Assembly: GCF_028330985.1 (NCBI RefSeq)
Contig: NZ_JAQMUE010000088.1
Span: 1 to 64,000, forward strand
Length of the DNA stretch: 64,000 nt
Direction: 5' to 3'
DNA from: Roseofilum reptotaenium CS-1145
GTDB taxonomy: Bacteria > Cyanobacteriota > Cyanobacteriia > Cyanobacteriales > Desertifilaceae
The translations under genes and the position numbers were made by a program. Below, piece after piece: positions 1 to 64,000 of the stretch. The first letter of the stretch is position 1. Every line of letters begins with the position of its first letter. Under the pieces are notes generated by a model. The model was not told the origin of the DNA and searched no databases. It saw nothing but the letters and a program-made list of their open reading frames with translations.

Positions 1-249
1 ACTTCTGCGGGGACGGTTTTCAACCCCAAAGACAACGAAGACATCGGGACAAACCACGGCATCGGGAACTCCTTGCTCGTAGGAGAACCAGAGATTACCG
101 GAAACGTAAACATCGGAACGATTTTGGAAGTAGAATCTCAGGGATTCTACGCCATAAACCAGGTAATCGCGAGCGGGATCGCTTTCAGCCATGGGCGCTC
201 CATCGGGTTCGGGGTAAATAATGGGACTTTTTAGGGAAGTTGGGTTCAT
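1..249 (-). CDS. Uma2-family (DUF820) endonuclease, partial
   Basis: The reverse strand reads an open frame of 83 codons from an ATG at 249 to the window edge, so only the N-terminus is present. The peptide has the Uma2/DUF820 pattern: a YLVYGVESLRFYF segment, then DVYVSGNLWFSYEQG and a PDVFVVFGV strand. Uma2 proteins have a PD-(D/E)XK nuclease-like fold and occur in many copies in cyanobacteria; their biological role is mostly unknown. The PDVFVV segment matches the part of the family that carries one acidic active-site residue. The C-terminus is outside the window. Confidence 0.75.
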   Translation of the reverse strand, partial: MNPTSLKSPIIYPEPDGAPMAESDPARDYLVYGVESLRFYFQNRSDVYVSGNLWFSYEQGVPDAVVCPDVFVVFGVENRPRRS

Positions 250-278
250 GGTTGGCTGGAGGTTAAGGGACTATGGGA

Positions 279-512
279 CTATTCATCTTCTGATAGTTGC
301 TTCATAAACTCTTCTATGTCCGCTGCTGCTTCCTCTAGGGTAGCCTCATCAATAGCCTCTGGTTCTTGAAACTGATGCTTACTCAAGGGGTCGGACTTTT
401 GGGCAGAAGATTGGGGAATTTTACCGGTTTTTAGGGTTTCTCCCAATTGATGCAGGGAGTGCTGAAATTGTTGTTCGGCATGGGTGTGGGGGTCTTGTGG
501 ATGTTGATTCAT
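279..512 (-). CDS. Small acidic hypothetical protein
   Basis: A 77-residue frame rich in Gln, Glu and His, with no hydrophobic segment. The N-terminal half is His/Gln-rich and probably disordered. The C-terminal 25 residues (AIDEATLEEAAADIEEFMKQ) look like a strongly acidic amphipathic helix. It lies 29 bp upstream of the Uma2-like gene on the same strand. I do not recognise a family. The compositional bias is that of a real small protein and no competing frame exists on the other strand, so I call it a gene with moderate confidence. Confidence 0.55.
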   Translation of the reverse strand: MNQHPQDPHTHAEQQFQHSLHQLGETLKTGKIPQSSAQKSDPLSKHQFQEPEAIDEATLEEAAADIEEFMKQLSEDE

Positions 513-657
513 AAGGGTAAAAAGAATACGCTAGGTTCGGTTGATGCCACCATACTTAAGTTTTTCTTCTGTTATAACTCACTGAATCGTCTGAACCCCG
601 AAGCGTTGTAAAATCAAGGTCAAACGAGTTAGTGAATTACAGAAGCCGGAGCAAAAC

Positions 658-2082
658 ATGAGCGAGTTTGATTACGATTTGATCATTATTGGTGCTGGAG
701 TCGGTGGACATGGGGCAGCTCTCCATGCTGTGAGTTGTGGGCTGAAAACGGCAATTGTAGAAGCAGCAGATATGGGGGGAACCTGTGTTAACCGAGGATG
801 CATCCCTTCTAAAGCTCTGTTAGCGGCTTCTGGACGAGTGCGGGAATTACAGGATGCGGATCATTTGAAGGATTTGGGGATTCAAGTGGGTGGCGTGAGT
901 TTTGAGCGTCAAGCGATCGCCGATCATGCCAATACTTTAGTCGATAAAATCCAATCTGACCTGACGAATAGTCTCAAACGGCTGAAGGTTGATATTCTAC
1001 GCGGTTGGGGTAAGGTAGCAGCTCCCCAGAAGGTGACGGTGGAAAATGAGGGAGACTTGAAGACGTTTACCGCCAAGGATATTATTGTGGCTCCGGGTTC
1101 GGTTCCCTTTGTGCCCCCAGGAATTCAAATTGATGGTAAAACGGTGTTTACCAGCGATGATTCGGTGCGTTTGGAGTCTTTGCCCCCCTGGATTGCAGTC
1201 ATTGGCAGTGGCTATATTGGTTTAGAGTTTACGGATGTGTATACGGCGCTGGGGTGTGAGGTGACGCTCATTGAAGCGTTGGATAAGTTGATGCCAACGT
1301 TCGATCCCGATATTGCTAAACAAGCGCAACGGGTTCTCATTTCTCCTCGTGATATTGAAACTCGTGTGGGGATGTTGGCGATGAAAGTTACGCCTGGATC
1401 TCCGGTAACAATTGAGTTGGCGGATGCAAAGACGAAGGAAGTTAAAGAAGTTTTAGAAGTGGATGCTTGCTTGGTGGCAACGGGACGTGTTCCTACAGCG
1501 AAGAATATGGGATTAGAATCGGTGGGAGTAGAGTTGGATCGACGCGGTTTTATTCCCGTTGACGATACGATGGCGGTATTGTCGGCTGGGGAAAAGGTTC
1601 CCCATCTTTGGGCGATCGGGGATGCGACGGGTAAGATGATGTTAGCCCATGCTGCTTCGGCTCAAGGAATTGTGGCAGTGGAAAATATGTGCGATCGTCC
1701 GCGTACCATTGATTATCGCTCGATTCCAGCGGCGGCGTTTACTCACCCGGAAATTAGTTACGTGGGATTGAGCGAACCGCAAGCGAAGGAACTTGCTGAA
1801 ACGGAAGGCTTTGAGATTGCTACTGCTCGCTCTTATTTTAAGGGGAATTCTAAGGCGATCGCCGAAGGCGAGACGGAAGGAATGGCTAAATTGATCTACC
1901 GTAAGGATAATGGGGAAGTTCTCGGCGTTCACATTATCGGCCCCCATGCGGCAGATTTGATCCATGAAGCATCCGCAGCGATCGCGAAACGGGAATCTGT
2001 CCACACCCTTGCTCATTTAGTCCATACCCATCCGACGCTCTCAGAAGTTCTTGATGAAGCGTACAAGCGCGCAGTCGGTTAA
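658..2082 (+). CDS. lpdA: Dihydrolipoyl dehydrogenase (E3)
   Basis: A 474-residue flavoprotein that reoxidises dihydrolipoamide with NAD+. In cyanobacteria one E3 normally serves pyruvate dehydrogenase and the glycine cleavage system. Visible features: FAD-binding GAGVGG near residue 12; the redox-active disulfide CVNRGC at 43-48; the NAD-binding IGSGYIGLE near 182; the second FAD motif WAIGDATG near 317; and the C-terminal HTHPTLSE carrying the catalytic His-Glu pair near 458. Length is normal for the family. The ATG at 658 follows a GGAG about 8 bases upstream. No operon partner is adjacent. Confidence 0.97.
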
Positions 2083-2460
2083 ATAGTACCTTATGTTTGG
2101 GAGAAATGCTTAGGAGAGTTGATACTCACCTGACCATTTCTCTACTAATTTCCTAGCCTTAAACGTTACCTAGAGAATATAGCATTTTAGAAGTACTCTC
2201 TCCCTTTCCTGTCTAGAAAATCCCTCTCCCCAACAATGCTGCACTTAACTATTGGCTCTAAGCCAATTGTCTCTCAGGGAGAGCTTGTAGCAAACATTTA
2301 AAAATTTGATATCATATTAACGGGTAAATAGAACCTCCAATTATCTAGACTATTAGTAAAGTAGGTTACGCTCAACTACACTACGCCATAATTCAACCTT
2401 AACCTCTACTTACTAAGCTGAAGACAATCGGAAGTCCTCCCGTTACATAGGAGACTGGAT
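2083..2460. other. Intergenic region, lpdA to sensor kinase
   Basis: About 380 bases with no convincing reading frame, RNA gene or strong hairpin. The end carries AGGAG at about 2449, eight bases before the kinase ATG, a good ribosome binding site. No consensus promoter stands out. Confidence 0.5.
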
Positions 2461-5400
2461 ATGAAAGTCAATCTGCATTTAGTTTTAATTGTTCCCTTTG
2501 TCATCCAGATTTTTACGGTTGTCGGATTGACAGGATGGCTCTCATTACGCAATGGGCAAAAAACCGTAGAAAATTTGGTTACTCAGTTACAGCGAGAAAC
2601 CGGCGATCGCATTCAACAACACCTGAAGAGTTATTTACGCACCCCTTATCTGGTGAATCAAAATATTTTAGATGCCATAGATTTAGGTTACCTGAATATA
2701 GACAATCCTCGCAGTATGGAACGCTATTTCTGGAAACAAATTCATAATTTTCCCAGTGTAAGCTATATCCTAGTAGGTAATGAAGAGGGAGAATTTTATG
2801 GATGGGAGCGGCTGCATGAAGGCGGCTTTAATATTGATATTTCCGATACTTTAACCGGTTATGCCATGAACACCTATGCAACCGATAAGCAAGGTAGACG
2901 AACCGAAGAATTATTGCATTCCAATCCAGACTACGATCCCCGTCTTCGTCCTTGGTATGTTGCTCCTGCAACTCAAGAACGATCGACTTGGAGTAATATT
3001 TATACTTACTTTACATATCCTCGTTTAGCTCTTACCATTGGAACTCCTATTTATGACCAAGAAAATCAGTTGAAAGGAGTGATTGGTACCAATCTGATCT
3101 TATTGGATATTAACCAATTCCTTAGTCAGTTGAAAATTGGTCAGTCTGGACAAGCATTTATTTTAGAACGATCTGGATTTTTAGTTGCAACTTCAACTGA
3201 AGAAGCCCTTTTTCTACCTTCTACTGGAAAGGAGGAGTTAAAACGCTTGATGGCAACGAATAGTCAAGATTTCATGACCCAAGAAACGACCCATTTCTTA
3301 ACCGGTAATTTTGGTGATTTATCGAATATTAGTCAAGGCGAACAACTGTTTTTCAAGATTGAGGGAGAACGAAACTTTGTAGATGTAATTCCTTATCAAG
3401 ATGAGTTTGGGTTAGATTGGTTGATTGTGATTGTGGTTCCAGAATCCGATTTCATGAGGCAAATCAATACCAATACCCGGACAACTATTTGGCTTTGTTT
3501 CGCTGCATTAGGGATAGCAACACTCTTAGGAATTTATACGTCTCGTTGGATTTCTCAACCGGTTTTACGTCTAGTCGAATCATCCGAAGCCATGGCTAAA
3601 GGAAATTTATCTCAGCAAGTCAAGGGAGGACATATTACTGAATTAAAAATTTTAGCCCAAACCTTTAATCAAATGGCAGTTCAGTTAAAAGAATCCTTTG
3701 ATACTCTAGAGCAACGAGTAGAAGAGCGGACAACAGCCTTACGCTTGAGTAAAGAACGCTTACAATTGGTACATGAAAGTGTAAATGATGGGATTTGGTA
3801 CTGGAAGATTGCTTTAAATGAAGTTTATTTGTCTCCCCGTTGGAAAAAGATGTTAGGCTATGATGACTCCGAAATTCCTAATCAATTTTCCTCATGGGAA
3901 AATTTGGTTCATCCAGAAGATTTACCGAATGCAAAACAGGTGATTCAAGACCATTTACAAACCACTACAGAAACCTTTCATTTGGAATTTCGTATGCGAC
4001 AGAAACAGGGAGATTATATTTGGATTTTATCTCGTGCTAAAGTCGTAGAACGAGACAGCAGTGGTCAACCTCTGCGGATGGTGGGGTCCCATACGGATAT
4101 TAGCGCTCGCAAACATGCTGAACTCGAATTACACGTGGCTAAAGAAATGGCCGATAGTGCCAACCGAGCGAAAAGCGAATTTCTAGCTAATATGAGCCAC
4201 GAACTACGCACTCCTCTCAATGGTATTCTTGGCTATGTTCAGATTATGCATCGTAGCCAAGATCTTAATCAACATCGTAAGGGAGTGGATGTCATCGAAC
4301 AAGCCGGTTCCCATTTGTTAACCCTGATTAATGATATCCTCGACCTGGCAAAAATTGAAGCCAGAAAAATGGAGCTGTTTCCTAAAGATTTACATTTTCT
4401 TTCCTTTTTGGTAGGAGTGTCAGAAATTGCACGAGTGCGAGCTGAAAATAAAGGGATTACCCTCCAGTTTCTTCCCGATGAAAACTTACCCACAGGAATT
4501 AAAGCGGATGAAAAACGTCTGCGGCAATTATTGCTTAATCTCTTGGGTAATTCGATTAAATTTACTGACCAAGGAACGATAACTTTTTCAGTATCTAACC
4601 CACAGAGAACAGCAGAAAATAAGGCAAAAATTTGCTTCACCGTCCAAGATACAGGTGTAGGAATGAGTGAAGAACAAATGGCAAAAATATTTTTACCCTT
4701 TGAGCAAGTTGGTTCTACATCACGACGTTCAGAAGGAACGGGTTTAGGATTAAGTATTTGTCGTCAAATTGCCGAAATGATGGGCAGTGAAATTCAGGTT
4801 AAAAGTACATTAGGCATAGGCACTACATTCTGGTTTGAAGTCGAGTTTCCCATTTCTGACGAATGGGTTAGCTCTGGAGTTCATTTATCCCAAGGAAAAA
4901 TTATCGGATATACTGGAGATTCAACCACCATCCTTATTGTTGACGATTATCCAGTTAATCGGGTAGTGGTTTCGGAAGTATTAACGCCATTACATTTTAG
5001 GATACTTGAAGCCTCAAATGGACGAGAGGGATTAGAACAAGTAGAGCAGGGACATCCTGACTTAGTCATTACAGATATTGTGATGCCAGAGATGGATGGA
5101 TATGACTTCGCTCGCATAGTTCGGGAGTCCTATTCTCAAGAGTTGCCTATTATTGCCGCTAGTGCCAGTGTATCACTAAACGATCAAAATTTGGCGATCG
5201 CCGCTGGCTGTAATGATTTCCTAGAAAAACCTGTGGATATGGAAAAACTGTTGATTGTCTTGCAGAAGTATCTCCATATGCAATGGATTTATGAATCAAT
5301 AGAATCTGTAAATGTTACGGAAGAAGCAGAAATCATTATTCCCAAAAGTGATGAATTAGTTAAGTTGTATAAAATGGCAAAAATCGGAGATATTGTAGGC

Positions 5401-5532
5401 ATTGAGCAAGAAGCACAACGGTTAAAAGATCTCCATCCAACCTATCATGGATTTTGCGATCGCATCCTCACCTTAGCGGCTGAATTTGAAGACAAAATGA
5501 TTATCCAGCTTATTAATTCTGCCCCCAGTTAG
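2461..5532 (+). CDS. Hybrid sensor histidine kinase (dCache-HAMP-PAS-HisKA-HATPase-REC)
   Basis: A 1023-residue membrane sensor kinase. Order of parts: N-terminal membrane helix (about 5-27); extracytoplasmic dCache-type region (about 30-335) with the segment RLRPWYVAP seen in double-Cache sensors; second membrane helix (about 342-360); HAMP (about 361-415); coiled coil; PAS with PAC (about 430-560); HisKA with the phospho-acceptor His580 in NMSHELRTPLNG; HATPase with N and G boxes (LLNLLGNSIKF, GTGLGLSI); and a receiver domain with the phospho-acceptor Asp872 in VITDIVMPEMDG. A helical tail of about 100 residues follows the receiver and is not an obvious HPt domain. The ligand is unknown. 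The gene stands alone, so its partner regulator is not visible. A good RBS (AGGAG) supports the start. Confidence 0.93.
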   Translation: MKVNLHLVLIVPFVIQIFTVVGLTGWLSLRNGQKTVENLVTQLQRETGDRIQQHLKSYLRTPYLVNQNILDAIDLGYLNIDNPRSMERYFWKQIHNFPSVSYILVGNEEGEFYGWERLHEGGFNIDISDTLTGYAMNTYATDKQGRRTEELLHSNPDYDPRLRPWYVAPATQERSTWSNIYTYFTYPRLALTIGTPIYDQENQLKGVIGTNLILLDINQFLSQLKIGQSGQAFILERSGFLVATSTEEALFLPSTGKEELKRLMATNSQDFMTQETTHFLTGNFGDLSNISQGEQLFFKIEGERNFVDVIPYQDEFGLDWLIVIVVPESDFMRQINTNTRTTIWLCFAALGIATLLGIYTSRWISQPVLRLVESSEAMAKGNLSQQVKGGHITELKILAQTFNQMAVQLKESFDTLEQRVEERTTALRLSKERLQLVHESVNDGIWYWKIALNEVYLSPRWKKMLGYDDSEIPNQFSSWENLVHPEDLPNAKQVIQDHLQTTTETFHLEFRMRQKQGDYIWILSRAKVVERDSSGQPLRMVGSHTDISARKHAELELHVAKEMADSANRAKSEFLANMSHELRTPLNGILGYVQIMHRSQDLNQHRKGVDVIEQAGSHLLTLINDILDLAKIEARKMELFPKDLHFLSFLVGVSEIARVRAENKGITLQFLPDENLPTGIKADEKRLRQLLLNLLGNSIKFTDQGTITFSVSNPQRTAENKAKICFTVQDTGVGMSEEQMAKIFLPFEQVGSTSRRSEGTGLGLSICRQIAEMMGSEIQVKSTLGIGTTFWFEVEFPISDEWVSSGVHLSQGKIIGYTGDSTTILIVDDYPVNRVVVSEVLTPLHFRILEASNGREGLEQVEQGHPDLVITDIVMPEMDGYDFARIVRESYSQELPIIAASASVSLNDQNLAIAAGCNDFLEKPVDMEKLLIVLQKYLHMQWIYESIESVNVTEEAEIIIPKSDELVKLYKMAKIGDIVGIEQEAQRLKDLHPTYHGFCDRILTLAAEFEDKMIIQLINSAPS

Positions 5533-5557
5533 CTATCTAACGGGACTTAAACAAGTA

Positions 5558-5925
5558 TCAACGCCAAACCCAGCCTAAATCATCTTGGTGAGCGGCGAAT
5601 ACGTCCCAATTTTTCTGAAGCCAATTATAGAAACGAAAAGACCTTGCTGCACGAATGACTGACAAAGCTTCTGCAAATGTGTTTAATGGTCGATTGGCCC
5701 ATTGCCTTCGTAGACCGCCCGTTAACTTATGGTAAATGATAAAAGTATAAGCACAAAAAACTAGAATAAAATGACGCAGTAAGCTCTTTTTCTCTCGCAC
5801 TTGTGCTTCTCTCCAACCCAACCCCCCCTTCACTTCTCGATAAAATACCTCCACCCAATTCCTTTTAGCCGCAGAATTTGACGATACAGGGATGATGGAG
5901 TTACTACAAAGCAGTTATACAGACC
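5558..5925 (-). pseudogene. Remnant of an IS701/IS4-type transposase (C-terminus)
   Basis: The reverse strand encodes a C-terminal transposase piece: NWVEVFYREVKGGLGW, then EAQVR and a hydrophobic LLRHFILVFCAYTFI. The YREVKGGLGW stretch is where DDE transposases of the IS701/IS4 group carry the final Glu. The same frame continues upstream of the first ATG to a stop near 5925, with no start and no catalytic Asp domains, so this is a decayed fragment. No terminal inverted repeats were found. It sits between the kinase gene and trpC and marks a past insertion or rearrangement. Confidence 0.7.
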
Positions 5926-6059
5926 CTGATTAATGGTAATAGGCTTGCTTTACAATAGGCAATATCGCATTTGGATTGTCGGAGTCATTCCTTCCCTTGA
6001 CAATGTTCCTAGGATCTGTGCAACACTATGGGCTTATGGTCTTTTTTCCTTAATCTTCC

Positions 6060-6959
6060 ATGCATATTCGCCGTCGTCCCCCTAGTCCCACCTTTTCGAT
6101 CTCTCACCTGCAATATCAAGTGAGTGTACCCGGTAGCGAACCCCGCAATATTCTGGAAAAAATTGTCTGGCACAAGGAAACGGAAGTGCAAGGACAACGG
6201 GAAAAAGTCTCATTAAGCGACTTGAAACGGCGCATAGAAACGGTTGCTCCCCCCAAAGATTTTCTCGCGGCACTCCGTGAGGGGAAAACCCAACCGGCGG
6301 TCATTGCTGAAGTAAAAAAAGCATCGCCCTCTAAAGGAGTCATCCGGGAAAACTTTGATCCGGTGGCGATCGCCCAATCCTACGAACAAGGCGGAGCCAG
6401 TTGTTTATCTGTATTAACCGATCGGAAATTTTTTCAAGGCAGCTTTGAAAACTTAGCTAAAGTTCGCGCTGCCGTTGATTTACCCCTCTTGTGTAAAGAA
6501 TTTATTATTTATCCGTACCAAATTTATCAAGCGCGAGTTCATGGAGCCGATGCAGTTCTCCTGATTGCTGCCATTCTCTCGGATCAAGACCTGAAATACT
6601 TTAGCAAAATCATTCATGTCCTGGGTATGACTGCCTTAATTGAAGTTCACTCCCTAGAGGAACTCGACCGGGTATTATCCTTAGAATCAGTAAAATTAAT
6701 TGGTATTAATAACCGCAACTTAGAAGATTTTACGGTAGACCTGAAAACGACAGAAAACCTCTACAACGATCGCCGAGAAACCCTGCAAAATCGGAATATT
6801 CTGCTGGTGAGTGAATCCGGACTTCATACCCGTGCAGACCTACAATTTGTCGCCTCTGCGGGCGCTCAAGCTGTCCTTATTGGAGAATCATTAGTCAAAC
6901 AAGATGACCCCCAAGAGGCACTCGCCACCCTCTTTCCTGAAAAACATCAACTACAATAA
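6060..6959 (+). CDS. trpC: Indole-3-glycerol phosphate synthase
   Basis: A 299-residue TIM-barrel enzyme that cyclises carboxyphenylaminodeoxyribulose phosphate to indole-3-glycerol phosphate in tryptophan synthesis. Motifs include [13 protein letters not shown] (catalytic Glu and Lys plus phosphate contact), [24 protein letters not shown] and VSESGLHT. The first 30-40 residues form the N-terminal extension usual in cyanobacterial TrpC. As in most bacteria other than enterics, it is not fused to TrpF. The ATG at 6060 is the first in frame. No other trp gene is nearby, which is common in cyanobacteria. Confidence 0.96.
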
Positions 6960-7020
6960 CCAAACAACCTGGGATCTCCATCCCATTTCATACACCTCTT
7001 TTTCCTCGATCAACTCAACT

Positions 7021-7260
7021 ATGCAGCCTATTCCGGTTCCCTCTCATGTTCACTATGAACTTCTCCTACAACTTCTAGAGCGTCAAACTTGGGTAGCCGT
7101 TGAAGGCCAATCTGTCCAACGAGAGCAAGTCCACCAACTGATTGCCACCCTGCGTAAAGCCCTTGCCCAACAGCGTCAACTCGAACAAAGTTGCGAACGC
7201 TCCAACTTACCTGTAGAGTATCGTTGGTCTCTAAACGAAAGTATTCCCGAAGAGCGCTAA
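7021..7260 (+). CDS. Conserved small cyanobacterial protein, unknown function
   Basis: A 79-residue helical protein beginning MQPIPVPSHVHYELLLQLLE and containing a Gln/Arg-rich helix (LRKALAQQRQLEQ). The frame is open further upstream into the trpC 3' end, but that part is unlike a protein and the ATG at 7021 gives the natural start 61 bases after trpC. Probably cotranscribed with trpC. No domain is recognised. Confidence 0.6.
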   Translation: MQPIPVPSHVHYELLLQLLERQTWVAVEGQSVQREQVHQLIATLRKALAQQRQLEQSCERSNLPVEYRWSLNESIPEER

Positions 7261-7294
7261 TGGCTAAACCTGATATATAGCGCTTTGCACTAGC

Positions 7295-7335
7295 CAATAG
7301 GCAATCGGTAATGGGTAATAGTTAATAGGGGGAAT
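7295..7335. repeat. Degenerate AATAGG-type heptad repeats
   Basis: Short tandem units of the type GGTAATGGGTAATAG, variants of the GGCAATAG/GGGAATAG heptads found between genes throughout this window. Confidence 0.6.
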
Positions 7336-7483
7336 CGATAAGTATAAGATACTTCTTATTGCTTATTATCTATTGCTGTTTGCCCTTCTATTCCCATTGT
7401 GATCTAGATCGATAGTGTTGTCTCTAGATTGGGTTAAAATAAGGTTAAGGGGTTCAATAATTGTCAATGCAAACCGTCTATCC

Positions 7484-7681
7484 ATGTTAAAACCAGGAAC
7501 TTTAGTACAGGTTCTCTATCCAGATTATGCAGCCGGTGCATTAGGATATCTCAAAGCCGAAGAAGCAAAAGGACGGTGGATTGTGCAACTGATCCAAAAC
7601 CCCATTGAAGACCCCAATGAACTCCTTCTCCTATCTTTAGAAGAATCCGAATTTCAAGTGGTTTATCCCCAACCCCCATAA
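7484..7681 (+). CDS. Small conserved protein, unknown function
   Basis: A 65-residue protein starting MLKPGTLVQVLYPDYAAG. The GTG-started extension to 7415 encodes an atypical basic leader, so the ATG at 7484 is preferred. The sequence looks like a small beta-rich fold (GTLVQVLYP, GRWIVQLI, EFQVVYP), perhaps SH3-like, but no named family is recognised. It is 34 bases upstream of the next small gene on the same strand and probably shares its transcript. Confidence 0.6.
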   Translation: MLKPGTLVQVLYPDYAAGALGYLKAEEAKGRWIVQLIQNPIEDPNELLLLSLEESEFQVVYPQPP

Positions 7682-7715
7682 CAAACATCTTTTAACATCC
7701 GTTAAGGAGCCAGTG

Positions 7716-7943
7716 ATGAAAGAACAATTTTTATATCCCCGCAGCTATTACCACGGTAAATTTACCCCCGACAATCTAGTTTTTAATGCCAATTTACAAG
7801 AATTTGCCCAAAAAGTCAGTTTCATCAGCGCTTTAGAGAGCAATGGCAAACTTAGCCCTCTCGAATCCTACAACCGCATCAAAAACTTGTGGGAAGATTT
7901 AAACCGCATCAGTCAAGAATTAGATATTCAAGATTTACCTTAA
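7716..7943 (+). CDS. Conserved cyanobacterial protein (DUF7219-like)
   Basis: A 75-residue helical protein with FLYPRSYYHGKFTPDNLVFNA near the N-terminus followed by two amphipathic helices, a pattern widespread in cyanobacteria that I associate with the DUF7219 family. AAGGAG at 7704-7709 sits at ideal spacing from the ATG at 7716, and an in-frame GTG at 7713 is less likely. Function unknown. The hairpin just downstream probably ends the transcript. Confidence 0.7.
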   Translation: MKEQFLYPRSYYHGKFTPDNLVFNANLQEFAQKVSFISALESNGKLSPLESYNRIKNLWEDLNRISQELDIQDLP

Positions 7944-7950
7944 ATAAGCA

Positions 7951-7980
7951 AGTAGGGGCGAAAAACTTTTCGCCCCTACA
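7951..7980. terminator. Perfect GTAGGGGCG hairpin, likely bidirectional terminator
   Basis: Arms GTAGGGGCGAAAA (7952-7964) and TTTTCGCCCCTAC (7967-7979) pair perfectly with a 2-base loop. It lies between the convergent 7716-7943 gene and rpsD, which suits a shared terminator. It is also the minimal form of the dispersed GTAGGGGCG palindromic repeat seen near 16.1, 20.9 and 29.6 kb. Confidence 0.65.
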
Positions 7981-8005
7981 ACAATGACTTTGTCTAGCGT
8001 CGGTC

Positions 8006-8035
8006 TGTTTATACCAGACGTGTTTATACCAGACG
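8006..8035. repeat. 15-bp tandem duplication across the rpsD stop codon
   Basis: TGTTTATACCAGACG occurs twice in direct succession (8006-8020 and 8021-8035). On the reverse strand this repeats the last rpsD codons and the stop, so a second copy of the stop follows directly. Translation is unaffected. Confidence 0.9.
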
Positions 8036-8632
8036 AGAGTAGTATTCCACAACCAGTAGCTCATTCACTTGTAGAGCGACCCATTCGCGTTGAATTACGC
8101 CATTGACTTTAGCGCTCATTTTGGCTTTGTCAAACTCCAAATGGCTGGGAATGTTGGCTAAACCAGGATATTGCAGGTTAGCTTCTACCAGTTTACGGGA
8201 GCGATCGCGGTCTCTGACCCCAATTTCTTCACCCGGTCTACACTGGTAACTGGCAATGCTCACCGGACGACCATTAACCGTTACATGCCCATGGTTGACT
8301 AACTGGCGAGCTGCGGGAATGGTAGGAGCCATGCCCAACCGAAATACCGTATTATCCAAACGCATTTCCAGCAGTTGCAGCAGCACTTGTCCGGTGGAAC
8401 CCGTGATCCGACGAGCTTTTTTCACATAGCGCAGAAGCTGCTTTTCACTTAAACCATAGTTAAAACGCAACTTTTGCTTCTCCTCTAGACGGATAGCATA
8501 CTCTGACTTCTTCTTCCGAGCCTGACCATGTTGACCAGGGGGGTATGCCCGTCGAGGAGTTTTACGAGTCAAACCAGGTAAGTCCCCCAAGCGCCGGGTT
8601 ACCCGTAAGCGCGGGCCTCGGTATCGTGACAT
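8024..8632 (-). CDS. rpsD: 30S ribosomal protein S4
   Basis: A 202-residue small-subunit protein that binds 16S rRNA early in assembly. It begins [20 protein letters not shown], has the basic N-terminal region, and carries the S4 RNA-binding domain from about residue 90 ([28 protein letters not shown]). It ends in the conserved [14 protein letters not shown]. As usual in cyanobacteria and chloroplasts it stands apart from the S10/spc/alpha ribosomal operons. A 15-bp tandem duplication covers its stop codon. Confidence 0.98.
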
Positions 8633-8727
8633 CGAATTTCCTCTATTCTTCTATTTTTACACAGACTTACTATTATACTCCTCATAAGAATTTACTGTCA
8701 ACACTTCTGACCACTGCATAGCGCTCC

Positions 8728-9579
8728 TTATTTTTTTGGCAATACATGCCGAATGCCCCCTCGATTTCCTCCTGCATCCTTTCGGTAGCGAGGGATAATA
8801 TGAATCGTTGCATGTCCCATTTTTTGACCAGCCGCAGGATTGACATTCATCCCCACATTAAACCCATCGGGCTGAAATTCTTTCCTTAATATCTCTTGCA
8901 CTTTATTCGCCATAAACCAACACGCTGATTGTTCCTTAAACGGCAACTCAAAATAATTAGTAATATGACGTTTGGGCACAATCAAGACATGTCCCTTACT
9001 CACCGGATAACCGTCAAACATAGCATAGGCCGTAGCCGATTCAGTAAGCAACCTTAAACTTTTGCGCGGATTGCAAAAAATACAGCGATTGTCTGAATGT
9101 CGTTGATGATTATAGTGAACATACTCATAGATTTCGCAAGACTCATCGATATAAATCGACTGAAATGGCAGCTTTACAATACATTGATAAGTTGGTTTTT
9201 GATGTACATAATGTTGCCGAAAGCCCTCTCTTCTAATATCCCGTCTGACAGCATAATAGGCTTTTCCGCCCGGTTTTAAGAGATAAGAGACTTCCATCAT
9301 TACATTAGACTGCTCTTGAGTAAATAAAACATTGAGAACATAAAAGCAAATAATTGTGTCAAATTTCTGCTGAGGATATGTAGGGAAATAATGAGGATCG
9401 TAGCCTTGAATAGGGAAATCTTGTTGAGATAAGAGTTTAACATCATTCCCCAATCCGCAGCCGAAGTCCAAGACCTGCCCTTGAAGTAGGTTTCTTTCTG
9501 CTAAAAATCGCGCTGGAAAAGACAAGAATTTACGGTCAATTGCAGTGAGATGGCTGTATTTATTGGTTTGCTTTTTCAT
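8728..9579 (-). CDS. SAM-methyltransferase / HIT-domain fusion protein
   Basis: From the ATG at 9579 the protein has 283 residues. The N-terminal half is a class I methyltransferase: SAM motif QVLDFGCGLGND at 35-46, then an FDTIICFYVLNVL strand and LLKPGG. The C-terminal half (from about residue 165) is a HIT domain, starting with a CIFC pair and ending GGIRHVLPKK. HIT proteins are nucleotide hydrolases or transferases whose middle histidine of HxHxH is the nucleophile. Here the triad reads H256-A-T258-I-H260, so the middle His is Thr. The frame is open to 9690, but that extension is made of intergenic repeat, so 9579 is preferred. The substrate is unknown. Confidence 0.8.
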   Translation of the reverse strand: MKKQTNKYSHLTAIDRKFLSFPARFLAERNLLQGQVLDFGCGLGNDVKLLSQQDFPIQGYDPHYFPTYPQQKFDTIICFYVLNVLFTQEQSNVMMEVSYLLKPGGKAYYAVRRDIRREGFRQHYVHQKPTYQCIVKLPFQSIYIDESCEIYEYVHYNHQRHSDNRCIFCNPRKSLRLLTESATAYAMFDGYPVSKGHVLIVPKRHITNYFELPFKEQSACWFMANKVQEILRKEFQPDGFNVGMNVNPAAGQKMGHATIHIIPRYRKDAGGNRGGIRHVLPKK

Positions 9580-9621
9580 GGATAGGGAATGAGTAATAAG
9601 TGCTAAGTTATTGGACATCTT

Positions 9622-9688
9622 ACCCATCTCCGTGTCCCCGTGTCCCCGTGTCTCCTCATCCCCCCATCTCCCCACTCCTCCCCACTCC
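9622..9688. repeat. Low-complexity CCGTGTCC / CCCCATCTCC repeat
   Basis: Tandem CCGTGTCC units followed by CCCCATCTCCCCACTCC-type sequence upstream of the methyltransferase-HIT gene. A related CTCCCCATTTCCCC stretch occurs near 45300. It explains the artificial N-terminal extension of the neighbouring frame. Confidence 0.65.
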
Positions 9689-9760
9689 ATCCCGCCATTA
9701 CCAACACGAACCGCTGTATGATTGAATGTCGAGGGAAACCGATCGGGAGTATTCTGGATT

Positions 9761-10402
9761 TTGGCTACGGAATTACGAAGCTATGTTTTTATTGATAATC
9801 TCCAACCCCAGCACGCTGCCTATATTGGTACGGTGGCTTTGGGCTTTCTGCCCCTACCGGGAGATACGTCGCTGTGGATTGAGATTTCCCCAGGGATTGA
9901 GATTAATCGGATTACAGATGTGGCACTGAAGGCAACGCGAGTTCGTCCGGCGGTTCAGTTTGTCGAGCGGCTCTATGGATTGTTGGAAATTCATTCGAGT
10001 AGTCAAGGGGAAACACGGACAGCAGGACAGGCAATTTTAGATGCATTAGGGGTAAAAGAGCGCGATCGCCTAAAACCGCGTGTGATTTCTAGCCAAATTA
10101 TCCGCAATATTGACCCCCACCAAACCCAATTGATTAATCGTAACCGTCGGGGACAGATGATTTTATCTGGAGAAACGCTCTATGTTTTGGAGGTGCAACC
10201 GGCAGCGTATGCAGCTCTAGCTGCCAATGAGTCGGAAAAAGCAGCCCTGATTAATATCTTACAAATCCAAGCAGTGGGTAGTTTTGGTCGCCTTTATCTG
10301 GGAGGGGAAGAACGGGATATTATGGCGGCATCTCAAGCTGCACTGGCTTCGATTGAAAATATCTCTGGACGAGAAAACCCTGCTGCTCACTCTAATGAAT
10401 AA
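9761..10402 (+). CDS. ccmP: Carboxysome shell protein CcmP (tandem BMC domains)
   Basis: A tandem bacterial-microcompartment protein of 213 residues from the TTG at 9761 ([12 protein letters not shown]), matching the usual CcmP start. A longer TTG start at 9722 is also open. Domain 1 runs through [20 protein letters not shown] to [17 protein letters not shown]. Domain 2 contains [18 protein letters not shown] and [20 protein letters not shown]. CcmP trimers stack into a double-layered shell pore thought to open and close for metabolites such as RuBP and 3-PGA. The gene lies outside the main ccmKLMNO cluster, as in other beta-cyanobacteria. GGGAG lies 11 bases before 9761. Confidence 0.9.
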
Positions 10403-10413
10403 GATAAGTTCTT

Positions 10414-11184
10414 ATGGCTAATTCTGAACATTTAGCATTATTGTATCGTGGTTTCTCTGCCTGGCATAAGTGGAAAATCGCTTATCCAGAGATTACCCCA
10501 GATCTGAGCGAGACAGATTTGGGCGGGTATCACCTCCGAGGAATTAATTTAGCGGGTGTGGATTTACGACGGGCAAATCTATCGCGCACTGAACTGGAAG
10601 GGGCGAATTTGCATCAGGCTTCTTTGAGTGGGGCGATCGCCTCGTGTGCTCTGTTAACTTCGGCTTGCTTAACTCAAAGTCAAGCCATAGGCACACAGTT
10701 CAAAGACGCTGATTTAAGGACAGCCGATTTAAGCGGTGCCAATCTCACGGGCGCGGATTTAAGCGGTGCCAATTTAGAAGGGGCAAATCTGCGAGGTACT
10801 TCGTTGAGTGGTGCGAATCTTATGAGAGCTAATCTTAAAGATGCGGATTTAAGTGATACCAATTTACGGCGTGCTAACTTAAGTTATGCCAATTGTTTAG
10901 ACGCTAACCTCAGTGAAGCTGTTCTGAGCAATGCGGTTTTATATCACACCGAGTTGATTAATACTTATCTTCATCGAGCCGATTTAAGGGAAGCGAATTT
11001 AAGTGAGGCTCATTTAGCAGGCGCTTTTTTATGGGGCGCAAATCTACAGAATGCAGATTTGTATCACACGGATTTAAGATGGACAAATTTAACCCGCGCT
11101 CATTTAATTCGTGCTCAGTTGAAGGATGCCTATTTGCAAGGAGCGATTTTGAATTCAACAGAGCTGAAAAGATCCTTTCCCTAA
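10414..11184 (+). CDS. Pentapeptide repeat protein, cytoplasmic
   Basis: A 256-residue protein made mostly of A(D/N)LXX repeats (DLSGANLTGADLSGANLEGA) from about residue 40 to 245, forecasting a right-handed quadrilateral beta-helix. There is no signal peptide. The first 35 residues (HLALLYRGFSAWHKWKIAYPEITPDLSETDLGG) form a helical cap of the kind common in cyanobacterial members. It begins 11 bases after ccmP and is probably cotranscribed, but nothing ties its function to carboxysomes. Confidence 0.9.
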   Translation: MANSEHLALLYRGFSAWHKWKIAYPEITPDLSETDLGGYHLRGINLAGVDLRRANLSRTELEGANLHQASLSGAIASCALLTSACLTQSQAIGTQFKDADLRTADLSGANLTGADLSGANLEGANLRGTSLSGANLMRANLKDADLSDTNLRRANLSYANCLDANLSEAVLSNAVLYHTELINTYLHRADLREANLSEAHLAGAFLWGANLQNADLYHTDLRWTNLTRAHLIRAQLKDAYLQGAILNSTELKRSFP

Positions 11185-11227
11185 ATCCATGATTACATCT
11201 CCCTATCCCCCCATCATCCATTGATTT

Positions 11228-12394
11228 ATGTCGAACTCGCCTTACTCTTGGCTCTCTCACTCTTTAGAAACCATTCATCGAGCCAACTGGTATCGCTCTG
11301 TGCAACCCTTGGAGGGTTTACCCGGACCGATCGCCCGGCTCAAGGATCAGGAAGTGCTGAATTTTGCCAGTAACAACTATTTGGGGTTAGCGGGCGATCG
11401 CCGTTTAATCCAAGCCGCTACTGCTGCTCTCGAACAATATGGTACGGGCAGCACCGGATCTCGGCTCACCAGTGGTCATCGGGGCTTACATCAGCAGTTA
11501 GAAGCCTCTATTGCTCGACTCAAACAAACAGAAGATGCTCTCGTCTTCAGTTCGGGATATTTAGCCAACCTGGGAGCGATCGCTGCCCTAGCTGGGCCGC
11601 GCGATCTCATACTTTGTGATGAATATAACCATTCCAGCTTAAAAAATGGGGCTATACTCAGTAAAGCTACGGTATTAACCTATAGCCATGGAAATGTTGA
11701 AGCGTTAACCGAAAAACTGAAAGAATACCGACAGACCTATCGGCGATCGCTCATTATCAGCGATAGCGTCTTTAGTATGGATGGCGATCTTGCGCCCCTA
11801 CCTCAATTATTGGACATTGCCCAAACCTATGACAGTATGCTGCTCATCGACGAAGCTCATGCCACTGGAGTCTTTGGCAGTAGTGGAGCCGGTTTAGTCG
11901 AACATTTTCAACTGGATAAACCTGAACTGATCCAAGTAGGAACCCTGAGCAAAGCGATCGGTAGTTTAGGGGGTTATGTAGCCGGTCGTTCCGTCGCGAT
12001 CGACTATCTCCGCAACCGCGCCCCCAGTTGGATTTATACCACCGGTCTCAGTCCAGCCGATACCGCAGCCGCCCAAACAGCGATCGAGATGATTCAAACC
12101 GAACCCCAGCACCGAGAACAGCTTTGGCACAATATCAGGTATTTCCAAGATCTCCTCGCTCGTCACTGTCCTCATCTCACCCCTATTGCCTTAGAATCCC
12201 CGATTATTTGCTTACCCCTAGAGAATCCTCAACACGCTCTAGACTTATCAGAATATTTAAAAACTCAAGGCATTTTTGTCCCTGCCATTCGCCCCCCCAC
12301 TGTACCCACGAGTCGTATCCGCATTTCTCTCATGGCAACTCATCAGCCAGAACATCTAGAAGCATTAATTGAGGGGATGATCAAGTGTGGTTAA
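11228..12394 (+). CDS. bioF: 8-amino-7-oxononanoate synthase
   Basis: A 388-residue PLP enzyme of the alpha-oxoamine synthase family, which condenses pimeloyl-ACP/CoA with alanine in biotin synthesis. Motifs: [73 protein letters not shown]; and the PLP lysine at Lys242 in [14 protein letters not shown]. Related KBL and serine palmitoyltransferase cannot be fully excluded, but the length and the RLTSGHR segment fit BioF. Its stop codon abuts the stop of the convergent gene (12394/12395). No other bio gene is in view. Confidence 0.9.
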
Positions 12395-13483
12395 TTATTG
12401 CGATTTTGCCGTTTGTTGTTTGGCTTTCCAAATGGTGTAGATCAACAGAGCCGTTGCACCAGCAGCGTAGCCATAGCCACTGGGAATACCCGAAAAAGCA
12501 AGAGCAAGAGAGCCGACCCAGAGGGTCAGGGCATAGATAAACAAAACCGTTAACCGATGGGATAAGCCCGCATTCAGGAGGCGGTGATGGAGGTGGCGCT
12601 TATCGGCGATAAACGGCGATCGCCCATTGAGCAGGCGATCGACAATGACGGCTGACATATCCAATAGGGGAACAGCCAAGATCAGATAGGGTAACAATAC
12701 TGCCGTTACTGCTGTGGTTTTCACCAATCCAATCACGCCCACCCCTGCCAAGGTAAAGCCCATAAAATAGGCTCCCCCATCCCCCATAAAAATCTGGGCA
12801 GGATTGAAATTATAGCGGAGAAAACCAAGCGCTCCACCCGCTAGAGCAGCCGCAATCAAAGCAGCAGCCGATTGATCCATAAACAAGCTCACAATCAGCA
12901 TCACCACTGCCGCGATACCACAGACTCCGGCAGCCAAACCATCTAAGCCATCAATCCAGTTAATAGCATTGACCATGCCCACTAACCACAAAATGGTAAT
13001 CGGAATACTGAGCCAATCCGGCAGAGTCACTAATCCCATCAAGGGAATGCTTAAAAAGTTGATTTGTACGCCCACCTGCCATGCACCGAGGGCAACCACC
13101 ACTTGCATAAACAAGCGGGAGAAGGGGGACAAACTAAAGAGATCGTCGGCTAAACCGATCGCAAAAAAGGCTAAACCGCCAATGGTTACCCCCCACACTT
13201 CGTATTCTTTATCGGGGGGTAAAATTCCAAATCCGCCCGCCCACCAGACAATTAATAGAGCAGTGAGCGTACCCAGAAAAATCGAAACTCCTCCCAAGCG
13301 CACCATAGGTCGGGAGTGAACTTTGCGTCCATTGGGATTATCAACTTTCCCACTTTTCAAGCCAAGATGCTTGACGATGGGGGTACTCCCAAGGACAACC
13401 AAAGTGGAGACAATGAAGGCAATCAGATGGTACATCTGTAAAGGCATCTGAAATTCTGTGGATAAGACCGAGAGCAGAGTCAA
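12395..13483 (-). CDS. Polyprenyl-phosphate GlcNAc-1-phosphate transferase (WecA/MraY family)
   Basis: A 362-residue polytopic membrane enzyme of glycosyltransferase family 4, which transfers a sugar-1-phosphate from a UDP-sugar to undecaprenyl phosphate. About 10-11 hydrophobic helices are visible. Motifs: GGVSIFLG; GLADDLFSL (acidic pair of the active site); MVNAINWIDGLDGLAAG, typical of WecA/TagO rather than MraY; PAQIFMGDGGAYFMGF; and RLLNGRSPFIADKRHLHHRL, the cytosolic HxHH loop of WecA-type enzymes. It likely initiates a cell-envelope or exopolysaccharide glycan. The start could also be a few codons downstream (MPLQMYHLIAF). Confidence 0.9.
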   Translation of the reverse strand: MTLLSVLSTEFQMPLQMYHLIAFIVSTLVVLGSTPIVKHLGLKSGKVDNPNGRKVHSRPMVRLGGVSIFLGTLTALLIVWWAGGFGILPPDKEYEVWGVTIGGLAFFAIGLADDLFSLSPFSRLFMQVVVALGAWQVGVQINFLSIPLMGLVTLPDWLSIPITILWLVGMVNAINWIDGLDGLAAGVCGIAAVVMLIVSLFMDQSAAALIAAALAGGALGFLRYNFNPAQIFMGDGGAYFMGFTLAGVGVIGLVKTTAVTAVLLPYLILAVPLLDMSAVIVDRLLNGRSPFIADKRHLHHRLLNAGLSHRLTVLFIYALTLWVGSLALAFSGIPSGYGYAAGATALLIYTIWKAKQQTAKSQ

Positions 13484-13560
13484 GGGTTTAATTAGGTAGG
13501 AGGTCTACTAGGGTTCTACTACATTTCAGACATCATTCATTACAGATGTCAAGGGGATGG

Positions 13561-13606
13561 GAAATAGGTAATAGGCAATAGGCAATAGGTCATAGGCAAT
13601 AGGCTA
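13561..13606. repeat. Tandem GGCAATA heptads
   Basis: Six or so head-to-tail units of the GGCAATA/GGTAATA type between the WecA-like gene and glyA. This is one of the cleanest copies of the heptad repeat in the window. Confidence 0.85.
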
Positions 13607-13632
13607 TTTTTCCATCCTCCCTATTTCCCTCA

Positions 13633-14925
13633 TCACACCAGGGCAGGAGTCCGAATTTCCAGGTGAGGATAGAGGGGGAAGCGATCGCACAGAGTGGCCA
13701 CTCTTTGTTTACACTCTTGACGAATTGCTTCATCCTCTGGATTGATGAGCAAGTCACTAATAATATTGCCAATTTCCGTAAACTCTGCTTCTCCCATGCC
13801 CCGCGTGGTCATTGCAGGGGAGCCTAAGCGCAGCCCACTGGTGACAAAGGGGGATTCGGGATCGAAGGGAACGGTATTTTTATTGGCAGTAATATTAACC
13901 GTACTGACCAATTGATCGGCCTGTTTACCGGTCATGTTAACAGAGCGCAGATCCACCAGCATTAAATGGTTATCTGTACCTCCAGAAACGATTTTCAGCC
14001 CTCGGTTTTGTAGTTGTTTGGCTAGAGCTGTTGCGTTTTTGATCACTTGCCCAGAATAGTCCTTAAACGCTGGTTGTAAGGCTTCTCCAAAGGCTACTGC
14101 TTTAGCCGCAATCACATGCTCTAGGGGACCCCCTTGGGTTCCAGGGAAGACCGCTTTATTGAAGGCTTTGCCCAATTTATTATCATTGGTCATAATTAAC
14201 CCACCCCTGGGGCCGCGCAGGGTTTTGTGGGTGGTGGTGGTAACCACATGGCAATGGGGAAGGGGGTTGGGGTGGTGTCCCGTCGCAACTAAACCGGCAA
14301 TATGGGCAATATCAGCCAGTAAGTAAGCTCCAATTTCATCGGCGATCGCCCGGAATTTTTCAAAGTCTATAATTCTCGGGTAGGCAGAATAGCCACAGAT
14401 AATCATTTTGGGTTTATGCTCTAGGGCAATTTCCCGAATTTTGTCAAAATCCAGGCGTTCAGTTTCCTGATTTACCCCATATTGGACAACCTTAAACCAT
14501 TTACCCGAGACATTCACTGGCGATCCATGGGTTAAATGACCACCATGGGAGAGATCCATACCTAAAATGGTATCTCCAGGTTCTAGCAGGGCGAGGAAGA
14601 CGGCAAAATTCGCTTGGGCACCAGAATGGGGTTGGACATTGACATTCGCCGCACCAAAGAGCTGCTTGGCTCGGTCAATGGCTAGTTGTTCGATTTGGTC
14701 CACAAATTCACAGCCCCCGTAATAGCGCTTTTGGGGTAGTCCTTCTGCATATTTATTCGTCAGCACTGAGCCTTGGGCTGCCATAACCGCAGGTGAAGCG
14801 AAGTTCTCACTGGCAATAAGTTCCAAGTGTTCCCGCTGCCGTCCCAGTTCTTTCTGTAGCAATTCGGTAACGGTGGGGTCAGTTTGGTTTAACAAGTCTA
14901 GGTTGGATAGATTCGTTTGACTCAC
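13633..14925 (-). CDS. glyA: Serine hydroxymethyltransferase
   Basis: A 430-residue PLP enzyme that interconverts serine and glycine with transfer of a one-carbon unit to tetrahydrofolate. In cyanobacteria it also works in photorespiration. Motifs: [62 protein letters not shown]; the PLP lysine Lys234 in [14 protein letters not shown]; and [17 protein letters not shown]. Full-length and typical. Transcribed alone. Confidence 0.97.
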
Positions 14926-14974
14926 GGGTTGTGTTTCCTCTTATGGGCACAATGATCTAGTTTAGTCCCAAGAA

Positions 14975-15018
14975 GAGGGAATAGGGAATAGGGGGTAGGG
15001 GCATGGGGAATAGGTCAT
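14975..15018. repeat. GGGAATA heptad repeats upstream of glyA
   Basis: Units such as GGGAATAGGGAATAGGGGG, then GGGGAATAGGTCATAA. Same family as the other AATAGG repeats. It lies just upstream of the glyA start, so it may overlap its promoter region. Confidence 0.75.
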
Positions 15019-15113
15019 AAATGAATCACTCTCCCTTTCCCAAGGAATTAAAATAGGTGTACGGACAATAAAAGAATTCATCTAACCTCCCATTACCCAT
15101 TACCGATTCCATT

Positions 15114-16076
15114 ATGAACACTTACCCAGATGACAGTAGCCAATCTTCACAGCTCGATACCCATTACGACACCACCCTGGATGTCAATTCAGACCCTTAT
15201 AACACCTATGAGGATCAAACGTATCATTGGAACCACGACCATTATGACTCCAATCAAGACCAATCCTCGGTTGTCGGACATCCAGCCGAGGAAATGAACT
15301 ACTAGCATCAGCAGCAAGATGATTATAGTTGTGGGATTGCCGTGCAGCAATCGGCGATCGAACATCTCACCCATCACCCTTACTCAGAAGCGCAACTGAG
15401 CCACTATGCCGAACAGCGAGGTTGGTACGACTCTGCCCATGGAACCCATAGTGAGGACTTTGGCAAACTTTTGGCAAATCAAGCCCAAGTTCCCGTCGAG
15501 AGCCATCTAGGGGCAAATTTAGGGGAAATTAGCACCAAATTAAACCAGGGTGAAGAGGTTTTTGTTGCCGTTAATTCCACCGTTGAATGGTTGCCCGAAA
15601 TCATCGACCCCCATCTACTTGCAGGACAACCCGCCGACCATATTGTACAAGTGATTGGCGTAGAAATTGACCCCCAAACCCAACAACCCACCCATGTCAT
15701 TGTCAATGATTCGGGTTCACCAGAAGGGCGCGGTGTAGAGATTCCAGTCGAGCAATTTCAAGTCGCCATGGATGCCAGTCATGATTATATGGCATCGACG
15801 GAAAGTCACCATCAATCCTCTTGGTTTACCAGCCATTTAGGGAACGCTGAATCCATGACCTTTGGCTGTAAGATTTGGACTGACAATTACCACAACGTTT
15901 GGCTTGATAACGGTATAGTTGGCACGTATAACGGCAACAGTTTCTATTGGAAAAATGGCAATGTTGCTGGGAATTGGAATTGCAATAACCATCATGCCTA
16001 TAATGCTCATGGACAAGATTTAGGCTATGCCCAAACCTGGTCAGATGCAGCATTATTAATCTACAACCAAAGTTAG
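15114..16076 (+). pseudogene. C39-peptidase-like gene interrupted by an in-frame amber codon
   Basis: One continuous frame from the ATG at 15114 to TAA at 16074-16076, broken only by TAG at 15303-15305. The first part (63 residues) is a Tyr/Asp/His-rich leader ending AEEMNY. Directly after the stop the frame resumes HQQQDDYSCGIAVQQSAIEH, with Gln and Cys (codon 15330-15332) placed as in C39-like cysteine peptidases. Further on, PADHIVQVIGVEID and THVIVNDSG supply the His and Asn/Asp positions. The last 75 residues (FGCKIWTDNYHNVWLDNG onward) are an Asn/Tyr-rich domain I do not recognise. A GTG at 15342 could restart translation, but only after the catalytic Cys. Either a recent nonsense mutation (for example TGG to TAG) or a readthrough gene. 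It lies just upstream of the DGR. Confidence 0.7.
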
Positions 16077-16100
16077 TCAAAACAAAAAAAACAATCCACC

Positions 16101-16164
16101 GTAGGGGCGGGTTATACCCAAATCTAGAAATCTCATCCATAACTTCCCTGAACCCGCCCCCACC
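16101..16164. repeat. Palindromic GTAGGGGCGGGTT element, left of the DGR
   Basis: Ends GTAGGGGCGGGTT (16101-16113) and AACCCGCCCC (from 16151) form an inverted repeat around about 40 bases. The first 26 bases recur in inverted orientation at 20892-20917 with one mismatch, so two copies flank the DGR. No coding capacity. Confidence 0.8.
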
Positions 16165-16299
16165 CTCTCGCTAAAATTTCGTTTGTAGTGAGGGCTTGAG
16201 CAATCTCCAGCTAGACTTTTAAGCACTAAAGTACTTACTACAAACAAAGCCCTATTTTAGGTGAAACAGTCCACTACAAAATTATCGGAGGAAATCATC

Positions 16300-19029
16300 A
16301 TGAAATCACTACCTGGAAAACAAGGATTAGTGCAAAAATTTGGAAATTGGGCTAAATCTGTTGTCTTTCCCACTAAAGCCATAATCGATAACCGAACAGA
16401 AAATACTGAAATCATGGCTGCCAATCAACGGCAGATTGCTGAACAGCAACAAAAAATCCAATTGGAAGGCTTGAAATTACAATATGTCCTGCAAGAGCAA
16501 CGGCGGGAACATGAAGCGGAGCAAGCGGCATTATCGCGGGAATTTCAAGCCGCACAAGCCCAACTCTCTAGGGAACATCAAGAAGCGCTGACTCGATATA
16601 TTCAAGACTCGGAAAACCGCCGGTTAGCCTCGCACATCGAACACGAACGGTGGCTAGAGGCGCAACGGCAACAACTGCAACAGGAACTGCAAAAAAGCCA
16701 GCAGGAATTTAGCTTGTTTATGGCGTTCTTGACGGCTAAAATTAATCGAGATAACGATCAAGAGCGGCGCATTCTGGATACCCAACCTTGGCGCACTCCG
16801 CCGAAACCGTTGATGCAATATTACGAGCAATATCGAGACCGTTTACCAATTCCTCCTTTGGTGGTGGTTTCGCCTCCGGATGTGGAATTTGACCGCTATC
16901 CGAATGCGGGTTCTGGACTGCCGCGAATGGCGAATGATATTGAGGATGAATTGAGCAATTTTCTCGAATGCCATTATTCGGAAGGGGACTCGGAACGCCC
17001 GGCAAAACCGATTACAGGACTCTGGGATACAAACCGAATGAAAGGTGACACGGCGGTGCTGTCGTTGCACTATCTGTTTTCGGCTGTGCCGACGATTATT
17101 TTAGAGTCGAAAGTTTCAGGAGATTTGCTGAATTTTTCTCTGTTTTTCTGGGATGCGGGACAACCAGATTGGCAGAAAGAATCGATTTTATTCCAGTTTT
17201 CCCATAAAGAGTTTATTTATGACGCGCAGCGAGAGTTGGCGCGGGAGTGGCAGCAGAAGAAAGAGAAACTCACAGAAGCGGAGGTTCAAGAAGCCATAAG
17301 TGATGCTAAAGAAAATGAAATTGACGACTTTAACTTAAAGAAACTGCTGAGAGAAGAAAAACGTATAGCCTCAAATGCCAAAGTTGCAGTCGAGTATCGC
17401 CCTACGACTTCCGGTATTATGCGGCTGAAAAAATATCTGAGCCGATTCCATTGTCTTGCGGCAGGGATGAGGCTGGATGACTATCATTTGCTGCGTCATG
17501 GCACTGCGCCGAAAATGCCGGAATTGCTGGCTGAGTTTATTGAGGGGATGTCTGACTATGAGGTGCAACCGCTCCTGGAAGGTGTCCTGACTCACTACCA
17601 AGCGTTGATAGAAAAGTCGGGTGAGGTGGGGTTGGATGTGCCCAGTTTGCTGTTGGATGTGGCTTTGGCGTTCTCGAATTTGCCGGATTCTAACCCGACG
17701 CAGCAGTTGATGGAAGCGTCTATTGCCCGTTGGCTTTCCCAGCGCCAACTTCCGGTTACGGGTGAAGCGCTGGAGACTCTGGGGAGTGCCTTGAATATTG
17801 CCGATGAGGGGTATGTGGCGAAGTTGAATCAGTGTTTGTTGGTGGTGGGAGACTCGCGAAAACTCGATATTGCCCAGTCGTGCCACCATCGCGGGGTGAA
17901 ACGGTTGGAAGCGCAAGATTATGAGGGGGCGCGGTATGATTTTGAGCAAACGATTACTCTGGCTCCTCGTGCCATGGCTTATTATTACCGTGCCTTAGCT
18001 TATCAGGGGTTGGGAGAACTCCAGCAGGCAATGACGGATTTGGATAAGGCGGTGAAACTGCAACCAAGTCGCCCTGAGTTTCATGAGGCGCGGGGGGATG
18101 TTTATCGGCAGTTGAAGGATGTGGAGACAGCGCTGGCGAATTATGCGGAAGCGGTAGAGAAGGGTTCTCAGAGTGCGGCGCGGAAGTATGAGGAATTACA
18201 ACGGTGGCGGGCGGATGAGCGCCGGAGGGCGAAGGAAGCGGAGGAAGCACGGCAACGAGCAGAGGTGAAGCAAAGGAGACGGGAGGAGGAGCGACGGAAG
18301 GCGCTGAATATTCCGATTCCGGTTACTTCGACTTCGCTCAGTAACCTAATGCTGGAGCTGGTGTATGTGGAGGGGGGGACTTTCCAGATGGGAAGTACAA
18401 AACGCGATGATGAAAAGCCGGTTCACGCGGTAACTGTGCCGGAGTTTCGCATGGGCAAGTATCCCATAACTCAGGCTCAGTATGAGGCGGTGATGGGGAC
18501 TAATCCTTCTTCTTTCAAGGGGGCTAACCGCCCTGTGGAAAAGGTGAGCTGGCATAAGGCTCAGGAGTTTTGTCAGAAGCTTTCAGAACTGATAGGGCAA
18601 CCGGTGCGGTTGCCGAGTGAGGCGGAATGGGAGTATGCAGCGCGTGGTGGCAGCCGGAGCCAGGGTTATAAGTATGCAGGCAGCAATAACTTGGATGAGG
18701 TGGGTTGGTATAGCGGTAATTCGGGCAGCAAAACCCATGATGTACGGACGAAAAATCCGAATGAACTGGGTATCTATGATATGAGTGGGAATGTTTGGGA
18801 ATGGTGTGCGGATGAGTGGCATAGTAACTATGAAGGCGCACCTAACGATGGGAGTATATGGTCAAATAGTGATGAAGAAAATCAACAAAAACCCCGGCTG
18901 CTTCGTGGGGGTTCTTGGGTCAACCTTTCAGACAATTGTCGCTCTCGGAATCGCGCTAGGATTGTGGCGGACCTTAGGAACCTCAACGCCGGTTTTCGCG
19001 TGGTGTGTCCCTGGGCGATGACGACCTAG
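16300..19029 (+). CDS. DGR target protein: coiled coil, unknown domain, TPR, FGE-sulfatase/lectin-like variable domain
   Basis: A 909-residue protein from the ATG at 16300, which follows GGAGG with good spacing; a GTG at 16261 is also open. Parts, in residues from 16300: a basic N-terminus; a long Gln/Glu-rich coiled coil (about 40-165); an unrecognised alpha/beta region (about 175-420) with TIILESKVSGDLLNFSLFFW; a helical region; TPR repeats (about 540-640); an Arg/Glu-rich linker; and a C-terminal FGE-sulfatase fold (about 680-909) with VEGGTFQMGS, PVEKVSWHKAQEFC, LPSEAEWEYAARGG and NVWEWCADEW. The last 40 residues are the DGR variable repeat. FGE/C-type-lectin folds are classic DGR scaffolds that tolerate massive variation on a binding surface. 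The TPR and N-terminal parts suggest a recognition protein linked to an unidentified output. No catalytic role is inferred. Confidence 0.88.
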   Translation: MKSLPGKQGLVQKFGNWAKSVVFPTKAIIDNRTENTEIMAANQRQIAEQQQKIQLEGLKLQYVLQEQRREHEAEQAALSREFQAAQAQLSREHQEALTRYIQDSENRRLASHIEHERWLEAQRQQLQQELQKSQQEFSLFMAFLTAKINRDNDQERRILDTQPWRTPPKPLMQYYEQYRDRLPIPPLVVVSPPDVEFDRYPNAGSGLPRMANDIEDELSNFLECHYSEGDSERPAKPITGLWDTNRMKGDTAVLSLHYLFSAVPTIILESKVSGDLLNFSLFFWDAGQPDWQKESILFQFSHKEFIYDAQRELAREWQQKKEKLTEAEVQEAISDAKENEIDDFNLKKLLREEKRIASNAKVAVEYRPTTSGIMRLKKYLSRFHCLAAGMRLDDYHLLRHGTAPKMPELLAEFIEGMSDYEVQPLLEGVLTHYQALIEKSGEVGLDVPSLLLDVALAFSNLPDSNPTQQLMEASIARWLSQRQLPVTGEALETLGSALNIADEGYVAKLNQCLLVVGDSRKLDIAQSCHHRGVKRLEAQDYEGARYDFEQTITLAPRAMAYYYRALAYQGLGELQQAMTDLDKAVKLQPSRPEFHEARGDVYRQLKDVETALANYAEAVEKGSQSAARKYEELQRWRADERRRAKEAEEARQRAEVKQRRREEERRKALNIPIPVTSTSLSNLMLELVYVEGGTFQMGSTKRDDEKPVHAVTVPEFRMGKYPITQAQYEAVMGTNPSSFKGANRPVEKVSWHKAQEFCQKLSELIGQPVRLPSEAEWEYAARGGSRSQGYKYAGSNNLDEVGWYSGNSGSKTHDVRTKNPNELGIYDMSGNVWEWCADEWHSNYEGAPNDGSIWSNSDEENQQKPRLLRGGSWVNLSDNCRSRNRARIVADLRNLNAGFRVVCPWAMTT
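18894..19012 (+). repeat. DGR variable repeat (VR)
   Basis: A 119-bp segment at the 3' end of the target gene that aligns without gaps to 20543-20661. There are 13 differences (first at 18919, last at 18988), and every one is at an adenine of the template. The 3' end, TTTTCGCGTGGTGTGTCCC, is invariant and is the expected initiation-of-mutagenic-homing side. The changes alter eight codons: five of the template's AAY codons now read Val, Leu, Ala, Ile or Leu, one more reads Leu, CAG reads Arg and ACC reads Ala. Confidence 0.95.
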
Positions 19030-19082
19030 CCCTTTTCTCTTTATTCCTTTTTTCCTTTACACTTCTTTACTTTTTTTCTCTC

Positions 19083-19107
19083 TTCCGCCGAAGGCGGAAT
19101 TTTTTTT
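19083..19107 (+). terminator. Hairpin with T-tract after the DGR target gene
   Basis: Stem TTCCGCC (19083-19089) and GGCGGAA (19093-19099), loop GAA, followed by eight T residues. This is a typical intrinsic terminator for the target gene. DGRs of the Bordetella phage type also need a hairpin just 3' of the VR; here the distance is about 70 bases, so that second role is only possible. Confidence 0.8.
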
Positions 19108-19119
19108 CAAAATAACGCC

Positions 19120-19470
19120 ATGAACGAACTATCGATTATCCAGAAAACCTACGATCTGATTAAATGGTATGTACCCATTCTCAATCGCCTGCCCCGCACT
19201 CACAAGTTCCTCTTAGGAGACCGCATGATTGGGGGGCTGTACGATTTACTGGAGAACTTGATTATAGCACAATATGAGTCGGAAAAACTGAAACTTCTCA
19301 TTCCCCTGAACAGTCGGCTACAAATTTTGCGCTATCAAACCCGCCTACTGCGAGATTTTGACTTAATTTCGGTTCAACGCTATGAGTATGTGGGAGGGTT
19401 GATGAATGAAATTGGCAAGGAATTGGGCGGTTGGATTAAACAACAGCAACGACGAGAGAAAAATTCATGA
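19120..19470 (+). CDS. avd: DGR accessory variability determinant (bAvd-like)
   Basis: A 116-residue all-helical basic protein that fits the four-helix-bundle Avd family: [22 protein letters not shown], then [17 protein letters not shown], and a C-terminal [20 protein letters not shown] helix. Avd forms a pentamer that binds the reverse transcriptase and the template RNA and is needed for mutagenic cDNA synthesis. The stop overlaps the RT start (ATGA at 19467-19470), so translation is coupled. Its position between VR and RT is the usual one. Confidence 0.92.
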
Positions 19471-20525
19471 AACGCTATGGTTATCTTGGGTCAGATATTG
19501 TGGAGTTTAGCAACTTACTGCAAGCGTCCCGACAAGCCCAACGAGGCAAACGATTTAGGGACTCAGTGCTGGCATTCAATTATCACTTGGAACAGAACCT
19601 AGGGCAACTGAAACGAGAGTTAGAAGATCGCATCTACGAGCCGGGAGAGTACAACACCTTTTACATCATGGAACCGAAGAAACGGATGATTTCTGCGGCT
19701 CCCTATCGAGACCGAGTGGTTCACCATGCCTTGTGTAATGTTATTGTACCGTTATTCGATCGCTCCTTTATTTCTGACTCCTATGCCAATCGTGTGGGCT
19801 TTGGCACTCACCGCGCCCTCAAGCGCTTTACCAAGTTTGCCCGGTCTCATGATTATGTTTTACAATGCGATATTCAAAAATACTTTCCTAGTATTGACCA
19901 CGAAATACTGAAGTCCTTAATCCGCAAAAAAATTAAATGTCCGGATACGCTCTGGCTCATCGATACCATTATTGACCATAGCAATGAACAACCGGTTGCT
20001 ATTCACCATTTTCCAGGAGATGATTTACTCTCTCCTCTGGCACGGAGGCGAGGATTACCGATTGGGAATTTAACCAGCCAGTTTTTTGCTAACATCTATC
20101 TGAATGGCTTTGACCACTTTGTGAAAGAGAAACTCAGGGCTAAGTCCTATGTTCGCTATGTGGATGATTTTGCTCTGTTCTCGAATGACCGCGAATTTCT
20201 CAGGGAAGCGAGAGAGGAAATTGAAGAGTATCTAGGGCAATTGCGGCTAAAAATTCACCCGATTAAAAGTCAAACGTTTTCTACTCGTCACGGAGCAAAC
20301 TTTTTAGGATTTCGTATTTTCCCTGACTGTATTCGAGTTCGCAATGAAAACCTCAGACGATCCAGACGGCGATGGCGAACGTTACAAAATGACTACGCTG
20401 AAGGTAAAATAGAGATGGACTCTATTCAACAGTCTTGGCAAAGCTGGTGCGCCCATCTGGAGTATGGCGATACCTGGCAATTGCGTCAACAGGTATTTGC
20501 TTCACTGGTCTTTTCTAGGGAGTAA
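19467..20525 (+). CDS. DGR reverse transcriptase
   Basis: A 352-residue retron/DGR-clade RT that copies the template RNA with adenine-directed errors. Visible: a finger region with RYGYLGSDI at the start; [11 protein letters not shown] (RT motif with catalytic Asp); the DGR hallmark IGNLTSQ at 199-205 in place of the QGxxxSP of other RTs; the catalytic YVDD at 231-234; and a thumb region with [11 protein letters not shown]. All catalytic residues are intact, so it should be active. The gene overlaps avd by four bases and ends 17 bases before the template repeat. Confidence 0.96.
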
Positions 20526-20542
20526 AGAAGGGGTAGGCAACT

Positions 20543-20661
20543 CCGGCTGCTTCGTGGGGGTTCTTGGAACAACAATTCAGACAATTGTCGCTCTCAGAAT
20601 CGCAATAGGAATGTGGCGGACAATAGGAACAACAACACCGGTTTTCGCGTGGTGTGTCCCT
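20543..20661 (+). repeat. DGR template repeat (TR)
   Basis: A 119-bp repeat 17 bases after the RT gene, matching the VR at 18894-19012 at a constant offset of 1649. In the VR reading frame it is rich in AAC/AAT codons (reading W-N-N-N-S-D-N, later R-N-N-N-T-G), the design that gives the widest amino-acid choice when A is mutated. It is not itself a gene. Confidence 0.95.
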
Positions 20662-20857
20662 TGGCGATTACTCTTCGCTCTCAGAACTCATTCATGGGAA
20701 TGAATGGGGGGTATTTCTGAAGAGTCAAGACCTATTCCTGGGATGTTCGCGAGAGCATCCGAAAATAAACCGGCGTTGGGCAGCTTAGTAGGTGATGTTC
20801 GCGAATATGACTCGAAAGGCTGTCCAATTCCACTCTTTTGTAATTTCCTAGTGGGGT

Positions 20858-20917
20858 GGGGCGGGTTTAGGGGATTGATTGGTGGGTGTTTTAGATTTGG
20901 GTATAACTCGCCCCTAC
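20858..20917. repeat. Palindromic GTAGGGGCG element, right of the DGR (inverted copy)
   Basis: GGGGCGGGTTT (20858-20868) and AACTCGCCCCTAC (20905-20917) are the ends of a palindromic element. Its 20892-20917 arm is the reverse complement of 16101-16126 with one mismatch. Together the copies bracket the DGR. Confidence 0.8.
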
Positions 20918-20968
20918 GGGGAATTTGTGATAAAATTAAATCTGTTTAGTAACGTTGATCGCCTAACC

Positions 20969-21133
20969 ATGTTACTTCAGCAAATCAAGGAAAAGCTAGA
21001 CCAACTCAATGATGAACAGTTAAACCAAATTGCTGATTTGATCCATGCAATTGAGGCTCGCGATCGTCATCCTACCGGACAGAATAGCACGTTGATTATT
21101 TGTATAAAGAATAATATTATTTTTAATTTTTAA
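20969..21133 (+). CDS. Small antitoxin-like peptide, possibly truncated
   Basis: From the ATG at 20969, 54 residues: MLLQQIKEKLDQLNDEQLNQ and then IADLIHAIE form a good amphipathic N-terminus like those of small cyanobacterial antitoxins. After about residue 38 the sequence becomes Ile/Asn-rich and unlike a protein, which suggests that the 3' end was lost. It is convergent with the next minus-strand gene and overlaps its 3' end. It may be the broken partner of the PIN remnant at 21.8-22.0 kb. Confidence 0.35.
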   Translation: MLLQQIKEKLDQLNDEQLNQIADLIHAIEARDRHPTGQNSTLIICIKNNIIFNF

Positions 21134-21341
21134 TTGAAGTACAGAGTGCTGTGGCTAAGGGTTCCGAAAGCTCAATAGGCATAAAATACCCTTGAGGATA
21201 CAAATAATCTTCTCCAGATTCATCAATCACACGAATCATATCCTGCAAATTGGCGTGCCGATCTGGAAGAGTTTGATAAATTTTCCGTAATTCCAAAGAA
21301 GCCGGATAACCTTGATTATTAATGCACACTACAAATTCCAT
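21123..21341 (-). CDS. Small conserved cyanobacterial protein of a TA-like cassette
   Basis: A 72-residue protein, MEFVVCINNQGYPASLELRK with IRVIDESGEDYLYPQGYF and then IELSEPL. This is a pattern I recognise as very common in cyanobacteria, usually next to a small partner gene, and often taken as toxin-antitoxin-like. Biochemical function is unknown. It is the third gene of a minus-strand set, 9 bases after the 77-residue gene. Confidence 0.7.
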   Translation of the reverse strand: MEFVVCINNQGYPASLELRKIYQTLPDRHANLQDMIRVIDESGEDYLYPQGYFMPIELSEPLATALCTSIKN

Positions 21342-21350
21342 AAACTAAAT

Positions 21351-21584
21351 TTACTCCAAAATATATTTAATCTTGATTTCTTTTTTACCGATCCCATGAG
21401 CTTCATACCAGTGCAATTCAGCTTCACAGATGGTTCCATTCTCTAACTCAATAGTAGCAATTCCCTTTAACTTACGCCAGCGACCCGATCCATAAACTTT
21501 TCGCAACCGTTCAATCTCTCGAATAGAGTTTCCAACGGCAATAATTTCAATACTTTTAATTTCCCCAAATATCTCAAAGTTCAC
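21351..21584 (-). CDS. Small conserved protein, possible toxin of a TA-like cassette
   Basis: A 77-residue beta-rich basic protein containing IEIIAVGNSIREIERLRKVY, then GSGRWRKLKGIATIELENG and EAELHWYEAHGIGKKEIKIK. Members of this type are widespread small cyanobacterial proteins. The composition (basic, compact, coupled to an acidic upstream partner) fits a toxin, but that is inference. Its start overlaps the stop of the upstream gene (ATGA at 21581-21584). Confidence 0.7.
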   Translation of the reverse strand: MNFEIFGEIKSIEIIAVGNSIREIERLRKVYGSGRWRKLKGIATIELENGTICEAELHWYEAHGIGKKEIKIKYILE

Positions 21585-21805
21585 TTCAGTAATTTATCTT
21601 GCAGATTCGACCAAATATCTCGATTAATTTGCTCGGACAGATTTTCTGCGTCTGTTTCATATAACTGGCTACGGTTCCTGATGATTTCTAGTTCCAGATA
21701 ATCTAAGAATTTTGTCATTCGATCCTGACTGATTAAATTGCGATCGATCTTGACCACAATATCTTCATTCTCAAGTGTTATTTCATATAAGGATTTGTTA
21801 CTCAT
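21581..21805 (-). CDS. Small acidic protein, possible antitoxin
   Basis: A 74-residue protein, MSNKSLYEITLENEDIVVKI with a helical acidic C-terminus (YETDAENLSEQINRDIWSNL). It is first in the three-gene minus-strand cassette and translationally coupled to the 77-residue gene by a four-base overlap, the arrangement of many antitoxin-toxin pairs. No recognised DNA-binding motif. Confidence 0.65.
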   Translation of the reverse strand: MSNKSLYEITLENEDIVVKIDRNLISQDRMTKFLDYLELEIIRNRSQLYETDAENLSEQINRDIWSNLQDKLLK

Positions 21806-21807
21806 CC

Positions 21808-21979
21808 AAACCTCTGGCTAGATTTAGTGACCAGCGATCGCATCCTGGGAAAACGAACCCATGATGCTCGTTTAGTTGCGGTGATGATTTCTTATCATAT
21901 CACCCATATTCTCACGTTTAATCTTAGTGATTTTATCACTAAATCCACCCTTGTGGTGGTAGATCCCCATTACCGGTGA
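21808..21979 (+). pseudogene. Remnant of a VapC/PIN-domain toxin
   Basis: A plus-strand frame without a start, ending TGA at 21977-21979, reads LVTSDRILGKRTHDARLVAV and then MISYHITHILTFNLSDF and VVVDPH. This is the C-terminal third of a PIN toxin: the THDARLVA helix with its acidic residue and the ILTFNxxDF strand are typical. The N-terminal part with the first active-site Asp is missing. The three-gene minus-strand cassette lies directly before it, so it may have replaced the 5' part. Confidence 0.75.
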
Positions 21980-22184
21980 TAAAGATTTATTAGTTTTATT
22001 AGAATATCAGCAAATTCCAATTATGACTGTCAAGTTAGCAATGACAGAGTGGGACTGAGGATTTCCGATTGTATTACCCATTGGTAATATTAAGCTCTGT
22101 ATCGTTGGGCACGGTTTACTTTAAGAATCACTTACAATATAAGGTAAAGGTATTTGCCACATCAAATTTTTGGGAGATTGAGTC

Positions 22185-22382
22185 ATGTTAGTCATTATGA
22201 TGGACGATCGGATTATTTCACCAAAAACGGTTTGCCAAAGCTGTTGCTGGGCGGATCGCAGTGGTGAACCTCGTTGGAGACAGGGAAATTTGACCTGTGG
22301 TCATCCTTTGGCAAAAAGCGATCGCCACATACCGAATCAGTATGAATGTCAAATGGGATTCCGCATCGCCCAAATTAGTTAG
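22185..22382 (+). CDS. Small cysteine-rich conserved protein
   Basis: A 65-residue protein with cysteines in CQSCCW, LTCGHP and YECQMGF, arranged like a small zinc- or metal-binding module. The context TVCQSCCWADRSGEPRWRQG resembles uncharacterised cyanobacterial proteins. GGGAG lies about 10 bases before the ATG; an internal ATG (MMDDRII) is possible. It is convergent with the TPR gene. Function unknown. Confidence 0.6.
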   Translation: MLVIMMDDRIISPKTVCQSCCWADRSGEPRWRQGNLTCGHPLAKSDRHIPNQYECQMGFRIAQIS

Positions 22383-22445
22383 AAGTTGACTTTCATCCCT
22401 CAATGGGTAACCCAACACTATCCTTAAGTAGAACTTCAGTAAATT

Positions 22446-24098
22446 CTAGGGCGCTGACTTGCGGCTCAGGCTTTGTAAGCCTTGACGGGCGGTTTCTTGT
22501 TCTGGCTCTAGTTTTAAGGCTTCTTGAAAGGCTTCAGCCGCATCCGCATCTCGACCGGCTTTTTGTAACATTACGCCTAAAGCTGCCCAGACGCTGGCAT
22601 TTTGGGGGGCAAGACGTACAGCTTGAGCGTAGGAATAAATAGCTCTTTCGTATTGACCGAGGGAACCATAGGTTACGGCTTGATTGTACCAGCCTAGGAA
22701 TGAGGTTTCATCTAGGGCGATCGCCTCTTGTGCCGATTTTAAGGCGCGATCGTACTCGGTCAGATACCATAAGGCTACACTGCGATTAGCCCATCCATCG
22801 GCATTCTCTGGCTCGTAGCGTAGGGCTTGATCGTAGGCTCCTACTGATTCTACATAACGTTCGGCCGATCGCAACACCCTCCCCCGATTAAGCCACGCTT
22901 GCACATAATTCGGTTGCAGTTGCAGAGCGCGACCAATCGAGTCTAAACTTTGGCCATAGTCTTCTAAATACCAGAGCGTTACCCCTCGACTATTCCACGC
23001 TTCGGCAAAATCGGGACGAAACCCCACAGCGCGGTTAGCTGCAACTAACCCTTGTTCGAGTTGCCCTTGTTGAGTATAGGCAATTGTGAGTTGATTCCAA
23101 GCTCCCGCAACGCCCCTGTCTCCCCATGTTCCATCACCTTTGAGTGCCGCTTCACACGCTTTGATGGCTTCTTCATGGCGTTTGAGTTTATTCAACGTTT
23201 CACATTGCAGGACGAGAGCCAACGTAGAATCTGCTTGTAGGGAAAGGGCTTGAGTGTAGGAATTGAGCGCTTCTAAATCTCGCCCCATCTCATTTAGCGC
23301 CATTCCCTGTTGAATCCAAGCCTGTAGATTTTGGGGATTATTATTTAAAGCTAGATCGTAAGCGGCGATCGCCCCTTCTGCCAACTCACTTTGATTTAAG
23401 GCAATTCCTAAATATTGCCACGCCAGGGTTTCCGACTCATGTTCCCAGTTATCATTGATCTCAATCGCCGTTTGACAAGCGGCAATCGCATCCTGATATT
23501 GTTCCAACTCTAGCAGCGCCCCACATTTATAGGTTAAAACCAAGGAAGACTCTGGTTCTAAATTTAAGGCGCGATCGTATGACGTTACTGCATTTTGATA
23601 TTCTTCTAGAGCCATCAGAATCAAACCGCGCTGATACCAAGCGATGACGGGATTTTCCTGTCCCCAATTCGTATCTAAGCGCAGCGCTTCTTCACACGCT
23701 TCTAGAGCTTCTTCATAGCGCCCTAACTTCAATAAAGCCTGGCAGCGATAGGTAAACGCGCGGGAAAACTTGGATTCTAGACGAGTAGCTGTATTTGCCG
23801 AGGCAATGGCTTCAGCATAGCGATTCTGTTGTAGTAAAATACGACTGCGATCGGCCCACACTTGAGAATCTTTTGGTCTCATCAACAGTGCCTGCTCGCA
23901 CGCTTCCAGCATTTTGCCCGCATCTTCATCCACCGACAAATTACATAAATTCGCCCAATAGTCAAAATCCGCCAGTTGACGAAAAGGATCGAGAAATTCC
24001 AGTTGTGCATTCACCCGACTGGGAAAACCGCAGAGCATTCCCAGCACTACCCCAGAAAGAGAAATCCAAAATCTTCGTTTACTGCTCACGTTCATCAA
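22446..24098 (-). CDS. Exported TPR-repeat protein
   Basis: A 550-residue protein with an N-terminal signal peptide (hydrophobic FWISLSGVVLGMLCGF, likely cut after VNA near residue 32) followed by about 13-14 tandem TPRs (for example AWYNQAVTYGSLGQYERAIYSYAQA). The TPRs fill the rest of the chain and form a solenoid, so it probably acts as a scaffold in the periplasm or thylakoid lumen. No catalytic domain. It is divergent from the exported pentapeptide gene with only 21 bases between the starts, so the two may share a control region. Confidence 0.9.
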   Translation of the reverse strand: MMNVSSKRRFWISLSGVVLGMLCGFPSRVNAQLEFLDPFRQLADFDYWANLCNLSVDEDAGKMLEACEQALLMRPKDSQVWADRSRILLQQNRYAEAIASANTATRLESKFSRAFTYRCQALLKLGRYEEALEACEEALRLDTNWGQENPVIAWYQRGLILMALEEYQNAVTSYDRALNLEPESSLVLTYKCGALLELEQYQDAIAACQTAIEINDNWEHESETLAWQYLGIALNQSELAEGAIAAYDLALNNNPQNLQAWIQQGMALNEMGRDLEALNSYTQALSLQADSTLALVLQCETLNKLKRHEEAIKACEAALKGDGTWGDRGVAGAWNQLTIAYTQQGQLEQGLVAANRAVGFRPDFAEAWNSRGVTLWYLEDYGQSLDSIGRALQLQPNYVQAWLNRGRVLRSAERYVESVGAYDQALRYEPENADGWANRSVALWYLTEYDRALKSAQEAIALDETSFLGWYNQAVTYGSLGQYERAIYSYAQAVRLAPQNASVWAALGVMLQKAGRDADAAEAFQEALKLEPEQETARQGLQSLSRKSAP

Positions 24099-24119
24099 AC
24101 TCCATCTAGCTAAAGCTTT

Positions 24120-25346
24120 ATGAATATCTATCCCCTGAAACTATTTGTCCTCTTCCTCTTTATTTTTGCCCTATCTGCCGATGATGCACAAGCCTTTAGG
24201 CGCAGACATATGGAACGACTGCGACACACCCGTGACTGCGATCGCTGTAATCTAGAATCAGCTCCCTTACAAAGGGCTTTCCTTCGCGATAGTAACCTAT
24301 CCGGAGCCAACTTAAAACAGGCAAAACTGCAACAAGCAGATCTCAGAGGTGCATTTTTACGCCGAGCCAACCTTGAAGGCGCTAATCTCCGAGGCGCAGA
24401 TCTCAGGGGGGCAGATCTCAGTTATGCTAATCTTGCTGGAGCCAACTTACGCAATGCCCGTTTAGACGAGGATACCCTAATTGACCCCAAATGGCGATTA
24501 ACTTGGGAATTAATTAATCAAGGAGCAGAAAATCGCGATTTAGCCGGAGTAGATTTATCTGGAGCAAACTTAAGTCGCACTAACCTTGAAAATGTCAATT
24601 TAGAAGGGGCAAACTTAAACGGAGCCTCCCTACAAGGAGCGCGGTTAGTGGGAGCAAATTTAGACCAAACCAATCTGCAAAACGCTAATTTATTTATCTC
24701 TGACTTAAGAAGTTCCTCGCTCCAACAAACCAACCTCCAAAACACGGATAGCGTCATTGCTGATTTCCGTCGTGCTTTCTTAGATCAGGCTAATTTTAAT
24801 CGTGCTAATCTGCAAGGTGCGCTCTTAAGTGAGACCGATTTAAGCAGTTCGAGTTTTGAACAAGCCAATTTACGCAATGCGGATCTAGAGTCCGCTATTT
24901 TAGAAGGGGCAAACCTTCGAGGCGCTGATTTATTTACGGCTAACCTCAGAAATACAGAGTTAGGAGAAATTATCCTGCGTAAGGTCAATTTAGCTGGAAT
25001 CGATCTGCGAGATGCAAATTTTCAGAATACCCGGTTAATTCAACTCAACTTTACGGGTGCAAGATTGAGAAATGCTAATTTTGAAAATGCCTTTATCTTA
25101 AGTTCCAGTTTCCAAGATGCTGATTTAGTCGGAGCTAACTTCCGTTTTGCTGAATTGCGCCATACCAGTTTCCGCAATGCCGATTTAGAAGGGGCAGATT
25201 TCCGTGACATTGTCCTGTTAAATGTGGATTTACGAGGGGCGATTTTATTGAATGTTTCAACTGAAAATATTAGTCTAATTAGAACCCATTTTTGCCAAGC
25301 GATTTTACCTGATGGTAAACCCGGCTATTGTTGGCACACGCGCTGA
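24120..25346 (+). CDS. Exported pentapeptide repeat protein
   Basis: A 408-residue protein with a signal peptide (KLFVLFLFIFALSADDAQA, cleavage near residue 25), a conserved CDRCNLESAPLQRAFLRDSN entry segment, and then about 65 A(N/D)LXX pentapeptides. An insertion (DEDTLIDPKWRLTWELINQG) splits the helix into two blocks near residue 120. The C-terminus has a Cys pair (HFCQAILPDGKPGYCW). Likely a periplasmic or lumenal beta-helix. Ligand unknown. Confidence 0.9.
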   Translation: MNIYPLKLFVLFLFIFALSADDAQAFRRRHMERLRHTRDCDRCNLESAPLQRAFLRDSNLSGANLKQAKLQQADLRGAFLRRANLEGANLRGADLRGADLSYANLAGANLRNARLDEDTLIDPKWRLTWELINQGAENRDLAGVDLSGANLSRTNLENVNLEGANLNGASLQGARLVGANLDQTNLQNANLFISDLRSSSLQQTNLQNTDSVIADFRRAFLDQANFNRANLQGALLSETDLSSSSFEQANLRNADLESAILEGANLRGADLFTANLRNTELGEIILRKVNLAGIDLRDANFQNTRLIQLNFTGARLRNANFENAFILSSSFQDADLVGANFRFAELRHTSFRNADLEGADFRDIVLLNVDLRGAILLNVSTENISLIRTHFCQAILPDGKPGYCWHTR

Positions 25347-25368
25347 AGATATCTCAATTCAATGAACC

Positions 25369-25394
25369 TGTAGGGTGGGCAATACCCACCTACA
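25369..25394. terminator. Short GTAGGGTGGG hairpin
   Basis: TGTAGGGTGGG and CCCACCTACA pair around a short loop just after the pentapeptide gene. It is a further variant of the GTAGG palindromic repeats and could terminate transcription, though no T-tract follows. Confidence 0.45.
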
Positions 25395-25496
25395 AATACT
25401 GGGAAACTACAAATATTAAAACTATCTGTAGATTGAGAAGTTTGATTTTTTTGCTTCTATGATTAGGGTCTAGCCTCCAATCGCGATCTAATCGTT

Positions 25497-26549
25497 ATGT
25501 GCAAAATCTTAGTGTCTCATCCGATTCACAGCAGTATCATTGAAGAGCTACATCTAGAACCGATCGATAACCTCTACAAGGAAAAGTTTCAACTGACAGA
25601 AATAGATCATCATATGCTTTATCACTCCATGGAGCATCAAGAGATTTTATATATTCCAGGAATTGCAATTGCCCAAGTTCCCGATGAAGCCAACGATCCA
25701 ACATTAATCGATTTAGCTCAAGCACTTTCAGGGTTTAAACCGGATGTTCTGATTGTGGGCAATAATGCAGTTCCAGAGTTTGCCCTTGGTTCTTGGAGAG
25801 AGGCGATCGCGTCTGAGCGTCCCTTGCTGGTGATTCGTCGAGGGGTAGATACCCGGGCAATTGATAAAGATGCGGCGCATAAATATGGGATTTCTGTGAG
25901 TAATTTGCCCGGCATTAATTCACCGTTTGTGGCTGAACATATGATCGAGTATTTAGAATTAGAGCAAGCCAAAGCTCAGGAGAAAATGGTGGTTTTAGGG
26001 ATTGGCAATATTGCTCAACCGATTATCTGTAAAGCAATAGAAAAAAAGTTGAAGATACAAGCAATTAGTCCCTCCCTACAAGAGGTCACAAGAGATCGGC
26101 AAGTATCCCGACTGCAAGAACGGGGTATTGATCCGGATCGCCTCACTTGTGCTGAGTCTTTAGAAAAAGGATTTGAAGATGCCTCTTATGTGGTAGTAGC
26201 AGTTCCTTGGGAGCATCCGCAAGGAGGATTAAATGCTGGAATGATTGATGTGAATTTGCTGGAAAAATTATCAAACTATGCCAAGATAGTTTCCTGTTCT
26301 CCTCCACGTATTTTTTCTGCTGATGCCCTAGCATTTATGAATGCACAAATGAAGAAGGGAAAGATCTATGTCCGCATCGATACGGCTAAACGGCTGGCAC
26401 AGGGAACGAAAGCAGAATATCCCCATTTAGACATCGCCTACGATCGCGCATTTGCGGCTCCAGAATGCCAGCGATCGCTCGATCGAGCCTGGCTTAAACA
26501 AGCCCAACAGTTTTGTCATCAAGCCGCTCTATCGTGTTTGGTAACATAG
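25497..26549 (+). CDS. D-2-hydroxyacid dehydrogenase-like NAD-binding protein
   Basis: A 350-residue protein resembling the D-isomer-specific 2-hydroxyacid dehydrogenases. It has LLVIRRGVDTRAID and VSNLPGINSPFVAEHMIEYL as in that family, then a Rossmann core VVLGIGNIAQPI. The position that normally carries the Arg reads SCSPPRIFSADAL, but the catalytic His of the PH(I/V)A motif seems absent (AFAAPECQRSLD). The substrate cannot be told. It could be a specialised or non-catalytic member. It stands alone. Confidence 0.65.
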   Translation: MCKILVSHPIHSSIIEELHLEPIDNLYKEKFQLTEIDHHMLYHSMEHQEILYIPGIAIAQVPDEANDPTLIDLAQALSGFKPDVLIVGNNAVPEFALGSWREAIASERPLLVIRRGVDTRAIDKDAAHKYGISVSNLPGINSPFVAEHMIEYLELEQAKAQEKMVVLGIGNIAQPIICKAIEKKLKIQAISPSLQEVTRDRQVSRLQERGIDPDRLTCAESLEKGFEDASYVVVAVPWEHPQGGLNAGMIDVNLLEKLSNYAKIVSCSPPRIFSADALAFMNAQMKKGKIYVRIDTAKRLAQGTKAEYPHLDIAYDRAFAAPECQRSLDRAWLKQAQQFCHQAALSCLVT

Positions 26550-26591
26550 TAATGGTGGGTGATTGAAGGAAAGGCTAAAACCCGTTTTTTC

Positions 26592-26673
26592 CTATAGCAG
26601 AGAAAGAGTCAGTTAGGACATGGTTTAATACTGAAACCTATTCCCTATTCCCTATTCCCTATTCCCCATTCCC
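26592..26673. repeat. Partial MITE-like CTATAGCAGAGAAAGAG repeat plus CCCTATT heptads
   Basis: CTATAGCAGAGAAAGAG followed by TTAGGACATGG (26592-26623) matches one end of the larger palindromic element at 32889-33003. It is followed by tandem CCCTATT heptads (26639-26673) that reach into the 3' end of the glycosyltransferase gene. Confidence 0.75.
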
Positions 26674-27591
26674 AGCATAGGCGGCATAAACTCCCTGAAC
26701 ATTGTACCAATTGAGAAAAATGCGGGCGACTTCTAAGGCTAATTGGGGTTTTCCACGATCGATGAGCCATTGCAAAAGCGGAGCCATTGTCCGTTCATTC
26801 AGCCTTCCACCTAACGACAACACGCCCCATAAAATCCGATGTATCCAGGTCATTTGAATCATCATTCTCACGTCCCAAGTGGGATGTTTTTGATAGAATA
26901 AAACGCCCATTCGTCCGCGCTGGATTTCTTGGTCAATCATGCGGGGAATTTGCTCTAGGCTAAAGGCAGGATGCCAATGGTACCCAACTGCTTGGGGACA
27001 TTTAATTAACTTCAATCCTAGGTTTTTTAGGCGGACTCCTAATTCTAAATCTTCCCAACCATAGAGTTGAAATTGGGTATCAAACAGTCCAGCTTCTTCT
27101 AACCAATGACGGCCGATCGCCACATTCCCTGTTGCAAAGTAAGCCGCAGAAAAGTCTGTAAGCTTGTAGGGTTCGGCTGTTGGCTCGTCAAAATTGCAGG
27201 TATTAATCACTGCACCATAGGTAAACAGGCGATCGCTCCCTAACTTCTCCTGTCCCTCCCGCAACGCCTGAGCATGGCAGCTTAAGAAGGTTTCTGTCAC
27301 CACCAGATCGCTGTCGATAAAGATAATGGTATCGCCCTGAGCCTCCTTGACCCCCAAATTCCGGGCAGCAGCCGGTCCTTGATGTTCCTGCTCAAACCAC
27401 TGCACATGGGGCAGTTGCGCCCGTTCTGCCGCTAACCAGGCTAACGTTCCATCCGTGGAACCATCATCAACCACTACCACCTCATAACCTTCGATGTACG
27501 GATCGCTTAACTGCTGCTTCTCCAGCGCTCTCAGGCACTTTTGCAGAATCGGTAAACGGTTGTAGGTGGGAATCACAACACTGAAGAACAT
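26659..27591 (-). CDS. Glycosyltransferase family 2
   Basis: 310 residues from the ATG at 27591 (MFFSVVIPTYNRLPILQKCL); starts at 27612 or 27633 are possible. GT-A fold: VVVDDGSTDGTLAWL for nucleotide-sugar binding, DTIIFIDSDLVVT as the DxD-type metal site, and YGWEDLELGVRL as the acceptor-side ED motif. No membrane helices are evident, so it is probably a peripheral cytoplasmic enzyme of polysaccharide synthesis. The last codons and the stop come from the GGGAATAG heptad repeat, so the C-terminus may be of recent origin. Confidence 0.88.
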   Translation of the reverse strand: MFFSVVIPTYNRLPILQKCLRALEKQQLSDPYIEGYEVVVVDDGSTDGTLAWLAAERAQLPHVQWFEQEHQGPAAARNLGVKEAQGDTIIFIDSDLVVTETFLSCHAQALREGQEKLGSDRLFTYGAVINTCNFDEPTAEPYKLTDFSAAYFATGNVAIGRHWLEEAGLFDTQFQLYGWEDLELGVRLKNLGLKLIKCPQAVGYHWHPAFSLEQIPRMIDQEIQRGRMGVLFYQKHPTWDVRMMIQMTWIHRILWGVLSLGGRLNERTMAPLLQWLIDRGKPQLALEVARIFLNWYNVQGVYAAYAGNGE

Positions 27592-27658
27592 AGGCAATTC
27601 ATCATTACTCATTAACAATTTCCAGGTCGGCAATAGCCGAAACCATTAACACGAACTA

Positions 27659-29518
27659 CTAGGGAAAATAACCTCTGGGGGTGATCATCCATTGGCCTTG
27701 GGTTCGGGTAGTGGGATTACCAATTAAGACGGTGGTTAACATATCAATATCGAGTTGGGCGAAGTCTTCTAAGGTGGTTAGGGTAATTTCCTCATTTTCT
27801 CGATAAGCACAGCGCACCAGGGCGACGGGGGTTTGGGGATGACGATATTGCAGGAAAATTTCTTGCGATCGCCGAATTCCTTCTGTACGCTTCTGAGATT
27901 TTGGGTTATAGATCGCAGTCACGAAATCCCCCTGAGCAGCAGCAACCAGGCGCTTTTCAATCGTTGGCCAAGGGGTTAACAAGTCGCTTAAACTAATGGC
28001 GCAAAAGTCATGCATTAAGGGCGCTCCCACCCGTGCAGCCGCCGCTTGTAGGGCAGTAATTCCGGGGAACACTTGTACACCGGGACTCTTACCATCCCAA
28101 CCTTGGTTTTGCAACTCTTCTAAGACTAATCCAGCCATGCCATAAATGCCACAATCTCCGGAAGAAACCATCGCTACAGTTAACCCCCATTGGGCTAATT
28201 TTATAGCCCGTTCGGCCCGTTGGCGCTCCTGGGTGAGGGGAAAACTCTCAATGATTTGACCGGGACGACGCAGGGGCACGATCAGGTCTAAATACAACCC
28301 ATAGCCCAGCACTGCATCGGCCTGAGTGACCGCTGTTTGTGCCGCTGGGGTCATCTGTTGTAGCTCTCCGGGCCCCATCCCGACCAACCAGAGTTGACCG
28401 GTTCTAGCGGTGTATTCTTGGGGGGATTGGGCGATCGCCACGGTAACGGCTCCGGATAAGTCAGGAAAACGATAGATTTGTTTGCTCACCAACAGTTGAG
28501 AGACTCCAGCCGCGGTTAGGGCTGCCGCTTCTGCGACGCTGGGTGTGCCCACGGTTTCGGCAACCAGCGCCGAGGGATTGGGGACAGAAACCGCCTGTAA
28601 GACCTGGGATGTATAGGAGATCAGGGGCCAGCCCTTGGTCTCGCACAGGGCCAATAACCCCGACTCATCGGCTTTGCGGTCAAGGGTGGCGATACCGGCG
28701 ATCGCCCCTTCTGCCAGATGTGCAGCCCCTAAAACCTGCTCCAGCGCTTGGGAAATCACCCGCTCATCGGTTCCCCGTTCGCACCCGATCCCCACCCACA
28801 GCACTCTGGGATGCCATTGCACCTTGGGGAATGTGCCCTTGGCGGTAAATTGGCGTTGGGTGGCACTGATCCAAACCCGTGCTTGGGCGCTGCTAGAATC
28901 TAATTCAAATTCAAAGGGATGATCGTGGGGAAGATGCTGTTGCCACAGGGTTGAGCCAGCATCTTGAATGACTTGTACGGAATGCTGTTTGGCGATCGCC
29001 GCACTGACTCCTGTCCAGTCTCCGCTTCCCCGTTGCCATCCGAAGGGCAGTCCCAACGTATCAATAGCGGGTAAGTTGAGGCGATCGCAAGCCCCAGTAA
29101 CGATCGGCACGGCTGCCAATTGAGTTGCGACTAACCGCGTCAGGCGATCGGCTCCTCCCCGATGTCCTCCACAGACACTGATGATATGATTTCCCGTTTC
29201 ATCGATCGCGACAACCGCCGGATCGGTGGTTTTGTCGTTCAATAGGGGAGCAATGAGGCGCACCACTGCACCAAGTGCCAACCCAAAGATCAAGCCTTGA
29301 TGCTTCGACCACAAGGTGGGTAAGAACTCCGATAACGTTCCTGGATAGACTGTATAGACGAGGGAGCTATCCCCGGATAAGGCTTGAGCGCAAGAGGGGG
29401 AAATGACTAGCTCCACTCCGAGGGACTGCGTGAGGGGAAACAGACGATAGGCACAGCGGGGTGTCGTGGCGATCGCAACTAAAGACCCTACCTGAAAATT
29501 CCCGGATTGAACCATCAT
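27659..29518 (-). CDS. cobJ: Cobalt-precorrin fusion enzyme CbiG-CobJ (CbiH)
   Basis: A bifunctional B12 enzyme of 619 residues from the ATG at 29518. Residues 1-350 are CbiG-like (cobalt-precorrin 5A hydrolase): LIFGLALGAVVRLIAPLL, SVCGGHRGGADRLTR and LWVGIGCERGT. From about residue 375 it is the C17-methyltransferase that contracts the ring: LWLVGMGPGELQQMTPAA, SSGDCGIYGMAGL and VFPGITALQAAAARVGAPL. This fusion is normal in cyanobacteria. The frame is open to 29557, but that part is the palindromic repeat; AGGAG just before 29518 fixes the start. No cobalamin riboswitch is seen upstream. Confidence 0.93.
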   Translation of the reverse strand: MMVQSGNFQVGSLVAIATTPRCAYRLFPLTQSLGVELVISPSCAQALSGDSSLVYTVYPGTLSEFLPTLWSKHQGLIFGLALGAVVRLIAPLLNDKTTDPAVVAIDETGNHIISVCGGHRGGADRLTRLVATQLAAVPIVTGACDRLNLPAIDTLGLPFGWQRGSGDWTGVSAAIAKQHSVQVIQDAGSTLWQQHLPHDHPFEFELDSSSAQARVWISATQRQFTAKGTFPKVQWHPRVLWVGIGCERGTDERVISQALEQVLGAAHLAEGAIAGIATLDRKADESGLLALCETKGWPLISYTSQVLQAVSVPNPSALVAETVGTPSVAEAAALTAAGVSQLLVSKQIYRFPDLSGAVTVAIAQSPQEYTARTGQLWLVGMGPGELQQMTPAAQTAVTQADAVLGYGLYLDLIVPLRRPGQIIESFPLTQERQRAERAIKLAQWGLTVAMVSSGDCGIYGMAGLVLEELQNQGWDGKSPGVQVFPGITALQAAAARVGAPLMHDFCAISLSDLLTPWPTIEKRLVAAAQGDFVTAIYNPKSQKRTEGIRRSQEIFLQYRHPQTPVALVRCAYRENEEITLTTLEDFAQLDIDMLTTVLIGNPTTRTQGQWMITPRGYFP

Positions 29519-29541
29519 TTTATCTCCTATCCCTGCACCCT

Positions 29542-29603
29542 GTAGGGGCAAGTTCACTCAGATCCTGGTGGGAAAAGGAAAAGATGCGTGAACTTGCCCC
29601 TAC
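29542..29603. repeat. Palindromic GTAGGGGCAAGTTCAC element
   Basis: GTAGGGGCAAGTTCAC (29542-29557) and its exact reverse complement (29588-29603) enclose 30 bases. A further member of the GTAGGGGC family. It lies between the DUF697 gene and the cbiG-cobJ gene. Confidence 0.9.
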
Positions 29604-29664
29604 TTTAGAACGATTCAAATGTACTATATTCTGTCTCCGCAGGGTGCGTTTACATTCTACGAGA

Positions 29665-30228
29665 CTAGAGTCGAGAGAGCAGTTCCTGTTTTTTCGTTTC
29701 AAACTCTGCTTCAGTGAGAATACCCTTATCCCTCAAGTTTCCTAATTCCTGTAGGGACTGATAGATATTGGCTGCATCATCTCCCTTGTCCTTTTCTAAG
29801 TCAGAAACGTAACTTTTGCCCCGCTCGAAGGCTTCATCATAGGCAGATTTTACCTGGTCTTCGACAAAGTTACTCAGAGAACCACCGCTCGAAAAATGAT
29901 TAATGGCAACCTGTCCGACAGCATAGGTAGAAGCCCCAGAAGTCAGGGCCATTGAAGCACCACCAAGGGCCGTTCCCACACCCGGAATCGCTTTGAGAAA
30001 ACTGGCTCCCAAACGGGCGATCGTTGTTCCTGTCAAGGCTGAAACAAAGGTTTTCCCTGTGCTGCGGGAATAGTCAACCTTGTACACTTGGGCCAGTTGT
30101 TGCAGCATTTCCAGTTGAATCGCCGTCACAGCAGCGAAATCAACCAGTGGAATAGGAATTAGGCCACCCCCTACAGCCCACAGAACATGGGAACGGACAA
30201 TAGCATCAGCTTCAGTTCTTTGGCTCAT
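29665..30228 (-). CDS. DUF697 membrane-associated protein with SHOCT-like C-terminus
   Basis: A 187-residue protein. Residues 1-120 match the DUF697/YcjF-type pattern: AVGGGLIPIPLVDFAAVTAI, then FLKAIPGVGTALGGASMALT, which are Gly/Ala-rich hydrophobic hairpins able to enter a membrane. The last 30 residues (LQELGNLRDKGILTEAEF, ETKKQELL) form a SHOCT motif, a short C-terminal oligomerisation module. Related proteins occur near GTPases or stress proteins, but none is adjacent here. Function unknown. Confidence 0.8.
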   Translation of the reverse strand: MSQRTEADAIVRSHVLWAVGGGLIPIPLVDFAAVTAIQLEMLQQLAQVYKVDYSRSTGKTFVSALTGTTIARLGASFLKAIPGVGTALGGASMALTSGASTYAVGQVAINHFSSGGSLSNFVEDQVKSAYDEAFERGKSYVSDLEKDKGDDAANIYQSLQELGNLRDKGILTEAEFETKKQELLSRL

Positions 30229-30341
30229 AATTTACACCAAATGCTCTATCCTTTAATTATAGCAAAATACAACTGTGTCGAAGTAAAGTTAGGTACACTA
30301 CGTTGGCGATAATGCTGGGCATCACTGAGGCGATCGCCACC

Positions 30342-30394
30342 AAAAAACACTTAACCCACACCTCCTGATGTTCAGTCCAGCGTGGATTAAGTGT
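30342..30394 (-). terminator. Intrinsic terminator of the psbEFLJ operon
   Basis: On the reverse strand ACACTTAATCCACG pairs with TGTGGGTTAAGTGT and is followed at once by six T residues. It lies about 110 bases downstream of psbJ, the last gene of the operon. The stem has one G-T type mismatch. Confidence 0.75.
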
Positions 30395-30503
30395 AGAGAT
30401 ATAACTCTCGCAATACACTGGCTAGAAATGGGTAGATTCGGATGATAGGGTGTTAACCTCCCATTAACCATTACCCATTACCAGCGCATAGCGCTCAAAT
30501 GGG

Positions 30504-30620
30504 TTACATAGAAGACCCAAGACCAGCATAGGCTCCATAAAAGAATAAGCCAACCACAACTAATACACCCGTTCCGGCTACAGTTGCGACAATCCAAAGG
30601 GGAATTCTAAAATCTGACAT
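30504..30620 (-). CDS. psbJ: Photosystem II protein J
   Basis: A 38-residue single-helix thylakoid protein beside cytochrome b559: starts [16 protein letters not shown], ends [13 protein letters not shown]. It is needed for plastoquinone exchange and late assembly of photosystem II. It is the last gene of the psbE-F-L-J operon and was found by translating the gap. Confidence 0.95.
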
Positions 30621-30708
30621 TGATGTTTCTTCCTGATTTAAACAACACAACTATTAAGCAGTTCTCCACCCTAAATGAGCAGGTAGAGAACAGTTCAGAG
30701 CAACCCAA

Positions 30709-30831
30709 TTAATTAAAGAAGTAACTGGAAAATAAGATCCCCAATACAAAAATCAGCAACAAGCCCAAATAAAGGGATGTCCGATTGAGTTCAACAGGTT
30801 GCTTATTTGGATTTTGATTACGGGTGGGCAT
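30709..30831 (-). CDS. psbL: Photosystem II protein L
   Basis: A 40-residue one-helix protein from the ATG at 30831: [19 protein letters not shown] is the conserved PsbL core, ending LFSSYFFN. It stabilises the photosystem II dimer interface and the plastoquinone site. A longer open frame to 30921 is only the psbF region read in another frame. Confidence 0.96.
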
Positions 30832-30839
30832 TTTTTTTC

Positions 30840-30974
30840 CTATCTCTGAATGAATTGCATTGCTGTGATCGCGCCTAAAAAGAAGACAGAAGGCACTGCC
30901 AAAGTATGGACAGCCAACCATCTAACGGTAAAAATGGGATAAGAAACAGGTTGATTTTGGTTACTGCTTGTCAT
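30840..30974 (-). CDS. psbF: Cytochrome b559 subunit beta
   Basis: A 44-residue protein containing [20 protein letters not shown], where His is the heme ligand, and ending [11 protein letters not shown]. It pairs with PsbE to bind the b559 heme in photosystem II. It lies 26 bases after psbE and 8 bases before psbL. Confidence 0.97.
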
Positions 30975-31000
30975 AATTTTCAGATCGCTCGCTTCAAAAA

Positions 31001-31252
31001 CTACTTACCGATAAATTCCTCGATTTGTTTATTCCCTTCATAACGATCGGTTACGATAGGAATCTCCTGACGCTCCTGAGTAAAATACTCATTCGGACGG
31101 GGAGTACCGAAGGCATCATAAGCCAAACCGGTACTGACAAAAAACCAACCCGAAATAAACAACATGGGAATTGTTAGGGCATGGATTAACCAATAGCGAA
31201 CACTGGTAATAATATCCCCAAAGGGACGTTCTCCGGTGGAACCACCTGCCAT
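31001..31252 (-). CDS. psbE: Cytochrome b559 subunit alpha
   Basis: An 83-residue protein, [20 protein letters not shown], with the heme-binding His in [11 protein letters not shown], one membrane helix, and a lumenal tail ([20 protein letters not shown]). Full length. First of the psbEFLJ set, 60 bases after ycf48. Confidence 0.98.
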
Positions 31253-31312
31253 GATTTTTTCTCCTCTTTAGAACACGACAATTGGAATCATTAGTTTATA
31301 TCATACGCAAAA

Positions 31313-32332
31313 TCAGGCCGATTGCGTGGAGTTGTCATATTTTAAGAGTGTGCCTCCATTGCCAATCACAAATCCGATTTCGGGGGATTCAAAATCAATC
31401 TGGTAGAAGTTAGAGGGCACATTTTCCACGCTTCGGTCTTTTTGCCAAGTTTCCCCCCCATCAAAGCTGACAATCAGGTTTCCACTGCCACCTGATACCC
31501 AGATTTCTTCTGGAGTACGATAGGCTAAATCCAGGAAGCCAATGCTACTCGCAAACTCTGGATTTTGGGTTTCTTGCCAATCTTCAGGGGTTTCTGGAAC
31601 TTCCACATTACTAAACTGGAGAGCACCTCCCCTAGCCAGTAGCCACAATCTATCGTCGGTGGTGAAGCCCATTTTTTGTAAGCGTTTGGAGTTATTGCGG
31701 TTATGCTGAACCCAGGCAGAATCACCCGGTTCCCAGGTAGAATAGAAGTTGCCATTAGCGGAAACTGTGACATACTTTCCATCGGGCGATCGCGAAATAT
31801 TGCGATACACCCCTACCGCAGACTCAACCAAACCCTTCCAGGTTTTCCCCCCATCTTCAGTGCGATAAATCGCACCTAAATCTGTGGTCATTTCGGCAGA
31901 GTTTGGCCCTAAAGCCAAAATCGTTTTTGTGGTTCCTGGCAACTTAGCACTCAGGGGAATCGTAGACCAAGAAGTCCCCCCATCAGTCGAATGAATTAGA
32001 ATGGAAGGCATTCCGACAATCCATCCTTCATCCCCACTGAAACTGACCGAGGTCAACCGAGTCCTCGTATCAAGATCTAAAGGTTTCGGTTGCCAAGTTT
32101 CCCCACCATCGTTGGTTTCTAATAAGGTTGCATTACTGCCGACTAGCCACCCATGGCTGGGATCGCCTGTAAATCCAACATCCTGAATCGTTTCTTCAGT
32201 CGGTAACTGAATCACTTGCCAAGGACTAGACTCTACAGAAGGTAAATAAGCATTTTTACAACTAGCGCACAGCAGAACAACCGCGATTAATGTTACAACT
32301 CGTTGCAGAATTTTCACAATTGATTGCATCAC
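31313..32332 (-). CDS. ycf48: Photosystem II assembly factor Ycf48 (HCF136)
   Basis: A 339-residue lumenal beta-propeller that binds the D1 precursor during assembly and repair of photosystem II. The N-terminus (LIAVVLLCASCKN) is a lipoprotein signal with Cys25 as the likely lipidation site. The body carries repeated blades with NDGGETWQPK, STDGGTSWST, TEDGGKTWKG and FDGGETWQKD, typical of the BNR/Asp-box-like family. It lies between rubA and psbE, the conserved cyanobacterial order, and is probably cotranscribed. Confidence 0.97.
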   Translation of the reverse strand: MMQSIVKILQRVVTLIAVVLLCASCKNAYLPSVESSPWQVIQLPTEETIQDVGFTGDPSHGWLVGSNATLLETNDGGETWQPKPLDLDTRTRLTSVSFSGDEGWIVGMPSILIHSTDGGTSWSTIPLSAKLPGTTKTILALGPNSAEMTTDLGAIYRTEDGGKTWKGLVESAVGVYRNISRSPDGKYVTVSANGNFYSTWEPGDSAWVQHNRNNSKRLQKMGFTTDDRLWLLARGGALQFSNVEVPETPEDWQETQNPEFASSIGFLDLAYRTPEEIWVSGGSGNLIVSFDGGETWQKDRSVENVPSNFYQIDFESPEIGFVIGNGGTLLKYDNSTQSA

Positions 32333-32358
32333 TCCGGATTTTACCGCCAGTTCGGGTT

Positions 32359-32721
32359 TTACTGTAGACCGTAAAGACTCAGAAGAAACAATAATCCCAG
32401 TCCTAACCCCCCAAAAATCAGGAGATTCTTTTGGCTGGGGGTTAAGCCATTGACCCCAAACCCATAGCCCATATTTTCAGCGAAGCCTGATGTTCCAACG
32501 CCTGCACCAATGTTTTCAAACTTACGGCGTTGTGCCCCACAAACGGGACAGCGCCAACCTTCAGGTAATTCCTCAAAAGGGGTTCCTGGGGGTACTTGGC
32601 GTTTTCCATCCCCTTTGCTTGGCTCATAGACATAGCCACACGCTCGACACTCATAGCGATCGCTTGCCGTCTCTGGAGTTGACTTAGATGTTTCTGGGGT
32701 CTCAGACGATCCGGTACTCAT
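32359..32721 (-). CDS. rubA: Membrane-anchored rubredoxin RubA
   Basis: A 120-residue protein. Residues 20-70 form a rubredoxin with two iron-binding pairs, [12 protein letters not shown] and RCPVCGAQ. A linker leads to a C-terminal membrane helix ([19 protein letters not shown]). RubA is needed for early photosystem II (and some photosystem I) assembly in cyanobacteria and green plastids. Its place at the head of the ycf48-psbEFLJ operon is conserved. Confidence 0.97.
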
Positions 32722-32888
32722 TGCCCTACAAGAACTTTGGGAGTTTTTATAGAAATCTTAAAATTTCTGTTAAATATTATGACATATAGCGCTACGCCCT
32801 GGTAATCAGTCATTGATAATTGGTAATGGATACACTCAGTTTTTCCTATTCCCTATTCTCTAAACCCCTATTCCCCAGCCTGTAGCGC

Positions 32889-33003
32889 TATAGCAGTGAA
32901 AGAGTTGATTAGGACAGTGAGGTTATGGTTTCAGGCAAGAGGCAATAGGCATGAATCGCAATAGAAAATGGAAAATGTCCTAACTCTCCCTTTCTCAGCT
33001 ATA
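32889..33003. repeat. MITE-like 115-bp imperfect palindrome, most complete copy
   Basis: Left arm CTATAGCAGTGAAAGAGTTG with TTAGGACAG, and right arm TGTCCTAACTCTCCC followed by TTTCTCAGCTATAT, are inverted copies. The centre holds GGTTATGGTTTCAGG and GGCAATAGGCAT. Partial copies in the window: 26592-26623, 46805-46850 and 57571-57630. No coding capacity, so a non-autonomous element is likely. Confidence 0.75.
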
Positions 33004-33016
33004 TGACACAAAAATC

Positions 33017-33060
33017 GGGTTAACCCGCCGAATCTGGAAAGGCCAGATCCAGGTCAACCC
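33017..33060 (-). terminator. Compound hairpin downstream of gltA
   Basis: Outer arms GGGTTAACC and GGTCAACCC (one mismatch) enclose an inner perfect stem ATCTGG/CCAGAT. It sits about 50 bases after the gltA stop and could act as a terminator, though it lacks a T-tract on the transcript. Confidence 0.5.
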
Positions 33061-33112
33061 GCGCCGATAGAGAGGATAGAGAGAACATCCAATGACTGGA
33101 TTACCCTGTAAA

Positions 33113-34270
33113 TTACCGTTGATCTATGGGCATAAACTGAGTCTCATGGTCGCCCACATAGACTTGTGTGGGTCGGAAAATCCGGTTTTCACCCAATTGT
33201 TCTTTCCAATGAGCCAACCAACCTGCCACCCGCGCCATAGCAAAAATGGGGGTGAATAGATCAGTCGGGATACCCAGTTTGCGATACACTAGTCCGGAAT
33301 AGAAGTCTACATTGGCATAAATGCCTTTATGAGCTAATTTATCTTCTACGACTTTTTCAACTTCAACAGCGATATCGTAATAGCGATCGCGACCTCTTTG
33401 CTTAAATAGCTGCTGGGCTGCATCTTGCAAAATCTTGGCTCTGGGGTCTTTGACTTTATAAACGCGGTGCCCAAAGCCCATGATTTTTTTCTTGTTGGTA
33501 ATACAGTCTTCAATGTAAGGTACTACATTTTCCACTGTCCCGATCTCCTCCAACATGACCAAGACTTCTTCGTTTGCTCCCCCATGGAGCGGTCCAGCTA
33601 AGGTGCCAACTGCCGAAGCAACCACTGCATAGGGATCGGTGAGCGTCGAAGCCGTGACTCGCGCTGAGAACGTTGACGCATTCATCGTATGTTCCGCATG
33701 AAGGATCATACTGGCATCAAATACCCTCGCGGCGATCGGATCGGGAACCTCTTCCGTCAACATATATAAGAAGTTGGTCGCATAATCCAAATCATCACGC
33801 GGTTGAATCGGATCGTGACCCTTACGCATTAACTTAAATGCCGCTACCATAGTCGGTACCTTTGCAATTAAGCGAATCACCGCATCCCGGATATATTGAG
33901 GGTCATCCAAAGCACGACGGGAATAAAATAAGCCTAATGCTGCTGCTGAGGCTTGCAGAGCATCCATCGGATGTCCCGTTTCGGGAAAGCACTTCATCAT
34001 ATCCCGAATCCGATATTTAATGCGTCGATGATGACGAATTTCCGCTTCAAACTCTGCCAATTCATCTTGCGTGGGTAATTTTCCCCAGATTAGGAGATAG
34101 GCCGTTTCGATAAAGTTGCTTTTCTCGGCTAGTTCGGTAATGGAAATACCTCGATATTCCAAAAGCCCTTTTCCCCCATCAACATAGCTAATGCCCGATT
34201 GACTAGCGGGAATGCCTTCTAAGCCTGGCTTATACTCACAAGCGACTGTCGCCATAGTTTTACTTACCAT
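33113..34270 (-). CDS. gltA: Citrate synthase
   Basis: A 385-residue enzyme that condenses oxaloacetate and acetyl-CoA, the entry to the open cyanobacterial TCA route toward 2-oxoglutarate. Motifs: GLEGIPASQSGISYVDGGKG; EYRGISITELAE; ILHAEHTMNASTFSARV (catalytic His); GPLHGGANEEVL; IMGFGHRVYKVKDPRA (catalytic His); and the catalytic Asp near YANVDFYSG. The short N-terminus is that of the hexane-type prokaryotic group that lacks the NADH-regulatory extension. A downstream ATG (MATVACEYKPG) is an alternative start. Confidence 0.96.
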   Translation of the reverse strand: MVSKTMATVACEYKPGLEGIPASQSGISYVDGGKGLLEYRGISITELAEKSNFIETAYLLIWGKLPTQDELAEFEAEIRHHRRIKYRIRDMMKCFPETGHPMDALQASAAALGLFYSRRALDDPQYIRDAVIRLIAKVPTMVAAFKLMRKGHDPIQPRDDLDYATNFLYMLTEEVPDPIAARVFDASMILHAEHTMNASTFSARVTASTLTDPYAVVASAVGTLAGPLHGGANEEVLVMLEEIGTVENVVPYIEDCITNKKKIMGFGHRVYKVKDPRAKILQDAAQQLFKQRGRDRYYDIAVEVEKVVEDKLAHKGIYANVDFYSGLVYRKLGIPTDLFTPIFAMARVAGWLAHWKEQLGENRIFRPTQVYVGDHETQFMPIDQR

Positions 34271-34427
34271 GCCTGTGAAATGTACCGTCCCAGATTACCA
34301 GAACCATTTAGAAAATGTATGCCCATTTACACAAAATTCCAATTCTGGAAAAAATTATGATCGCACAAGCCAACACAGCAGTAGAGGCTTACGAGCTGGA
34401 ACCCTTGTAGTTCAGGGCTATCTTGGT

Positions 34428-35000
34428 CTAATAACAATATTTTCCGTTCTGCTGGGTTGATTGTTCATTGGAATTTCGCATCGCTCCCAACAACGTAGAC
34501 ACAATCACACACCGTAAAGGCCGGTTATTATCCTGTGGATTGCTATCTTTCAACCCAACTGTAATTCTACCTAACTGCCCATTGGGATGACCATGATGAT
34601 TAAACTGTTTCCGCCAAATCCCCCGATTGACCCCACGAGTATACTGATAGAATGTGGTTTCATTTTGATTTGCCCCATCAATAATCAGGATATTGCTGTT
34701 CAAATCTTGCCAATTTAAGCCCGTCAAATCGGAGCCACTGGGTAACCCTTTATGCACTACATATTGCGGATGGGGGTTATTCCGAAAACTGACTTGCCAA
34801 ACCAATTTATCCCGTTTAGCATTACTCTGAGCCTCTTGGAGGGCGAGGCGAAGCTCTTCTCTCCCTAACTTCAACTCTTGCCGCCGCAAAAACCCAAGAT
34901 AACCAGGCACAGAAATAGCCATTAAAATACCCATCAGGGCAATAACCCCTAACAACTCAGTTAGGGTAAAACCTCCTTCTCTTCCCCGATAGTTCAGCAT
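34428..35000 (-). CDS. GspH/FimT-type pseudopilin (second copy)
   Basis: 190 residues from the ATG at 35000 (MLNYRGREGGFTLTELLGVI); the frame is open to 35057. The class III leader REGG/FTLTELLG is followed by a hydrophobic helix with the pilin Glu5, then a DLNSNILIIDG beta domain and a C-terminal RCVIVSTLLGAMR. It pairs with the similar protein just upstream (35036-35812), whose C-terminus reads RCIVVRTLLGSMK, so the two are probably diverged duplicates. Likely a minor pilin of the hps secretion apparatus. Confidence 0.82.
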   Translation of the reverse strand: MLNYRGREGGFTLTELLGVIALMGILMAISVPGYLGFLRRQELKLGREELRLALQEAQSNAKRDKLVWQVSFRNNPHPQYVVHKGLPSGSDLTGLNWQDLNSNILIIDGANQNETTFYQYTRGVNRGIWRKQFNHHGHPNGQLGRITVGLKDSNPQDNNRPLRCVIVSTLLGAMRNSNEQSTQQNGKYCY

Positions 35001-35035
35001 TTGCACCCGTAATAAACAAACTAATTTTACCTCAA

Positions 35036-35812
35036 TCAACTTTGCCAAGGCTGACAATTGTTGCCAGACTCCAGTTTCATCGATCCTAACAACGTTCTCA
35101 CAACTATACAGCGTCGCGTATTATCCACAGGCAGTGCTGGATTACTCCCACGAGGAGCAGCCACACCAATAATTAACCCTTTATCTTTTTGATTAGGAGG
35201 AGTACCAGTAGTTAGCTCAGGCGCAGTTAAAGGATCTAAGTTCCCCTCTCGGTCAAAAATAATTGTAACTGGGCCTTGATTCCCCTTGGGTTGAGGATAA
35301 GTATCTTGAGCTATGCTGTCATCGAGCTTATTCTTATTATTTTTGTTATTAGCCGGATCGTTAACCAAAAGATTCGTAAATAAAATCACCTGGTCTCCAG
35401 AAACTCCCCGATCTGATCCCAAATTTTCCCAAATATTGCCATTATCCAACGTGTCCACACCAACCGTCTTTGGATGAATGGCAACTTGCGGAATACCCTC
35501 ATTCGTCACCCGCACCGTCACACTCTGGGCAAGTTTGGTACTTCTGGCCTTCTGTTGGGCTTCCTGGAGCGCTAAAGATACATCATCATTGATCGCAGTA
35601 ACCCGTTGTTGGCGCACAAAACCCAGCCAACTGGGTACTGCAATGGTACCGAGAATACCAATCAACGCAATCACAACCATTAACTCAATTAACGTGAACC
35701 CTTCTTCATCCCTAAAGGCATTGGTCACCCTGCTGAAGTATCTCCAGTTCCGTTGATTTTGTAGAATTTTCCTCTTCATCTCCCTTCCCCCTAAAATTCT
35801 TTGATAACCCAT
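35036..35812 (-). CDS. GspH/FimT-type pseudopilin (first copy)
   Basis: A 258-residue prepilin: cleavage site DEEG/FTLIELMVVIALIG, hydrophobic helix, then LALQEAQQKARSTKLAQSV, typical of GspH/FimT, and a C-terminal RCIVVRTLLGSMKLESGNNC. It begins 3 bases after the hpsC stop, so it is in the same operon. It would be processed by PilD and built into a type IV pilus-like or secretion pseudopilus. Confidence 0.85.
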   Translation of the reverse strand: MGYQRILGGREMKRKILQNQRNWRYFSRVTNAFRDEEGFTLIELMVVIALIGILGTIAVPSWLGFVRQQRVTAINDDVSLALQEAQQKARSTKLAQSVTVRVTNEGIPQVAIHPKTVGVDTLDNGNIWENLGSDRGVSGDQVILFTNLLVNDPANNKNNKNKLDDSIAQDTYPQPKGNQGPVTIIFDREGNLDPLTAPELTTGTPPNQKDKGLIIGVAAPRGSNPALPVDNTRRCIVVRTLLGSMKLESGNNCQPWQS

Positions 35813-35815
35813 AAC

Positions 35816-36976
35816 TTACTGAACTCTTCCCCTAATTTTCGTTTGAATACTTGTTGTGGGGAAAAAGAGTGCTGTCCGATTATTATCCGGATCGTATTTT
35901 TCAGGATTCGTTGGATTAATCCTCGCTAAAGCATTGCCTCGGATATAAACCTGAGCTATCCCTGCCTCCGAATCAACACAAGTAAAAAAGCTATCTGTCT
36001 TAAACGCATTAAAAGCAGCCGGAAAATCACTTGCTCCATAATTCGGACTTTGCCAAGGTTCATCCGCACCTGTAGGAGCTGGACTAGGGTCATCTTTATT
36101 TGGGAAAGCGTCCTGACAATTGACTGCATTCGGAAAAGATTGGACTGAAGTAAGATCGCCTAATGCAGTATGGTCAATTTTATCGACTAACACTTGTATA
36201 GGCGAATTATAAGCTGTAGATGTTTTCTGCCATTTATTCATCTTCTCTTGCACGCTATCCCCCGATATCGACAGGTCAAAATTGGCATACCCATCACTAG
36301 GATCGAGATCGTATTTAACCCCACTAATCGTATTATCTTGAGGATTGTTACCCGTATCCACAATCCCATCCTGAATTTCAACTCGCCTAATCTGCATTGC
36401 ATTTGACCAAGTGCCACTATTAGCATTGGTAAGATAATAAACCACTAAAGCATACACTTGATAATCTTGGTCATTACAGGGATTACCACTAACAGGCAAC
36501 TTTACCAAGCATCCAACTGTTGTATCGCCTGACCTAGGACTAACCCTCAAATCTTTATCTAAGAACTTTCGTTTCCAAAATGCCAATACAGGAATTCCTT
36601 CTCCACTTGCACTGTCCATAACTGGAATTTGGCTACAACTTGCTGGAGGTGTATAGGAACCTGGAGACACGGGACTATTACATTCTGTTGTACTATAGTT
36701 ACCAGAAATCGCCCTTAGTCCCTCTCCATCATAAATATACACCGCCGTCTCCAAATCTCGGCGGATATAATCGGCTGCTGCTTGAATATCCTGCTGAGTT
36801 GCCGACTGCGCTTGTTCATTACGATCTTTCCGCAGAATATCAATCATAAAGCCCAGCAAGCTACTAATTATAATCGAGGCAACTACTAAAGCCACCAACA
36901 ATTCAATCAATGTAAATCCCTGGTTTTTTCGTCTCTTCTGGCAGCTTTTCAACCAAGTATTCAGTAACATAAACAT
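35816..36976 (-). CDS. hpsC: Hormogonium polysaccharide secretion pseudopilin HpsC
   Basis: A 386-residue pseudopilin with prepilin site NQGFTLIELLVALVVASIII near residue 20, followed by QSATQQDIQAAADYIRRDLE, the segment shared by PilW/HpsC proteins. The large C-terminal domain has scattered Cys and ends in ALFFPTTSIQTKIRGRV. In Nostoc punctiforme the hps locus is needed for hormogonium polysaccharide secretion and gliding; hpsB-D encode pseudopilins. It lies between hpsB and the GspH pair. Confidence 0.88.
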   Translation of the reverse strand: MFMLLNTWLKSCQKRRKNQGFTLIELLVALVVASIIISSLLGFMIDILRKDRNEQAQSATQQDIQAAADYIRRDLETAVYIYDGEGLRAISGNYSTTECNSPVSPGSYTPPASCSQIPVMDSASGEGIPVLAFWKRKFLDKDLRVSPRSGDTTVGCLVKLPVSGNPCNDQDYQVYALVVYYLTNANSGTWSNAMQIRRVEIQDGIVDTGNNPQDNTISGVKYDLDPSDGYANFDLSISGDSVQEKMNKWQKTSTAYNSPIQVLVDKIDHTALGDLTSVQSFPNAVNCQDAFPNKDDPSPAPTGADEPWQSPNYGASDFPAAFNAFKTDSFFTCVDSEAGIAQVYIRGNALARINPTNPEKYDPDNNRTALFFPTTSIQTKIRGRVQ

Positions 36977-37051
36977 CAGTATTGCCCCTAAACCTACTCA
37001 ATAATTAACCCAATACTTATAAATAAGTATTAACCCCAATAATTCCACTAA

Positions 37052-37837
37052 TTAACCACCTCCTCCGTATCGAGTAGTAAAATTAACTGTATTATCACTG
37101 CTACCTTGAATTTCTGTCGTCATTTCCAATAGAGGAGCTTTCAGATTTAAACTTGCTCCAGAAGAGCGCTGTTGGGCACCATCGGCGTGCAGGGTTAACA
37201 GTGTGCCTGTATCCTTGAAGGCATCCGCGCGGTAAACCCGAATCCCCAACAAATAACCTCGATCGAGTTGCCCTTGGGCTGTAGCTTGAGTCTTATCCGT
37301 CACGCTACGATAAGCTTGGACAATAAAATCATTGGGACTACTTGCTTGACATCCTGCTTGGTCATCCCCATCAAAGCAATATAAACTGACATTCGTGGCT
37401 GAAGCTTCTTTTGCTTCTGTAAGTTTAATTTCCTTGCAATATCCATTCTGTGTTTCTGTATCGGTTGGCTGTAGGTCAAAAGGACAAGTGGCGGGGAAAG
37501 AAGATTGTGCAGGAGCAACTGTTTTTGCAAAATCTTCCCGTTTAGATATAAATTTCCGAGTTGCTGGATCGACTGCTTCTTTCAGTTCAACCACGGAATT
37601 AGGAGCGGGTAAACTGCCTGCTCGGACTCCATCGATATAGAATCGAGCAGCTTGCGTCGCCAGTTCCACGCGCCGAGCTTGAATGCGGGTAGCGGTTGCC
37701 AGGACAATTACTGGCGCTATCCCCACCAACATAATTGTCAGGATAACCACCGCTACGAGCGATTCAATCAATGTAAAGCCAGACTCACTTTGAGGTGGAA
37801 AGGAATGATTCTTCGGTTTTTGGAATATGGGTTTCAT
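37052..37837 (-). CDS. hpsB: Hormogonium polysaccharide secretion pseudopilin HpsB
   Basis: A 261-residue pseudopilin with SESGFTLIESLVAVVILTIM, a hydrophobic N-helix, then ATRIQARRVELATQAARFYI and DGVRAGSLP, which are characteristic of HpsB. The start at 37837 lies 32 bases after hpsA. Expected product: a minor pilin of the hormogonium polysaccharide apparatus. Confidence 0.9.
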   Translation of the reverse strand: MKPIFQKPKNHSFPPQSESGFTLIESLVAVVILTIMLVGIAPVIVLATATRIQARRVELATQAARFYIDGVRAGSLPAPNSVVELKEAVDPATRKFISKREDFAKTVAPAQSSFPATCPFDLQPTDTETQNGYCKEIKLTEAKEASATNVSLYCFDGDDQAGCQASSPNDFIVQAYRSVTDKTQATAQGQLDRGYLLGIRVYRADAFKDTGTLLTLHADGAQQRSSGASLNLKAPLLEMTTEIQGSSDNTVNFTTRYGGGG

Positions 37838-37869
37838 CGGTTTGCCTTATAAGGATTAGGGTGAGTGAA

Positions 37870-40800
37870 CTATTGGCATGTGTTAGGGCGTTGATCTTTA
37901 GAGATAGCGTATTGATAGGAAACACTAGCGTTGTTAGCAATCTTCACATCTTTATCATACGGATCTCCAGCATCGTCATAGCCACCTTGTTGTGCAACAG
38001 TGTTATTTGAATTTGCGGGATCGAGGCGCTTGTCCGGTTGACCGGCACAGAGCAAGGTTTCCACCCATTGATCATCTCGCCTCACTTCTCGATAGAATTC
38101 ATTGGGAGGAGTATCATCTTTGATGGCAAATCGTTGGGCAAACAAGTCAGGCGCTTGGGTTAACAGCCCCACATCAAACCCCCAAGGGCGACCGGGTGCA
38201 TTATAGAAGGGCAGAATCCCATTTGCGTTATCAGTACCATAGAACTGATCTTCACCAAATAGACCAATTTGTTCGCCATATATTCCCTTGGTCACAGTTG
38301 ACTTAGAATTCAGAACTGAATCTGTCGGGCCTGTGGCATAGACACTCCGTCCTTTTTGAATAAACGAACCGGTAATGTTTGCATTAACACCCGTCCAGTC
38401 TTCTAAAAATCGAGGGAAGTTACCTAAGCTTCGGTTTAATTCATCCGGTCGTCCAGCTGTATCTCCTGACACAAAGACCAGATTAAAGGTTGTTCCGCCC
38501 GTCTTGGCATGTTGTACCCAATCTGTATCACGACTGTCCTTATTGGAGTTTCTATCAATCGTAAAAGTCCCATTGGGGACGGCAATACTGCCATTAACCT
38601 CCATCGGTCTCCCAGCATCACCAGTGGTTGCTCCAGGAGACGAATCTGTTGCATGGATTTGCAGGATAGGGATTAATAGGGGTTGCACTGTCGGGTTAGC
38701 AGACAGGTCATCATTCAGATAAGATAAAAACCGCTTGCTATGATATCTCCATCCACTAGTGTCTGTAGGATTAGTTGGAGTTGCTGTTGTCCTAAACCAC
38801 AGGGTATTATCTTGATTGGTAATATCCTGATCGACTTGACCAGCAGTACTGGTTAAGTCTAAGAGTAAATTGTCAGGAGTGAGCTTTTTGCTCGCTTCCA
38901 AAACAGATACGGTTCTATTGAGTTTTGTATCTGGGAATAATCGAACATTGCTACCAAAGTCAATGCTACTTAGAGGCTGATTATCCACATAGGGCAAGTA
39001 GGTAACTTTGTCCGTCTTAATTCCTAAAGCAATAGGAGTGTTATTGGTTGCTTCTAAGACTAACTTGTGGTTTTGATCTCGTAAAAATGCAACACGGCGA
39101 GGGAAAGCAGCAAATTTATTATCTAGATTGTCTTGAGCTGTGGTGAGCAAAGGACGTGGCATTCCCTGTAAAACCCAGTCAGAGCTACTGAGTCTTACCT
39201 CTTTTTCGGGAATACCCGTGTCTGTGGTATCCCCATCGCCATTGAGATCGAGAGTTAGACCTGATTCTCCAAGGCTAATTTCAATCGCTGTTTCTGCAAT
39301 ACTATCGCTAGTATCCCCATCTCCATTTAAGTCAAGAACAATATCAGATTCACTTACAGAGTCAGTGGTATCTCCATCTCCATTGAGGTCAATACCGAAA
39401 TACTCAAAAGAGTCAGTCGTATCTCCATCTCCATTTAAGTCTATAGCAAGACTCGATTCATCAACAGAGTCAGCAGTATCGCCATCTCCATTGAAATCTA
39501 TATCAACGCTATTCTCACTAAAAGAGTCAGTCGTATCTCCATCCCCATTTAAGTCAATTGTAATCGTCCGTTTAAACGTATCGGCAGTATCGCCATCTCC
39601 ATTGAAATCGATGGAAATATTAGACTCGTCAAACGCATCATTGGTATTGCCATTGCCATTCAAATCAATACCAATGATATGCCAATCTTTGGGTTCGCAC
39701 TCGGAGATGGGGAGTTTTTCGCAGATTTCCATCACGTATTCTGGAAAGTTCACCCGACGCTGAACTGGGGTAACAAAGTTAGTGAAGTAGGAACTGGGTG
39801 TATCTCCAGTTCCTTTGGCTTTATAGTCAGCATCGGTAAAGTTACGACTGGCTGCAAAGTCATTGGTGTAGAAGCCATTTTGCCGACGTTTGGCGGTGGA
39901 GCGAGCGTCTCCTTGGTTATTGTTAAGGTCATAGTTGCCATCACTGCGATATCCGAATTGAAAGTCATCAGATAATAGGGTTAAAGCATCAGCGAAAACG
40001 GTGGCACTGCGCCAAGTATCTCCATCTCCATTACAACCAGGTTGTCCTTTACGACAAGCAAATTTAGAGTCAAGGGTTGAGCGAGTGTAGAAGTTAGCAT
40101 AAGTCGTTTTATTCAACTTCTGAGTGAATTCTTCAACTTCGTCAGTACCTGAAAGATGTCTGTTAAAGTCTCCTTGTATGTAAACCGGTAGATCGGTTGC
40201 TAGGATGAACCCTTTTTCTTCTGGACGGTAATCATTGGTCGTTCCTCGGTTCAGTTTCTCTCCATTGATCAGGAGAATGGCATTTGGGCGACGAGTGGGA
40301 TCGAGTTTGAAGTCAGTACTACTTTGGGGTAGATCGGGTGCTGCATCACCTGTACGCTTGAAGGTAGTTCTTCCATCCTCAACCCAAACGCTTTGATCGG
40401 GGAGTGCATCTTCGCGAGTTGCATAGATAATTCCACTGTTGGGTATGAGATATTCTTGAGGATCTGTTGAAGTGCCAATCGTTTTCTGTTTGAGCTTCTC
40501 GAGATCGATTTGGGTGGCGCGAATTTCTAGCGGATACCGTTCTTCGATGGGGAGATCGTAGCGACTACTTAAGCTTTCAGTAATCCACCCAGTTCCATCT
40601 GAACTAATTGAAGGATCAGAAGCTGCATAAACTGATCCATTAGTAGTGGTAGATACTGTAATGTTATCACCACTGATGGCAGTAATTTGTCCGCGAACAA
40701 TCTTGGGAATATTCTTATCTACTGGAGAAGTTGGAGGCGGTGGAGAAGTGCGTTGGTATTCTTCAATGGTCACCAGATCGCCCACTTCAAATGCTGGAGT

Positions 40801-43659
40801 GGGCATTCCATTAGCTAATGTATAGGTTCCACTTGCTCCACCAGTTACTTGTAAGCTATGGACATCATTGGCTTTAATCTGCCGTGCATCAAGAAAGGTA
40901 ATTTCTTTAATGGCATTGTCATCAATTGCAGTACTGGCTGTTGCACTACCATTGAGAATATCTAAGGCACAAATTGCGGCTTCAACTGCGCTTTGTTCTG
41001 CAATAGTGCGATCAGCAACAGAGCCTCTGTTTAATGCAGAAGCCAGTAGCGGATTAACCCGTCGGTCTCCTACCAGATCTGCTGTAGAGTCATCATAGAT
41101 GACTTCAGGATAGCGAAGGGCCGCCTGATACTTCAACATATTAGTATAGGTTCCTTCTGAAGTATTTCTCCAAGAGTAAACTTTACCATTGTTAGAGTTA
41201 CTGGTATCGCTATTGGTATCTGTGGGATCGTAATAGTTAGCGATACACGCAATGGGTCTCTGGTGAGTTTGATCGCCATCTTTATAACCATTCTCGGCAA
41301 AGGGTTTTGACGGTTCAGTATGGTGGTAAACAACAGTTGCTCGCATCCTCAGATAAGGACGAGTTCTGTTAGCGGCTGAGTCTACTGACACCGGTTCAGT
41401 GGTTGGATTATTATCTTGATCGAACACCACTTCAGGATGCTTCTGAGCCACGGGATAATAATCGGGCCAGATGATAATATTTTTCTCATTTTTATCATCA
41501 CCGGTTGGGTCTAGAGTGGGTGAAGTTTTTGTGGCATTGGCTCCAGGTAAATAAATCCCTGCACCCGTGACAATTCTCAAGCCTCCGACATTATCAAACT
41601 TATCTTGAGGAGCTGTTGCTGCATCAATTTCCCATTGTCCATCTCGCGATAGGTCACCTAAGTCGGGTAAACTGACAACTTGAGACTGTCGGGTGCGATC
41701 GACTGTTGAGTCTGTGGCTGAACCGGACTGTCGCCACTTGACTCCGGTAACCTGTTGCTCAGTTTGTATCCCTGAGAGCAATCTTGATTCAGCTTCTATA
41801 CTGCTATCGTCAATGTAGATAGTTTCTGGTAGGTTATTACCGACTAAAACTCTATCTCCAATCCGCTCTTCTTTACCATCAAGTTCTTCTGGATTTGTCG
41901 CTGCAATTCGGGTAAGTTCTAACTCTAGCTTGTCGGTGCTACTGGTTTTCGATTGCATGTAGGTTGTAGCATTATTGTTTGGATCGACGGGAAACATCCA
42001 TTGATGAGGTGGCCGCAGGGGATCGAGTCCAGTCTTATCGGCTGTCTCGGAACCATGAGAGAGCTTGAAGAAGTCTTTTGCTTTAGCTTCTGAGTCAACT
42101 GATGCTAAAAAACCATCGGATGCTATCCCGGTTCCACTTGTTATTGTGGGAATAAATAGGGCATTATTGCCAGGATCAACTTCGATGTAGGGGACTTGGC
42201 GAGTGAGTTTTTTGAAGTATTGGGTATAGTAATTTTTAGCTTCTTGATCGGATACATCGGCTGGAGGTCTCCCAGCTAGAAGTTCATTGGGATAAGCACT
42301 TGTCCCTAACAAAAATGCAGCATTGACTAAATAGGAAATTCGTTGATTGTAAGCATTGTTATTGTATAGAGATTTTTTTGCATCTGCGGTTGTAGTGGTA
42401 ACGCTACCTACTTTCCCAAAGTTAGTGTTGACTGTAGGATCGTTTCCTTCTCCCTGAAATAGATGAAGTTCATCTACATGGACGGTGCCATTGGCAAAGG
42501 CAAAATTGTCATAACGGTTATTGCCTACATTTCCCCCTACAATGATTTTGCTGCTTTCTGGATCGTAAAAACAGGAGGATTTACTACTAACTAGGAAAAA
42601 CTTGGTTTTGAAGCTCCTGACGTTTTTCCCTTTGCCGACCATAAGGTTAGCGTTGGTTATAATGCGGCCATTGAAGAACTGATTGCTACCGGCAAAGGTG
42701 AGGAGGTCATCTTGGTAAACTACGGCATTATTGGCTAGGGGAATTCGACTCCAGTCTTGTTGATATTCCAGGGCCGAAAATCCTTGGGTTCCTCCTGGAT
42801 ATAACTCATATTGATTGGCATCTAGACCAGTGGGCAGAGCGCCACTAGCATTTGGCCCAATGGGTACGGTGGCTGCATAAACAAAGAAGGCTTTTTTCAG
42901 TTTTTGCTCATTCGGCAACTGAAACCAGTCGGAGTCACCAACTAAACTGGCTCCTCCTCCCGTGTTATTGGCACAGGCGGAGCCACTAGCCCCTTCCATG
43001 GGCAGGTTTCGGGCTTCTAGGGGGTTTCTTGCACGGGTGAATTCGCCACCTGAAGTGGTGGGGTTGCGGAAGAGAATGGTATAGAGGGTATAACTATCAA
43101 ATTTCCCGTTATTGTCGGTATCAACTGGGAATTTCCAGGCGGTGTTTACGGTTTCATCATTCTTGGTATTTTTAGCTGCACCACTATCTTCTTCTCCTGT
43201 GTTGTTATCCCCATCAATATCAAAGACTAACTTTAGAGGGACTTCATCCCCAAAGGTATAGTTTTCAATTCCACTGCCTAGATCTCCAAATGCACCCATA
43301 AATGCGGTGTCGGATGGAGTTCCTCTAGGAATATTCGGGTCTTCAAAAATAGCGGCGATCTTGGCTTTTGCTCTATCCAATGCTGGGGCTGTGGCGTTGA
43401 GGGTTGCTTCATTGACCCGGAAGTTGTGAGCGTTTTTGGCGCGGTCTGTGGAGCGAAGCAACATGGCTAGGCTGAGGAGCGAGACGACGAGGATCACCAT
43501 GGTGACGGTGGGGAGGACAAACCCGGCTTGTCGCTGACGACTGATCTGGAAGAGTGAGCGCAATCCTCGTTGGATAAAATGGGAGAGCGATCGCGTTAAG
43601 GTTTTCCCTAGGTTAAGGAAACTGTTCCGGAGGTGTCTGAGTAGGCGTTGGATAGACAT
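37870..43659 (-). CDS. hpsA: Hormogonium polysaccharide biosynthesis protein HpsA
   Basis: A giant protein of 1929 residues from the ATG at 43659 (MSIQRLLRHLRNSFLNLGK), preferred over 43719 because HpsA proteins begin in this way. A basic cytoplasmic segment precedes one membrane helix, RQAGFVLPTVTMVILVVSLL, in PilX-like style. A very large, Asn/Asp/Thr-rich extracytoplasmic domain follows. Around residues 1330-1480 eight copies of DxNGDGDTxD occur. HpsA is required for hormogonium motility-associated polysaccharide in Nostoc; its mechanism is unknown. The operon with pseudopilins suggests a surface-exposed or pilus-associated factor. Confidence 0.9.
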   Translation of the reverse strand: MSIQRLLRHLRNSFLNLGKTLTRSLSHFIQRGLRSLFQISRQRQAGFVLPTVTMVILVVSLLSLAMLLRSTDRAKNAHNFRVNEATLNATAPALDRAKAKIAAIFEDPNIPRGTPSDTAFMGAFGDLGSGIENYTFGDEVPLKLVFDIDGDNNTGEEDSGAAKNTKNDETVNTAWKFPVDTDNNGKFDSYTLYTILFRNPTTSGGEFTRARNPLEARNLPMEGASGSACANNTGGGASLVGDSDWFQLPNEQKLKKAFFVYAATVPIGPNASGALPTGLDANQYELYPGGTQGFSALEYQQDWSRIPLANNAVVYQDDLLTFAGSNQFFNGRIITNANLMVGKGKNVRSFKTKFFLVSSKSSCFYDPESSKIIVGGNVGNNRYDNFAFANGTVHVDELHLFQGEGNDPTVNTNFGKVGSVTTTTADAKKSLYNNNAYNQRISYLVNAAFLLGTSAYPNELLAGRPPADVSDQEAKNYYTQYFKKLTRQVPYIEVDPGNNALFIPTITSGTGIASDGFLASVDSEAKAKDFFKLSHGSETADKTGLDPLRPPHQWMFPVDPNNNATTYMQSKTSSTDKLELELTRIAATNPEELDGKEERIGDRVLVGNNLPETIYIDDSSIEAESRLLSGIQTEQQVTGVKWRQSGSATDSTVDRTRQSQVVSLPDLGDLSRDGQWEIDAATAPQDKFDNVGGLRIVTGAGIYLPGANATKTSPTLDPTGDDKNEKNIIIWPDYYPVAQKHPEVVFDQDNNPTTEPVSVDSAANRTRPYLRMRATVVYHHTEPSKPFAENGYKDGDQTHQRPIACIANYYDPTDTNSDTSNSNNGKVYSWRNTSEGTYTNMLKYQAALRYPEVIYDDSTADLVGDRRVNPLLASALNRGSVADRTIAEQSAVEAAICALDILNGSATASTAIDDNAIKEITFLDARQIKANDVHSLQVTGGASGTYTLANGMPTPAFEVGDLVTIEEYQRTSPPPPTSPVDKNIPKIVRGQITAISGDNITVSTTTNGSVYAASDPSISSDGTGWITESLSSRYDLPIEERYPLEIRATQIDLEKLKQKTIGTSTDPQEYLIPNSGIIYATREDALPDQSVWVEDGRTTFKRTGDAAPDLPQSSTDFKLDPTRRPNAILLINGEKLNRGTTNDYRPEEKGFILATDLPVYIQGDFNRHLSGTDEVEEFTQKLNKTTYANFYTRSTLDSKFACRKGQPGCNGDGDTWRSATVFADALTLLSDDFQFGYRSDGNYDLNNNQGDARSTAKRRQNGFYTNDFAASRNFTDADYKAKGTGDTPSSYFTNFVTPVQRRVNFPEYVMEICEKLPISECEPKDWHIIGIDLNGNGNTNDAFDESNISIDFNGDGDTADTFKRTITIDLNGDGDTTDSFSENSVDIDFNGDGDTADSVDESSLAIDLNGDGDTTDSFEYFGIDLNGDGDTTDSVSESDIVLDLNGDGDTSDSIAETAIEISLGESGLTLDLNGDGDTTDTGIPEKEVRLSSSDWVLQGMPRPLLTTAQDNLDNKFAAFPRRVAFLRDQNHKLVLEATNNTPIALGIKTDKVTYLPYVDNQPLSSIDFGSNVRLFPDTKLNRTVSVLEASKKLTPDNLLLDLTSTAGQVDQDITNQDNTLWFRTTATPTNPTDTSGWRYHSKRFLSYLNDDLSANPTVQPLLIPILQIHATDSSPGATTGDAGRPMEVNGSIAVPNGTFTIDRNSNKDSRDTDWVQHAKTGGTTFNLVFVSGDTAGRPDELNRSLGNFPRFLEDWTGVNANITGSFIQKGRSVYATGPTDSVLNSKSTVTKGIYGEQIGLFGEDQFYGTDNANGILPFYNAPGRPWGFDVGLLTQAPDLFAQRFAIKDDTPPNEFYREVRRDDQWVETLLCAGQPDKRLDPANSNNTVAQQGGYDDAGDPYDKDVKIANNASVSYQYAISKDQRPNTCQ
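39222..39672 (-). repeat. Eight DxNGDGDTxD calcium-loop-like repeats inside hpsA
   Basis: Eight near-identical repeat cores (IDLNGDGDTTDSF, IDFNGDGDTADSV, LDLNGDGDTSDSI and variants) at spacings of roughly 15-27 residues. The DxDxDG-like spacing resembles EF-hand/dockerin or thrombospondin-type Ca2+ loops. The DNA is correspondingly repetitive and creates a false open frame on the plus strand. Confidence 0.88.
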
Positions 43660-44084
43660 AGAAGCTGTCCTAGACGTGGAAGAGGATAGATGCAAGAGGG
43701 ACAATAAACCTAGATACACCCCATTAAAGGGTCATCCCTAAACGTTATGGAATCTGACTGAAGGATCGCAATGATGACCAGAGGTGAAGCAATGTCCAAA
43801 CCTGTTGAAATTACTTTGTTTCACTGGCTATGAGCGATCGCAACAAGTGACCTAGATTCCATATGAGTCTGGCCCTGTTTTAGATAGTATTCCCTTCTGT
43901 CTTAACAAAATTTCTTCTTTATCATCAACCGTGATTTTACATGACCTTTGCAGGGGCTTTATAAATACGATCCGTGTAAAGACGGTTGAGGTAGGCTGGG
44001 GATGCTCTTCGACTTGGCTGAGGAGATATTTGCTTAGGTGTAGGGGAGGGGGTTGGCAGGCCAAACCCCTATGGGTTACGGAGA
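43660..44084. other. Intergenic region upstream of hpsA
   Basis: About 425 bases between hpsA and rpmB. It should contain the hps operon promoter. A 70-codon minus-strand frame (43852-44064) has no protein-like features. No RNA gene or strong hairpin was recognised. Confidence 0.5.
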
Positions 44085-44321
44085 TTAATAGTGGTTGAGG
44101 TTGATTCCAGCTTCTTTGGCCATGGCTTGAATGCCTTTGGTTTCTAAGGTTTTGATGGCTTTGGTGGACAGTTTAAGTTTAACCCAACGGTTGCCTTCAG
44201 ACCACCAGACGCGCTTAGTTTGAAGGTTAACTTCTTGGCGTTTTTTGGTTCGTCTGTGGGAGTGGGAGATGGCAAAGCCGTTGTTGGCTTTTTTGCGGGT
44301 GAGTTGACAGGTGCGGGACAT
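44085..44321 (-). CDS. rpmB: 50S ribosomal protein L28
   Basis: 78 residues from the ATG at 44321: [20 protein letters not shown], then [18 protein letters not shown] and [15 protein letters not shown]. Normal length. The upstream in-frame ATG at 44348 would add an atypical nine-residue leader. This version has a single Cys and no zinc-binding CxxC pairs. Confidence 0.97.
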
Positions 44322-44370
44322 GGGTGACCTCTTGTTTTTTTGCTGCAATCTCCTATTGTAGCGCTACGCG

Positions 44371-44404
44371 CTGGTAATAGGGAATAGGGAATAGGTAATG
44401 GGCA
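44371..44404. repeat. GGGAATA heptad repeats
   Basis: GGTAATAGGGAATAGGGAAT continuing as AGGTAATGGGCAAT between rpmB and the TPR gene. Same family as the other heptad repeats. Confidence 0.8.
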
Positions 44405-44410
44405 ATCTCC

Positions 44411-45211
44411 CTATCCTTCGTTCATGAGGCGATCAATTTCATCTTTGTATTCGGAGGGGGCAAGGGTGGTGGCGCTGGTGAAGAGCGGTTTGGCTTCGTC
44501 TGGTTTCCCTTGGCGTTGGAGAACGATCGCCTTTCCCAGCAGAGGACGAAAGTCCGTTTCATTGTCTTCTATGGCTCGATCGTAGACGGCGATCGCCTCT
44601 TCATACCGTTCTAAGTCAGCATACACGCGCCCTAATAAGAGTTTCACGGAGGCAGTATCGATGGTTCCAGGCTTAATTTCATTGGTTTGGGGGGCTTTTG
44701 TGAGCGTCTCTTCTAATACCCCGATCGCCGCTTGGGGATTGTTTTGTTGGAGTTGAAGGTCAACTAACCCTTGTAAGACCGTCATTTCTCCAGGGTTTTG
44801 GGTTAACACTTGGCGATAGATATCAGCAGCGCTATCGGGATCTCCAGTATAACTCGTCGTTTCAGCCAACAGGACTTGATACTGGACATCTTGGGGATTG
44901 AGTTCGACTAACCGTTCTAAAGGGGCGATCGCGCCTGCAATATCCCGTAATTCTAACCGCACATCCAACAATCCCCTCAACACACTTTGGTTTTCCGGTT
45001 CTCGCTCCAAAACCAACTCATATCCCCGTTCCTGAGCTTCTAATTTCGCTTGTCGAGACTCCACTACTGGAGTGGGAGAAGCATTGGACGTTGCGGCAGT
45101 GGAAGCACGAAAGGCTTCGGTGAGGGGAGGGATGGTGGAAACCCCCAACAGGGCAACCACGGCGAAAATCAAAATGGCATTGAGAACCCAACTCTTACGC
45201 TTAATCGTCAC
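44411..45211 (-). CDS. Membrane-anchored TPR protein
   Basis: A 266-residue protein with an N-terminal membrane anchor (LNAILIFAVVALLGVSTIPP), a Ser/Thr/Pro-rich linker, and then about five TPRs (YELVLEREPENQSVLRGLLD; IYRQVLTQNPGEMTVLQGLV; AVYDRAIEDNETDFRPLLGK). The overall plan recalls cyanobacterial Ycf37/Ycf3-like assembly TPR proteins, but the match is not specific. It is followed by rpmB on the same strand, about 90 bases on. Confidence 0.85.
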   Translation of the reverse strand: MTIKRKSWVLNAILIFAVVALLGVSTIPPLTEAFRASTAATSNASPTPVVESRQAKLEAQERGYELVLEREPENQSVLRGLLDVRLELRDIAGAIAPLERLVELNPQDVQYQVLLAETTSYTGDPDSAADIYRQVLTQNPGEMTVLQGLVDLQLQQNNPQAAIGVLEETLTKAPQTNEIKPGTIDTASVKLLLGRVYADLERYEEAIAVYDRAIEDNETDFRPLLGKAIVLQRQGKPDEAKPLFTSATTLAPSEYKDEIDRLMNEG

Positions 45212-45243
45212 ACCAAATCCCTTGAACTCTTCTATTCATTGTA

Positions 45244-45290
45244 AGGGAACAGGGAACAGGCAATAGGGAACAGGCAATAGGCAATAGGTG
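45244..45290. repeat. GGGAACA/GGCAATA heptad repeats
   Basis: Alternating GGGAACA and GGCAATA heptads just upstream of the TPR gene start, about 30 bases from its ATG, so they overlap its likely promoter region. Confidence 0.85.
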
Positions 45291-45480
45291 ATCTCCATCT
45301 CCCCATTTCCCCATTCCCCCTCAAAATAGTACGGATTTAGTGTGTAGCCGCTTGCATAGAAGAATGGGAAATCAAACCCTTGTTATAATGGGCTTTTCCG
45401 TAAGAATAACCCTAGGCTTTATGCTGGGGTTCTTCGTTTAAGCGCCTATCTCCCTATCTAGCCCTCGCCATTCATCAAGC

Positions 45481-46257
45481 ATGTTTTCTTCTATCCTTGC
45501 ATCTTCTTCCTTATCTTCAGAGCAACAATGTCAACCCATTCCTGCTCCCTCTGAACCCTTACAATACCGAGCGATCGGCTTAATTCGAGGCCGGTATTAT
45601 TCGGGAGATCACTTAACTCAGGGCACTCTAGTCACTTCAGATGGCACAGAAATTGATGCGGTTTTGCTCGGAAGAATGATGAGTTTGATCAAAAAACATC
45701 TAGATTTGGATGTCGAGCATCTCTGGGTGGTTTATCCGCGCACCCGAGAAAAAGAGGACGATTTACATACGCAAATATTGGGAGTTTGGGAACCAGAAAC
45801 TCTCGATTCACCTGAACCTTCTGGACAAAATTTACATCCATTGATGGGTGATAATTATTTCTCAATTCGGGGAGAAGTGGTGTTCCATTCTCTACAAACA
45901 GGAGAGGTGAAGATTAAGATCAATCAAGCGCCACGCAAAAAAGGGGAAAAACCGCGATCGTTTAAGCTCACACTCAAAGGGGCTTTGACGGGTAAAATAC
46001 TTCATCATTTTTGGGAATTCCATGTTACCCGAGAAGGCACGGATTTGGTTATTCAAGAGGCGTTATGTATAGGACCACTGCCTAGATCGACAAAACCGCG
46101 ATCGGCTCGCGCTACAGGTCGCCCCAGAAGAGGGGGTCAGTTTAAGCACCGAAGCGTCGGTACTCCTAAACCAATTTTGTCGAGTTCTGGCTCACCTCGT
46201 CCCCAGATTATGCCTCCGAATCGGATGGAGCGCCGAAAATCTACTTCAGAATCTTGA
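45481..46257 (+). CDS. Conserved cyanobacterial hypothetical protein
   Basis: A 258-residue protein. The central part (about 25-195) is a compact alpha/beta region: LQYRAIGLIRGRYYSGDHLT, then GTLVTSDGTEIDAVLLGRMM and LWVVYPRTREK. The C-terminal 60 residues are basic, Pro/Ser/Arg-rich and probably disordered (RPRRGGQFKHRSVG), which suggests nucleic-acid binding. I recognise no named family. A TATAAT at 45384-45389 lies about 90 bases upstream and may be a -10 box. The next gene starts four bases after its stop, so the two are probably coupled. Confidence 0.75.
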   Translation: MFSSILASSSLSSEQQCQPIPAPSEPLQYRAIGLIRGRYYSGDHLTQGTLVTSDGTEIDAVLLGRMMSLIKKHLDLDVEHLWVVYPRTREKEDDLHTQILGVWEPETLDSPEPSGQNLHPLMGDNYFSIRGEVVFHSLQTGEVKIKINQAPRKKGEKPRSFKLTLKGALTGKILHHFWEFHVTREGTDLVIQEALCIGPLPRSTKPRSARATGRPRRGGQFKHRSVGTPKPILSSSGSPRPQIMPPNRMERRKSTSES

Positions 46258-46261
46258 AGTT

Positions 46262-46780
46262 GTGGCGATCGCAATTTGTCCAGGATTTCATCCTCCTTCC
46301 TTAACCGATGAGTTTCTGGAAGTGATGGATCTGCCGGCTCCAAGAATCCGATCAACTGGGTGTCCACTCGATGGAAAGAGCTTGTTTAAGGAGTGGGTGG
46401 ACGCTTTCGGAGATCCCAGAAATTGTGAGTATAAAATCACGGTTATTAGCTATAGCGCTGGAGGAGTAGGGGCGATCGCTGCTTGTTGGCTCTGGCATCA
46501 AGCAGGGGGCCAGATTCAGTCCTTAATTGCTCTAGATGCCTGGGGTGTTGTGTTAATGGGACCCTTTCCTATTTATCGCCTCAGTCATGATTATTTTACC
46601 CATTGTAGTTCTAGTCTTTTGGGTTTAGGAGATGGGGGATTTTATGCCGATCCAGGAGTAGATCACTGGCAGTTATGGCGATCGCCCCATACTGCGATCG
46701 GTTATGGTCAAATATACGGCAAAACGTGGGAATTAAAAATGACTGCGGCTGAGTTTATCCAATCAGTTTGTAAGGGATAG
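46262..46780 (+). CDS. Putative alpha/beta-hydrolase-like protein
   Basis: A 172-residue protein from the GTG at 46262 (MAIAICPGFHPPSLTDEFLE). The segment KITVISYSAGGVGAIAACWL is a nucleophile-elbow motif (GxSxG-like, here YSAGG), followed by LIALDAWGV and a late His (GVDHWQLWRSPHTAIGYG). It resembles small alpha/beta hydrolases of unknown substrate. Start and spacing suggest coexpression with the preceding gene. Confidence 0.65.
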   Translation: MAIAICPGFHPPSLTDEFLEVMDLPAPRIRSTGCPLDGKSLFKEWVDAFGDPRNCEYKITVISYSAGGVGAIAACWLWHQAGGQIQSLIALDAWGVVLMGPFPIYRLSHDYFTHCSSSLLGLGDGGFYADPGVDHWQLWRSPHTAIGYGQIYGKTWELKMTAAEFIQSVCKG

Positions 46781-46804
46781 GGAGATAGGGAAGAGGAGAG
46801 TTAG

Positions 46805-46850
46805 CATACTTTACTATTGCCTCAAACTATAACCTAACCGTCCTAACGTA
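46805..46850. repeat. Partial MITE-like repeat
   Basis: CTATTGCCTCAAACTATAAC followed by CTAACCGTCCTAACG matches the internal part and one arm of the element at 32889-33003 (in reverse orientation), and also 57601-57630. Confidence 0.65.
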
Positions 46851-46866
46851 ACGAGTTCAATATCAA

Positions 46867-47241
46867 CTACCAAAGGGGCAAAATGGGGGTAATGCTTTCC
46901 TGATTGGATTCCGATACTTTACTCCAATGGTGGGAGTTGATAGCCTCAGAAGCCACAGTTTTTACTAAGGTTGTCTGTTGAGGATCGATAATTTCAGACG
47001 ATCCATCCCAGTCATTTTCCTGTTTTCCAGAGGAGATCGCTGGACTAAACCAAACTAACGCAGTACTGCCACTCGCTCCTAAAATAATCGCTAAGGGCAC
47101 AAACTCACTCTTCACCACTTTTACAATCGGAATACAAAGAGCTAACATGACTACCGCACAGGGCCAAATAATCGCAGTAGCTGCAATTTTTGCCCCTCGA
47201 CCTCCTGAATGACGCTCTACTCGATGCACTTGTTTAACCAT
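46867..47241 (-). CDS. Small membrane protein, unknown function
   Basis: 124 residues from the ATG at 47241 (MVKQVHRVERHSGGRGAKIA), which has GGAGG eight bases upstream. The frame is open to 47457, but that extension crosses a heptad repeat and overlaps the divergent gene. Two hydrophobic segments (AIIWPCAVVMLALCIPIV; FVPLAIILGASGSTALVWF) make a helical hairpin, followed by a polar tail. Function not recognised. Confidence 0.65.
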   Translation of the reverse strand: MVKQVHRVERHSGGRGAKIAATAIIWPCAVVMLALCIPIVKVVKSEFVPLAIILGASGSTALVWFSPAISSGKQENDWDGSSEIIDPQQTTLVKTVASEAINSHHWSKVSESNQESITPILPLW

Positions 47242-47426
47242 TAACTGAGCCTCCAATTTAGGGAATAGGGAATGAATAAGCTGTTTAGTTGCCCAACAGA
47301 AAATCTTTCTACTGAAGACGTATACTATAGCAGTTGATAGCCCATACTTGACTATCAACTGTAATAAGGGGAAAACCCGTTTTTCTTGGATTATCTTTTG
47401 CGTAGCGCGAAGCGCTGTAATCTTCC

Positions 47427-49073
47427 ATGTACCGTAATTTTTGGTCTCTTTGCTCACCTAACCGTTTGCTGAGAGTTGATCGCCGCATAGATCGATTCTG
47501 GACGTTTGGATTCCTAGTAGCAGCTCTGGTGCTATTTTTGATTAATCTAGGAGGTGTGGCCTTAAGAGATTGGGATGAAGGAACCATTGCCCAAGTTGCC
47601 CGCAATATTAGCCTCTCTTCTAGTTGGCAAGGTTGGTTATTTCCCACGTTATCCGGATTACCCTATTTTAATAAACCCCCCCTAGTGCATTGGTTAATTG
47701 CTCTGATGTATCAATCGGTGGGGGTGAATGAATGGGCAACCCGTTTACCTTCTGCGTTACTTACTGCTACCTCCGTTCCTATCTTTTATAGCTTAGGTTT
47801 GGAAGTGTTTCGACAACGGCTGCCAGTTATTTTTTCTACCTTAATTTATTTAACCTTATTACCCGTGGTTCGCCATGGCCGGTTAGCGATGCTAGATGGG
47901 CCAGTTTTATGTTTTTTGCTTTTGATGATGCTATTTGCTGTCAAGGGACGGCGTAATGTTCGCGATAGTCTCGGTTTGGGGTTAGGATTGGGTCTAATTG
48001 CTCTGACAAAAAGTATTTTAGCACTGTTATTGGGGGCGATCGCATTCCTGTTTTTAGCTTGGGATACTCCCCGTCTACTCAAGTCCGTTTATCTGTGGAG
48101 TGGGATCATCTTAGGTCTCATTCCAGTTGCGCTCTGGTACGGTCTACAACTGTTCCATTATGGAGATCCGTTTTTAGAAACCGGATTAGTGCATCAATCA
48201 TTTAGTCGCATTTGGCAGTCTGTGGAAAATCGTTCTGGCCCCCCATGGTATTATCTGCTGGAAATTCTGAAATTATCCCTTCCATGGTTGTTGATGGTTA
48301 TTCCCGGTTTAGGATTAGCTTGGCAACACCGGAGTCTGAGTTGGGGAAAATTGGTTTTAGTCTGGGGAGGGGTTTATTTTACAGCGATTTCTATCATGAG
48401 TACCAAATTACCTTGGTATGTTCTGCCTTTGTATCCCGCCTTAGCGTTAGCTGGAGGTGCGCAACTGACAGAATTTTGGCGGGCCTATTCCCAAGGTGTT
48501 CCGCGATTGAAATCGAGGTTTATTAAAAGCTTAACTGGAAGTTTTTGGGGATTAGCGATCGCCTCTTGGGGGGCTACCCTATATGTGATGATCGCTCAAC
48601 CCGTTTCTAGTTGGATAATTCCTGCGCTCTTTGGGTCTATTGCCCTTACTTTGACAGTCGTTAGCCTTTTATTTCAACAGGGTGATTATCAGTTTATTGG
48701 GATTTTAGGATGGGGATTGTATGTGTCGTTGTTTCTATTGATGGCTTCTCCAATTTGGGTTTGGGAACTTGAAGAAGGATTTGCGGTTAAACCCGTGGCT
48801 GAAGTACTGATTGCCTATACTCCGGTGAAACAACCGATTATGACCAATTATCCCCATGGTCGTCCTTCTCTAGATTTTTACAGCGATCGCCGCCTGATTC
48901 CCGCCAATTTTGAGCAAATTCTCCACACTTGGTCTCAATACCCCCAACCCTATCTCCTTTTAGACAAAGCAGGATTAGAGGAACTCGAAGCCCGTTTTCC
49001 CCAGGGAGTCCAACGCTTAGGATCGGCAGAAGGTTGGACATTAGTCACCAAATCTTCAGCTTTTTTGGGTTAG
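47427..49073 (+). CDS. Glycosyltransferase family 39 (ArnT/PMT-like)
   Basis: A 548-residue polytopic membrane protein with about 11-12 helices. The first periplasmic loop holds the family motif ALRDWDEGTIAQVARNI, with the catalytic D-E, and LPYFNKPPLVHWLIA (KPPL motif). Such enzymes move a sugar from a polyprenyl-phosphate donor to lipid or protein at the outer face of the membrane. Acceptor unknown. The 3' end overlaps the convergent zinc-ribbon gene by four bases. Confidence 0.9.
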   Translation: MYRNFWSLCSPNRLLRVDRRIDRFWTFGFLVAALVLFLINLGGVALRDWDEGTIAQVARNISLSSSWQGWLFPTLSGLPYFNKPPLVHWLIALMYQSVGVNEWATRLPSALLTATSVPIFYSLGLEVFRQRLPVIFSTLIYLTLLPVVRHGRLAMLDGPVLCFLLLMMLFAVKGRRNVRDSLGLGLGLGLIALTKSILALLLGAIAFLFLAWDTPRLLKSVYLWSGIILGLIPVALWYGLQLFHYGDPFLETGLVHQSFSRIWQSVENRSGPPWYYLLEILKLSLPWLLMVIPGLGLAWQHRSLSWGKLVLVWGGVYFTAISIMSTKLPWYVLPLYPALALAGGAQLTEFWRAYSQGVPRLKSRFIKSLTGSFWGLAIASWGATLYVMIAQPVSSWIIPALFGSIALTLTVVSLLFQQGDYQFIGILGWGLYVSLFLLMASPIWVWELEEGFAVKPVAEVLIAYTPVKQPIMTNYPHGRPSLDFYSDRRLIPANFEQILHTWSQYPQPYLLLDKAGLEELEARFPQGVQRLGSAEGWTLVTKSSAFLG

Positions 49074-49486
49074 GGTTCGAGTTCCAGTTGTGGATGTAGC
49101 GATCGCATAATTTGACTGCCTTGTTGCATCCAATGGGGAATAGGATTATCTAACTCTTTTAACCGTTCAGTGGCAGCTAAGGCAAAACTAAACAGTACAA
49201 TACTAGCCATCACCGTGATCCAACAGGGGGGTTTAGCACTACCAAAATCTCTCATTACCCTCGCTAGGGGATGACTTTGACGGCGCAATAATTGACTGGA
49301 AATGAAGGGTTTCAACTTGAATGGATCGCGGACATAATGGCCACTCTTGCTGACCACTAATCGTTGATGACAATAGGGACAGATATACAATCCACTCTGC
49401 AACTGTCCTAACGGTAAGACCTGGACTTGATGACAAATGGGACAAGTCGAGGAGTGACTCTCAAAATTAAATGTATCTGCATTCAT
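49070..49486 (-). CDS. Zinc-ribbon membrane protein, unknown function
   Basis: A 138-residue protein. An N-terminal zinc ribbon is formed by two CxxC pairs (STCPICHQVQ and YICPYCHQRL). A basic linker and one membrane helix (WITVMASIVLFSFALAATE) follow, with a short tail. Topology suggests a cytoplasmic ribbon. Not assignable to a named family. Confidence 0.7.
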   Translation of the reverse strand: MNADTFNFESHSSTCPICHQVQVLPLGQLQSGLYICPYCHQRLVVSKSGHYVRDPFKLKPFISSQLLRRQSHPLARVMRDFGSAKPPCWITVMASIVLFSFALAATERLKELDNPIPHWMQQGSQIMRSLHPQLELEP

Positions 49487-49571
49487 TGCACTTATGCGTT
49501 GAAAACCCTTTTTATTTTACCCCAGACCTAGGGAGAAATCAGGTTAAGAATCCTTACTCTTTTGAGGCGGT

Positions 49572-49647
49572 CTCCAGATTCACTCTGTTCTGGAGTCTTC
49601 TTCCTGCATTTCTCCCCTGAACCCGAATTCACGGGCGTGGATTCAGG
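49572..49647. terminator. Two hairpins between the zinc-ribbon and cyAbrB genes
   Basis: CTCCAGA (49572-49578) pairs with TCTGGAG (49589-49595). CCTGAACCCG pairs with CGGG and TTCAGG at 49616-49647. They lie downstream of the cyAbrB gene on its strand and could end its transcript. Neither is followed by a T-tract. Confidence 0.4.
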
Positions 49648-49690
49648 AGGTTAGATTGCCCACTGGTTGCTCGAAAGGGAGAGCAAATAC

Positions 49691-50083
49691 TTATTCTTCG
49701 GCGTTATCTTCACCTCCGATTTGCTTCAGATGAATATGTTTGCGACCTAAAGAGATTTCAAACTCATCACCCTGTTGCAGATTCATCTGCTTAGTATAGG
49801 CTGCTCCAATGAGTAAGTTGCCATTCGATTGAACCGTAATCCGATAGCTGGCACTGCGTCCGCCCCGTCCATTCGATGAGCTTTTCCCATCCAGCTCAAT
49901 TCCTTCTGCATCGATCAATGCATTGAGGAATTTCATCATATTCACCCGTTCTACTCCACCTTTAGTGAAGGTACAGTAGCCACATGCTTTCGCTTTCTCT
50001 TCTTTACTCAGGTGGTCTAGCTCTTTAACCTTGTCAACTAACTCTTGACCGACTAGAGGTTTTGTTTTCTCTGCTTTACTCAT
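49691..50083 (-). CDS. cyAbrB-family transcriptional regulator
   Basis: A 130-residue protein of the cyanobacterium-specific AbrB family. The N-terminal KAKACGYCTFTKGGVERVNM is the conserved cyAbrB segment. The C-terminal SYRITVQSNGNLLIGAAYTK with LQQGDEFEISLGRKHIHL is the AbrB-like swapped beta-barrel DNA-binding domain, unusually placed at the C-terminus as in this family. cyAbrB proteins regulate carbon and nitrogen genes, including those for CO2 uptake and hydrogenase. Whether this is the cyAbrB1 or cyAbrB2 type is not decided here. Confidence 0.92.
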   Translation of the reverse strand: MSKAEKTKPLVGQELVDKVKELDHLSKEEKAKACGYCTFTKGGVERVNMMKFLNALIDAEGIELDGKSSSNGRGGRSASYRITVQSNGNLLIGAAYTKQMNLQQGDEFEISLGRKHIHLKQIGGEDNAEE

Positions 50084-50312
50084 TACTTAATGGCTCAATT
50101 TAGAACTGTTTTCAGTTTAACTGATATTTGCCGAAAAAAAAAAGGTTTTTCTTTCCAACGGCTAGTAACAATATATTACAACACCTGGCACAAAAGTTGG
50201 CCCATGTCAGAATAAAATCGTGACCTCAGACAACCGAATGCTAAGTAAGCGATTGTGAGGGTTTCCATGGAGGTCATAAGTCACCCCATCCGATTAATAG
50301 ATTGCCCTAAAG

Positions 50313-50756
50313 ATGAAGTTGACAACCCGGGGTCATTATAGTGTTAAGGCCCTGTTAGATTTAACCTTACAACCCGGCTATGGCCCATCATCTGTCCAGG
50401 CGATCGCCACTCGTCAAGATATCTCGGCTGCCTATTTAGAAAAACTCTTAATTCAACTGCGAGAAGCAGGCTTAGTTTATTCGGTTCGAGGGGCACAAGG
50501 AGGCTACGGTTTAGCCCATCAACCTGCCCATATTTCTCTGGGGCAAATCCTCGAAGCAGTCGGTGAAAGCTTACCTTCTCTAGCCAATCGTCCTCCCGAT
50601 AGCAATCAAGTAGAAGACTGGGTAACCTATAGTTTATGGAATCGCCTCCATCAAAAACTTAAAGAATCCCTGTATACTATTTCCCTAGAAGATCTCTACT
50701 TCGATGCTCGTAGTTGGCAAGCCTCCCAAGGAGAAGCCAGTAATTTTGTGGTTTAG
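50313..50756 (+). CDS. Rrf2-family transcriptional regulator
   Basis: A 147-residue winged-helix regulator: MKLTTRGHYSVKALLDLTLQ; the recognition helix ISAAYLEKLLIQLREAGLV; and the wing SVRGAQGGYGLAHQP. The three cysteines that hold an Fe-S cluster in IscR and NsrR are absent (there is no Cys at all), so it must sense something else, as CymR does. It lies 11 bases before cbiB and is probably cotranscribed with it. Confidence 0.92.
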   Translation: MKLTTRGHYSVKALLDLTLQPGYGPSSVQAIATRQDISAAYLEKLLIQLREAGLVYSVRGAQGGYGLAHQPAHISLGQILEAVGESLPSLANRPPDSNQVEDWVTYSLWNRLHQKLKESLYTISLEDLYFDARSWQASQGEASNFVV

Positions 50757-50767
50757 GGCAAAAACTT

Positions 50768-51736
50768 ATGGTATTCTTCTGGCCCCAGATCGCTTTAGCG
50801 ATCGCCTCAATTCTGGATTTTGCGATCGGCGATCCTTGGCATTGGCCTCACCCCGTTCAACTCATGGGAAAACTGATCGCTCAGGGCACAGAGTTTATCC
50901 TTAAATCTTTCCACTCTCCCCAGAGCCAACGGTGGGCAGGAGTTATCCTAGGGCTTACCGTCATAGGCGTGGCGGTTCTAGTTAGTGATAGAATCATCTG
51001 GCTGGCTAACAAGGGTCATCCTCTCCTAGGAATTGGTCTCGAAAGCATACTTTTAGCCAGTTGTTTTGCGGGCAGAAGCTTACACCATGCTGCCCTGGAT
51101 GTCCTCAATCCTCTACAAGCTGGAGATCTCCCCAGCGCTCGCCAAAAGCTCAGTTTGTATGTAGGTCGAGATACCCAAACCCTCGATGAACCAGAAATTC
51201 TTCGGGCCGTCCTAGAAACGATCGCTGAAAATGCCATTGATGGTGTGACAGCGCCTCTCTTTTATGCTATTTTGGGCAGTCTAATTCCCGGTTTGGGAGG
51301 ACTCCCTCTGGCGATGGGGTATAAGGCTGCCAGTACCTTAGATTCGATGATTGGTTATCGAGAATCTCCTTACTTATATATCGGTTGGTTTAGTGCCAAG
51401 CTGGAAGACTTACTAACTTGGCTTCCCTGTCGCTTAACAGTGATTACTCTGGGTCTATTATCCGGTCAATTAAAAAAAGTTTGGGTTCTGTGCAAACGGG
51501 ATGCAGTCCATGACCCTAGCCCTAATTCTGGCTGGAGTGAATGTGTCTATGCAGCCATTTTAGGAGTGCAATTAGGGGGAGTCAATCGCTACGGCTCAAC
51601 GATCAAAATCAAACCCCTTTTAGGCGATCGTATCCACCCCATTACCCCCACTTCTATCCGCCAAGCCCTAAGCCTAACTCGCCATTGTTTTCTCATTTGG
51701 TTAGGGTTAGGGATTAGCCTGGGATTACTCCTCTAG
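50768..51736 (+). CDS. cbiB: Adenosylcobinamide-phosphate synthase CbiB (CobD)
   Basis: A 322-residue membrane enzyme that joins the aminopropanol arm to adenosylcobyric acid in B12 synthesis. Motifs: LDFAIGDPWHWPHPVQLMGK at the N-terminus; SARQKLSLYVGRDTQTLDE; VLETIAENAIDGVTAPLFY; and YKAASTLDSMIGYR. Several membrane helices are evident. The other B12 gene in view, cobJ/cbiG, is 21 kb away. Confidence 0.95.
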   Translation: MVFFWPQIALAIASILDFAIGDPWHWPHPVQLMGKLIAQGTEFILKSFHSPQSQRWAGVILGLTVIGVAVLVSDRIIWLANKGHPLLGIGLESILLASCFAGRSLHHAALDVLNPLQAGDLPSARQKLSLYVGRDTQTLDEPEILRAVLETIAENAIDGVTAPLFYAILGSLIPGLGGLPLAMGYKAASTLDSMIGYRESPYLYIGWFSAKLEDLLTWLPCRLTVITLGLLSGQLKKVWVLCKRDAVHDPSPNSGWSECVYAAILGVQLGGVNRYGSTIKIKPLLGDRIHPITPTSIRQALSLTRHCFLIWLGLGISLGLLL

Positions 51737-51862
51737 GATTGGGGATTAGACCTCTCCTGAGCGACCGGGTCGATCGCCCTCGCTTTTTTCCGGTGAATCA
51801 ACGATAATTAGAAGAGAGCTTCCCCGAAACTTGTCCGAAGTACTCCCTATCTCGGTGCAATT

Positions 51863-52405
51863 ATGGCCACTCAAATTGTTGAAATTCTTGATGCTGACGA
51901 AATTCGTCGCACCTTAACTCGGTTAGCCTCCCAAATTATTGAAAAATCAGGGGAATTATCCCAAATCGTGCTATTGGGTATCCATACCCGTGGAGTTCCT
52001 TTGGCCCATTTAATTGCTGAACAAATCACGTTGCTCGAACAAACTCCGATTGCGGTGGGAGCATTAGATGTGACATTTTATCGGGATGACTTGGAGCAAA
52101 TTGGCGTGAGAACGCCGGCAAAAACGGAAATTCCCCTAGATTTATCGGGGAAGATCGTCGTTTTAGTTGATGATGTCATCTATAAAGGACGAACGATTCG
52201 AGCTGCTCTGAATGCAGTCAGTGATTATGGAAGACCGGCAGAAATTTGGTTGGTGGTGTTGGTGGATAGGGGCCATCGCGAACTGCCTATTCACCCCGAT
52301 TTTGCGGGGAAACAGTTGCCCACCTCTAGGGAAGAAAAGGTGAAAGTTTACTTAAAAGAGGTGGATGGCCGGGATGCTGTAGAATTACAGCGCTTCGAGC
52401 TGTAA
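51863..52405 (+). CDS. pyrR: Bifunctional pyrimidine regulator / uracil phosphoribosyltransferase
   Basis: A 180-residue PRTase: [32 protein letters not shown], and the PRPP loop [20 protein letters not shown]. PyrR has uracil PRTase activity. In Bacillus it also attenuates pyr operons by RNA binding, but in cyanobacteria the regulatory part is unproven. No pyr genes are adjacent. Alone between cbiB and dapB. Confidence 0.94.
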
Positions 52406-52437
52406 TGTCATCAGTTACAGAAACTAAACCCTATAAA

Positions 52438-53265
52438 TTACAGAATCTTCTCCAGACCATAGACCAGAGTTTTCAATTCTAAGACTTTACGAATAGCTAA
52501 CAGAACGCCAGGCATATAGCAAAGGCGATCGCTGGTATCGTGGCGTAAGGTATATAATTCTCCAGGGGAACCGAATAAGACTTCCTGATGGGCAATTAAC
52601 CCGGGAAGGCGCACGCTATGAATCCGAATATTCTCATCCGCTAAACCACCCCTCGCTCCCGCTATATTTTCCTTCTCCTTGACCTTGGGAGGATTATAGG
52701 ATTTACCTAACTCACCTAACAATTGGGCCGTTTTTATCGCTGTTCCACTGGGAGCATCCGCTTTCTGGTCATGATGGAGTTCAATAATCTCTACATGGTC
52801 AAAATATTTTGACGCTTGGATGGCCGCCTGTTGTAATAGAACCATACCAATAGAAAAATTCGGAATTACTAAACACCCCGTACTGGCTTTATCGGCAAAT
52901 TCTGCTAATTCCTGGAGTTGTTGGGGACTCAGACCGGTTGTCCCGACCACAGGACGAATACCATAGGCGATCGCACTGCGCACATTTTCATAGACCGAAT
53001 CCGGGTGCGTAAAATCTACCATCACCCCCAACTGACTCTCTTGAGTCGCATAGGCTAACATCGACTCCAACTGATTCAGAACAGGGACTTCTAGAGGGCC
53101 ACATCCAGCTACTTCTCCTACATCCTTGCCATTATGATCCGGATTGAGATCCACCCCCCCAATCAACTTCATATCTTCAGCTTGGGAAACAGCCTTAATG
53201 ACCTCTCGGCCCATTTTCCCGGCTGCACCATTGACAATTACTGGAATCGGCCCATCGCTCATCAT
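52438..53265 (-). CDS. dapB: 4-hydroxy-tetrahydrodipicolinate reductase
   Basis: 275 residues from the ATG at 53265, fixed by AGGAG eight bases before the second of two adjacent ATGs; the frame is open to 53295. It reduces HTPA with NAD(P)H in the lysine and diaminopimelate pathway. Motifs: [18 protein letters not shown] (nucleotide loop); [20 protein letters not shown]; the active site [15 protein letters not shown]; and [19 protein letters not shown]. Complete. Confidence 0.97.
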
Positions 53266-53707
53266 CAACTCCTGAATCATAAAACAAACAAGCACAATTG
53301 GCAGATCACCCCTTGGCGTTAAGTCCTCTAGAAAGACACAATAGAACAGTTAGGGGATCAGAGGCTTATCCTATCATGACCCTTGACATTCCAACATAGA
53401 TCAACTGTCTTCTTCAGATGATCCGGTTCCGTTGGCAATCTCCTTGGAGAGAGGATAATAACAATCTTTTATCTTTGACTAAAACTTAAATGGACTTAGA
53501 GATCTATGACCCTCAGCCATCATAAAATCTATTATCATAGCTCAATATTAGAACAAATCTCAGTCCTAATCTGAGCGGATGTAACGATACTTCCTCGCCA
53601 AGTAAGTTTCTCCATCTAAATCTAATTGCTAAAACTCCAGATGTGACAGGGTGCGACAAGCAGCAAGACGGTTTGCCGCTGATGCCAACCATACCAACCA
53701 TAAAAAC
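53266..53707. other. Intergenic region dapB to PAS-cyclase
   Basis: Divergent promoters for dapB and the cyclase gene must lie here. No hairpin, repeat or small gene was recognised. The cyclase frame is open from a GTG at 53651. Confidence 0.45.
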
Positions 53708-56314
53708 ATGATGCACCGTTCCTTACAGGTACCTGTTCATGTCGGACTCAGTCCGAAACACCAGCCGATGAGAGACAAGGATAAAACGAAAGAAGAATTG
53801 GTACAGGAATTAGTCAGCCTGCGCCAGCAAGTCATTAACTTGCAACATCAACTGCGGTCAACTCAGGCTGACTGGGAAAGCCGATGGGAAAAAACAGAAG
53901 CTGAACTCAAGTCTGAGGTAGAGGCTCGTACGGCAGCGCTCAAGGAGTCTAACGATCAGTTTGTAGCAGAGATTGCTGAACGCTATCAAGCCCTTCATGC
54001 CTTGCGCACGGCTAAAGATCAATTAGAAGCCATCTTAGAAGCGGTACCAGGAACGGTCTCTTGGATTAGTCACGATCTGCGCTACCTGGGAGTCAATCGT
54101 CATTTAGCAGAGATCTTTAATTTGCCCCCAGAAGAATTTGCTGGCAAACCCTTGGGCTTTTTAGGGAGTAGTGATGGCTTCGATCAATTTGTGCAAGATT
54201 TCTTTGCCAGTGATACTCAGGAAGCCTTTCGGGAAGTGGCGATGCGTATTAAAGGAAAGCATCGAATCTTCTTGATTGTGGCCCAAAAATATGATAAGAA
54301 TAAGGCCGCTTTTACAGTCGGAATTGATATTACCGAACGCAAAGAAGCAGAAGAAGCTCTACGCGAAGCAGAAAATAAGTATCGGAAAATTTTTGAAAAT
54401 GCAGTAGAGGGCATTTTTCAGACCACTCCCGACGGGCGCTATTTGAGTGCTAATCCAGCTTTAGCTCGAATTTATGGATATGGCTCCCCGGAGGACTTGA
54501 AAAGTACCCTTATTGACGTTGAGTCTCAGCTTTATCTCGACCCTCAACGACGACAAGAATTCATTAATTTGCTAGAGCAGTACGATTCTATTGTGGGGTT
54601 TGAGTCCCAGATTCGCCGGTTGGATGGCAAATTAACATGGATTTCCGAGAATGGGCGATCGGTGCGGGATAAGGCGGGTAATTTGCTTTATTACGAGGGA
54701 ACGGTTGAGGATATTACCGAGCGCAAGCAAGCAGAGGAGCAACTCCGACGGCTGAATGAGGAGTTAGAACAGCGAGTTGAGGAGAGAACGGTTGAGTTAA
54801 AGCAGGCGATAGATCAGTTAACTGTGGAGGTGGCAGAACGGGAACGGGTAGAAGCGGCGCTTCGAGTTTCTGAGGCAGAACTTCGGGCATTGTTTGCAGC
54901 AATGACGGATATTATTACCGTTTTTGATGCCGAAGGTCGATTTATGAAGGTGGTTTCGACAAATTCAGAAACCTTATTTAGTCCAACCACCGATCGCATC
55001 GGGAAAACGGTACATGATGTGTTTCCTCCGGAGCAAGCAGAAATTTTTGCCCATCCAATTCAGAGGGTGGTGGAAACTGGGCAAACGATGAATTTAGAGT
55101 ATTGTTTACCAGTTTCTCTGATGCCAGGATTTGTAGAAGAAAATCAAGAGTTTCTTTCTCAGGAGGTGGGAGAGACTCAGGACAATGAGGTGTGGTTTGC
55201 CGCGAGTGTTTCCCCGATGCCAGATAATTGCGTGATTTGGGTGGCTCGGAATATTACGGAACGCAAGCGAGTTGTGGATGCCATGCGGGCGGCAGAAGAA
55301 AAATATCGAAGTATTTTTGAGAATGCAGCCGAAGGTATTTTTCAACTGACTCCAGATGGATGCTATTTGAGTGCTAATCCAGCTCTGGCTCGGATGTATG
55401 GTTATGCGTCTCCAGAGGAGTTAATGGAGCGCTTGCGAAACGTGGGGACTCATCTTTATGTCGATCCAGGTCGTCGGGAAGAGTTTATGAGGTTGATTGA
55501 GCGGGAAAATGGGGTCTCTCATTTTGATTCTCAGGTGTATCGCCAAGATCGCAGTATTATTTGGACTTCTGAGAATGCTAGAGCCGTTCGCGATGAGCAA
55601 GGAAATTTATTGTTTTGTGAGGGAACAGTAGAGGATATTACAAAGCGGAAGGAGGCAGAAGCTGCCTTAAGGGCAGAGCAGGAGAAGTCGGAAGATTTGC
55701 TCTTAAATATCTTGCCCGGAGCGATCGCCCAACGGCTGAAACAGGAAGAGAAAAATTTGATTGCCGATCGCTTTGATGAGGTGACAATTTTGTTTGCTGA
55801 TATCGTGGGCTTTACCCGCATGTCTTCAGGAATTTCGGCAACAGAGTTGGTCAATTTGCTCAATGAAATCTTTTCTCAATTTGATAAATTGGCGAAAAAA
55901 CATCAAGTGGAAAAGATTAAAACGATTGGGGATTCTTATATGGTGGTCAGTGGGATTCCCATGCCCCGTGAGGATCATGCAGAGGCGATCGCCCAAATGG
56001 CCTTGGATATGCAACGGGCAATTCCTCGCTTTCGTCAACCGAATGGTCAACCCCTTCAATTGCGAATTGGCATGAGTACAGGTCCTGTGGTGGCTGGGGT
56101 AATTGGGATGGCTAAGTTTATTTATGATTTGTGGGGAGATGCGGTGAATGTGGCTTCGCGTATGGAGTCTATGGGCATTCCCGGTAAAATTCAGGTGACT
56201 GAAGCGGCCTATGAACGGCTTAAACATCGCTATTCATTTGAAAAGCGAGGTGAAATTGAAGTGAAGGGGAAAGGGATGATGACGACCTATTGGTTGACGG
56301 GAACTGAGCTTTGA
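53708..56314 (+). CDS. PAS-domain class III adenylate cyclase
   Basis: A soluble sensor cyclase of about 868 residues. The start is uncertain: GTG 53651, ATG 53708 or ATG 53768 (MRDKDKTKEELVQELVSLRQ, the usual beginning of such proteins). Order: N-terminal coiled coil; PAS (about 110-220); PAS with ADKYRKI-type start and PAC (FENAVEGIFQTTPDGRYLSA); coiled coil; third PAS; fourth PAS nearly identical to the second; then a cyclase domain with VTILFADIVGFTRMSSGI (metal Asp717, counted from 53651), VEKIKTIGDSYMVVSG (Lys757 and Asp761, adenine-type specificity) and DLWGDAVNVASRMES. It makes cAMP from ATP. The absence of membrane helices indicates an intracellular cue. It overlaps the next gene. 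Confidence 0.92.
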   Translation: MMHRSLQVPVHVGLSPKHQPMRDKDKTKEELVQELVSLRQQVINLQHQLRSTQADWESRWEKTEAELKSEVEARTAALKESNDQFVAEIAERYQALHALRTAKDQLEAILEAVPGTVSWISHDLRYLGVNRHLAEIFNLPPEEFAGKPLGFLGSSDGFDQFVQDFFASDTQEAFREVAMRIKGKHRIFLIVAQKYDKNKAAFTVGIDITERKEAEEALREAENKYRKIFENAVEGIFQTTPDGRYLSANPALARIYGYGSPEDLKSTLIDVESQLYLDPQRRQEFINLLEQYDSIVGFESQIRRLDGKLTWISENGRSVRDKAGNLLYYEGTVEDITERKQAEEQLRRLNEELEQRVEERTVELKQAIDQLTVEVAERERVEAALRVSEAELRALFAAMTDIITVFDAEGRFMKVVSTNSETLFSPTTDRIGKTVHDVFPPEQAEIFAHPIQRVVETGQTMNLEYCLPVSLMPGFVEENQEFLSQEVGETQDNEVWFAASVSPMPDNCVIWVARNITERKRVVDAMRAAEEKYRSIFENAAEGIFQLTPDGCYLSANPALARMYGYASPEELMERLRNVGTHLYVDPGRREEFMRLIERENGVSHFDSQVYRQDRSIIWTSENARAVRDEQGNLLFCEGTVEDITKRKEAEAALRAEQEKSEDLLLNILPGAIAQRLKQEEKNLIADRFDEVTILFADIVGFTRMSSGISATELVNLLNEIFSQFDKLAKKHQVEKIKTIGDSYMVVSGIPMPREDHAEAIAQMALDMQRAIPRFRQPNGQPLQLRIGMSTGPVVAGVIGMAKFIYDLWGDAVNVASRMESMGIPGKIQVTEAAYERLKHRYSFEKRGEIEVKGKGMMTTYWLTGTEL

Positions 56315-57507
56315 AAACCTATCCACGCTTGGGATTGGATGTACAATGGCCAGATCTGATGGGTGGATTGGTTAGGGGTTCACAGTCGAGATTAGAATTA
56401 GAAGGGGCGATCGCTTCCCATTGGCCCCCTTCCCGTTCTGTTCAAGTCACCCTCTCCGTTAGAACAGCGTTCGATTTGCTCTTGCAAGCACTGGATTTGC
56501 CTCCAGGGACCGGGGTGCTCATGAGTGGGGTGAATGTACGCCACATGGTTGAGATCGTTGAATTTCATGGCCTAGTTCCCATTCCTGTCGAGCTAGACTT
56601 AGATACCTTAGCTCCTAATTTAGACCATTTCCGCCGCCTCATTTCGCCTCAGACCCGTCTATTTGTGATTGCCCATTTGTTTGGATCAATTATTCCTCTC
56701 GCGCCGTATATTGCTCTGTGTCGCCAGCATCAGATTATTTTGGTGGAAGATTGTGCCCAAGCTTTTGCTCAGTCTTATTATTTGGGGGATGAACAAGTAG
56801 AAGTGAGTTTATTTAGTTTCGGCCCGATCAAGACTTGTACGGCATTGGGGGGTGGTGTGGCGATGGTTCGTGATTACGATCTAGCCAATAAAATGAGAGA
56901 AATTGGCGATCGCTATCCCCTCAAAGGCGATCGCTGGTACAGACAACGCCTGATCAAATATTTGGCGGTTAAAGCGATCTGTGACCCTTATCTGTATAAT
57001 GCTCTGGTGCGATCGATACGGCTTCTAGGTAAAGATGTAGATCGGGCGATCGGATCGAGCGCCAGAGGGTTTAGAGCTGGAGAACTCATCCCCCAACTCA
57101 GGCAAAAACCCCCTCAACTGTTATTGCAATTTTTGGCTCATCGGCTGCAAACTTGTCCGAGTTATGGCGATCGTATCCTTAGAGCAAAAAGGCTTTTAAG
57201 TCAACTCGATAGCTCGATTATCTGGCCTGGATATCGTGCTATTCAACACTCTTTTTGGGTCGTTCCGATTCAAACTTCATCGCCTAAGCTTTGGATGAAA
57301 ACACTGCGCGATTCTGGCTTTGATGCTACTCGAGGAAATACGAGCTTAATTGCCATTCGGACACCGGAAGGAAGCCCATTACCCCATGCTCAAGAACTAA
57401 TGCAAACCCTACTATATTTACCCATTTCTCCTGCATTACCGGCTAGTGAGGAGCAGCGATTAATTCAACTGATTAACTCCCTTGCAGTGCTTTACTCTAG
57501 AAAATAG
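56311..57507 (+). CDS. DegT/DnrJ/EryC1/StrS-family aminotransferase
   Basis: A 398-residue PLP protein of the sugar aminotransferase family. It starts at a TTG that overlaps the cyclase stop (TTGA at 56311-56314). It has VTLSVRTAFDLLLQALDLPP, VLMSGVNVRHMVEIVEFHG, ILVEDCAQAFAQSYY (PLP-ring Asp) and FSFGPIKTCTALGGGVAM, in which Lys is the PLP lysine. Members make amino-sugars for surface glycans or antibiotics. Substrate unknown. The coupling to a cyclase gene is unusual. Confidence 0.85.
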   Translation: MKTYPRLGLDVQWPDLMGGLVRGSQSRLELEGAIASHWPPSRSVQVTLSVRTAFDLLLQALDLPPGTGVLMSGVNVRHMVEIVEFHGLVPIPVELDLDTLAPNLDHFRRLISPQTRLFVIAHLFGSIIPLAPYIALCRQHQIILVEDCAQAFAQSYYLGDEQVEVSLFSFGPIKTCTALGGGVAMVRDYDLANKMREIGDRYPLKGDRWYRQRLIKYLAVKAICDPYLYNALVRSIRLLGKDVDRAIGSSARGFRAGELIPQLRQKPPQLLLQFLAHRLQTCPSYGDRILRAKRLLSQLDSSIIWPGYRAIQHSFWVVPIQTSSPKLWMKTLRDSGFDATRGNTSLIAIRTPEGSPLPHAQELMQTLLYLPISPALPASEEQRLIQLINSLAVLYSRK

Positions 57508-57570
57508 ACAATAGCTTGTATTAGTTAGGCTCCAAGGCTTCAAGCTGTACTCCTCCAGAAGAGAGAAATT

Positions 57571-57630
57571 CTATAGCAGAGAAAGAGAGTTAGGACATTT
57601 TCTATTGCCTATTGCCTCAAACCATAACCT
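57571..57630. repeat. Partial MITE-like repeat
   Basis: CTATAGCAGAGAAAGAGAGT, TTAGGACATTTTCTATTG and CCTCAAACCATAACCT follow the reverse complement of the right half of 32889-33003 with one internal deletion. The repeat overlaps the 3' edge of the small gene that follows. Confidence 0.75.
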
Positions 57631-57820
57631 AGCGAAGTTGACACACTCTTTGTAGGCGATCTCCTTCAACCACAAACACATTACACTGCACTTGATCTTG
57701 CTCAAGCCGCTCTAGTAGGGACATTGTCGGCTGATCGGATAAAACGCGATCGGATACCAGAGGATTAAACACGGTAGCCATCAGGGTTGAAAAAGTTAAA
57801 AGAACAAAACTCACGTTCAT
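57629..57820 (-). CDS. Small hypothetical protein with N-terminal hydrophobic segment
   Basis: A 63-residue protein. The first 20 residues (MNVSFVLLTFSTLMATVFNP) are hydrophobic, a possible signal or anchor. The rest is polar with one Cys pair (QCNVFVVEGDRLQRVCQLR). Plausible small secreted protein. No recognised family. Confidence 0.5.
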   Translation of the reverse strand: MNVSFVLLTFSTLMATVFNPLVSDRVLSDQPTMSLLERLEQDQVQCNVFVVEGDRLQRVCQLR

Positions 57821-58027
57821 CGGGTCAAATCTCCGTTTGCTGCTTTAGCTAACTGTCTGCTCAATTCATCTGGGATTCCCCGGATACTATCGGCTACCTC
57901 TTAGCTGTTATAATCCAATTCTGGAAAAAAAACAAGCGGAAACACGAATAGACTATTCCAGAATTGTAACCGTCTACTCTTAGGCGATCGGGGGGTTAGC
58001 TTCGGTATTTTCTTAGAAGCCCCCCAG

Positions 58028-58396
58028 CTAACGAAGTTCCCGTCCGAAGGGAAACAAGGCTAAAGGAATTAACTTAAAGTGCTGTTGGGCAAAAGGAATC
58101 CCAATAATGGTAATAAACAAAAGTGCCCCATGGAGGAGGTGAGAAAGGGCAATTTCCCAACCAAAGCAAACCACCCAAATGATATTCAAGATCGTGGGAA
58201 TTATCCCAGATGCACCGGGACTCACTTCGATCTCTTTACCAAACGGGGTAAAGGTGGCAAAACCAATTTTCATGGTTTGTAAACCGAACGGAATTCCGAT
58301 AATGGTTATACACATACCCAGACCACCGATAATATAGCCCAATCCAGAGATGAAGCCACCACAAATCAACCAGATCAGGTTACCTAAGAGTGTCAT
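58028..58396 (-). CDS. YccF-family membrane protein
   Basis: A 122-residue protein with two tandem YccF domains: GNLIWLICGGFISGLGYIIG, then GMCITIIGIPFGLQTMKIGF with FTPFGKEI, and again ILNIIWVVCFGWEIAL with FITIIGIPFAQQHFKL. The GIPFG/A-Q motif is the family mark. Four hydrophobic segments are predicted. Function unknown. Transcribed alone. Confidence 0.9.
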   Translation of the reverse strand: MTLLGNLIWLICGGFISGLGYIIGGLGMCITIIGIPFGLQTMKIGFATFTPFGKEIEVSPGASGIIPTILNIIWVVCFGWEIALSHLLHGALLFITIIGIPFAQQHFKLIPLALFPFGRELR

Positions 58397-58487
58397 AACT
58401 GGTTTATCTCCTGTTGAAAGACTAAATGGGTTGATTGTATCAAACCTAGAGTGCGATATTTAATAATATCAAGAAGGTTTGAGAGGA

Positions 58488-59369
58488 TTAGGGACGATCG
58501 CCCTCTTCTGGGATGCTGATGCCATATTGCTGACATTGCTGGAGGAGTTCTTGGATGTAGCGATCGCGCAAGTTCTGCGGTGCAATAATCTCACAGTTTT
58601 TCCCGTAGGGGCGAATATCGCGCATAAACCAGAAGCTACTATAGATTTTCCGTATGACTTGTCGAGTGGGTGGATCGCCTTCGAGGTTACCCACAAATTG
58701 ATCGCCGGGTTTGCTGCGGTATCCAAAGGCTAATCCTCCAGATAGGCACAGTTCTACGGTGATGTATTCTAAGTCGGGTTGCCATTTTTGATTGACAGAA
58801 ACTACGGCAGCTTCTTGGATGCGCTCTAGCAGCAGGCTCCAATTGTGGCAGAGTTCTTTGATATCGTAATTACCCTCAGTTTCTTGGCAACGACAGAGCA
58901 GATATTCTCGTTTTTCAATGGGGATAATGCGAGCATAAAGGACAGTGTAGTGCCAGGGGCGATCGGCGGCATCTCGGTAGGAGAGACGGAAGGGTTGTTG
59001 ACGGTGGATGAAGGTTTCAATTTGTTCTCTCCATGCGGGAATGGGAGCGTTTAGAAAGGCTTCGATTTCTTGTCTGAGGGGAAGCGAGAGTTCGCCGCGA
59101 TCGCACAATATTTGGGCAATTTCTTTGGCTTCTAGCAGTTTTCCATAATCAACCAGCAGATTTCTAACCCGGTTGAGCAGTTCTATTCTCTCGCGTAACC
59201 AGTCGTTATTGGGGGCTATGCGGAGCTGTTGGCGGGCGATCGCCGTAATGAGTTTAGAGATATTCGGCTTTTCTCCCCAAGTCATGCCGAATTCTCCCGC
59301 AAGTTGCTCTAAATGGGCTTTGTCTCGTTCGGATACGGATAGAGTTATGGATTGACCTTTACGACTCAT
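58488..59369 (-). CDS. WYL-domain CRISPR-associated regulator (TIGR03985-like)
   Basis: A 293-residue protein that begins SITLSVSERDKAHLEQLAGE and FGMTWGEKPNISKLITAIAR, a DNA-binding-like start. A central WYL-type region follows (FRLSYRDAADRPWHYTVLYA; REYLLCRCQE). The C-terminal part is RDIRPYGKNCEIIAPQNLRD. WYL proteins sense nucleotides or nucleic acids, and several repress CRISPR-Cas loci in cyanobacteria. Sll7009 of Synechocystis is the precedent I know. It is divergent from cas3', so it may control that promoter. Two TACGGACAC direct repeats lie between the two genes. Confidence 0.85.
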   Translation of the reverse strand: MSRKGQSITLSVSERDKAHLEQLAGEFGMTWGEKPNISKLITAIARQQLRIAPNNDWLRERIELLNRVRNLLVDYGKLLEAKEIAQILCDRGELSLPLRQEIEAFLNAPIPAWREQIETFIHRQQPFRLSYRDAADRPWHYTVLYARIIPIEKREYLLCRCQETEGNYDIKELCHNWSLLLERIQEAAVVSVNQKWQPDLEYITVELCLSGGLAFGYRSKPGDQFVGNLEGDPPTRQVIRKIYSSFWFMRDIRPYGKNCEIIAPQNLRDRYIQELLQQCQQYGISIPEEGDRP

Positions 59370-59374
59370 ATTTG

Positions 59375-59454
59375 TACGGACACTTTATGGGTGCAATTAT
59401 TGATTTTCTCTATTTTCAGCACTATTATGGGAGATATCAAGCAGTTACGGACAC
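59375..59454. promoter_or_regulatory. Direct repeats TACGGACAC, candidate operator
   Basis: The identical nonamer TACGGACAC occurs at 59375-59383 and 59446-59454, 71 bases apart (start to start), in the 219-base divergent region between the WYL regulator and cas3'. The first copy lies just upstream of the regulator start. A role as WYL-regulator sites is inference. Confidence 0.4.
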
Positions 59455-59588
59455 AAAAATATGGAAATGAAGGAAACATTAGGCGATCGCGCCTAGGAAA
59501 AGTCCTTTTCCAGTGACTTGTAGAATAGTGAGTGTGATGAGTGAAGAAGCAGCGATGAAAAACCATTTTTACTCAAGGCAGTCAACCC

Positions 59589-61772
59589 ATGAATGAGTAT
59601 GCCATTACCCTAAAATCTGTTTATTCTTGTCCAGCAACGGAATCCATTGACAAGATTAAACTCCCGAAAAAGTGGCGATTATCTTGGCATCAGTTGGAGA
59701 CGTGGAAAGCGCTACAAAATCCTGATATTGATGTGGTGTTTAATACGGCGATGACCGGAGATGGCAAAAGTTTAGCCGCCTATTTATCGAGTTTGCAAAG
59801 TAAAGAATATTGTATCGCGCTTTACCCGACCAATGAATTAGCGAGAGATCAAGAGAAGCAGGTTCAAGACTATATCGCCAAATTCCAACCGCACAACGAT
59901 CTGCGTGTGGTGCGGTTAAGTGGGGCAGAGTTAGAATTGTATGCCGAACAAGAGGGTTTGAAGAAAGCTGGGGCGATCGCCACTCGCATTACGCAATCTG
60001 ATATTATTTTAACTAACCCAGATATCTTTCACTATCTCCACCGAGGCGCATATCTCACCTCGAAAGACAGTCCCGATCAATTATGGCAAAGACTCGATAA
60101 AAACTTTGACTTATTTATCTTTGATGAATTCCATGTTTTTGCCGCTCCCCAAATTGCCAGCGTCATCAATACTCTACTTTTAATTCGCTGTACTAACCGC
60201 CGCAAAAAGTTTTTATTCCTCTCAGCTACACCGAATTCAGAGTTCAAAGAAAAATTAAAAGATGCTGGATTTCGTTGCCATGAAATTAATCCGATCGACG
60301 AGCATAAGTATCAATTTCCAGAGACTCCAGAGGAAGCGCAAGCCTTATCAGAACAAGAGTGGCGTAGAGTTACGGGAGAAATATCGCTGAACTTTATCCC
60401 GTTGGAATCATCAGGGAATTCTTCAGAACAGTGGCTAAAAGACAACAGCGAGTTGATTGTCCAACAGTTTCAGGATAAACCAGGGAGCAAAGGGGCAATT
60501 ATTCTGAATTCCATTGCCGCAGTCAAGCGACTCACTCCATTTTTTAGTAACTTGCTCTCTCCTTACGGCTTAGAGGTTGGCGAAAATACCGGCTTATCGG
60601 GAAAACAAGTTAAAGCTCAGTCTCTCTCGGCGGATCTGGTAATAGGAACCAGCACCATTGATGTAGGGGTAGATTTTAAGATTAACTTCCTGTTGTTTGA
60701 AGCGGCAGATGGGGGTAATTTTATTCAGCGTTTGGGACGATTGGGACGACATCAGGGTTACGATCGCGAGGGAAACTATATCCCGTTTGATGGCTTTACG
60801 GCTTATGCTTTGGTTCCCCAGTTTTTCGTTGAACGACTGTTTAGTGGAGAAACTGCACCATTAGAACCAGGACAACGTTGCGATCGCCCCTTTTTCCACC
60901 AGCAGATTACTGACAACTATCGCCAAATCAATGACTTTCGCGGTTACTATTCCCGGTGGGGTGCGGTGCAGTCGATGGTTTTGTGCAGCCAGTTGAAGCA
61001 TCATAAGACGATTAAAGCCGTTTACAAAGAGAGTGCGGAAGCCTTTGAATCGATATCAGAACAGATTTTCAAGACTCGTCTAGTCAAGTTATATGGTTTA
61101 AGTAAAAAATGGGGAAGAGAATGGCAAGAGCTATCCGGAAATAAGACAGGAAATCCAATTTTAGAAGATGCGGCAAGTTTCCGGGGTTCGAGTAGCTTGC
61201 AATACGGTTTATACGATCTGACGGAAACCCATGAGGCGGATCGGTTCAAAACCTACGAGTTACCAGGTATTTTGGGAAATTTGGATGTGGAAGTGATGAC
61301 GGAGAAGGCGTTTATGTATTCGCTTCGGGAAACTGGCGATCGCCTCAATACCGTAATTCCCAAGGGACAATTTCAGTATTGCTTGGGATTTATGAAACTG
61401 CACGCTTATCGGGAAGAGCGCCTCAACTGGCGGTTTATTTATCCCGCAGAACTGCAACCGGTAGCAGATGCGTGGAAGGTTCAGGTATTGGTGGGGTTGG
61501 AAGTTTGGCAACCCGAAAATCCTTGGATCGATGGCATTAATAACCGTCTGAAGCGTCAGGGGTTGGTGAGCTATGTGTTGCGTTTTCCAGTCGGTGAAGT
61601 GCGATCGCGCCTACGGTTACCCATGCATTTCCAGATTTATCCCATCAGCGATGCCAACAGTCTGCTCGATCCTACCGCACCCTATTCTATTGCCTTCGGA
61701 CAATCGGCACTACTGATAGATACTCTCGCGTACACCTTAAAGAGCAAAGGAGATGAAGAATGGATAGTTTAG
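59589..61772 (+). CDS. cas3: Type I-D CRISPR-associated helicase Cas3'
   Basis: A 727-residue superfamily 2 helicase of the cyano-type Cas3' (no HD domain; in type I-D the HD nuclease is on Cas10d). Motifs: Walker A in VFNTAMTGDGKSLAAYL; DEFH (motif II) in FDLFIFDEFHVFAA; FLFLSATPN (motif III); ILNSIAAVKRL; and QRLGRLGRHQG (motif VI). It translocates on target DNA during interference. The ATG at 59589 is the natural start. First gene of the plus-strand cas operon in view. Confidence 0.94.
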   Translation: MNEYAITLKSVYSCPATESIDKIKLPKKWRLSWHQLETWKALQNPDIDVVFNTAMTGDGKSLAAYLSSLQSKEYCIALYPTNELARDQEKQVQDYIAKFQPHNDLRVVRLSGAELELYAEQEGLKKAGAIATRITQSDIILTNPDIFHYLHRGAYLTSKDSPDQLWQRLDKNFDLFIFDEFHVFAAPQIASVINTLLLIRCTNRRKKFLFLSATPNSEFKEKLKDAGFRCHEINPIDEHKYQFPETPEEAQALSEQEWRRVTGEISLNFIPLESSGNSSEQWLKDNSELIVQQFQDKPGSKGAIILNSIAAVKRLTPFFSNLLSPYGLEVGENTGLSGKQVKAQSLSADLVIGTSTIDVGVDFKINFLLFEAADGGNFIQRLGRLGRHQGYDREGNYIPFDGFTAYALVPQFFVERLFSGETAPLEPGQRCDRPFFHQQITDNYRQINDFRGYYSRWGAVQSMVLCSQLKHHKTIKAVYKESAEAFESISEQIFKTRLVKLYGLSKKWGREWQELSGNKTGNPILEDAASFRGSSSLQYGLYDLTETHEADRFKTYELPGILGNLDVEVMTEKAFMYSLRETGDRLNTVIPKGQFQYCLGFMKLHAYREERLNWRFIYPAELQPVADAWKVQVLVGLEVWQPENPWIDGINNRLKRQGLVSYVLRFPVGEVRSRLRLPMHFQIYPISDANSLLDPTAPYSIAFGQSALLIDTLAYTLKSKGDEEWIV

Positions 61773-61878
61773 AGTTCCAATCCCTCAATCGCAATCAGTC
61801 AGTTAAAAGAGAAGATTGCTGAAAGCCTTGATTGTAAATCAATCTTAGTCCATTCATAAGGAAAATCATATAAAAAAA

Positions 61879-62493
61879 ATGACTAATCTTAAGAAACTGC
61901 TTGAAGTACTGCACGATCATCTGTGGCATTCCAGTGATGAACTTGCTGACAAAGTAACCTGGCGCTTTGGACATACTATTCATGAAGCACGTAAAAAAGG
62001 CTACTCTATTGAGGCACGGAAGATTCGCCATAATCAATACGAGTATCGGATGTTAACAAAAATCCAAATATTGGATCAAAAATCAGAGCAGGTATCCGCG
62101 AAAATTCCTTATCTGAAAATGCTAGTTTTATTTGGTTCTCGCGCTAGAGGAGACAATCAAGAAAATAGTGATTGGGATTTTGCCGTACTCTACGATGAAG
62201 AACTCAGAGAACCCATCCTAAAACAAAATGCCTGGAGATGGTTAGAAGCTTTTCACATTCTCGGAGAAATCTTTGGATTGAACGACGATAATATGGATAT
62301 TGTCGAACTCAATCGCTGTTCTCCCTTAATTGCTCATTATGTGGCACGAGATGGAAAAGTCATTTATGAGAAACTCCCAGGAGAGTTTGAAAACTTCCAG
62401 CGCCATCATCTCATGAGTGATGCAGAATTAAAACAAATGCGTCGCGATCTTCGGCAAAAACTCGAACGCTCTTTGCAGAGGAAAGGTGTATGA
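61879..62493 (+). CDS. MNT-family nucleotidyltransferase antitoxin with winged-helix N-terminus
   Basis: A 204-residue protein. Residues 1-65 look like a winged helix (LLEVLHDHLWHSSDELADKV, WRFGHTIHEARKKGYSIE). Residues 75-175 are a minimal nucleotidyltransferase with the full GSx10DxD motif (GSRARGDNQENSDWDFAV) and a third acidic strand (NMDIVELN). MntA antitoxins transfer AMP to the HEPN toxin partner. The start lies about 105 bases after cas3'. The stop overlaps the HEPN gene start by four bases (62490-62493). Confidence 0.88.
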   Translation: MTNLKKLLEVLHDHLWHSSDELADKVTWRFGHTIHEARKKGYSIEARKIRHNQYEYRMLTKIQILDQKSEQVSAKIPYLKMLVLFGSRARGDNQENSDWDFAVLYDEELREPILKQNAWRWLEAFHILGEIFGLNDDNMDIVELNRCSPLIAHYVARDGKVIYEKLPGEFENFQRHHLMSDAELKQMRRDLRQKLERSLQRKGV

Positions 62494-62933
62494 CTGAAGT
62501 CGATCCTAATATTGTTTTAAGGAAGCTTGATTTTCTGGATGATTACCTTAATCGACTAGAGCCTTTGTGTGCTATCTCGCTAACAGACTATCTGGCTGAT
62601 TCCAATACCCAATTAATGGTTGAGCGATTATTACAGCTTTCCTTTCAAGTCGCGATTGATGTTAATCGGTATTTGTTGAAGACTGTCAACCTACCACAAC
62701 CGGAGAAGAATTTTGATACCTTCGAGGAAATGAGTCGCTGTGGTATTCTTACTCCAGAGTTAGCGAAAATATTAGCCCCATCCGGTAGCTTAAGAAATCG
62801 ATTAGTTCATATGTACGATGAAATCGATCCGGTAAAAATCCACGAATGTATTCAACTCGCTCTACAGGAATATCCCAAATATCAAAGACAAATTCTCCAA
62901 TACTTAGACACTCTAGAGGACGATCGTGGCTAA
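62490..62933 (+). CDS. HEPN-family RNase toxin (HepT-like)
   Basis: A 147-residue helical protein with the HEPN active-site motif Rx4HxY in SLRNRLVHMYDEID, preceded by helices LDFLDDYLNRLEPL and QLSFQVAIDVNRYL typical of HepT/DUF86. HepT cleaves RNA (tRNA in studied cases). The Tyr of HxY is the AMPylated residue in the known MntA-HepT pair. It overlaps the antitoxin gene by four bases and cas10d by eight bases, so all three are coupled. Confidence 0.88.
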   Translation: MTEVDPNIVLRKLDFLDDYLNRLEPLCAISLTDYLADSNTQLMVERLLQLSFQVAIDVNRYLLKTVNLPQPEKNFDTFEEMSRCGILTPELAKILAPSGSLRNRLVHMYDEIDPVKIHECIQLALQEYPKYQRQILQYLDTLEDDRG

Positions 62934-64000
62934 AAAACGTAAATCTGAACCGGAAACCCAACAACTTTCCTTATTTGATCCTGCCTGCGAACCCGAAATA
63001 GACGAAGATCTACAAGAGGGATGGGATTCAGAAGAAATCGATCTCGGCTTAGACAAAACGACTCGCGAAATTGCCTCACAACCGGCTGAACTGTTGACGC
63101 TGAAGCTACTCAAACAAGCCATTACAGCCGAAAATCCAGGCGATCGCATCATGGCTGATTTTGCCGAGTATGTGCTTCCCAATTTGCTCAAATATACGAT
63201 TGGAGTTACAGCTAAAGGTGGGAAATATTTCGATCGCCTAGATGAAGAGCGCGAAGAAGGATACAATCGCCGCAATGCTGCCGATCAATCCTTGAACACC
63301 CATCTACTCAATGGCTTATTTCCAGCCAACTTAGTCGAACGAGAGCTGCAAAAACTGAATACCACCGTGCGCCGGGAAATTGATGAGCCAGAGCGCCGGT
63401 TACTGATTGCCGGATTTATTCTCCATGACTTTGAGAAATTTGCCGATGTGCCGGAAGATTGCCGGGATCTGCAAAAGGAGGAACATCGGCAAATCATTGC
63501 CCAGAAAATCGTCCAACTGGGATTAGATCTATTTTTAGATCCCGAAAATCCCCAGGGTTATCAAGACTATATTGATGATTTACTTTGTGTTGCCTATAAT
63601 GCTCAGAGAAGATGGGGAACGAACTGGAATTTTTCCGAATTTGGGCTTAATCCGAGTTTACGCGATCGCACTCTCATTTGCCTAGCCGAACTTGCCTGTT
63701 TAGCTGACTCCCTTTCCTCCATTATCAAACATCCCCAAGATGCAGAAACTTCGCGCCTGCAACAACTCATTCACAGCCTCAGCGACGGAGAACTAAAGTT
63801 TACTTATCACAGCATTGCCGAAAACCGAGGCGTGCTAACCAATGTCGTCAATAACGCCTTAATGGAAGCTCATACTTCTCTAAATGCCTCCTCTCCCACG
63901 GAAGAGGGGGTTGGGGGAGAGGGTAACAATTACAAGCCCTTACTCTATCTTCCCACAGGAGTCATTTACCTTGCTCGTCGCAATGCTCCCCCCATTTCCA
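62926..64000 (+). CDS. cas10d: Type I-D CRISPR large subunit Cas10d (Csc3), partial
   Basis: The frame starts at GTG 62926 and runs off the window: 358 codons visible of a protein of about 950-1,000 residues. It begins VAKKRKSEPETQQLSLFDPA. RRLLIAGFILHDFEKFADVP is the HD-type nuclease site, which in type I-D sits on Cas10d instead of Cas3. The palm/GGDEF-like domain is further on. Near 63891-63921 a Gly/Glu-rich stretch (SSPTEEGVGGEGNNY) is encoded by a palindromic CTCTCCC/GGGAGAG sequence and looks like a repeat inserted in frame. Confidence 0.92.
   Translation, partial: MAKKRKSEPETQQLSLFDPACEPEIDEDLQEGWDSEEIDLGLDKTTREIASQPAELLTLKLLKQAITAENPGDRIMADFAEYVLPNLLKYTIGVTAKGGKYFDRLDEEREEGYNRRNAADQSLNTHLLNGLFPANLVERELQKLNTTVRREIDEPERRLLIAGFILHDFEKFADVPEDCRDLQKEEHRQIIAQKIVQLGLDLFLDPENPQGYQDYIDDLLCVAYNAQRRWGTNWNFSEFGLNPSLRDRTLICLAELACLADSLSSIIKHPQDAETSRLQQLIHSLSDGELKFTYHSIAENRGVLTNVVNNALMEAHTSLNASSPTEEGVGGEGNNYKPLLYLPTGVIYLARRNAPPIS
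63891..63921. repeat. CTCTCCC/GGGAGAG palindrome within cas10d
   Basis: CTCTCCC (63891-63897) and GGGAGAG (63915-63921) form a hairpin of the type normally found between cyanobacterial genes, but here it keeps the cas10d frame open. Confidence 0.6.

Follow-up and report, generated by a model that had tools for sequence, protein, structure and literature searches.

The window, a 64,000-nucleotide stretch of DNA from a Roseofilum relative, carries a chromosomal diversity-generating retroelement (DGR) of a known cyanobacterial clade with an FGE/C-type lectin target, and its template repeat (TR) lies inside a predicted RNA fold that covaries across related loci. Comparison of sequences takes the finding past the original prediction of a complete, apparently active element in two respects: transfer from TR to the variable repeat (VR) went on after Roseofilum species separated, and a covarying RNA fold surrounds TR. 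A DGR is in itself ordinary for a filamentous cyanobacterium. The full reading, in which a cyanobacterial DGR with a TR loop closed by the helix P1 and priming at P2a/A20728 diversifies a lectin-fold sensor, we hold to be very probable. Our literature search returned no paper combining 'Roseofilum' and 'retroelement'.

Components of the cassette

The cassette runs target–avd–RT–TR on the + strand, to which all coordinates refer, and has the sequence features expected of a DGR: TR/VR differences at adenines, a DGR reverse transcriptase (RT), Avd, a VR at the 3' end of the target gene within a C-type lectin-like fold, and a hairpin behind VR. The avd gene (19120-19470) matches NF033474 at 133.7 bits (cut-off 80) and PF22296 (bAvd) at 77.3 (cut-off 40); its reading frame overlaps that of RT (19467-20525) by four bases, in keeping with the predicted coupling of the two. 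DGR RTs carry (I/V/L)GNLTSQ where QGxxxSP is usual, and the motifs that had been read in this one are present, as PIGNLTSQ and YVDD. Family, solved-structure and tree tests agree on the RT's identity: its nearest solved structure is 8ub7 chain A (E 4.4e-49), followed by a group II intron RT (E 1.1e-17), and the tree puts it in a clade with support of 100/98 whose 35 DGR RTs come from cyanobacteria and Thiotrichaceae, the latter supplying seven. That tree, our own rather than the published one, comprises 55 rows, including one long-branch row (L061) and excluding L033 and L047, which have stops in translation, and L034-L036, L038, L040, L044, L046, L051 and L052; by sequence it places the RT within the cyanobacterial DGR clade, clade 5E of PMC10907252. 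PADLOC matched the RT to generic RT models and left the target and Avd unmatched.

The target gene (16300-19029) is open from a GTG at 16261, with the ATG at 16300 the more likely start. Pfam searches and structural models divide its product into a long helix, an unnamed region, TPR repeats (17971-18177, residues 571-639 of the 922-aa open reading frame; Pfam TPR_2 9.2e-12 and others) and an FGE-sulfatase/C-type lectin domain (18355-19005; PF03781, 4.8e-51). The nearest solved fold to the lectin domain, with a TM of 0.83 by query length, is 2y3c, Treponema denticola variable protein 1. Because the model of the N-terminal part derives from a four-sequence alignment (mean pLDDT 68.9) and matched nothing in the PDB at E <=0.001, we assign that part no function; among viral contigs, seven pattern matches included none related to it. 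Taken as a whole, this large coiled-coil/TPR/lectin protein is probably a sensor. Behind VR, at a distance of 70 nt, stands a hairpin (19083-19099) with a 7-bp stem, a GAA loop and a following T run, the same in two relatives (L001 and L002). Such hairpins, within 130 nt behind VR, occur at 17 of 41 VRs as against 1.7% of shuffles, and since only those 17 have one, the feature is not general.

Upstream of the target lies a conserved gene (15114-16073), broken in the window by an in-frame stop (15303-15305); in all five other genus copies of the target's N-terminal relative it precedes that relative and is uninterrupted at the stop position. A peptidase assignment was weak (Pfam DUF3335, 'Peptidase_C39 like', E 0.067, in two of six members) and was set aside; the gene had no PDB match. 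The original prediction did not mention this gene, the target's domains, the hairpin behind VR or the structured RNA flanking TR. Inverted repeats on either side of the cassette (16093-16168 and 20850-20925) were considered as transposon ends and rejected, because they belong to a dispersed repeat; its 12-base core was counted 38 times in the genome, and not once in the reverse reading.

Adenine-directed change in the repeats

Re-alignment of VR (18894-19012) with TR (20543-20661) confirmed a gapless match over 119 bp in which all 13 mismatches fall at TR adenines. Adenines make up 29 of the 119 TR letters, and the probability of such a distribution by chance is about 1e-8, or 9e-10 by the hypergeometric calculation. 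The nearest mismatches beyond the repeat ends (VR 18893, 19013 and 19020) face T in TR, so the ends are correctly placed. In the VR frame none of 39 TR codons can be turned into a stop by a change at A, as compared with 1/38 and 3/38 in the other two frames. Both TR ends are free of adenine (20543-20567 and 20638-20661); the earlier argument from perfect flanks to recent homing is therefore weak, since A-directed change could not have shown there. A search of the genome found this single TR/VR pair and no remote VRs.

Among three Roseofilum species, 33 of 80 A cells are changed, whereas the invariant non-A columns show a change in 1 of 255 cells, and each VR tracks its own species' TR except at A. 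By this comparison homing continued after the species split, and the description of the element as apparently active stands only in the sense that homing took place once the lineages of this strain and R. halophilum had parted. The same bias runs through 41 TR/VR pairs, a set that omits partial and distant pairs: changes are found at 596 of 1246 adenines and at 11 of 3717 C, G or T positions. Variation in related strains is thus heavily concentrated at A and the RT lies inside the DGR clade, the two points on which the original prediction had staked itself.

A structured RNA around the template repeat

The predicted RNA fold comprises about 160 nt 3' of TR and 8 nt 5' of it. A conserved element behind TR (20669-20830) contains P2a (20670-20676/20719-20725), P2b (20687-20695/20700-20708), P3 (20742-20747/20754-20759) and a strong hairpin, P4 (20773-20785/20818-20830); P1 pairs 20530-20537, 5' of TR, with 20731-20738. 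Alignment A1 combines the window with 33 of 38 loci having a TR/VR pair (from 52 loci searched, on the same strand only) and omits the distant L042, L043, L045, L048 and L052. The 48-pair structure has 236 double-changed cells as compared with 65.3 in shuffles, and P1 alone has 25 as compared with 5.2, with none of 500 shuffles as high in either case; four P1 pairs are changed on both sides, a number reached by 23 of 500 shuffles. The covariance model was built on alignment A3, which is A1 minus L037 and L047; in 25 RNAs outside the model set, double-changed cells number 188 against 54.4. For 13 of 14 full-length clade RTs from 194 genomes, the RNA follows on the same strand at a distance of 147-215 nt. 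Two clade loci whose RTs are incomplete, L036 and L044, lack it, as does G160, and P1 is gapped in L017, poorly formed in L030 and not found in L031.

A20728, the predicted priming nucleotide, is A in all 34 rows of A1; the equivalent position is G in one locus outside that alignment (L011). Contiguous-helix tests were used, an earlier duplex test that permitted long gapped pairings having failed to discriminate. One such test covered 12 DGRs, two of which (L037 and L047) were also in A1; without these two, Fisher's p is 2.7e-5, with p <0.05 in 5 of 10 DGRs. In the helix/adenine comparison the anchor of L095 was misplaced.

These features suggest a mechanism. RNA spanning TR and its flanks, which we infer to be expressed in the host organism, would fold so that P1 closes the loop holding TR, while P2a would pair the sequence at the 3' end of TR with a strand ending two bases before A20728. 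That adenine would most likely prime reverse transcription by RT–Avd, which would copy TR from 3' to 5', misreading A and halting at P1; the mutated cDNA would then replace VR and alter residues in the target's lectin-fold domain. P1 may thus set the end of the cDNA, and the P2a side its start. According to PMC12875486, which also has a reconstituted BPP-1 assay in E. coli, an internal spacer adenine primes in the Bordetella phage BPP-1 DGR and a stop motif precedes TR; PMC12691664 reports for Nostoc punctiforme a highly expressed TR RNA and A-specific mutation.

The element could be a dormant or dying DGR, one that diversified VR in the past in a lineage where it no longer functions, which we consider unlikely. 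In favour of this, the genome has a single TR/VR pair, the upstream partner gene is interrupted, RT is missing from three of six genus genomes, G005 keeps an A-diversified target without an RT, and many RT-less RNAs occur elsewhere. Against dormancy, avd, RT, TR and the RNA are intact, the 119 bp hold no non-A mismatch (the R. acuticapitatum pair has three), and identity to the relatives reaches 95-96% in the RNA element, above the 90-91% of RT.

We give a small chance to the element behind TR being a transcription terminator or processing signal rather than a scaffold for priming and stopping. Its 3'-terminal position in the cassette and the strong hairpin P4 in which it ends would fit; several helices, conserved unpaired stretches and an invariant adenine would not, nor would P1, which spans TR to reach sequence 5' of it, nor P4, which no T run follows in the window, nor a weak match in phage BalMu-1 (E 0.0054) that starts at the last TR bases, before RT. 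That VR and TR are a duplicated lectin-domain fragment under gene conversion, as direct repeats 1649 bp apart might suggest, is scarcely credible, being already refuted by the A bias of the 41 pairs, which gene conversion does not give, and opposed by the presence of a DGR RT and Avd.

Relation to known systems

Like the cyanobacterial DGRs of Vallota-Eastman et al. 2020 (PMC7517822), the Roseofilum cassette has the common RT clade, avd, TR and a target that joins a C-terminal lectin fold to further domains. The partner domains listed there include TPR; the target here differs in having no kinase domain. That paper describes cyanobacterial RTs as not shared with other bacteria, in contrast to the Thiotrichaceae members of our 35-row clade, and the terms 'secondary structure', 'stem-loop' and 'RNA structure' are absent from its main text. 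With the Clade 5 DGRs of multicellular bacteria, treated as conflict-system sensors in Dore et al. 2024 (PMC10907252), our element shares its clade, a target whose lectin fold is preceded by a long N-terminal part, and a multicellular host group; unlike them, it has no MoxR, vWA, STAND/NACHT, CHAT, TIR, trypsin or known effector domain in the 27 nearby ORFs of at least 120 aa starting before 41000. The target is much longer than T. denticola variable protein 1, with TPR and the unnamed N-terminal part in addition.

TR, VR, avd, RT and the VR hairpin are common to our element and the BPP-1 DGR, which differs in its order (target–avd–TR–RT) and in targeting the phage tail. By eye, pairing is possible in BPP-1 between the 3' end of TR and the spacer immediately ahead of its position 56, the adenine that reportedly acts as primer; a P1 there is not above chance (p 0.35). 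Rfam's 4227 models yielded no family match across 16000-22500 (E up to 1), the lone hit being a chance-level miRNA at 21968-22029. Our literature search, which covered papers other than the BPP-1 structure paper, found no conserved DGR RNA fold described. Work by Handa and colleagues in Nature in 2025 reportedly suggests that distant DGRs share the RNA-based mechanism it describes.

More tentatively, and with the balance of our judgement against it, the fold could be a general architecture of DGR template RNAs, with a helix around the TR loop marking the cDNA end and a helix at the 3' end of TR marking its start, both maintained through compensating changes in cyanobacteria, sulfur bacteria and even phages; in the same proposal, recombination between VR and TR would delete avd and RT, freezing a chosen sensor and leaving an RNA scar behind the target gene. 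In the Roseofilum trio, the order of homing and TR mutation can be worked out. The covariance model serves as a finder of template RNAs, having located them at eight loci where the same-strand TR/VR search was empty or not run, and the RNA may mark DGRs that have been lost or split. The covarying RNA also models, at the level of base pairs, priming and termination in a DGR other than that of BPP-1, and this model is cheaply testable.

The cassette and its history of homing

In the window, the variable repeat (VR, 18894–19012) and template repeat (TR, 20543–20661) can be aligned over 119 bp, and each of the 13 mismatches falls on a TR adenine; these ends hold because the first mismatches beyond either side are T in TR. 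The A-only pattern of the original prediction is thereby confirmed; none of the 39 TR codons in the VR frame can turn into a stop through a change of A. The prediction had also taken perfect flanks to argue for recent homing, an argument that is weak: the two flanks contain no TR adenine and by themselves say little about time.

More can be read from the closest relatives found, Roseofilum halophilum BLCC-M91 (93% RT identity) and R. acuticapitatum BLCC-M154 (90%), both of the same genus as the 5.67-Mb genome holding the window. Across the 85 columns with an identical non-A letter in all three TRs, the VRs depart in 1 of 255 cells (at 19013, just behind the copied stretch), against 33 of 80 A cells changed; across 41 TR/VR pairs from 33 sources, A is changed at 596 of 1,246 positions (T 272, G 231, C 93) and C, G or T at 11 of 3,717, so that variation in related strains follows A as expected. 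There are 13 columns that distinguish the window TR from that of R. halophilum; at 10 both VRs match their own TR, and at the remaining three the window TR has A, which indicates that TR changes arising since the two species split have reached the VR. Conversely, three non-A TR letters that set R. acuticapitatum apart from both other species are missing from its own VR, and its last homing thus seems older than these private changes. These comparisons support the predicted activity of the window element in the sense of homing since its split from R. halophilum.

The protein components agree with this assignment. Avd (19120–19470) scores 133.7 bits against an NCBIfam curated cut-off of 80, and the reverse transcriptase (RT, 19467–20525) best matches, among solved structures, chain A of 8ub7 (E 4.4e-49), an entry that also contains a chain named Avd and that we take to be the Bordetella complex. 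The phylogeny bears out the proposed place of the RT among DGR enzymes: in a 55-row tree it falls inside a clade (support 100/98) whose 35 rows are cyanobacterial or from Thiotrichaceae. Seven of these rows are Thiotrichaceae (L011, L018–L022 and L024), which suggests DGR exchange between cyanobacteria and sulfur bacteria. This RT is present in three of six genomes of the genus, where the remaining RT matches are 27–33% identical, and its surroundings are chromosomal genes (by Pfam label, serine hydroxymethyltransferase, ribosomal protein S4, indole-3-glycerol phosphate synthase, CbiG and citrate synthase). A dispersed repeat, whose core occurs 38 times in the genome, lies on either side of the cassette in opposite directions (16093–16168 and 20850–20925).

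The diversified target

The target (16300–19029) combines TPR repeats with a C-terminal FGE-sulfatase domain that contains the VR (Pfam, 4.8e-51). A predicted model of this domain (32 sequences, mean pLDDT 81.3) has its nearest solved fold in Treponema denticola variable protein 1 (TM 0.83). The region before the TPR repeats has no Pfam name above cut-offs; residues 1–556 fall into a family for which 44 of 147 genomes in the order gave matches. Neither in the target nor in the 27 nearby ORFs examined (at least 120 aa, beginning before 41000) was a conflict-system domain (MoxR, vWA, STAND/NACHT, CHAT, TIR or trypsin) found, and on this evidence membership among the published conflict sensors fails, though the target may be a diversified sensor.

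All five other genus copies of the target's N-terminal relative sit behind the same upstream gene (15114–16073), which is uninterrupted in those five and has an in-frame stop at 15303–15305 in the window. The R. acuticapitatum cassette is carried by a protein with a 25% identical N-terminal part, and no RT accompanies an 89% identical copy at another place in that genome, indicating an exchange of either the cassette or the N-terminal part.

A conserved RNA fold around TR

The 173 nt behind TR are 96.0% and 94.8% identical to those of R. halophilum and R. acuticapitatum, compared with 91.1% and 90.4% for the RT, and likeness ends at 20834 and 20922, respectively. Within this stretch lies a structured RNA (20669–20830). 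RNAalifold on 34 aligned loci gave 53 pairs, 40 with both-sided change. With pairs inside TR removed, the 48-pair structure tested pairs in 93.4% of 1,610 cells. Both-sided changes occur in 38 of its pairs and in 236 cells; shuffles gave 23.2 and 65.3, and in none of 500 was either value equalled. Slid versions did not exceed 31 pairs or 67 cells. Helix P1, at the TR 5′ end, joins sequence before TR (20530–20537) to 20731–20738, with six of its eight pairs in RNAalifold's own solution; alone it has 25 double-changed cells against 5.2 in shuffles (0/500) and four changed pairs, a number matched by 23 of 500.

A covariance model built on the part behind TR recovered eight of ten clade loci outside it (L011, L018, L021, L028, L029, L031, L038 and L081), with no match in L036 and L044, both with incomplete RTs. 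Beyond the clade it matched L037 (1.9e-8), L047 (2.6e-6) and phage BalMu-1 (0.0054), and had no match in BPP-1 (the Bordetella phage DGR), VP58.5, ACA1, L080 or any further distant locus supplied to it. The BalMu-1 match (2835–2975) starts at the end of its TR (2717–2836, located after the match), before the RT. In 25 RNAs outside the model, aligned by fitting to it and possibly including near-identical strains, 96.0% of 968 cells pair and 188 are double-changed, against 54.4. P1 sought anew in 16 of them reached p < 0.05 in eight (Fisher p 7e-9). A contiguous helix at P1's two places in 12 DGRs beyond the clade gave Fisher p 1e-6 (6/12 below 0.05), or 2.7e-5 (5/10) without L037 and L047, both previously in the alignment; BPP-1 gave p 0.35, and L048 and L052 showed nothing.

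For BPP-1, PMC12875486 describes an internal spacer adenine priming cDNA at the TR 3′ junction and a motif before TR ending it. In helix P2a (20670–20676/20719–20725), the partner of the TR 3′ end is a strand that stops two bases short of adenine 20728, which is A in 34 of 34 aligned rows and G in L011. By inference, cDNA synthesis would be primed at A20728 and terminate near 20538. A GAA-loop hairpin lies 70 nt behind the window VR. BPP-1 homing requires such hairpins (PMC3240598), and GRA loops have been described for archaeal DGRs (PMC4372165); by the criteria used, such a hairpin follows only 17 of the 41 VRs within 130 nt, against 1.7% of shuffles.

The RNA with and without its RT

Among 194 cyanobacterial genomes, the RNA occurs in 18 (26 matches) and full-length clade RTs number 14 (62–100% identity), in 12 genomes. 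Thirteen of these RTs are followed by the RNA at a distance of 147–215 nt on the same strand, and the one in genome G160 is not; four of the 13 loci were in the model (L003, L032, L041 and the window). No RNA match came from the 17 genomes whose RTs are all distant (33–42%). In Nodularia spumigena, PMC3610870 maps a strong transcription start to 199 nt behind a DGR RT, and counts 70 copies of that ncRNA element, at least 98% identical, in its genome. In L018, L021, L028 and L038, the RNA and the RT are on opposite strands; L018 and L028 yielded VRs with 12–17 A changes and 0–1 other, and L021 and L038 yielded none.

Seven genomes have the RNA but no RT at E 1e-30. G005 (L136) has no RT of the clade, yet its target is 86% identical in DNA to the window's, with a VR that departs from the TRs chiefly at A positions (by eye) and likeness stopping at 19093, within the hairpin behind VR. 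Thirteen RNA matches lack a full RT (L137–L149). In L137, L142, L144 and L148, the RNA starts between −27 and +7 nt relative to where an FGE-type ORF ends; in L138, L139, L140, L145 and L147 it lies 328–538 nt behind such an ORF, with a TR and no avd or RT found in 14–16 kb. The RT of L146 is broken, an avd fragment is present in L149, and L141 and L143 have no FGE-type ORF. The four fusions are what VR × TR recombination would be expected to leave, and the matches without a full RT may be scars or TRs served in trans. In L148 (genome G047), the VR part of the target is AAY-rich like a TR and continues straight into the RNA element; a single sequence may here be both coding and template.

The window system is another member of the known DGR kind, and what deserves further pursuit is its RNA fold.
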